From: Erysipelotrichaceae bacterium
GTDB taxonomy: Bacteria; Bacillota_I; Bacilli_A; Erysipelotrichales; Erysipelotrichaceae
Reading direction: 5' to 3'
DNA: 27,097 nucleotides
Assembly (NCBI GenBank): GCA_017511325.1
Contig: JAFWKS010000449.1
Location: 1 to 27,097 of the forward strand
This document shows positions 1 to 27,097 of this stretch, piece after piece. Position numbers and translations under genes: made by a program. Position 1 is the first letter of the stretch, and every line of letters starts with the position of its first letter. Under the pieces are notes generated by a model that saw only the letters and a list, made by a program, of their open reading frames with translations, was not told the origin of the DNA and did not search any database.

Positions 1-1
1 C

Positions 2-1714
2 TATGCCTATTGTTTTGAAACGCCGGCTGCCGTAAACGATAAATCTGTACAGTATGGAAATATTCATCATGTGATCAACTGCAATGATCCGATCACTTAT
101 CTTTATCCTGCTCAGTGGGAAATGTACCGCACCGGCGAGATATACCCGATCGGTGATCCTGACAAGATCATCACCGGAAGGATCTTTTCTATCGATGACT
201 CTGGCGCTGGTTTTGCGTATGCGAAAGAGATAAAAGAAACAGAGTATTTTGAAAGCCTGATAAAACTGATCAGCGAAACGACAACGCGGGAAAGGTATGC
301 GGATTATCAGACAAATCTGGGCAACGTTTTATGCTTCTATTTTGATCTAAGTGAAACGGAAATAGATACCTTAGTAAATTCCTTTAATGCGTTTAAAGAA
401 AGCATTATGGGCGATTATATGCTGCTGATCAAGATCCTTGCCCTTATTGGTGATCCTGGCGTAGAAAACGAACTGTATAATGATGTGACTGAAGGTCTGA
501 TCTCGACATACGAATCATCCTTTGGCGAAACAGAAAAACCAGCAGTATGTACAAGATTTATTGAACTTGCCCAAACAAATCTTAAACCGCTATTGCAGCT
601 TCTGGGTCCGATAGTCAGTAAAGATTTCAATACGATATTGGATTTTGAATATGGCGAGAATTACGATCTGGATATCCCGATGCAGATCGATGATGTCGCT
701 TCACTGTTCAATTTTGAAGGATTGTTCACCTTGGAAGAAGGCGGCACCAGGAAGATCAACGAAGAGGTTGTGGATGACTATCTGCAGATCATTCAAAGAG
801 TTGGAAAAATAATCGGCTATCATCTGGCATATGATATCGCATACAGTCAAAAAGAAGCTGTAGATGCGAAAGAATTCAAAGATTATTTCAACTGCATCTA
901 TGAGGTTGATGAAGAAACAGGCATAAAAATGTATGGGGCATTTGAAACAGCCTATGATAACGGTTATGTTGATGGCTCGCTTGCCGGTGCAGCAGCACAG
1001 GAAGGGTATGGATCAGCACCGCTGTTCCATCTGGCGACCCTTTTCTCCAACCTTTCCGAGATCATTGGTCCGCATTATCCAAAACCGGCAATGGATATGG
1101 TCAAGAGTAAAGACAGCTATTATGAACTTTCAAATGAGCTGGTAACAGAAGATATGGATTATCTTGACACTTCCATCTTCTATAACAGGACCAACAACGA
1201 GAATTACACGATCAAAACAGACAGAAGCTATGCGGAAATTCCAGCCGGAAATGCTGTAGACATGAAGATCCCTGCTTCGCCTGCTGCATTGATATTTGAA
1301 GGTGATCTTGAAGATGTGGTTGATTATCCTGCAGGTAGTTTGTGCTATTTTTATGGCGGAGAAGTATCTGAAGCTGATCTTGAGATACTGAAAAACGCCA
1401 TGAAGGAAAATGACGGCCTTGGTTATTTTGCTTTGGAACTTGATATCAGGATCAAAGATGATGATGGTGAAAGATCAGCCCAGCTGACAAAAGGCAATAT
1501 CCTTGTATCGGTTGAAGTGCCTGACGGCTTCATACAGGAAGGCGATATGGAATACTTTGTATTGCATTTGAAGAAAGATGGAAAAGTTGAACTGATCCCA
1601 GCTGAACTTGCAGGAAACTATTTGAGATTCAGGATCAATTCATTATCTCCATTCCTGTTCACCTTTAAAAAGAAGGTCAAAAGATATCAGATACCGGTCA
1701 CCGGAGTTGAATAA
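2..1714 (+). CDS. Class-3 lipase-like secreted/surface protein, 5'-truncated by window edge
   Basis: The reading frame is open from base 2, so the GTG at 71 is an internal codon and not the real start. The first visible residues (AYCFETPAAV, then YGNIHHVINCNDPITYLYP) match the region around the catalytic Asp of alpha/beta hydrolases of the lipase-3/DUF2974 type, where a 'tf.tP...nI.n.v...D.v..lp' pattern precedes the Asp. The nucleophile Ser (GxSxG) would lie before the window. About 400 further residues are acidic and helical and unrecognised, then a beta-rich C-terminal domain (about residues 380-540 counted from 71) ends in YQIPVTGVE and stop. IPVTG resembles an LPxTG sortase signal, but the hydrophobic segment and basic tail that should follow are absent. 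A small hairpin follows the stop. Role inferred: lipid or ester hydrolysis outside the cell; specificity unknown. Confidence 0.6.
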   Translation, partial: YAYCFETPAAVNDKSVQYGNIHHVINCNDPITYLYPAQWEMYRTGEIYPIGDPDKIITGRIFSIDDSGAGFAYAKEIKETEYFESLIKLISETTTRERYADYQTNLGNVLCFYFDLSETEIDTLVNSFNAFKESIMGDYMLLIKILALIGDPGVENELYNDVTEGLISTYESSFGETEKPAVCTRFIELAQTNLKPLLQLLGPIVSKDFNTILDFEYGENYDLDIPMQIDDVASLFNFEGLFTLEEGGTRKINEEVVDDYLQIIQRVGKIIGYHLAYDIAYSQKEAVDAKEFKDYFNCIYEVDEETGIKMYGAFETAYDNGYVDGSLAGAAAQEGYGSAPLFHLATLFSNLSEIIGPHYPKPAMDMVKSKDSYYELSNELVTEDMDYLDTSIFYNRTNNENYTIKTDRSYAEIPAGNAVDMKIPASPAALIFEGDLEDVVDYPAGSLCYFYGGEVSEADLEILKNAMKENDGLGYFALELDIRIKDDDGERSAQLTKGNILVSVEVPDGFIQEGDMEYFVLHLKKDGKVELIPAELAGNYLRFRINSLSPFLFTFKKKVKRYQIPVTGVE

Positions 1715-1719
1715 ATATA

Positions 1720-1739
1720 ATGATGCATGAAAGCATCAT
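1720..1739 (+). terminator. Hairpin after the lipase-like gene, no U tract
   Basis: A 7-bp inverted repeat ATGATGC/GCATCAT with a 6-nt loop starts six bases after the stop codon. It lacks a following T run, so it may be an mRNA 3' stabiliser rather than an intrinsic terminator. A second weak hairpin (AAGGAT/ATCCTT, 1781-1798, followed by TTTAA) is the more terminator-like of the two. Confidence 0.35.
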
Positions 1740-1861
1740 GTTGAAAATGAATCGTTAGAAAAGAAGCTTGAAGTGAGCTGAAGGATTTCAAGATCCTTTT
1801 AATACTTACAGGATCGATATGCATAAAAAGAATTAAAGTTTTATTTAAGGGAATTTTTCAG

Positions 1862-1878
1862 ATACAATCATATTGTAT
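1862..1878 (+). promoter_or_regulatory. -10 box inside an inverted repeat reaching the elaA start codon
   Basis: ATACAAT (1862-1868) and ATTGTAT (1872-1878) are a perfect 7-bp inverted repeat with a 3-nt spacer. The left arm contains a good -10 box (TACAAT, 1863-1868), and the right arm runs into the ATG at 1877. A start of transcription about 7 nt after the -10 would fall at or one base from the start codon, and there is no Shine-Dalgarno in range. The best -35 is poor (TTTATT, 1840-1845). A protein bound here could block transcription directly. Confidence 0.45.
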
Positions 1879-2302
1879 GGAATTGCTGGTAAAAAGATTT
1901 AATGATCTGAGCAATGATGAACTGTATATGATCTTAAAGACCAGGGTTGATGTCTTTGTAGTGGAACAGAACTGTCCTTATGAAGAGATAGACGACATGG
2001 ATCAGGGAGCTTTACATCTGTATCTGAAAGATGGTGAAAGGATCAAGGCCTATCTCAGGATCATTGACTGTGATGACCACGCCAAGATCGGCAGGGTCAT
2101 AGCCATAGACAGAAGAAAGGGCCTGGGAACAGAGATCATGAATGAGGCGATCAGAGTCTGCAAGAATGATCTGCACAAAGACAGGATCACGCTCGAAGCT
2201 CAGACTTATGTACAGGAATTCTATGAAAAGCTTGGTTTCAGGCAGGTATCGGAACCGTTCTATCTTGACGGTATCGAACATATAAAAATGATCAGAGAAT
2301 AA
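1877..2302 (+). CDS. elaA: ElaA-type GNAT N-acetyltransferase
   Basis: 141 residues, full length for ElaA (about 150). The N-terminal block LKTRVDVFVVEQNCPYEEIDDMD is the ElaA hallmark (R.dVFvvEQnCpY.eiD.D). The acetyl-CoA pyrophosphate-binding loop is visible as RVIAIDRRKGLGTEIMNEA (R/Q-x-x-G-x-G/A at RRKGLG, about residues 79-84), and the terminal beta strands contain AQTYVQEFYEKLGFRQVSEPFYLDGIEHIKM. Enzymes of this family transfer an acetyl group from acetyl-CoA to an amine; the physiological acceptor of ElaA is not established. The ATG is chosen because of the -10 box only 8 nt upstream and the good N-terminal family match. prsW begins 18 nt after the stop with its own strong Shine-Dalgarno, so the two are probably co-transcribed. 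Confidence 0.85.
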   Translation: MELLVKRFNDLSNDELYMILKTRVDVFVVEQNCPYEEIDDMDQGALHLYLKDGERIKAYLRIIDCDDHAKIGRVIAIDRRKGLGTEIMNEAIRVCKNDLHKDRITLEAQTYVQEFYEKLGFRQVSEPFYLDGIEHIKMIRE

Positions 2303-2319
2303 CTGAAAGGAGATCGATC

Positions 2320-3108
2320 ATGTTCTATTTTCTTGTATCACCGTTTCTTACATATAATGCCATTCTGATTGCAGCAGCAGTCATACCGGCTATATTCCTT
2401 CTGATCAGGGTCTACAGATCAGACAGGCTGGAGAAGGAGACTCCGATGCTTTTGGGAAGGCTTGTACTGGCAGGTATAGTCTCCACCCAGATCGCTTTGC
2501 TTCTGGAACGCATCTCCAGCAACATCCTTTATAATTTTGTGGATTATGATACGACCTTGTACAGAGTGCTGCTTTATTTTGTCTGTGTTGCCGTCTCTGA
2601 AGAAGGTGCCAAGTATTTCGTGCTTAAAAGGAATACCTGGAGATCTGTAGAATTCAACTGCATCTTTGACGGTCTGGTCTATGCGACTTTCGTTTCTCTG
2701 GGCTTTGCCTTGTGGGAGAACATCAGCTATGTCATGCACTATGGACTGACCAACGCAGTCGTCAGAGCCTTCACAGCTATCCCGGGTCATGCCTGCTTCG
2801 GCGTCTTCATGGGTGTGTTCTATTCCGCTTCCAAGATGTATTCATGCCGCGGTGATCGTTCAAGATCGAAGATGTTTGCCTTCCTGTCGGTACTCGTGCC
2901 GGTACTTATCCATGGTGCATATGACTATATCGCGACGATCAACTCAGAATACATAAGCTACTATTTCGTTGCCTTCATCATCGTGCTGTTTGTCGTTTCC
3001 AATATGATCATCAAAAATCTCTCAGCCAATGATCGCTACATGGATTTCCGCCCTCCTTATGAACAGAGTGGACAATTCTACGATGACAATGATAATGGAC
3101 CGTTCTAG
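2320..3108 (+). CDS. prsW: PrsW-family intramembrane metalloprotease
   Basis: 262 residues with about seven or eight hydrophobic segments. The PrsW/CPBP-superfamily motifs occur in order: EEGAK (94-98), FDGLVYA (116-122) with WEN (132-134), GHACFG (156-161) and HGAYD (198-202). These Glu and His residues are the expected metal ligands and catalytic residues. In Bacillus subtilis PrsW makes a site-1 cleavage of the anti-sigma factor RsiW; whether this homologue has such a substrate cannot be read here, and no sigma/anti-sigma pair lies nearby. GAAAGGAG lies 8 nt before the ATG. The cytoplasmic tail ends in NDNGPF; its last codons and the TAG stop lie inside a perfect palindrome shared with the convergent amidohydrolase gene. 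Confidence 0.82.
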   Translation: MFYFLVSPFLTYNAILIAAAVIPAIFLLIRVYRSDRLEKETPMLLGRLVLAGIVSTQIALLLERISSNILYNFVDYDTTLYRVLLYFVCVAVSEEGAKYFVLKRNTWRSVEFNCIFDGLVYATFVSLGFALWENISYVMHYGLTNAVVRAFTAIPGHACFGVFMGVFYSASKMYSCRGDRSRSKMFAFLSVLVPVLIHGAYDYIATINSEYISYYFVAFIIVLFVVSNMIIKNLSANDRYMDFRPPYEQSGQFYDDNDNGPF

Positions 3109-3119
3109 AACGGTCCATT
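3094..3119. terminator. Perfect 26-bp palindrome, bidirectional terminator made of two gene ends
   Basis: The sequence is its own reverse complement over 26 bases, centred on CTAG (3105-3108). It holds the last four codons of prsW and, on the other strand, the last four of the amidohydrolase gene, both read as N-G-P-F-stop. On the plus strand it is followed by GTTTTC, so it can act as an intrinsic terminator for prsW; the minus-strand side lacks a clear T run. The two TAG stops overlap by two bases. Confidence 0.7.
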
Positions 3120-4709
3120 GTTTTCATATACGCATTTTCCATTGAGATAGGTCTTTAGGACCTTTATTTTATGGATGGAGGATTTATCGATCGTAAATGG
3201 ATCTTCATCCAGTATCACGAAGTCTGCAAGATAACCTTCTTTTATCAGTCCCTTATAGTCTTCTTCAAAACTTGCTTTGGCAGAATTGATCGTAAAGGAA
3301 TCGATCGCTTCCTTGACAGAGAATGCCTGATCAGGAAGATATGGTCCTGTGCCGTCGATTGAAGTCCTGGTCACAGCACACTCAATGCCTTTAAGGGGAT
3401 GAGGGATCTCAACTGTGGCATCAGAAGCGTTGGAGACCGTCAGTCCGTTATCCATCAGCGTCTTCCAGTTGTAGCTGGTTGAAGCAAGCTCTTTGCCTAC
3501 TCTTTGTTCGACGATATGATTGTCATAATCAAGGAAGATCGACTGGGCATAGATGTGCAGCTTCAGTTTCTCCATCCTTTCAAGCTGATCAGCTCTGGAG
3601 ATCTGACAGTGGACGATGCCGTGTCTGTGGTCTTCTCTTGGATGATCCTTCAAGGCTTTGTCGATAGCATTGAGCACCTGATCAAGGCAGGCATCACCGA
3701 TGGCGTGGACTGCCACCTGCATGTCGTTCCTGTTGGCCAGATCGATCATTGCATTCATCTGTTCATCTGAGAACAGATTGAAGCCTTTTTCATTTTGATC
3801 ATCATGATAAGGATCACTTAAATGTGCGGTCCTGCCGCCAAGGGATCCGTCTCCCAGCATCTTTAAAGGTCCGATCTTAAACATCTTTGTACCTGTTTTG
3901 GTGATGTTTCCCTGATCGATGAATCTTTGAAGTTCTTCGATCTTGTCGAAGTTTGACTGTTCATATACTCTGACAGTCAGTTCGCCGCTTGTTTCAAGTT
4001 CCTTATATGCTTCGTTTACGGTTTCAAACGGGATCTCTCTGAATACGCAGTAGTCATCTGACTGTGACGAGGTGATGCCGAAGCTGTTTAGTGATCTTGC
4101 TCCGGATATGAGCATCTTCTTTATTTCTTCCTTGTCAGGAAGCGGTTTGAATTTCTGCAGAACTTCAATCGCATTATCGCAGAGAATGCCGTTTTCAAAA
4201 TCAATGGAGCCTCCTTCAGGAGCTATTGTGTTTTCATCTATCCCGACCAACTCCAGGATCCTGGAGTTGACAACACAGACGTGTCCGCATGCCCTGGTGA
4301 GCACGATCGGTATATCTTTGTTTATCGCATCAAGATCTTTCTTGGAAGGCATCCGGTCGGCATCGGTGAAGTAATCCTGATTCCAGCCTCTTCCGGCGAT
4401 CCAGGTCTTTTCATTTATTTCTTTTTCAGAAATAAACTTCTCTAGATATTCCAGCATCTCTTTCAAAGATGAAGTATGTTCATTCAATTTGGCCATCAGT
4501 AAGGATTGACCATAGTTGAGCAGGTGCATATGTGAATCATTGAAACCGGCACAGACGAACTTGCCTTTTAGATCGATTTTCTCATCTGTTTCAATTCCGA
4601 GTATCTCATCATTTGAACCGGTTTTGGAAAATTCGCCATCCTGCACGATAAAGGCTTCAACAAATCCGTTTCCTGTATAGATCTTTCCATTGTAGTAAGC
4701 TGTTTTCAT
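3105..4709 (-). CDS. YtcJ-like metal-dependent amidohydrolase (amidohydrolase family 3)
   Basis: 534 residues, normal for YtcJ/AepA-type proteins. The N-terminal composite beta-sandwich starts with AYYNGKIYTGNGFVEAF. Then come the metal-binding HMH (60-62), the bridging Lys in GPLKMLGDGSLGGRTA (Lys282), VAVHAIGD (His334), HGIVHCQ (His366) and the catalytic Asp in SNASDATVEIPHPLKGIE (Asp429). All ligands of the binuclear amidohydrolase barrel are therefore in place. Proteins of this group hydrolyse C-N bonds of amides or cyclic ureas/imides; the substrate is unknown. There is no signal peptide, so it is cytoplasmic. AGGAGAACAA precedes the ATG. The gene lies 18 bp downstream of the lipoprotein gene on the same strand, so they form a likely two-gene operon. 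Confidence 0.85.
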   Translation of the reverse strand: MKTAYYNGKIYTGNGFVEAFIVQDGEFSKTGSNDEILGIETDEKIDLKGKFVCAGFNDSHMHLLNYGQSLLMAKLNEHTSSLKEMLEYLEKFISEKEINEKTWIAGRGWNQDYFTDADRMPSKKDLDAINKDIPIVLTRACGHVCVVNSRILELVGIDENTIAPEGGSIDFENGILCDNAIEVLQKFKPLPDKEEIKKMLISGARSLNSFGITSSQSDDYCVFREIPFETVNEAYKELETSGELTVRVYEQSNFDKIEELQRFIDQGNITKTGTKMFKIGPLKMLGDGSLGGRTAHLSDPYHDDQNEKGFNLFSDEQMNAMIDLANRNDMQVAVHAIGDACLDQVLNAIDKALKDHPREDHRHGIVHCQISRADQLERMEKLKLHIYAQSIFLDYDNHIVEQRVGKELASTSYNWKTLMDNGLTVSNASDATVEIPHPLKGIECAVTRTSIDGTGPYLPDQAFSVKEAIDSFTINSAKASFEEDYKGLIKEGYLADFVILDEDPFTIDKSSIHKIKVLKTYLNGKCVYENNGPF

Positions 4710-4727
4710 TTGTTCTCCTAACTGTGA

Positions 4728-6119
4728 TTAATTTTTAATTTCAATACCTATGACATATTCCTGTGAAGTCGGATGTTTAGGTTGTGCATAATCATAGGCT
4801 CTGCCGATGCAGGCCTTGACTTCAGAACCTGTCGGAACCAGGACTGTGCAGTTTTCTCCTCTGCCATTGATATCTCCTACGCAATATACTCCATCATATG
4901 TATAAGCCAGCGACATCACCTGTTTTCCGATAGGATAGTAAGAATCATTCAGTTTCTGTACCATCTCTTCTGCGCTTTCAAATCCGTGCCACAATTCTTT
5001 GTTGCTTTCCCAGGCGTTGTCACCACTTAAATAATACGAAGGACTTACAAGATAGTACTTACCGTTATCCTTGAAGTAATTGATCGCATGTCCGTCGAGC
5101 CCGTCAGGGGAATCCTTGCTTTCGCACCACATGTTTACATAACCGAATTCCTCATAATCATCGTCAAGCAGATATTTGAGCAGGGTGCTTGTTGAGGTGC
5201 ATTGACCTTCTTTTAATATCAGAGATTCAACTCCTGAGATCGTATAGAAGAAGTTGTCATCCCGATAACAGATATTCCCTACATCTCCTCCATTGTATTC
5301 GCTGGTTTCTACCAGACTGTTCATCTTTGAAGCCTTGAATCCACATTTCTTGACGAAAGTTATTGCATCAGGTATCGTTTCTATCTTGTTTTTAACAGCT
5401 TCATAATCCTTGCTGTTCAAAGTATTCATCAGATCATCTATATCTTCTTTATCAAGTTTCGGGAGGCCATAATCCAAAAGGAAATCGAATCCATTGAACG
5501 AATAAAAAAGATCATCGTCCTGCATCTTTACAGCTAAAGGATTCCCGTCAGCATCTTTAGGTGTATAGAAAGATCTGATGAAATCATATGGGCAGCCGCT
5601 GTTTACGGCATCCATAAGTTCTTCTTTGGAATCAAACGACCCTTTTTCAAGATCATAGCCTTCCAGCCACTGATACTTTTCATCAAGGACTGAAAACGGA
5701 TCGAGCAGATAATACTTTCCATTGGCTTTGATGCTTAACAGATAATAGGATATATCTCTGTCATATTGATCGGCATTATATAAAACTATTGGATCGATCT
5801 CTTCGTAGTCGCCGTTCAAGAGCGTGATGAAGCTGTTTACATACATCCTCTTATCAGAGCCTTTTGAAGACTTGTTTTCCATGAATACCAGGGCATCCGC
5901 ATAGTTGCTGATATCATCAGCCATATCCTTGACATCTTTCCTTCTCTTTTCCTTTAATTCATCTACTTTGAATCCGGGCTTTCCTAAAGCAGAAGGGATC
6001 TCAAAGCCTGCATATACATAGACTTCTTCGCCCAATCTTTGTAGAGTCTTTGTTTGAGAACAGCCAAAAAGACAGGCAATCATAAAAACTGTAAGTAATG
6101 ATTTAATCAAACTTTTCAT
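4728..6119 (-). CDS. Lipoprotein with duplicated transglutaminase-like domain
   Basis: 463 residues. The signal peptide ends in a lipobox (LFGC, Cys20), so the protein is probably anchored outside the membrane. The C-terminal half has a papain/transglutaminase-like arrangement: ILKEGQCTSTSTLLKYLL (Cys307), GHAINYFKDNGKYYLVSP (His344), but Ser359 stands where the family Asp is expected. Residues about 94-180 repeat the same pattern: a helix, then DYEEI, then KANGKYYLLDPFSVL and KEELMDAV. In that copy the Asp (Asp140) is present, while Cys and His are replaced. Family function cannot be assigned beyond a possible peptide or cell-wall cysteine hydrolase or transferase, or a binding-only derivative. 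A promoter (TTTACA-17-TATAGA) lies 20 bp upstream, and GAGG lies 8 nt before the ATG. Confidence 0.6.
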   Translation of the reverse strand: MKSLIKSLLTVFMIACLFGCSQTKTLQRLGEEVYVYAGFEIPSALGKPGFKVDELKEKRRKDVKDMADDISNYADALVFMENKSSKGSDKRMYVNSFITLLNGDYEEIDPIVLYNADQYDRDISYYLLSIKANGKYYLLDPFSVLDEKYQWLEGYDLEKGSFDSKEELMDAVNSGCPYDFIRSFYTPKDADGNPLAVKMQDDDLFYSFNGFDFLLDYGLPKLDKEDIDDLMNTLNSKDYEAVKNKIETIPDAITFVKKCGFKASKMNSLVETSEYNGGDVGNICYRDDNFFYTISGVESLILKEGQCTSTSTLLKYLLDDDYEEFGYVNMWCESKDSPDGLDGHAINYFKDNGKYYLVSPSYYLSGDNAWESNKELWHGFESAEEMVQKLNDSYYPIGKQVMSLAYTYDGVYCVGDINGRGENCTVLVPTGSEVKACIGRAYDYAQPKHPTSQEYVIGIEIKN

Positions 6120-6138
6120 AGTGCCAACCTCATCTATA

Positions 6139-6167
6139 TCTATATTTTATTGAATTGATCCTGTAAA
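6139..6167 (-). promoter_or_regulatory. Promoter of the lipoprotein-amidohydrolase operon
   Basis: On the minus strand, TTTACA (6167-6162) and TATAGA (6144-6139) are separated by 17 bp, followed by a short leader to the ATG at 6119. A 7-bp inverted repeat (CGATCAT/ATGATCG, 6178-6195) sits just upstream, between this promoter and the divergent DUF3810 gene. Confidence 0.55.
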
Positions 6168-6206
6168 TGTGAAATAACGATCATGTTTATGATCGATTAG
6201 ATATTA

Positions 6207-6237
6207 TTGATAATGCGGTTTCGATAATTGGTATACT
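6207..6237 (+). promoter_or_regulatory. Putative promoter of the DUF3810 gene (leaderless arrangement)
   Basis: TTGATA (6207-6212) and TATACT (6232-6237) are separated by 19 bp, longer than ideal. Only 7 bases separate the -10 from the GTG start at 6245, so the transcript would begin at or next to the start codon. A TAA in the same frame at 6239-6241 excludes any earlier start. Confidence 0.45.
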
Positions 6238-6244
6238 TTAAGAA

Positions 6245-7318
6245 GTGAAAAAGCTGATCATTGGAGCATTGCTGTTTGTATTGGATGGATTGGGGATGTT
6301 GCTCTTTAAAAGCTTTCCTGATCTTTTCTTTCCGACTTACAGAAACATTTCGAAGAAGTGGATAGGATCGCTCAGTACTATAACCGGTATCTTTCCTTTT
6401 TCTGTTTGGGATATCCTGATGGTCCTTCTGATCATCCTTGCGATAGTAAGTCTCATTGTTTCGATCAGAAAAAAGAAATTCCTCAAATGGGCATGTGACG
6501 TTTTCCTGATCGTTTCCATATCGTGCTTTATTGCGGTATACGGGTGGATGCTGAACCACTATGCACCGGATCTTTCTGCTTATATCGACCTCGATGTGAA
6601 ACAATACAGTGTCGAACAGCTGAATGATGCCTGTGAATACTATCTGTTAAAAGCCGGTGAATTATCTGTAAAGATGGACAGAGATGAAGAGTATCATCTT
6701 AAAGATTATGACGTATACCAAACAGGAGAGATTGCAGGAAAGGCTTATAAAAACATCGAGGACAATTATCCGATCTTCAAAGGATCTGATGCCAGGGTCA
6801 AGAGTTTTTCTTTGATCGGTGATTACCTCTTGTATAACGATATCGTCGGGATGTTTATGCCGCTTGATGGTGAAGCAAGTGTCTGTGCTCATGCCGCAGA
6901 TGTGCAGCTTCCTTACTATATGTGTCATGAAGCAGCTCATCGTCTGGGACTTGCGAGTGAACAGGAAGCAAACTTTGCAGCGTTCATGGCATGTGCAAAC
7001 AATGAAGATGAACGTTTTTTATACAGCGGTTATTATATGGCCTTTTCCTATTGTTTCTCATCTTTATATAGAAGCGATCCTGAAAAAGCTTTAGCGCTTT
7101 ATGAAAAATACAGTGAGGACAAAGGCGTCCTTCTTGTGAGATATGACAGAAGCGATGCGGCAGAACTGTATAAGAAATACGAATCAAAACTATCGGAGAT
7201 ATCTGACCATATCAACGATACATATCTGAAAACTTTTTCTGAAGAAGACGGCATTAAGTCGTATGGCATGGTCACAGATTATCTCATCGCATATCATCTG
7301 AAAGCAAATAAGCAGTAA
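6245..7318 (+). CDS. DUF3810 membrane protein, zinc-metalloprotease candidate
   Basis: 357 residues. Three hydrophobic segments fill about the first 105 residues (around 3-22, 55-73, 82-102), followed by a domain outside the third segment. That domain contains CHEAAHRLGLASEQEANFAAFMA: HEAAH (228-232) is a zincin HExxH site, and Glu239 or Glu241 can be the third ligand, as is typical of DUF3810. This supports a membrane-anchored metalloprotease, but no substrate is known for the family. The start is GTG because an in-frame stop lies two codons before it; there is no Shine-Dalgarno. It is transcribed divergently from the lipoprotein operon. The 3' flank carries an AT-rich palindrome (7329-7342) that may also end this transcript. 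Confidence 0.72.
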   Translation: MKKLIIGALLFVLDGLGMLLFKSFPDLFFPTYRNISKKWIGSLSTITGIFPFSVWDILMVLLIILAIVSLIVSIRKKKFLKWACDVFLIVSISCFIAVYGWMLNHYAPDLSAYIDLDVKQYSVEQLNDACEYYLLKAGELSVKMDRDEEYHLKDYDVYQTGEIAGKAYKNIEDNYPIFKGSDARVKSFSLIGDYLLYNDIVGMFMPLDGEASVCAHAADVQLPYYMCHEAAHRLGLASEQEANFAAFMACANNEDERFLYSGYYMAFSYCFSSLYRSDPEKALALYEKYSEDKGVLLVRYDRSDAAELYKKYESKLSEISDHINDTYLKTFSEEDGIKSYGMVTDYLIAYHLKANKQ

Positions 7319-7328
7319 AAATAATAAA

Positions 7329-7363
7329 TGAAAATATTTTCATATAAGTGTAAAACGTTTACA
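7329..7363. promoter_or_regulatory. Two operator-like palindromes before the opp promoter
   Basis: TGAAAATATTTTCA (7329-7342) is a perfect 14-bp palindrome. TGTAAAACGTTTACA (7349-7363) is a 6-3-6 inverted repeat whose right edge lies 6 bp before the -35 box of the oppA promoter. The second resembles LacI/CcpA-family operators (cre: TGWAANCGNTNWCA) but is one base too long for cre. The regulator is not identified. Confidence 0.4.
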
Positions 7364-7369
7364 TTTTTA

Positions 7370-7398
7370 TTGACATTCGTTTTCATTTGATTGATAAT
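7370..7398 (+). promoter_or_regulatory. Strong SigA-type promoter of oppABCDF
   Basis: Consensus TTGACA (7370-7375), a 17-bp spacer and GATAAT (7393-7398). An ideal AGGAGG (7409-7414) follows, 8 nt before the oppA ATG, giving a short leader of about 17 nt. This is the best promoter and ribosome site combination in the window. Confidence 0.75.
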
Positions 7399-7422
7399 AA
7401 TTCATTATAGGAGGATTTCTAG

Positions 7423-9045
7423 ATGAAAAAATTATTTTCATTACTGATGGTATTGTTGCTCCTCGTTGGCTGCTCAAACGGCGGTAACAACGGTGGTGGC
7501 GGTCAGGAAGAAGCTGACCTTACAACAGTAACATTGCAGGCTCCGACACCATTGATCTCTATGGATACAGCTATCGCTACCGATGGTACTTCATTCTCTG
7601 CTCAGACTATGTGCATCTCTGGTCTGATGTCTCTGGATGCTGCTGGTAACCCGGTACCTGATGCAGCTGAAAAAGTTGATGTCAGTGATGACGGTTTAGT
7701 TTACACATTCACACTTCGTGATAACGGCGTATGGTCAAACGGTACACCTGTAACTGCTGCCGACTTCAAATACGCTTGGGACAGAGTTCAGGATCCTGAT
7801 ACCGCATCTGATTATGCATGGATCTTCGAAACAGCTAACGTTGCTTCTTATGAAGCTGTAGATGACAAGACTTTCAAGGTCACATTATCTAACCCTTCAG
7901 GTTTCTTCCTACAGTTAACTGCTTTCCCAACATTCTTCCCTGTTAACGAAGCATTCGCTACAGAGAAGGGTGACCAGTTCACATTGTCAGTTAATGATAT
8001 GATCTACAACGGACCATATATCATGACTTCTTGGACTGCTGGTTATTCATTCGAATTCGAACAGAATCCTAACTACTGGGATGCTGAAAACTATGCTAAG
8101 ACATATGCTCAGAAGGTCGTCTTCCGTGAGATCACTGATACTCAGACAGCTCTGATGGAATACGAATCAGGAAACCTTGACACTGTTACATTATCAGGTG
8201 AACAGGTCGATGCCAACAAGGACGTTGATGGTTTCATCAACAGACTCGCAGGCTACATGTTCTATCTGTCGATCAACATGGGCAACAACGTTCACAATCG
8301 TGATGGCGCTGCCAACCTGGCAAACCAGAACGTAAGAAAAGCTATGGCTCTTGCGATCGATCGTGAAGCTATCGCTAAGGTCCTTAACGATGGTTCAGTT
8401 GCTTCCGGTGGTATCATCCCTATCGGCTTGGCTTCAAATCCGGTAAGCGGTGTTGATTTCCGTGATGATCAGGGTTATGTAACTGAATACGATGTCGACA
8501 AGGCTAAAGAGTACTATGCAGCTGCTGTTGCTGAACTTGGTCACGATGTAACATTTGAACTGTTATATGGTACAGATGAAGGTGACTCAATCATCAAGGC
8601 TGCCGAACAGATCCAGTACTTCCTTGAACAGGTCGGTTTCACTGTAAATCTTAACGGCAAACCTAAGAAAGAACGTCTGAACCTTGCCGGTACTACAAAT
8701 GACCACGATTACGATGTCATGCTGACTCGCTGGGGTCCTGACTATGGCGATCCTCAGACATACATGGATCTGTATGTTTCAACAAATGCATCCAACAACG
8801 ATGGCGGTTACAACTCGCCTGCATACGATGCTTTGGTTGCTGATGCTGAAACAGGTGCCGGTATTGCTGATGCAAGTGCTAGATGGCAGGATTGGCTCGA
8901 TGCTGAAAAGCAGCTGGTTGTTGAAGATGCTGCAATCGTTCCAGTATTCCAGTCAGGTGGAGCTATGATCATCAATCCTAGTATTGAAGGTATCGAATTC
9001 CACTCAGCCGCTGTTGACAGCTACCGTCATATCGTAGTTAAATAA
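7423..9045 (+). CDS. oppA: Oligopeptide ABC transporter, substrate-binding lipoprotein OppA
   Basis: 540 residues, the usual OppA size. A lipobox (LLVGC, Cys17) is followed by a flexible Ser/Gly/Asn linker. The SBP_bac_5 fold is clear: LRDNGVWSNGTPVTAADFKYAWDRVQDP (about residues 99-126), FEQNPNYWD, a conserved FYLSINMGN strand, NVRKAMALAIDREAIA, and a terminal lobe with the strongly conserved MLTRWGPDYGDPQTYMDLY. It captures peptides outside the membrane and delivers them to OppBC. Codon use is more biased (many GCT, GAA, AAC, TTC) than in its neighbours, and promoter and ribosome site are strong, which fits high expression. A hairpin after the stop probably lowers read-through into oppB. 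Confidence 0.93.
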   Translation: MKKLFSLLMVLLLLVGCSNGGNNGGGGQEEADLTTVTLQAPTPLISMDTAIATDGTSFSAQTMCISGLMSLDAAGNPVPDAAEKVDVSDDGLVYTFTLRDNGVWSNGTPVTAADFKYAWDRVQDPDTASDYAWIFETANVASYEAVDDKTFKVTLSNPSGFFLQLTAFPTFFPVNEAFATEKGDQFTLSVNDMIYNGPYIMTSWTAGYSFEFEQNPNYWDAENYAKTYAQKVVFREITDTQTALMEYESGNLDTVTLSGEQVDANKDVDGFINRLAGYMFYLSINMGNNVHNRDGAANLANQNVRKAMALAIDREAIAKVLNDGSVASGGIIPIGLASNPVSGVDFRDDQGYVTEYDVDKAKEYYAAAVAELGHDVTFELLYGTDEGDSIIKAAEQIQYFLEQVGFTVNLNGKPKKERLNLAGTTNDHDYDVMLTRWGPDYGDPQTYMDLYVSTNASNNDGGYNSPAYDALVADAETGAGIADASARWQDWLDAEKQLVVEDAAIVPVFQSGGAMIINPSIEGIEFHSAAVDSYRHIVVK

Positions 9046-9067
9046 TCAAGAATTTATTTAAGATTTA

Positions 9068-9103
9068 AGATAGAGCGATTGAGAAATCTTAATCGCTCTA
9101 TTT
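9068..9103 (+). terminator. Attenuator-like hairpin between oppA and oppB
   Basis: The perfect 10-bp stem TAGAGCGATT (9071-9080)/AATCGCTCTA (9091-9100) is extended by A-T and G-T pairs and has a 10-nt loop. It is followed by TTTATTGTTT. Its position inside the operon suggests partial termination or 3'-end stabilisation that makes OppA more abundant than the permeases. Confidence 0.7.
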
Positions 9104-9124
9104 ATTGTTTAGAAGGGGGAGAAA

Positions 9125-10057
9125 ATGAAAAAATACATCCTGAGAAGAGTATTGATAAGTATTGCTACTTTGATGGTAATTATCTTAGTTCTTTTCCTTT
9201 TGATGGATCTGATGCCAGGAACACCTTTTAATGATGAAAAACTGACCCAGGCTCAACTGGATCTTTTGTATCAGAAATACGGGTTGGATAAACCGCTGCT
9301 GGTAAGATTCTTCCTATATATGAAGAATATGCTTACAGGTGATCTGGGAGTTTCTTATGCCATCAATAAGAACTTTGCGATTTCTGACATGATTAAAGGG
9401 CGTTTAGGCATTTCGATTACGGTTGGTGCCATGGCAATGATTTTCGGTACGATCATGGGGCTCATCCTGGGTATCCTGGCTGCCTTGAATCACAATACCT
9501 GGATCGATAACCTTTGTTCGGTCATATCGGTCATCGGTGTAAGTGTACCATCCTATGTCTGTGCCTTGCTTTTATGCTATTTTATAGCCTACAAGCTGAA
9601 ACTGCTGCCTATCCTTTACAACCAGAAAATGCCGTTTCAGTCTTTGATATTGCCGGCTTTGGCTCTGTCGGTCTCTCCGACAGCCAATATCGCCAGGTTT
9701 ACCCGTTCAGAGATGATCGATGTGCTCAATTCTGAATATGTACAGCTGGTCCAGTCAAAAGGTGTCAAAGATCACCGCATGATCATTAAACATGCTTTAA
9801 GAAATACTTTGATCCCTATCATCACTGTCATGGGACCTTTGCTGGTAAACCTTTTGACCGGTTCTTCCGTAATTGAAAGGATCTTCGGTATCCCGGGCAT
9901 TGGTCTTCTGATGATCTCAGGCATTCAGCAGAATGACTACAACGTCACTATTGCCTGTTCGTTTATTTATTCAGTCATGTATATTGCCGTTATGCTGGTG
10001 GTCGATATCCTCTACGGTGTCATCGATCCGCGTATCAGGGTAAGCAAGGAGGGTTAA
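9125..10057 (+). CDS. oppB: Oligopeptide ABC transporter permease OppB
   Basis: 310 residues with the OppB/DppB layout. The first membrane segment starts at residue 9 after the short basic MKKYILRR. An extracytoplasmic stretch has the family hallmark LMPGTPFNDEKLTQAQLDLLYQKYGLDKPL. Five further membrane segments follow. The cytoplasmic EAA loop that docks on the ATPases is seen around ARFTRSEMIDVLNSEYVQLVQSKGV (about 190-214) and continues with the HALRNTLIPIITVMGP block. The C-terminus DILYGVIDPRIRV is typical. GAAGGGGGAG lies just before the ATG. With OppC it forms the membrane channel for peptides. oppC starts one base after its stop. Confidence 0.93.
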   Translation: MKKYILRRVLISIATLMVIILVLFLLMDLMPGTPFNDEKLTQAQLDLLYQKYGLDKPLLVRFFLYMKNMLTGDLGVSYAINKNFAISDMIKGRLGISITVGAMAMIFGTIMGLILGILAALNHNTWIDNLCSVISVIGVSVPSYVCALLLCYFIAYKLKLLPILYNQKMPFQSLILPALALSVSPTANIARFTRSEMIDVLNSEYVQLVQSKGVKDHRMIIKHALRNTLIPIITVMGPLLVNLLTGSSVIERIFGIPGIGLLMISGIQQNDYNVTIACSFIYSVMYIAVMLVVDILYGVIDPRIRVSKEG

Positions 10058-10058
10058 G

Positions 10059-11075
10059 ATGAGCGAGATCAAGAATCATGAATTTCATCACGACGACTTT
10101 GAATTTGCCCATGCAGAAGGCGAAAAACTGATCGACAGGACCTATAAGTCAACTTCCTACTGGAAAGATGTCTGGGGCAACTTCTCCAAAAACAAGGGTG
10201 CCCTGATCGGCGCAGTGATCATTATGATCATCATCCTGCTTGCGATCATCGGTCCGTCTATGAATGAACACACTTATAAATCTATCACTCACGGACATGA
10301 GTGTCTGGTGCCGCGTATTCCGGGTCTGGAAAAGATCGGGATCGCCAATGGCTATTTCAAGGGTACGAATCAGTACGCTTCCAAGGGCCTTGATGATGTC
10401 TATTACTGGTTTGGTTCTGATACTCAGGGAAGAGATATCTTCACGCGTGTCTGGGCCGGGACCAGAGTATCGCTGGTGATCGCTTTCGCGGCAGTCCTGG
10501 TCGATATCTTCATCGGCATGGTCTATGGCCTTGTCTCCGGTTTTATCGGCGGCAGAGTCGATATCTATATGCAGAGATTTGCGGAGATCCTCAACGGCAT
10601 TCCGACGCTGGTCGTAGTCACCTTGCTGGGCATGGTGCTCAAGCCTGGTATCTCTTCCATCATCTTCTCGCTTGTTTTGACAGGCTGGATCGGTATGGAA
10701 AGGATCGCCAGAGCACAGGTATTGAAAGTCAAGGAACAGGAATACATTCTGGCTTCGACGACTTTAGGTGCTTCCAGGTTCAGACTCATTTTCAAGGAAG
10801 TATTGCCTAATATCTTCGGTCAGGTCATCATCACAAGTATGTTCTCGATCCCGAGTGCGATCTTCCTAGAGGCCTATCTGTCGTTTTTGGGCTTAGGTGT
10901 TCCTGCACCTTTGGCTTCCTTGGGATCACTGGTCTCAGATGGCTACAAGTCCATGACGACCTATTCTCATATCCTTATCATTCCGGTCGTTGTATTAGGA
11001 ATACTGATGCTTTGTTTCAACCTCTTTGCCGATGGTTTAAGAGATGCGTTTGATCCGAAGATGCTGAACAGGTAG
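10059..11075 (+). CDS. oppC: Oligopeptide ABC transporter permease OppC
   Basis: 338 residues. An unusually acidic and His-rich cytoplasmic N-terminus (HEFHHDDFEFAH) precedes the OppC_N segment SYWKDVWGNFSKNKGALIGAVIIMIIIL. Then comes the family block HWFGTDxxGRD-like YWFGSDTQGRDIFTRVWAGTRVSL (about 112-135). The EAA loop is at MERIARAQVLKVKEQEYILASTTLGAS (about 213-239), and EAYLSFLGLGVPAPLASLGSLVSDG marks the last part of the core. AAGGAGGG, lying in the oppB 3' end, provides the ribosome site. Six membrane segments are expected; it pairs with OppB. Confidence 0.93.
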   Translation: MSEIKNHEFHHDDFEFAHAEGEKLIDRTYKSTSYWKDVWGNFSKNKGALIGAVIIMIIILLAIIGPSMNEHTYKSITHGHECLVPRIPGLEKIGIANGYFKGTNQYASKGLDDVYYWFGSDTQGRDIFTRVWAGTRVSLVIAFAAVLVDIFIGMVYGLVSGFIGGRVDIYMQRFAEILNGIPTLVVVTLLGMVLKPGISSIIFSLVLTGWIGMERIARAQVLKVKEQEYILASTTLGASRFRLIFKEVLPNIFGQVIITSMFSIPSAIFLEAYLSFLGLGVPAPLASLGSLVSDGYKSMTTYSHILIIPVVVLGILMLCFNLFADGLRDAFDPKMLNR

Positions 11076-11083
11076 GTGAAGTT

Positions 11084-12181
11084 ATGGCAAAGTTTAAGAG
11101 AGATAAAAACGAAAGAGTACTTTCGATCAGAGATCTGAATATATCGTTCAAGACCAACTACGGTGTAGTCAGAGCTATTCGAGGCGTAAGGCTCGACCTG
11201 TTCCAGGGTGAGACGGTCGCGATCGTCGGTGAATCCGGATCAGGAAAATCAGTTACCGTTAAGACCATGATGGGGATCCTTGATTCCAATGGTCATATCG
11301 ATTCAGGTTCGATCAATTACCGCTACACTGACAAAGATGGCAATCAGGTCGAATGTGATCTGGCCAAGATGGATCAGAAAGAGATCCGTTATCAGCTGTG
11401 TGGCAAGCACATCGCGATGGTCTTCCAGGATCCGATGACTTCTTTGGATCCGACTATGACGATCGGCAAGCAGATCATGGAACCGATGATCGAACACAAC
11501 TACGCTACTAAAGCAGAAGCAGCCAAAAAGGCTTTGGAACTGCTGGATGAAGTAGGGATCAGCGAACCGAAAAAGACTTTCAAGCAGTATCCGCATGAAC
11601 TTTCAGGCGGCATGAGGCAAAGAGTCGTCATCGCTATTGCCTTGGCGTGCGATCCTGATATCCTCATCTGTGATGAGCCGACAACGGCACTCGATGTTAC
11701 GATCCAGGCCAAGATTCTGGAGAAGATCAAAGAGATCCAGCTGAAGAAAAATATTTCCGTCATCTATGTCACACATGACCTGGGCGTCGTAGCGAAGGTT
11801 GCGGATTATGTTGCAGTCATGTATGCAGGAAGGATCGTGGAAAAAGGCAATATCAACGAAGTCTTCTATGATCCTAGACATCCGTATACCTGGGGTCTGC
11901 TCAGCTCTATGCCGGATATCGACACGGATTCAAGACGTCTGTTTGCGATCCCTGGCACTCCACCTAACCTGATGGAAGAAGTGGTCGGTGATGCGTTTGC
12001 ACCGCGAAATCCGTTTGCGCTCAATATAGATTACCGTGAAGAACCGCCAATGTACGATGTCGGCGGTCAGCACCGTGTAGCTTCATGGCTCTGTGATCCG
12101 CGTGCTCCGAAAGTTGATATGCCTATCGAACTTAGAGAGCGTCTTGAAAAGATGAAGAAGGAGGCTGGTATAAATGAGTGA
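11084..12181 (+). CDS. oppD: Oligopeptide ABC transporter ATP-binding protein OppD
   Basis: 365 residues. All ABC ATPase elements are intact: Walker A GESGSGKS (49-56), Q-loop FQDPMTSLDP (114-123), signature LSGGMRQR (173-180), Walker B LICDEPTTALDV (194-205) and the switch His231 in VTHDLGVV. The C-terminal oligo_HPY extension (RHPYTWGLLSSMPDID, then a Cys-containing tail WLCDPRAP) is the peptide-transporter type. It hydrolyses ATP together with OppF to drive uptake. It starts 8 nt after oppC, and its last 8 bases overlap oppF, with an AAGGAGG site inside its own 3' end, so translation of the two is coupled. Confidence 0.93.
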   Translation: MAKFKRDKNERVLSIRDLNISFKTNYGVVRAIRGVRLDLFQGETVAIVGESGSGKSVTVKTMMGILDSNGHIDSGSINYRYTDKDGNQVECDLAKMDQKEIRYQLCGKHIAMVFQDPMTSLDPTMTIGKQIMEPMIEHNYATKAEAAKKALELLDEVGISEPKKTFKQYPHELSGGMRQRVVIAIALACDPDILICDEPTTALDVTIQAKILEKIKEIQLKKNISVIYVTHDLGVVAKVADYVAVMYAGRIVEKGNINEVFYDPRHPYTWGLLSSMPDIDTDSRRLFAIPGTPPNLMEEVVGDAFAPRNPFALNIDYREEPPMYDVGGQHRVASWLCDPRAPKVDMPIELRERLEKMKKEAGINE

Positions 12182-13106
12182 GATCAAACAACCTTTACTT
12201 CATGTTGAGAATCTGAAACAGCATTTCAGGGTCTCCCGTAAATCCGTAACCAAAGCGGTCGACGGCATCAGCTTCGATATCTATGAAGGCGAGACTTACG
12301 GTCTGGTCGGTGAGTCCGGTTCCGGAAAATCCACGACCGGCAGATCGATTATCAGACTTTATCAGCCAACTGCCGGTAAGATCATCTTTGATGGTCATGA
12401 CATTTCCGGAAAACTGAATAAGGAAGATGAGAGATATCTCAGGACCAATATGGCTATGATCTTCCAGGATCCGATGGCGTGTCTTAATCCGCGCAAGAAG
12501 ATCTCACAGATCATTGCGGAAGGCCTGGAGATCCATAATCTGTGTTCTTCAAAAGAAGAACTGGATCAAAGAGTAGCGGACATCCTGGATAAGGTAGGTC
12601 TGTCAAAGGAACAGGGCACAAGATTCCCGCATCAGTTCTCCGGCGGTCAAAGACAAAGAGTCGGTATCGCCAGAGCTTTGGTCATGAATCCGAAACTGGT
12701 CATCGCGGATGAATGTATCTCCGCCCTGGATGTATCCATTCAGGCTCAGGTCGTAAACCTGATGAAGGACTTACAGGATGAACTGGGAACGACATATCTG
12801 TTCATTGCCCACGACCTGTCAATGGTCAAGTATATTTCCGACAGGATCGGAGTCATGCATCTGGGTCACATCGTTGAAACAGGTACGACAGATGATATCT
12901 TCCAGAATCCGATCCACCCTTATACAAAATCACTGCTGTCAGCAATCCCGCATCCAAATCCAATTGTAGAAAAGAAGCGTAAGGCTCTTACCTACAACAA
13001 AGATGAGGAAGGTGTCGATTATGAGGCAGGACATGAGATCATCGTTTCAGACACTCACAAGGTCCTGGCAACAGATGAAGAATATAAGAAGTGGACAGCA
13101 CAATAG
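12174..13106 (+). CDS. oppF: Oligopeptide ABC transporter ATP-binding protein OppF
   Basis: 310 residues with complete ATPase motifs: GESGSGKS (46-53), FQDPMACLNPR (97-107), FSGGQRQR (155-162), Walker B plus D-loop LVIADECISALDV (175-187) and His213. Cys181 replaces the usual Pro of DEPxSALD; I recall this DEC variant from other Firmicute OppF proteins, so it is not a defect. The oligo_HPY region (HPYTKSLLSAIPHPNP) follows. The ATG overlaps the end of oppD. A terminator 11 bp after the stop closes the operon, which is therefore a complete five-gene peptide importer. Confidence 0.93.
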   Translation: MSEIKQPLLHVENLKQHFRVSRKSVTKAVDGISFDIYEGETYGLVGESGSGKSTTGRSIIRLYQPTAGKIIFDGHDISGKLNKEDERYLRTNMAMIFQDPMACLNPRKKISQIIAEGLEIHNLCSSKEELDQRVADILDKVGLSKEQGTRFPHQFSGGQRQRVGIARALVMNPKLVIADECISALDVSIQAQVVNLMKDLQDELGTTYLFIAHDLSMVKYISDRIGVMHLGHIVETGTTDDIFQNPIHPYTKSLLSAIPHPNPIVEKKRKALTYNKDEEGVDYEAGHEIIVSDTHKVLATDEEYKKWTAQ

Positions 13107-13116
13107 ATCAACAGAT

Positions 13117-13142
13117 GAGCAGCTAATAACTGCTCTTTTTTT
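13117..13142 (+). terminator. Intrinsic terminator of the opp operon
   Basis: Stem GAGCAG/CTGCTC (13117-13122/13130-13135) with a 7-nt loop, followed directly by seven T residues. Confidence 0.85.
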
Positions 13143-13219
13143 GATCCTGCAAGAGGGAGATACATTAGAAATCAGATTTTCAGGAATAAACGATCGATCT
13201 GCTTTATGTGTAAAATAAA

Positions 13220-13245
13220 TAGATTGTACAATATTGTACAATCTA
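13220..13245. repeat. Perfect 26-bp palindrome built from two tandem ATTGTACAAT decamers
   Basis: Bases 13220-13245 equal their own reverse complement. The core is ATTGTACAAT twice in direct succession (13223-13232 and 13233-13242), each decamer itself a palindrome. It lies between the ends of convergent oppF and tcdA, after the opp terminator, and 31 bp beyond the tcdA stop. There is no T run on the plus side; on the minus strand it could form a 3' hairpin for tcdA. Function unknown. Confidence 0.6.
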
Positions 13246-13275
13246 ACTGAAATATGACGGGATATCGATTATTTT

Positions 13276-13995
13276 CTAATCCAGTGCACAGATCTTCCTG
13301 GTTACAAAATAGGCGATAGCCAATCCGGCAGCTGATGGGACAAAAGCTGATGAACCAGGGATACTTCTGCGGGAGCTGTCCTTTTCGATCTGTTTGATGT
13401 CGAAAAGTGGTTTAAGCGGCTTTTCTGTTGAGTATACGACATCAAGTTTCTTTATGCCTTTTTCCTTTAACAGCTTTCTCATGATCTTGGCTAAAGGATC
13501 GCCATAAGTCTTGTATACATCAGTGATGACTACTTTTGTCGGATCAAGTCTGTTGCCGCAGCCCATCGCAGAGATGATCGGAACATTCATTGACTTGGCT
13601 GTTTCAATGATATCCAATTTGGCGGTGACAGTATCGATCGCATCGATGATGTAGTCATATTGCGTAAAATCAAAAATATTCTTTTTTTCCGGAAGATAGA
13701 AACAGTCATAGGTGTTGACGGTGATGTTAGGGCTTATGCTGAGGACTCTTCTTTTTGCCACATCAACTTTTTTTATACCGACTGTATCATGGGTCGCGAT
13801 GATCTGCCGGTTGATATTGCTTATAGCGACATCATCGTTGTCGATCAAGTCAAGCGTTCCGATCCCTGTTCTGGCAAGCCCTTCAACAGCGTATCCGCCG
13901 ACTCCGCCCACGCCGAAAACCGCCACTCTGGCCTTGGCCATCTTCTCTAGGGCATCTTTTCCAATGAGGAGTTCTGTTCTTATGAATTCTTCCAT
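13276..13995 (-). CDS. tcdA: tRNA threonylcarbamoyladenosine dehydratase TcdA (ThiF/E1-like)
   Basis: 239 residues. An adenylation fold of the ThiF/MoeB type: GVGGVGG (28-34), LIDNDDVAISNINRQ (50-64, the Asp and Arg that hold ATP), IIDAIDTVTAKL, and the TcdA-specific middle region ISAMGCGNRLDPTKVVITDVYKTYGDPLAKIMR with VVYSTEKP. It dehydrates t6A37 of ANN-decoding tRNAs to cyclic ct6A using ATP, in the cytoplasm. The C-terminal hydrophobic SAAGLAIAYFVTRKI is normal for the family. The minus-strand -10 box TATAAT (14008-14003) is only 7 nt before the ATG, and no Shine-Dalgarno is present. Its 3' end faces oppF across the large palindrome. Confidence 0.9.
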   Translation of the reverse strand: MEEFIRTELLIGKDALEKMAKARVAVFGVGGVGGYAVEGLARTGIGTLDLIDNDDVAISNINRQIIATHDTVGIKKVDVAKRRVLSISPNITVNTYDCFYLPEKKNIFDFTQYDYIIDAIDTVTAKLDIIETAKSMNVPIISAMGCGNRLDPTKVVITDVYKTYGDPLAKIMRKLLKEKGIKKLDVVYSTEKPLKPLFDIKQIEKDSSRRSIPGSSAFVPSAAGLAIAYFVTRKICALD

Positions 13996-14585
13996 TAAGA
14001 ATATTATACGTCAGTACAATTGATAATATGCGGAATCGGAAAAGTGTGCACAACAGGTAAGAATCATCAGTTCTTTTAAGGAAAGGCAACCATGGATATG
14101 GCAATATAAACTGATCGAATTAATTGACTCTATATCTTCTTTATGCGCAATGCGATGTTTGGCATCGTACCATTTATGAACAAGCAAAGAAATCAACTTT
14201 CGTGACAGAGCCTTATGTTCAGGCCCATCATAGGAAGAAAAACGCAAAGAGTGTCTCACAAAGGGGAACTATCTGAACTGTAAGGCATATACTTGGCGGT
14301 AATCCAGATCTTTTAGGAACGGACCAGCAAAACCGTCTAGTCCAGGTACTGATTCATTCCTGAAAGATCACTAAGAATTTTTATTTTCTATCTGGATCAA
14401 TTATCAGATCAAAGATATCTTATGAGTCAGAAATCGGCCACGTAGTACAAATTTGGCTCCTATTTTCATTAATGTTAATTAGAACGAATGATTTATGTTT
14501 AATTAACGAATTGAGCTGTTTTTGTTACTTAAAAGTGATATTATTTACTTAAATTACATCAGTGATAATTAGGAGATTTTACAAT
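13996..14585. other. 590-bp stretch without an intact gene; possible decayed minus-strand ORF
   Basis: The first 13 bp hold the tcdA -10 box. On the minus strand 14259-14011 can encode 82 residues (start GTG; SSYDGPEHKALSRKLISLL near its beginning), and the same frame continues upstream across a TAG with sensible-looking sequence (GLDGFAGPFLKDLDYRQV, about 14354-14300). This looks like a remnant of a longer gene, but I recognise no family and see no ribosome site. From about 14400 the DNA becomes strongly AT-rich and leads into the fic promoter region, with two related blocks ATGTTAATTAGAACGAAT and ATGTTTAATTAACGAAT (14472-14489, 14495-14511). Confidence 0.35.
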
Positions 14586-15726
14586 ATGAATAATAGATCT
14601 GGATATTTTGTAAATCAGCCTGGAGGGTTTAAGTCTTTTGTTCCAAATAAACTTCCTCCGACCAATCCGTCAATAAAATATGATCAGGAAATGATAAACG
14701 CTCTTTCAAAAGCAGAAAGGATGCTAGGAAGACTTGATGGCGTAACACAAGTTTTGCCTAACCCAGAATTATTTGTAGCTATGTACGTAAAAAAAGAGGC
14801 GGTTCTCAGTTCGCAGATAGAAGGTACACAAGCTTCACTTACTGATCTATTTGAGGAAAGTGAAGACGAAGGGAAAATAAAACACGTAAGCGAGATAGTA
14901 AATTATATAAATGCGATGAATTATGGCATAGAAAGACTAAACACATTACCGTTATCCTTAAGACTCATTAGGGAAATACATCAGTGTTTACTTCGTGATG
15001 TTAGAGGTGGAGAACGCAATCCGGGAGAATTCAGAAGATCACAGAATTGGATCGGTCCTAAAGGTTCAACATTATCTAATGCGGTATTTGTTCCCCCCTG
15101 CTGTTCCAGATATGATACAAGGTCTTAATGATTTGGAAAGTTTTATAAATGAAAAAGACGAAATATCACCTTTGATAAAAATTGCACTGATACACGCTCA
15201 ATTCGAAAGCATTCATCCCTTCCTTGATGGAAACGGAAGAATGGGAAGGTTGCTAATAACATTTTGGCTATATAATGAACAAATCCTTTCAAAACCATTA
15301 TTATATTTGAGTTATTATTTCAAATTGTTTAGAGAAGATTATTATAATTCACTAATGAATGTGAGGTTAAATGGAGATTGGGAAACGTGGATCAAATTCT
15401 TTCTAAAAGGTGTTTCGTACGTTTCTCGAGAAGCAATCGATACAGCTAAAGAAATACTCGAGCTAAAAGAAGAATGTGAAAAACAAATAGGCGAATATAG
15501 TAATACGTATTATTCAAATTGTTTAAATTATTTGTTTGAATATCCGGTCGTTTCTAAACCTCAATTAGAAGACCAACTTAAAATTGCTGCTCCTACAGTT
15601 GGAAGAATCGTAGACAAAATGTGTAGCTTAGGAATCCTTAAAGATATCACTCCACAAAAACAAAGATATAAAAGATATGCATTTGATAAATATCTATCAA
15701 TTTTAAACAGAGGAACCGAAATATAG
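14586..15726 (+). pseudogene. Fic-domain AMP-transferase, split by a +1 frameshift in a C6 tract
   Basis: Two overlapping frames make one protein. Frame one runs from ATG 14586 (AGGAG 10 nt upstream; the in-frame GTG at 14562 lies before that ribosome site and is rejected) to 15128. Frame two carries on to 15726. Removing one C from the run at 15093-15098 gives NAVFVPPAVPDMIQGLND, as expected for the family, and one ORF of about 380 codons. The class II inhibitory helix SSQIEG (75-80) and the catalytic HPFLDGNGRMGR (bases 15214-15249) are intact, with a C-terminal winged-helix-like end. Fic enzymes of this type transfer AMP to a protein hydroxyl. As read, the product lacks the catalytic motif. 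The alternatives are a sequencing error, decay or phase variation. The region is AT-richer than its neighbours, suggesting acquisition. Confidence 0.8.
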
Positions 15727-15828
15727 GCAAAACTCATATTTAAGTTTGAAAATATGATAAGCGTTACCAATCTAAATACAAAAAGACCATAGATATTTAA
15801 CAAAAAATAAAAAAATACTAGAATATTA

Positions 15829-15850
15829 ATATATGTCGTAGGACATATAT
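15829..15850 (+). promoter_or_regulatory. 9-bp inverted repeat upstream of the potassium operon
   Basis: ATATATGTC/GACATATAT with a 4-nt spacer, 30 bp before the start of the first RCK gene. It could be an operator or a leader hairpin. The region upstream (15727-15828) is AT-rich, with TTAACA at 15797-15802 as a possible -35. I do not see the conserved core of a c-di-AMP (ydaO) riboswitch, which often precedes such operons. Confidence 0.35.
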
Positions 15851-15879
15851 GTTTTATTGAATGGATAAGGATGACAGAT

Positions 15880-16284
15880 ATGGCAAATAAAACTATTGTT
15901 ATCGGAGCAGGAAGAATGGGTGCATCGATCGCCCGCTACCTCAACGAAAAGTCAAATGTCGTAATTGTTGACAGAAACATGTTCAAGATCGAAAAGCTTC
16001 AGGACTACACCGGCTTCTGTGAAGTTGGCGATGCGACTGATCTGCAGTTTCTTGAGAAGATCGGAGCCAAGGAGGCAAACAGAGTCGTAATCGTAACCGA
16101 GGATGACAACGTCAATATCTTCCTGGCTGATCTTTTCAAAAACATCATTGGCGTCAAGGATATCTACATCAGACTCAAAGACTCCCGTAAAAGAAAAGTG
16201 GTGGATGATTCGGTGATTTGTATCTGTCCATTTGATCTGTCACTGGACTATTTTGAAAACGAAAACGGAAAGAAGGAAGCATAA
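15880..16284 (+). CDS. Single RCK_N (TrkA-N) potassium channel regulatory subunit
   Basis: 134 residues starting MANKTIVIGAGRMGASIARYLNEKSNVVIVDRN. The Rossmann dinucleotide motif GxGxxG is intact (GAGRMG), with the acidic end of strand 2 in VIVDRN and GDATD further on, as in TrkA-N domains that bind NAD(H). An in-frame ATG exists at 15871, but it abuts the AAGG site with no spacing; ATG 15880 lies 8 nt from AAGGA and begins at the normal family N-terminus. There is no RCK_C domain. Its TAA is followed at once by the ATG of the second RCK gene. It is inferred to form a gating ring with that protein on the TrkH-type channel. Confidence 0.8.
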   Translation: MANKTIVIGAGRMGASIARYLNEKSNVVIVDRNMFKIEKLQDYTGFCEVGDATDLQFLEKIGAKEANRVVIVTEDDNVNIFLADLFKNIIGVKDIYIRLKDSRKRKVVDDSVICICPFDLSLDYFENENGKKEA

Positions 16285-16944
16285 ATGAAAGTTGTTATAG
16301 CTGATGGCTTCCATGAAGCCGATTATATTATCAATTTATTCAACAGCAAGGTTAATGACCTGGTCGTTATAAACGAGAGTGAAGATATCGCTCACTATCT
16401 GTCTTTGAACAATGATATCCCGGTCATGATCGGTCATTGTACGAAAGAGAGCGATCTTATCGAAGCAGGTGCTCAGGACTGCGATCTTTTCATGGCTCTT
16501 TCTGAAGATGACTACAAGAGCTATGTGGCCTGCAAGACTGCCAAGAAGATCGGTGCCAAAAGAGTCATCGCGACCGTCATAAACCCGAAGAATGTTAAGA
16601 TCTTCAAGGATCTGGGCATCGATATGGTCGTATGTTCGACCTATCTTTTAGGCGAACAGATCCGCAATCTTACTTCGATCGAAAATATGGTCAACTCTTT
16701 GTCTTTGGAAGATGACAAGGTCGCCATCCTGGAGATCAAGGTCAGTGATTCCCTGGCTGTAAATGGCAAGACTCTGGCTGAGATCAATATTTCCGATCTG
16801 GGTGTTATCAGTTCCATCATGCGTAATGGCAAGGCCATCATTCCAAACGGTCAGAGCCAGATCATGAGCGGAGATACGATACTGATTGTTACAACGACTG
16901 AGGATCGCAACAAGATCATCGATGTCTTTAAGAGGAAGAAATAA
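16285..16944 (+). CDS. trkA: TrkA-type RCK_N plus RCK_C potassium uptake regulator
   Basis: 219 residues. The N-terminal TrkA-N-like fold has lost the glycine motif (MKVVIADGFHEADYII instead of GxGxxG) but keeps the rest of the fold (DIPVMIGHCTKESDLIEAGAQDCDLFMALSEDDYKSYVACKTAKKIGAKRVIA). From about residue 137 a TrkA-C domain follows, with VAILEIKVSDSLAVNGKTLAEI and the final DTILIVTTTEDRNKIIDVF. Loss of the nucleotide motif suggests this subunit senses or contacts through RCK_C while the preceding small protein binds NAD(H). No spacing separates it from either neighbour (TAAATG on both sides), so translation is coupled. Confidence 0.82.
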   Translation: MKVVIADGFHEADYIINLFNSKVNDLVVINESEDIAHYLSLNNDIPVMIGHCTKESDLIEAGAQDCDLFMALSEDDYKSYVACKTAKKIGAKRVIATVINPKNVKIFKDLGIDMVVCSTYLLGEQIRNLTSIENMVNSLSLEDDKVAILEIKVSDSLAVNGKTLAEINISDLGVISSIMRNGKAIIPNGQSQIMSGDTILIVTTTEDRNKIIDVFKRKK

Positions 16945-18411
16945 ATGAAGAAAGCCTATTATTCTCTGGTGATGTACTACATGGGCATCTTTATCATGAT
17001 GATCGGACTGATCCAGCTTTTTCCTTTGATCGTTCTGCCTTTTTATCCTGATGAGAGGATCTATGCCCATTGTTTCCTGATCCCGGGGATCATTTCATTA
17101 ATAGCGGGTTATCTTTTAAGATATTTCTTCAAGAATTCGAAGATCCTGAAACTGGAAAAGAATTACGATTCCTTCCTGCTGGTATCCATCTGGCTTTCGG
17201 CGATCATCATCTCGACGATACCATGGATGTTGAAGGGCGATTACAACTTCTCTCAGGCTTGTTTTGAAATGACCAGCGGTTATTCTACGACGGGGCTTTC
17301 GGTCGTTGATGTAGATCATACACCGCACATTTTCCTTTTATTCAGAAGCATAACGCTGTTTATCGGCGGTGTCGGTTTTGTGCTGATCATCACTTCGGCT
17401 TTTTCTGATAAGTATGGACTTAATCTTTATAATGCGGAAGGTCACAATGACAGACTGATGCCTAATCTTAAGTCATCCGCAAGATTTATCCTTTCTATCT
17501 ATTCAGCATATATACTGTTTGGAACGATCGCCTATATCGTTTTCGGCATGCCGGTATTCGATGCGATCAATACTTCGATTGCCGCGATCTCCACCGGTGG
17601 TTTCTCGGTGATTGGTGAAAGCATCTACGGATATCATTCATTGCCTATTGAGATCGTTACGATCATACTGATGATCCTGGGTCAGACCAACTTCATGCTG
17701 CATCTGAATTTCTTCAGGAAGAGATTCCAGAAATACTTCAATCATTGCGAGACCAAGTTTTTCCTTTTCCTGGCTGCAGTATTCATAACCGTGATGACGA
17801 TCAATCTGTTGAAATATGATTATGCGGAAAATATTCTGGAGAGTTTAAGATATTCAGTGTTCCAGTTTGTAACCTGCATCACCACGACCGGATTCGTATC
17901 GGTAAAAGATATGGCGATACTTCCTTCCGGTTTTGTGACAGTGATGATCCTGATGATGCTGATAGGCGGCGATCAGGAATCGACCGGTGGCGGTATCAAG
18001 CAGTATCGTGTCATCGTCACACTTAAGGGCATCTACTACTCACTAAAGGAATCTGTTTTGAATCGCAAGGTCGTCACGACCCACTACATCTACAAGCTTG
18101 GTGAAAAATGTGAACTGGGCAATGACGAGATAAGACAGACTTCCACTTATATCCTTTTCTATCTGATTCTGTTCTTTGTGGGATCGATGATCTTCACAAT
18201 GTATGGATATTCTTTGCAGGATTCGATGTTTGAATTCTCATCAGCGATCTCGACCGTAGGACTATCGGTTGGCATCACCAATTACTATGCCAGCAAGGTT
18301 ATCCTGTGGACGGCGATCGTCGGAATGTTCCTGGGCAGAATGGAGATCATGGTCGTCTTCAAGGCCTTCATCAGAGGCTGGCAGGATCTAAAAAACAGAG
18401 AATATCTCTGA
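16945..18411 (+). CDS. trkH: TrkH/KtrB-type potassium uptake membrane subunit
   Basis: 488 residues with the four-fold M1-P-M2 layout of the superfamily. The four selectivity-filter loops are readable: SGYSTTGLS (filter Gly117), AAISTGGFS (Gly218/219), TCITTTGFV (Gly316) and SAISTVGLS (Gly439), each between hydrophobic helices. GGDQESTGGGIKQYRV after the third unit is the conserved intramembrane-loop region, and the C-terminus ends LGRMEIMVVF...FIRGWQDL as in TrkH. The protein imports K+ (often with Na+ or H+) across the cytoplasmic membrane under control of the two RCK proteins encoded just upstream. The start is placed by the abutting TAAATG and GAGGAAG upstream. Confidence 0.9.
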   Translation: MKKAYYSLVMYYMGIFIMMIGLIQLFPLIVLPFYPDERIYAHCFLIPGIISLIAGYLLRYFFKNSKILKLEKNYDSFLLVSIWLSAIIISTIPWMLKGDYNFSQACFEMTSGYSTTGLSVVDVDHTPHIFLLFRSITLFIGGVGFVLIITSAFSDKYGLNLYNAEGHNDRLMPNLKSSARFILSIYSAYILFGTIAYIVFGMPVFDAINTSIAAISTGGFSVIGESIYGYHSLPIEIVTIILMILGQTNFMLHLNFFRKRFQKYFNHCETKFFLFLAAVFITVMTINLLKYDYAENILESLRYSVFQFVTCITTTGFVSVKDMAILPSGFVTVMILMMLIGGDQESTGGGIKQYRVIVTLKGIYYSLKESVLNRKVVTTHYIYKLGEKCELGNDEIRQTSTYILFYLILFFVGSMIFTMYGYSLQDSMFEFSSAISTVGLSVGITNYYASKVILWTAIVGMFLGRMEIMVVFKAFIRGWQDLKNREYL

Positions 18412-18482
18412 TTTAGCGATCTAAGGATGAAACAGATCGATAAAAATGATAAAATAGAATAGTTAGGGTAGGTCAACGATTT

Positions 18483-19379
18483 ATGGAAAACAAAAAAGAC
18501 ATCAGAGAAGAATTAGTTTCAAAGCTGGAAGAACTGCTTAATGAGGAAGATGCTGGTTCAGCATTCCTTAAAGCAAAAGAACTCAAGAGGAGATGGCCTC
18601 GTGTCAGAGAAGAAGAGGAATCTTTCTATGAGAGCGAAATGAGTGCCAAGTTCAACAAGATGATGGATGAACTTTCTGCCAAGGCAGGAAACGTCTACGT
18701 CAACACTGAAGAAAAGAAGGCTGAGATCATTCAGAAAGCTAAAGATATCATCAGCAAGAATTCCTTCAAGAAAGGCACTGAAGAGATGAAGCAGCTTCTG
18801 GAAGAATGGAAACATGCCGGAAGGATCAATAAAGAAAAAGATGATGAGCTCTGGAATGAATTCAATGCGCTCAGAAATGAATTCTTCGAGAAGAAGAACG
18901 AATACTATGAGAAGCTCAAAGAGTCTTTTGAAAGCAATAAAAATCTCAAGGAAGAACTGATCGCCAAGGCTAAGGAGATCGCAAACATTGAAAACATCAA
19001 GGAAGCAGGCAATAAGTCCAATGAACTGATGGAAGAATGGAAGAAAGTCGGTTCAGCCGGCCGCAAGGATGATGATTCTCTGTGGCAGCAGTTCCTGGCT
19101 GAAAGGAAAGCTTACTTCGCAAGAAGAGATGCTTACTATGATTCAATGAAAGAGACCTACGCCAAGAGAGTAGAAGAGAAAAAGGAACTTATCGCTCAGG
19201 CTAAGATCTATCTTGCCAGAAGCGAATTCACCGACGAAGAAGTTGCAGCTTTGAAGGAACTTAGAACAAAGTGGAAAGAAGTAGGAAATGCCGGCAAGGA
19301 TCATGAGAATGATCTGTGGAATGAATTCAATACCATCGTCAATAAATACTTCGAAAACATGAAATTCTATAGAAATTAA
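18483..19379 (+). CDS. DUF349 coiled-coil protein
   Basis: 298 residues, very rich in Lys and Glu and almost wholly helical. Three DUF349 repeats can be read, each with a conserved 'L..EWK..G......d..LW..F...r..ff..r..yy' pattern: LLEEWKHAGRINKEKDDELWNEFNAL (about 102-127), LMEEWKKVGSAGRKDDDSLWQQFLAE (about 180-205) and LRTKWKEVGNAGKDHENDLWNEF (about 260-282). Related proteins are often called DNA repair ATPase-like or YicC-neighbouring proteins, but no activity is established. It is cytoplasmic, with no signal. There is a separate upstream region of 71 bp after trkH and no good Shine-Dalgarno (weak GTAGGT); a TAAAAT box lies about 30 bp upstream. A strong terminator follows. Confidence 0.8.
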   Translation: MENKKDIREELVSKLEELLNEEDAGSAFLKAKELKRRWPRVREEEESFYESEMSAKFNKMMDELSAKAGNVYVNTEEKKAEIIQKAKDIISKNSFKKGTEEMKQLLEEWKHAGRINKEKDDELWNEFNALRNEFFEKKNEYYEKLKESFESNKNLKEELIAKAKEIANIENIKEAGNKSNELMEEWKKVGSAGRKDDDSLWQQFLAERKAYFARRDAYYDSMKETYAKRVEEKKELIAQAKIYLARSEFTDEEVAALKELRTKWKEVGNAGKDHENDLWNEFNTIVNKYFENMKFYRN

Positions 19380-19390
19380 AGGTAAACGCG

Positions 19391-19417
19391 AGGGCAATCA
19401 ATCTGATTGCCCTTTTT
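19391..19417 (+). terminator. Intrinsic terminator of the DUF349 gene
   Basis: A 9-bp stem AGGGCAATC/GATTGCCCT with a 5-nt loop, ending in TTTTT, 12 bases after the stop codon. Confidence 0.88.
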
Positions 19418-19455
19418 CGTTGGCAATAAATATGAGATTCAGTTAATCGTTGCTT

Positions 19456-19488
19456 TTAAAAAGGAAGTTGGCAAAAACCAACTCCCTT
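19456..19488 (-). terminator. Minus-strand intrinsic terminator with no gene assigned
   Basis: AAGGAAGTTGG (19461-19471) pairs with CCAACTCCCTT (19478-19488) around CAAAAA, 10 of 11 pairs. On the minus strand it is followed by TTTTTAAAA, so it would stop a transcript coming from the fic promoter region. No minus-strand ORF lies in 19489-19640, so it may end a small RNA divergent from fic. Confidence 0.5.
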
Positions 19489-19566
19489 CAAGTATGTGTC
19501 CGCAATCAATTCTATTTAAAGATATAAAATACGTCTTGTGAGGGCGAAGTAAGCATCAACAAATAA

Positions 19567-19620
19567 TATTGAATAAATTTCAAATAAAATAGTGAAAAAA
19601 TAGTGAATAAATAGTGAAAT
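19567..19620 (+). repeat. Iteron-like array of 11-bp repeats upstream of the intact fic gene
   Basis: TAGTGAA occurs at 19590, 19601 and 19612, exactly 11 bp apart (units TAGTGAAAAAA, TAGTGAATAAA, TAGTGAAATTT). A fourth unit with one mismatch (TATTGAATAAA) starts at 19567, and a poorer one at 19578. The array stops 7 bp before the -10 box and covers the -35 position. An 11-bp period places all copies on about one face of the helix, as expected for cooperative binding. Confidence 0.6.
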
Positions 19621-19626
19621 TTTTGA

Positions 19627-19632
19627 TACAAT
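19627..19632 (+). promoter_or_regulatory. -10 box of the fic-loaP operon
   Basis: TACAAT (in GATACAAT) lies 6 nt before the GTG start of the fic gene, again a leaderless spacing. The matching -35 position (19604-19609, TGAATA) is inside the 11-bp repeat array, so transcription probably depends on, or is blocked by, whatever binds the repeats. Confidence 0.5.
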
Positions 19633-19638
19633 AGAAGC

Positions 19639-20703
19639 GTGATAAAAGCAGTACTAAATAACGAAATCCTAAACTATATTATTTCCATCGAAAGAAGCAA
19701 CGAACATTTTTCAAATGTCAGGATTCCTGTTGAAGTTTTTAAACGCCTTAGAAAAAACTCCAGAAAGAAGAGTTCATATGCTTCAAACAAGATCGAAGGA
19801 AATCCACTAAATGAGCAACAGGCAAATTCTGCAATTGAGGATAGAAGCAGACACCTTCTGAAGCCGGAGCAGGAAATCAGAAATTACTATCTGGCTATGG
19901 AATACCTTGACAGTAAACTTAAAAACAAAGAGAAACTTTCTCTTGATCTGATTCTCGATGTCCAAAAAAGAATAGTTTACAGCTCCAGTAAAGAGAAGAT
20001 CGGAATTAGGAGCCCAATGCCTCCGGGATTTCTTTTTGCCGTATACGATGAAAGCAGTAAGGAACCTGAATATATCCCTCCTGCCGCAGAAGATATTGAA
20101 CCGCTTCTTGATGAGCTGATCGGCTATGTCAATGAAAGTGAAGACCATCCACTGTTAAAGGCAGCTATCGTTCATTATCAGCTGGTTACGATCCATCCCT
20201 TTGAAGATGGAAACGGCAGAACAGCCAGGCTGATAAGTGAATATGTTCTGGATTATTATGGATACTATTTTGGGGGAATCGGCTCTCTGGAAGAGTATTT
20301 CCTTTACAATCTACAAGAGTACTATGATTCTTTGCAGATGGGATTGCCTGCACTGTATTATGATGGCAGAAACAATCCTCCTCATCCGGAAATTTGGATA
20401 GAGTTCTTTCTGAGAATGATGAAGCTTTATTCTGAGAAAAATAATGAAATGGTAAATGAAGGTATCAGCAGATCGATAGAAACAAGCCTGTCTCACCTTA
20501 ACAAAAAGGAAAAGGCATTCTATTATTATCTTAGAGACAACAATATCGAAAAGTTTACGCCGATAGAATTAAGCGAGACTTTCTCCGTAAGCAATAGAAC
20601 GATCATAAACTGGTGTTCAGCTTTATGCAAAAACGGATTGCTTAAAGCTGAATTGGTAAATAAAAGAATCAGAAGCTATATATTCAGTAAAGATGAACGT
20701 TGA
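19639..20703 (+). CDS. Fic-domain AMP-transferase, class II (autoinhibited), intact
   Basis: 354 residues. An N-terminal Fic_N-type region carries the inhibitory helix SNKIEG (49-54; Ser/Thr-x-x-x-Glu-Gly), whose Glu53 is expected to block the ATP gamma-phosphate. The Fic core has HPFEDGNGRTAR from His186, with the catalytic His, the metal-binding Asp/Glu and the ATP-binding Gly-Asn-Gly-Arg all present. The preceding IPPAAEDIEPLLDELIGYVN is the flap region that positions target side chains. About residues 295-350 look like a winged helix (FTPIELSETFSVSNRTIINWCSALCKNGLL), so it may bind DNA as well. It likely transfers AMP to a protein Ser/Thr/Tyr. The GTG start is supported by the -10 box and the length; there is no Shine-Dalgarno. 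Its 3' end overlaps loaP by 11 bp. Confidence 0.88.
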   Translation: MIKAVLNNEILNYIISIERSNEHFSNVRIPVEVFKRLRKNSRKKSSYASNKIEGNPLNEQQANSAIEDRSRHLLKPEQEIRNYYLAMEYLDSKLKNKEKLSLDLILDVQKRIVYSSSKEKIGIRSPMPPGFLFAVYDESSKEPEYIPPAAEDIEPLLDELIGYVNESEDHPLLKAAIVHYQLVTIHPFEDGNGRTARLISEYVLDYYGYYFGGIGSLEEYFLYNLQEYYDSLQMGLPALYYDGRNNPPHPEIWIEFFLRMMKLYSEKNNEMVNEGISRSIETSLSHLNKKEKAFYYYLRDNNIEKFTPIELSETFSVSNRTIINWCSALCKNGLLKAELVNKRIRSYIFSKDER

Positions 20704-21274
20704 ACAGAAACAGGAATTAAGAAAAGATTTTCTGGAGAACGGATTTGATTCCTATGTCTTTTTTACATTGTCCAATAAGGAAGTGGATCTGGCAGAAGAA
20801 CTCAACGGGAAGTATGATGATCTTTATGCTTTGGTTTTAAAAAGGATGATGCATCGCTCAGATCATGGAAAGAAATGGGACGAAGAATCCGTGCTGATCA
20901 AGGGATATGTTTTTATTTATGTACCGAAAGGTTACGATATCCGTTATATCCGTTCTGACAACAATCCTTACCGTATACTTAAATGGCAGCTTGAACTAGG
21001 TAAGTTATTTGGTGACGATTACCGCTACAGTGAGTGGGTGCTGGAACAGGATGGCCTGATAGGTGTATCCAAGGCCATCAAAGTCAATGAAATGGTCAAG
21101 ATCGTCGATGGACCATTGGCCGATTTTGAAGGCTATATCGTCAAGTATTCAAAACGTAACCGTAATTGTCTGGTGGAAGTCAATTTCATGAACCAGACGA
21201 TCAGGACCTGGCTGCCCTTTGAATGGACTGATCAGAACTATATCATGGATGATAAACAGGACTCTACGGAGTGA
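20693..21274 (+). CDS. loaP: LoaP-like NusG paralogue (processive antiterminator)
   Basis: 193 residues. The N-terminal NGN domain spans about 18-115: DSYVFFTLSNKE, then LVLKRMMHRSDHGKKWDEESVLIKGYVFIYVP, where the 'kGYVF' strand and the preceding basic segment are typical of NusG paralogues of the LoaP/UpxY kind. A C-terminal KOW domain follows: VNEMVKIVDGPLADFEGYIVKYSKRNRNCLVEVNFMNQTIRTWLPFEW (about 134-180). It is not the housekeeping NusG, because the NGN start is divergent and secE/rplK are not adjacent. Such proteins ride on RNA polymerase and suppress termination in long operons for polysaccharide or secondary metabolites. The start overlaps the fic stop, without a strong own ribosome site. 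The last base of the Glu codon and the TGA stop belong to the inserted TnpB element. Confidence 0.8.
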   Translation: MNVEQKQELRKDFLENGFDSYVFFTLSNKEVDLAEELNGKYDDLYALVLKRMMHRSDHGKKWDEESVLIKGYVFIYVPKGYDIRYIRSDNNPYRILKWQLELGKLFGDDYRYSEWVLEQDGLIGVSKAIKVNEMVKIVDGPLADFEGYIVKYSKRNRNCLVEVNFMNQTIRTWLPFEWTDQNYIMDDKQDSTE

Positions 21275-21419
21275 ACCTCCCATAAGCTAAAGACTTATGG
21301 GCTTCTTAAGAAGTCTGATATTTAAGCTTTGTTCACCTGAATTATGCAATACAGTATGTTTCTGAATACTTGGTCTATGTATGTGTGTGTATTCCTGTTC
21401 CTGTATGCAGTATTTGTAT
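21271..21419 (-). ncRNA. Putative omega RNA (reRNA) scaffold at the TnpB element right end
   Basis: 148 noncoding bases between the tnpB stop and the right end, read in the same direction as tnpB. They include the 12-bp palindrome CTTCTTAAGAAG (21313-21302), the end hairpin (21301-21279) and the terminal AGGTTCAC. I recall the ISDra2 reRNA scaffold ending in a hairpin followed by AGGTTCAA, a close match. The guide would be the flanking DNA, bases 21270 down to about 21251, that is the end of loaP. The 5' limit is probably inside tnpB and cannot be set from sequence. Confidence 0.6.
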
Positions 21420-22667
21420 TCAGGATATCCTTATTCTTAACGGGCTGTCCACATGCCCTCTAGCGTATAGGACACTTAGATCCACAACGTTACTTTTCTT
21501 TAGGATATTTAATGCACCGTTGACATCCGCATTGAGATACATTCCTTTTGAGGTCTGATAGAGACCTCTTTTTATTCTTGCACCTGAGAACACATAATTC
21601 TTTGTATGATCATCGTTATATGATGGCATATCATCTTTGTCAAAGAAGGATGCTTTGCTTGTATAGGACTCTTCTTGCTTGATAAGTCTTATTCCGTAGT
21701 ATTGAGATAAGTAAGATAACTTGTCCTTTAATCTTCCATAAGGTATGTTCACAAAGTTCTGGTTGTTTCTATTACCGATATCGCTTTCTGTTTGTAACGT
21801 AGGATCATAGCCGATGACGATATTGCCGATATCGTTGTCTAAGCAGTAGCTGATGATATACCTGGCGCACTTGCTTATGTAATCGCTGATACGGTTGTTT
21901 CTGTTTCTTTCCAAAGATGACTGCTGTTTCGTCTTGAAGGTTATCTTCTGCTTATCCTTTATTGACTGTAACCTTGAATTATTCTTGTTGTACCACTGAT
22001 TGATATTTTTAAGTCTTTTACCATCCAATATGAATGATTTTCCTTCATTCGTAACACATGTTGCCAGATTGTTTATTCCCGCATCGATGGATAACGCCTT
22101 GTTAAAGTCTAACTCTTTTTTGATATTCCTGCCTGCTTCATAGGTGTACTGTAATGCAAAGAACCTTCCATTGGATTTAGGAATAATACGAATCTCCTTT
22201 ACTTTCTTATCAAGAAGTATTGGCGGCAAAACAATCTCAATCTTCTTATGTGTTTTTCTGAAGGAATTGCTGTAAGGAATCAGAAGCTTATTGTCCTGAA
22301 GTCTTACAAATCCAATGAGAAGTGTATAATAGCCATCCTTCTTAAGATATTGGGGCAATCGTATGTCTTTGAATGAATACTTTCCTGTTCTTGCCAGCTT
22401 AAGTAAACCAAAAAACGATTTAAACGATCCATCCGCTTCCTTTAAGATCTGCTGAGCCATATTGGAGTTAAGCATCTTATAGTTATCACTGTTTCTTAAT
22501 AAGGCATAGTTTTCATAATAGTTCAGATACCTTGATTCCCTAAAGAAACACTGTCTGACATTATAGAGAGCTTCATTATACAGATCCTTGGCATATCTGC
22601 ATAATTCCAGCAGGATGTCATATTCATATTTTGAAAGCTTTGCCTGCTGTCTTACCGTAAGATACAT
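21420..22667 (-). CDS. tnpB: TnpB RNA-guided nuclease (IS605 OrfB family), subfamily without zinc ribbon Cys
   Basis: 415 residues. The N-terminal wedge/REC part begins MYLTVRQQAKLSKYEYDILLELCRYAKDLYNEALYNVRQ. The RuvC residues are present: Asp195 in LSIDAGINNLATC, Glu332/333 in IKQEESYTSK, and Asp381 in LNADVNGALNIL, so the nuclease looks active and it is not a dead TldR-type repressor. The CxxC pairs normally found between the last two motifs are absent: YTSKASFFDKDDMPSY...IKRGLYQTSKGMYLNAD has no Cys. The ATG at 22667 has an AAAGGAGGTG 11 nt upstream (long) and a second AAAGG 2 nt upstream. TnpB cuts DNA matching its guide next to the TAM, favouring retention of the element. Confidence 0.88.
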   Translation of the reverse strand: MYLTVRQQAKLSKYEYDILLELCRYAKDLYNEALYNVRQCFFRESRYLNYYENYALLRNSDNYKMLNSNMAQQILKEADGSFKSFFGLLKLARTGKYSFKDIRLPQYLKKDGYYTLLIGFVRLQDNKLLIPYSNSFRKTHKKIEIVLPPILLDKKVKEIRIIPKSNGRFFALQYTYEAGRNIKKELDFNKALSIDAGINNLATCVTNEGKSFILDGKRLKNINQWYNKNNSRLQSIKDKQKITFKTKQQSSLERNRNNRISDYISKCARYIISYCLDNDIGNIVIGYDPTLQTESDIGNRNNQNFVNIPYGRLKDKLSYLSQYYGIRLIKQEESYTSKASFFDKDDMPSYNDDHTKNYVFSGARIKRGLYQTSKGMYLNADVNGALNILKKSNVVDLSVLYARGHVDSPLRIRIS

Positions 22668-22874
22668 ATCCTTTATTTCACCTCCTTTCTGTATTGAATA
22701 TAATTCAAGTTCAATTCAATTATAACATAATACTTGAATTAATTTAATGTTAATAGAGTACTGAAACGAATCTATGCTGATCCAAAAGACAATTCGAAAA
22801 TATATTGAAAACCAAGGCTGATGGCATTCATCCCATTGACTGAAGATCAATGGGTTTTCTGCCTGGGATTATAT

Positions 22875-22893
22875 AAAATCTGTAGATTTTTTT
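22875..22893 (+). terminator. Weak AU-rich terminator, likely the original fic-loaP terminator
   Basis: Stem AAAATC/GATTTT with loop TGTA followed by TTT. In the reconstructed empty site it would start one base after the native loaP stop TAA, whose bases overlap the TTTAT target on the other strand. Confidence 0.4.
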
Positions 22894-22988
22894 CAGTAAA
22901 CAGCAGAATTAGTCTCATGTAATCAGATTGTCACTCGAAAAATACCTCAAAGATAATAAAAAGTCGTTCTAAAAAGATGTTGTTTTAG

Positions 22989-23017
22989 TTGAAAGTCCTT
23001 TGAAAAAGTCATATTAT
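22989..23017 (+). promoter_or_regulatory. Promoter of the AAA/DUF4143 gene
   Basis: TTGAAA (22989-22994), a 17-bp spacer and TATTAT (23012-23017). GAGGA at 23024-23028, 6 nt before the ATG, is the ribosome site, so the leader is about ten bases. Confidence 0.6.
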
Positions 23018-23034
23018 GGGTTTGAGGACAGAAT

Positions 23035-24387
23035 ATGCTGAATAGAAAGATAGATCAGATTCTGATTGACTGGAAAAACAGGAAAGACAGAAAACCCTTG
23101 GTTATCAAAGGACTTAGACAATGTGGTAAGACATCCAGCGTAAGAGCTTTTGGTGAAAAATACTATGATCATGTCATCTACATGAATTTTCTGGAAGATC
23201 CTGGATACGCTTCTATTTTTTCCGGTTCTTTGAAGGTTGAAGATCTTGTGATGTATATATCGGCATATCTAGGGGCAGAAGCGGTCTTTGAAGAAGATAA
23301 TTCACTTATCATATTTGATGAAATTCAGCATTGTCCAAACGCCAGAACATCTTTGAAATTCTTTAAACTGGACGGTCGTTATGATGTAATTGCGACAGGT
23401 TCATTGTTGGGAGTCAGTGGATACAGAGATAATGAGTTGTCGATTCCGGTTGGCTTTGAAGATGTTGTTGAAATGTATCCTCTTGATTTTGAGGAGTTCC
23501 TTTGGGCTAATGGTATCTCTGATGACGTCATTTCTTTATTGAAGGAATGTTATGAGCAAATCACACCTGTTCCGGAAGCAATACATAATAGAATGAAGGA
23601 ACTTCTTCTGCAGTATATCGTCATTGGCGGTTTGCCTGAGGTTGTACAGAGGTTTATTGATACAAAACAGATTTCCCAGACATATTCTCTTCAAAAAAAT
23701 ATTCTCAACGAATATCGTGATGATATGGTCAAATATTCGCAGGGAAAAGATAAAACGAAAATACGTGAATGTTTTGATTCAATTCCTAAGCAACTGGCAA
23801 AAGACAATAAAAAATTTCAGTATTCTGTAATACGCAAAAAAGGAACTGCCGGAATGTATGAGGGTTCTTTAAAATGGGTCGAAGATGCCGGAATCATTGC
23901 AAGATGTTTTAATCTGAACATCATAGAGCTCCCGCTTGATGGAAACGCCATGGAAGATGTATTCAAGGTCTATATGTCCGATATTGGTCTTCTTACGGCA
24001 ATGTTGGAAGAAGGCACACAGTTTGATATCCTTCAGGGAGATCTGTATGGATATAAAGGCGCGATCTTTGAAAACCTGGTTGCCGATATGATGACCAAAG
24101 CAGGAAAGAAACTATATTACTACAGGAAGGATTCCGGGTTGGAAATTGATTTTATTATCAGGTATCATGGCAAAGCCACACTTCTGGAAGTCAAAGCAGT
24201 ATCCGGTAATGCGAAAAGCGTTAAAACGATACTTAATCATCCGGAGAAGTATCATGTAAATACAGCAATCAAACTTGGTGATTACAATGTCGGCAAAGTT
24301 GGGCCAATGATAACATTGCCTGCCTACATGACTTTTCTTTTGTTTGAACAGGATATTGTTAGTGTTGATAAAAACAATGTGCTATAA
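23035..24387 (+). CDS. AAA_14/DUF4143 ATPase with PD-(D/E)xK-like C-terminus
   Basis: 450 residues, the usual length of this family. Walker A GLRQCGKTS (26-34), Walker B LIIFDEIQ (91-98) and sensor-like IATGSLLG precede the family signature SIPVGFEDVVEMYPLDFEEFLWA. The C-terminal DUF4143 part has GAIFENLVADMM and then LEIDFIIRYHGKATLLEVKAVSG (Glu370, Asp372, Glu385, Lys387), the arrangement of a PD-(D/E)xK nuclease fold. Family members are common, variable accessory genes in gut Firmicutes and Bacteroidetes; their role is not settled, and defence or DNA processing has been suggested. It has its own promoter and ribosome site and stands alone next to the TnpB element. Confidence 0.85.
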   Translation: MLNRKIDQILIDWKNRKDRKPLVIKGLRQCGKTSSVRAFGEKYYDHVIYMNFLEDPGYASIFSGSLKVEDLVMYISAYLGAEAVFEEDNSLIIFDEIQHCPNARTSLKFFKLDGRYDVIATGSLLGVSGYRDNELSIPVGFEDVVEMYPLDFEEFLWANGISDDVISLLKECYEQITPVPEAIHNRMKELLLQYIVIGGLPEVVQRFIDTKQISQTYSLQKNILNEYRDDMVKYSQGKDKTKIRECFDSIPKQLAKDNKKFQYSVIRKKGTAGMYEGSLKWVEDAGIIARCFNLNIIELPLDGNAMEDVFKVYMSDIGLLTAMLEEGTQFDILQGDLYGYKGAIFENLVADMMTKAGKKLYYYRKDSGLEIDFIIRYHGKATLLEVKAVSGNAKSVKTILNHPEKYHVNTAIKLGDYNVGKVGPMITLPAYMTFLLFEQDIVSVDKNNVL

Positions 24388-24515
24388 GTTGATAACTAAC
24401 TTAAATGGTTGAGATTTAAACAGGAGCAAAACCATATTTAACATAATTGATAGAAGAACATAAAATAGATATTTCGGTTGACCTATTCAATTATCTGATA
24501 AACCTGAGGCATTAA

Positions 24516-25340
24516 TTACCACATCTTCCTGTATTCTTTAGGTGTGATACCTTCAACTTTTTTAAAAGCCCTGGAAAAATAGTTAGGGTCTTTTATTCCG
24601 CAGGATGAAGCTACATCCTCAATGCTTTCATCAGAGAATCTTAAAAGTTCTTTTGATCTGGTGATCCTTTTTTCCAGAATATAGTTATTGATCGTCGTAC
24701 CGTATCTTTCCTTGAAAGCTCTGGTCAAGTAAAACTTGTTTATATAGAATTGTTCAGATAACCGATCAAGAGAGATATCGGAAAGATAATTGGAATCGAT
24801 ATACTGCTTGATCGTATCAAGATTATATTTGCGGTTCCTGCTGGAATCTTCATATATTGTTTCAGACATCAAGAGATTAAGCAGATTGACCAGTTCATTG
24901 TAGATGTTCATATCCTTGAGATAGGCAGAAGAATCCGCAATATTATAGATATTGTTTATGATGTTAAGGTAACTGCTGCCGGGTGAACTGAAAGTGATCT
25001 TTCCCCCTCTTTCCAGATACTTGCTGAAGATATTTTTTAGATTGTTTCCATTGAAATGGACCCAGGCGATCTTCCAGTTATCGGAAGTGTGAGAGTATTC
25101 GTTCTGGCAGTTGATGAAGACACAATCTCCTTGTTTAAGTTTATAATCATCGTTTTGATATCTGAGAGTACCGTTTCCTTCTAAAACAGTAAAAAACAGG
25201 AAGGAATCCAGATAATTACGGTAACTGGTGTGTTTCTTTATGGACTTTGAAAAACCGCTTTCCTGAAGATAGAGAAGTGATTCTTTGGCAAAGCGGGAAG
25301 CTGTATATTGAATTCTTTTACTTTCAACAACATTATTCAT
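24516..25340 (-). CDS. AraC-family transcriptional regulator, divergent from gmd
   Basis: 274 residues. The N-terminal cupin-like sensor domain (about 30-110: FLFFTVLEGNGTLRYQNDDYKLKQGDCVFINCQNEYSHTS...WVHFNG) is the AraC_binding type that usually holds a sugar or other small ligand. The C-terminal pair of helix-turn-helix units spans about 172-272, ending in the AraC signature: ISLDRLSEQFYINKFYLTRAFKERYGTTINNYILEKR and IEDVASSCGIKDPNYFSRAFKKVEGITPKEYR. The ATG is the only suitable start and directly abuts the first direct repeat of the intergenic region, so the protein may repress itself. The regulated target is inferred to be the adjoining gmd-fcl operon. Confidence 0.88.
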   Translation of the reverse strand: MNNVVESKRIQYTASRFAKESLLYLQESGFSKSIKKHTSYRNYLDSFLFFTVLEGNGTLRYQNDDYKLKQGDCVFINCQNEYSHTSDNWKIAWVHFNGNNLKNIFSKYLERGGKITFSSPGSSYLNIINNIYNIADSSAYLKDMNIYNELVNLLNLLMSETIYEDSSRNRKYNLDTIKQYIDSNYLSDISLDRLSEQFYINKFYLTRAFKERYGTTINNYILEKRITRSKELLRFSDESIEDVASSCGIKDPNYFSRAFKKVEGITPKEYRKMW

Positions 25341-25382
25341 GTCAATATTGTGCTATAAAAAGTCAATTTTGTCTATTATAAT
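25341..25382. promoter_or_regulatory. AraC-type operator (21-bp direct repeat) and back-to-back -10 boxes
   Basis: GTCAATATTGT (25341-25351) and GTCAATTTTGT (25362-25372) are direct repeats differing at one base and exactly 21 bp apart, the half-site spacing known for AraC at araI. Next to them ATTATAAT (25375-25382) gives TATAAT on both strands: the gmd -10 (25377-25382) and an araC -10 (25380-25375). The gmd -35 position is poor (TATAAA), as expected for an activated promoter. A third partial copy, GTCAATTTT (25419-25427), lies between the gmd ribosome site and ATG. Confidence 0.6.
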
Positions 25383-25427
25383 CCCTTATTTAAGCATATA
25401 GAATAGATAAATGAAGGAGTCAATTTT

Positions 25428-26516
25428 ATGAAAAAAGCGTTAATAACCGGTGTTACAGGGCAGGATGGATCTTACCTGAGTGAATTCCTGCTGGATAAGA
25501 ACTATGAAGTACATGGAATAATCAGAAGATCTTCTGTAGATTACAGAGAAAGAATCAGTCATCTGGAAAACAATGAACATTTTCATCTGCATTATGGTGA
25601 CCTTGGAGATTCAATAAGTCTGGTTAAAAATATCAACGAAGTAAGACCGGACGAAATATACAACCTTGCTGCCCAATCGCATGTTCAGGTCTCCTTTGAT
25701 GTACCTGAATTTACAGCTGATATCGATGCGGTAGGCGTCTTGAGAATACTTGAAGCAGTCAGGATCTGCGGTCTTGAAAAGACCTGCAGGATCTATCAGG
25801 CTTCAACTTCTGAACTTTATGGAAAGGTCGAAGAAGTTCCACAGAAGGAAACGACACCATTCCATCCCTACAGCCCATATGCGGTAGCCAAGCAGTATGC
25901 CTTCTGGATCGTGAAGGAATACCGCGATGCCTACAACATGTTCTGTGCAAACGGCATTTTGTTCAACCACGAATCGGAAAGAAGAGGCGAGACCTTCGTC
26001 ACCAGAAAGATCACGCTGGCAGCTTCAAGGATCGCTCAGGGCAAACAGGATAAACTTTACCTGGGCAATCTTGATTCCTTAAGAGACTGGGGTTATGCGA
26101 AGGACTATGTTGAATGTATGTGGCTGATCCTGCAGCAGGACAAACCGGATGACTATGTCATAGCTACCGGTGTTCAGCATACCGTTAGAGAATTCTGTGA
26201 ACTGGCTTTCAAATACGCCGGCATTGAGCTGGAATTCAAAGGCCAGGGAGTTGATGAAAAAGGTTACGACAAAAAGACCGGTAAAGTATTGGTTGAAGTA
26301 TCCAAAGACTTCTATCGTCCAACGGATGTTGTAAATCTTTTAGGTGATCCTAGCAAGGCTAAGAATGAGCTCAAATGGAATCCGACCAAGACTTCCTTTG
26401 AAGAGTTGGTAAAACTCATGGTCGAACACGATATGCACAAGGTCGCGGTCGAAAGAGCTGAAGAACAGATCCACCGCAATCTGGCCGAATATCTGGAAAG
26501 GGGTATAAGCAAATGA
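25428..26516 (+). CDS. gmd: GDP-mannose 4,6-dehydratase
   Basis: 362 residues, full length. An extended [12 protein letters not shown] (8-16, NADP binding), [15 protein letters not shown] and GDLGD, the catalytic TSE (127-129) and Tyr151-x-x-x-Lys155 in PYAVAKQYA, then the Gmd-specific [20 protein letters not shown] and [19 protein letters not shown]. It converts GDP-D-mannose to GDP-4-keto-6-deoxy-D-mannose in the cytoplasm, the first step to GDP-L-fucose. AAGGAG lies 8 nt before the ATG. Its stop overlaps the start of fcl (ATGA), so the pathway genes are coupled. The product most likely feeds a capsule or exopolysaccharide. Confidence 0.95.
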
Positions 26517-27097
26517 TGGAGAAGGATGCCAAGATCTATGTCGCCGGCCACAAAGGCATGGTCGGTTCGGCAATACTAAGAAAACTGCAGAAGGACGGTT
26601 ACACAAACATAATCACCAGGACCCATAAGGAGCTCGATCTGTGCCGTCAGGATCAGGTCGAAAAGTTCTTTGAAGAAGAAAGACCTGAATATGTCTTCCT
26701 GGCTGCTGCTAAAGTTGGAGGCATTGTGGCAAACCAGAGCGCTCTAGCCGACTTCATGTATGACAACATGATCCTTGAGATGAACGTCATTCATTCAGCT
26801 TTCATGAATGGCTGCAGGAAGCTCGAATTTCTGGGTTCAAGCTGTATCTATCCGAGGATGGCTCCCCAACCCATGAAGGAATCATGTCTGCTTACCAGTG
26901 AACTGGAAAAGACCAATGAGGCCTACGCTTTGGCCAAGATATCAGGATTGAAATACTGCGAGTTTCTTAACAGACAGTATGGCACAGACTACATCTCTGT
27001 CATGCCTACAAATCTCTATGGTCCTAATGACAACTACCATCCTGAACATTCTCATGTCCTGCCGGCTTTGATCAGAAGGTTCCATGAGGCAAAGATA
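26513..27097 (+). CDS. fcl: GDP-L-fucose synthase, 3'-truncated by window edge
   Basis: 195 codons are visible, open at the right edge (full proteins have about 310). GHKGMVGSA (12-20) is the NADP-binding GxxGxx[22 protein letters not shown] (Ser109/Ser110, Cys111) and Tyr138-x-x-x-Lys142 in AYALAKISG are the catalytic residues of the epimerase/reductase, followed by [32 protein letters not shown], near-identical to the family consensus. It epimerises and reduces the Gmd product to GDP-L-fucose. The start may be the ATG at 26513 (overlapping the gmd stop) or the next codon at 26516; GGAAAGGGG upstream suits either. Confidence 0.94.

What the first reader, a model, noticed from the sequence alone, without database searches (positions are those of the whole stretch)
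21271..22872. TnpB element inserted exactly in the loaP stop codon, swapping the stop without changing the protein
With the ends set at 21271 and 22872, the current loaP 3' end reads ...ACG GAG TGA, where the final G and TGA come from the element's terminal AGGTTCAC (minus strand). Joining the flanks (…ACGGA + ATAAAATC…) gives ACG GAA TAA, so the protein would end in the same Thr-Glu-stop before insertion. The TTTAT target on the minus strand overlaps the native TAA. The insertion also separates loaP from its likely terminator at 22875-22893.
Basis: partly seen in the sequence, partly recalled or inferred. Interest (0 to 1): 0.8.

Follow-up and report, generated by a model that had tools for sequence, protein, structure and literature searches.

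The report
Jumping gene replacing a stop codon
A small mobile element carrying an RNA-guided nuclease gene sits exactly in the stop codon of a bacterial regulator gene and supplies a replacement stop, so the protein is unchanged, and related elements in related bacteria appear to have done the same at the ends of other genes.

Summary
A 1602-bp TnpB element (21271-22872, minus strand) lies exactly in the stop codon of a loaP-like gene. Its right end (GGTTCAC|) is fixed by comparison with other insertion sites whose flanks are unrelated; its left end follows TTTAT. Two very close LoaP proteins lacking the stop read on as STE-QNL and STE-KNL, which fits the DNA right of the element, so the empty site GAA TAA AAT CTG is supported at protein level. 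I could not fetch an empty allele as DNA.

The new result is recurrence. Read antisense, the target is A-TAA-A and the element end is G-TGA-A, in one frame, so antisense insertion at NNA TAA A gives NNG TGA. In the family, 14 of 48 right ends sit this way, in 14 different genes, against 10-14% of tolerated TTTAT sites; frames 0 and 1 gave 0 and 1, plus one frame-0 case outside the counting rule. A distant genome adds 3 of 4 intact copies. Phage-borne relatives give 0 of 16, so it is not universal. Non-stop copies often follow terminator-like hairpins (8 of 14).

The claimed loaP terminator is not supported. Survival at harmless gene ends likeliest explains the excess; a stop-codon strategy is possible but unproven.

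The parts
20693..21274 (+). loaP-like NusG-family gene (193 aa); the last base of codon 193 and the TGA stop come from the element
   Evidence: best NCBIfam match NF033641 LoaP, E 1e-21 but 77.7 bits, below the curated cut-off of 125
21271..22872 (-). TnpB element (IS200/IS605 type, no tnpA inside), 1602 bp
21420..22667 (-). tnpB, 415 aa; putative RuvC residues Asp195, Glu332/333 (alternative place), Asp381; no Cys after the EESYTS motif
   Evidence: (NF040570 guided_TnpB 175.1 bits, cut-off 100); residue roles by motif, not tested
21271..21274 (+). element right end read antisense, G-TGA: completes codon GAG and gives the stop
21279..21301 (-). right-end hairpin CCCATAAG...CTTATGGG
21271..21420 (-). 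right-end (reRNA/omega RNA) region; GTGAAC (21331-21336) pairs with the terminal GTTCAC in the predicted fold
   Evidence: the RNA itself is inferred
21251..21270 (-). flank expected to be the guide (16-20 nt), antisense to the last codons of loaP
   Evidence: inferred from position and from ISDra2 (PMC8612924, passages)
22873..22877 (-). target TTTAT; read on + it is A-TAA-A and holds the native loaP stop
22832..22854 (-). left-end hairpin; on the + strand a terminator-like site

Best explanation
This is a tnpB-only member of the IS200/IS605 family, probably moved in trans by a Y1 TnpA transposase, which inserts 3' of TTTAT. On the strand opposite a gene, TTTAT reads A-TAA-A, and the element's conserved terminus TTCAC reads G-TGA-A, with both stops in one frame. 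So antisense insertion at a gene ending NNA TAA A replaces TAA by TGA and the last codon NNA by NNG, nearly always synonymous. loaP is one case. Such insertions are common because they do little harm: copies inside genes are lost, and copies at stop codons and behind terminators survive. Shown: ends, target, frame rule, recurrence, excess over background. Inferred: TnpA in trans, survivorship as the cause, and a TnpB guide antisense to the host gene's last codons.
For: Ends and target. Read-through LoaP alleles. Recurrence: at 100 codons or more the stop frame has 14 of 47 right ends, frame 0 none, frame 1 one; 14 of 48 after the rest of the pattern places were scored. Background TTTAT sites in 400 kb: 3.7% stop frame, 11% frame 0, 20% frame 1 of 945; stop/(stop+intergenic) 10.5-14.0%. 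Binomial p 3e-4 to 5e-3 for 14 of 48, 9e-4 to 1.1e-2 without the window. Pfam families in 11 of the 13 host genes other than loaP, all of different kinds. Second genome G282: 3 of 4 intact copies, all four left ends at TTTAT. Final codons of the 17: 14 NNG synonymous with NNA, one ATG (L153), two tandem stops now TAG TGA (L166, L225). Sibling elements have a divergent tnpA beside tnpB in G117 and G115. Of 18 copies with a visible left end, 8 follow a terminator-like hairpin and 4 others sit at stops.
Against: No empty allele was read as DNA. Among phage-borne relatives, 0 of 16 copies with a recognised right end (15 distinct; 3 of the 19 examined had none; the other 23 viral loci were not scored) are at stops of ORFs of 100 codons or more. 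One hairpin-bearing right end that fails my sequence rule (L115) has a 469-codon ORF entering in frame 0, so it may cut a gene. The original NNA is inferred from the target in 13 of the 17 stop cases; both ends are seen in the window, L222, L225 and L226. Genes were called by ORF length, not by a gene finder. The terminator test was set up after seeing the flanks.
Confidence: 0.85

Rival explanations
1. Stop-codon strategy: the ends and target have been kept matched (A-TAA-A / G-TGA-A) because they give harmless antisense landing at gene ends, with the TnpB guide lying in coding sequence so that empty alleles can be re-invaded.
For: Excess over a null that already leaves out gene-internal sites; same frame match in a second genome at 64-65% TnpB identity; GTTCAC right ends in 16 of 19 phage copies examined.
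Against: 0 of 16 phage copies at stops. In loaP the guide lies in a tail that differs in the more distant LoaPs (P0023 onward). Part of intergenic DNA is also intolerant, which would raise the null. That target and right end resemble each other is expected from how TnpA recognises both (recalled).
Confidence: 0.15
2. The copy has been put to use by the host: its antisense guide RNA, or its hairpins, regulate loaP or end its transcript.
For: The expected reRNA would read into the loaP 3' end on the antisense strand; a terminator-like hairpin lies at 22832-22854.
Against: The terminator scan finds 2 sites against 1.2 expected in shuffles. In the six other loaP loci whose 3' end lies in the contig, no such element stands in the 260 bases after the match that were printed.
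Confidence: 0.05
3. Chance single event with no general meaning.
For: About 10-14% of tolerated TTTAT sites are stop sites, so one case alone is unremarkable; phage copies show none.
Against: 14 of 48 in the family and 3 of 4 in G282, in different genes.
Confidence: 0.1

Closest known systems
IS200/IS605 family, tnpB-only (IS1341-type, name recalled) elements
   Same: Subterminal hairpins, insertion 3' of a pentanucleotide, no target duplication, TnpB, siblings with divergent tnpA
   Different: Recurrent in-frame replacement of host stop codons; not described in the listings and passages I saw
ISDra2 TnpB (PMC8612924, passages seen)
   Same: TnpB beside a right end that gives the guide RNA there; target sequence equals the nuclease motif
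   Different: Target TTGAT there, TTTAT here; here the catalytic Glu appears to be in the alternative place and the zinc-finger Cys are missing
Group A IStrons (PMC4227781, passages seen)
   Same: T-rich targets including TTTAT; insertions made harmless; an in-frame stop at the insertion point is noted there
   Different: Harmlessness there comes from intron splicing; here from replacing the stop codon; no Rfam family matched the window at gathering score
Fanzor-like TnpB with alternative Glu (PMC10711439, passages seen)
   Same: Glu close to where the zinc finger would start rather than about 50 residues upstream
   Different: DAG instead of the DPG motif, and no Cys zinc finger

Membership tests
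IS200/IS605 family | Subterminal imperfect palindromes at both ends | tested here: met
   LE 22832-22854 and RE 21279-21301 hairpins
IS200/IS605 family | Insertion 3' of a fixed short target, no target duplication | tested here: met
   TTTAT at 15 of 16 left ends found without requiring it; right flanks do not begin with TTTAT
IS200/IS605 family | Y1 HUH transposase | tested here: inconclusive
   Absent from this copy; PF01797 adjacent and divergent to tnpB in G117 and G115, and found in 9 of 12 genomes searched
RNA-guided TnpB nuclease | TnpB family profile | tested here: met
   NF040570 175.1 bits, cut-off 100; PF01385 and PF07282 over cut-off
RNA-guided TnpB nuclease | Canonical RuvC-II glutamate | tested here: inconclusive
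   Judged by eye from a recalled motif, without a solved structure to align to (no PDB match): the window reads IVIGYD where Glu is expected; some of the 19 relatives have GYNE, a Glu three residues after the Gly. EESYTS, the likely alternative Glu, is in all 20 proteins looked at, but the script kept only frames holding it
RNA-guided TnpB nuclease | Guide-directed DNA cleavage | not testable with these tools
   needs biochemistry
LoaP antiterminator | NCBIfam LoaP cut-off | tested here: not met
   77.7 bits against 125; still the best of three families listed, the next having 37.8 bits; so called loaP-like

The most novel reading that the evidence does not exclude
TnpB elements with TTTAT/TTCAC ends are stop-codon specialists: matched ends make antisense landing in TAA stops seamless, and the guide then records the host gene's last codons, giving a homing system that uses protein-gene ends much as some phages and integrative elements use tRNA gene ends (comparison recalled). 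LoaP alleles that lost the stop (P0016, P0018) would then be escape alleles without the target.
Probability: 0.15. Interest if true: 0.75.

Novelty: new variant of a known kind. Interest (0 to 1): 0.5.

Why it matters
It shows a simple way for a mobile element to enter a coding gene without harm: its target and its own end both spell a stop codon in the same frame. This helps explain where such elements persist, warns annotators that a TGA stop may belong to an insertion, and makes a testable prediction about which TnpB guides point at gene ends.

Tried and rejected
Own-genome copies: no genome is held for the window. Empty DNA allele: the closest MAG contig stops inside loaP (L007) and its genome gave no match to the right flank (the tool notes that without a positive control an empty answer shows nothing). 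Other loaP loci (L001-L006) have different tails and downstream DNA. loaP in viral contigs: none confirmed. Right-end pattern in viral contigs: none; the phage copies came from the TnpB search, and only 19 of its 42 loci, L011-L029, were scored. Rfam: no match at gathering score. PDB by sequence: no match. Terminator claim not supported. Class search for more copies: 2 of 395 genomes at E 1e-110, both already known. Two TnpB fragments in G282 (L227, L228) were looked at, and no right end was recognised in them. Conserved-guide homing at loaP is weakened because the tail differs in more distant LoaPs.

Papers: search listings; passages only of PMC7290912, PMC4227781, PMC10711439, PMC11870625 and PMC8612924. 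I saw no description there of TnpB elements replacing stop codons; papers outside the library were not searched, so this is no proof of novelty.

Full report
WHAT IS THERE. On the minus strand the window holds TTTAT | ATAATCCCAGGC ... tnpB ... GGGAGGTTCAC | TCCGTAGAG, an element of 1602 bp (21271-22872) with a hairpin near each end. The tnpB product (415 aa) passes the NCBIfam cut-off for RNA-guided TnpB. The gene running into its right end is a loaP-like NusG paralogue (best family LoaP, below the curated cut-off).

BOUNDARIES. The window has no held genome, so I went through LoaP relatives: L007 is a 97%-identical LoaP (residues 1-146) in an uncultured Erysipelotrichaceae MAG, and its genome, G001, served as the centre for family, order and class searches. 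The 15-base right-end pattern, with up to one mismatch, occurs at 69 places in 35 of 272 family genomes. I fetched 58 of them with long flanks; with the window that makes 59. Nine were dropped for lacking the right-end loop (five not elements by eye, four halves of small palindromes), leaving 50; three more palindrome halves were dropped, leaving 47. The 11 places not fetched at first were scored later from shorter loci: one passes the rule (L133, not at a stop), giving 48; of the ten that fail it, L115 carries a right-end-like hairpin with a 469-codon ORF entering in frame 0, and L119 is a small palindrome. After the shared end the 50 flanks show no similarity to each other. Left ends found without requiring a target follow TTTAT in 15 of 16 cases (11 of 12; 4 of 4).

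EMPTY SITE. Of 22 LoaPs 96-100% identical to this one, 19 end at the same Glu; P0016 and P0018 run on as QNL and KNL, and P0011 ends ENIK. QNL and KNL fit a changed TAA followed by AAT CTG TAG, the DNA right of 22872.

THE FRAME RULE. Antisense to the element, the empty target reads A-TAA-A and the inserted element reads G-TGA-A. A gene ending NNA TAA A therefore ends NNG TGA after antisense insertion. For each right end I measured the open frames running into it. At 100 codons or more, of 47: stop frame 14, frame 0 none, frame 1 one, outward seven, none 25. At 60 codons the figures are 14, 2, 2, 9 and 20; at 80 they are 14, 2, 1, 7 and 23; at 150 they are 13, 0, 1, 5 and 28. The 14 genes are of different kinds: the loaP-like gene, an SBD_N/NBD_C protein, a pyridine nucleotide-disulphide oxidoreductase, a glutathione peroxidase, a phosphorylase, a carboxylesterase, a GNAT protein, an ABC/FtsX protein, a GH25 protein, a PF00144 serine hydrolase, a DUF885 protein, a G3P acyltransferase, and two without Pfam match.

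NULL. In 20 stretches of 20 kb from nine genomes that carry the right-end pattern the same measurement on 945 TTTAT sites gives 3.7% stop frame, 11% frame 0 and 20% frame 1. Counting only tolerated places, stop/(stop+intergenic) is 10.5 to 14.0% depending on the ORF threshold. Binomial p for 14 of 48 is 3e-4 to 5e-3, for 14 of 49 (L115 added) 4e-4 to 6e-3, and without the window for 13 of 47 9e-4 to 1.1e-2. The ORF caller marks 91-94% of the DNA as coding, which probably overstates the null; intolerance of part of the intergenic DNA would mean that it is understated.

INDEPENDENT SETS. G282, found in the order search and not in the family search, holds six TnpB matches, four of them intact at 64-65% identity; three of the four enter stops of ORFs of 120-229 codons, the fourth (L223) a 40-codon ORF that I did not count, and all four left ends follow TTTAT. 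Against this, of the 19 phage-borne loci scored 16 have a recognised GTTCAC end and 0 of these 16 (two are the same site) enter a stop of an ORF of 100 codons or more. At the 10.5-14% null, none in 15 has a probability of 0.10-0.19, so this is no clear contradiction, but it gives no support to a general rule.

OTHER GENE ENDS. Among 18 copies with a visible left end, 8 have a terminator-like hairpin (home-made score, 12 or more) running into the target, against 38 of 202 intergenic background sites; four others are stop-site copies. Twelve of 18 therefore sit at a gene's 3' end against a null of 28% (p 7e-4); at stricter scores it is 11, 11 and 8 of 18 (p 1e-3, 3e-4, 7e-3). This test was designed after seeing the flanks.

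MECHANISM. Sibling elements carry a Y1 tnpA divergent from tnpB (G117:C2 69633-69998 next to 68310-69551; G115:C48 57486-57827 next to 57920-59161); this copy lacks it, so movement in trans is inferred. By analogy with ISDra2 (PMC8612924, passages) the right end should give a guide RNA whose last 16-20 nt are antisense to the final codons of loaP. The predicted fold closes with GTGAAC/GTTCAC in 12 aligned copies, but only one of 19 pairs shows a two-sided change, so covariation gives little support. The enzyme seems to carry its RuvC-II Glu in the alternative place described for Fanzor-like proteins (PMC10711439, passages); this is by eye and activity is untested.

WHY SO MANY AT STOPS. Simplest: copies inside genes are lost, and stop and terminator sites are harmless havens which this target happens to fit. 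Retention may add to it, since deleting the right end would remove the stop; some copies are 5'-truncated with the right end kept (L142, L143). A true stop-codon strategy is the bold alternative; the variable loaP tail and the phage copies speak against it.

VERDICT. The finding is right about the site and the swap, not supported about the terminator, and understates the matter: it is one case of a repeated, rule-like outcome in this group of elements.

Noticed in passing
L148:3000-3040, L168, L170, L186, L119: About 39-bp palindromes made of the right-end hairpin with GTTCAC-like sequence at both sides, apparently stand-alone mini-elements.
   Followed up: partly
L157 (49 bp), L155 (322 bp), L133: Deletion derivatives: L157 and L155 have both ends and the TTTAT target; L133 has left-end-like sequence fused to the right-end hairpin.
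   Followed up: partly
L142, L143, L145, L147, L151: 5'-truncated copies keeping the right end with or without a tnpB fragment; L142 and L143 supply a host stop codon.
   Followed up: partly
LoaP proteins P0011, P0016, P0018: Three of 22 close LoaP alleles have lost the stop at this place, and so possibly the TTTAT target, and have a 3-aa tail.
   Followed up: no
L115: A right-end-like hairpin with a 469-codon ORF entering in frame 0, possibly an insertion that cuts a gene.
   Followed up: no
tnpB 21420-22667: Likely alternative catalytic Glu (EESYTS) and no Cys after it; of the 19 relatives inspected 15 also have no Cys there and four have one or two.
   Followed up: partly
window 14562-15128 and 14995-15726: Two overlapping ORFs that look like parts of one Fic-type protein (by eye, not tested), besides the Fic-family gene at 19639-20703.
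   Followed up: no
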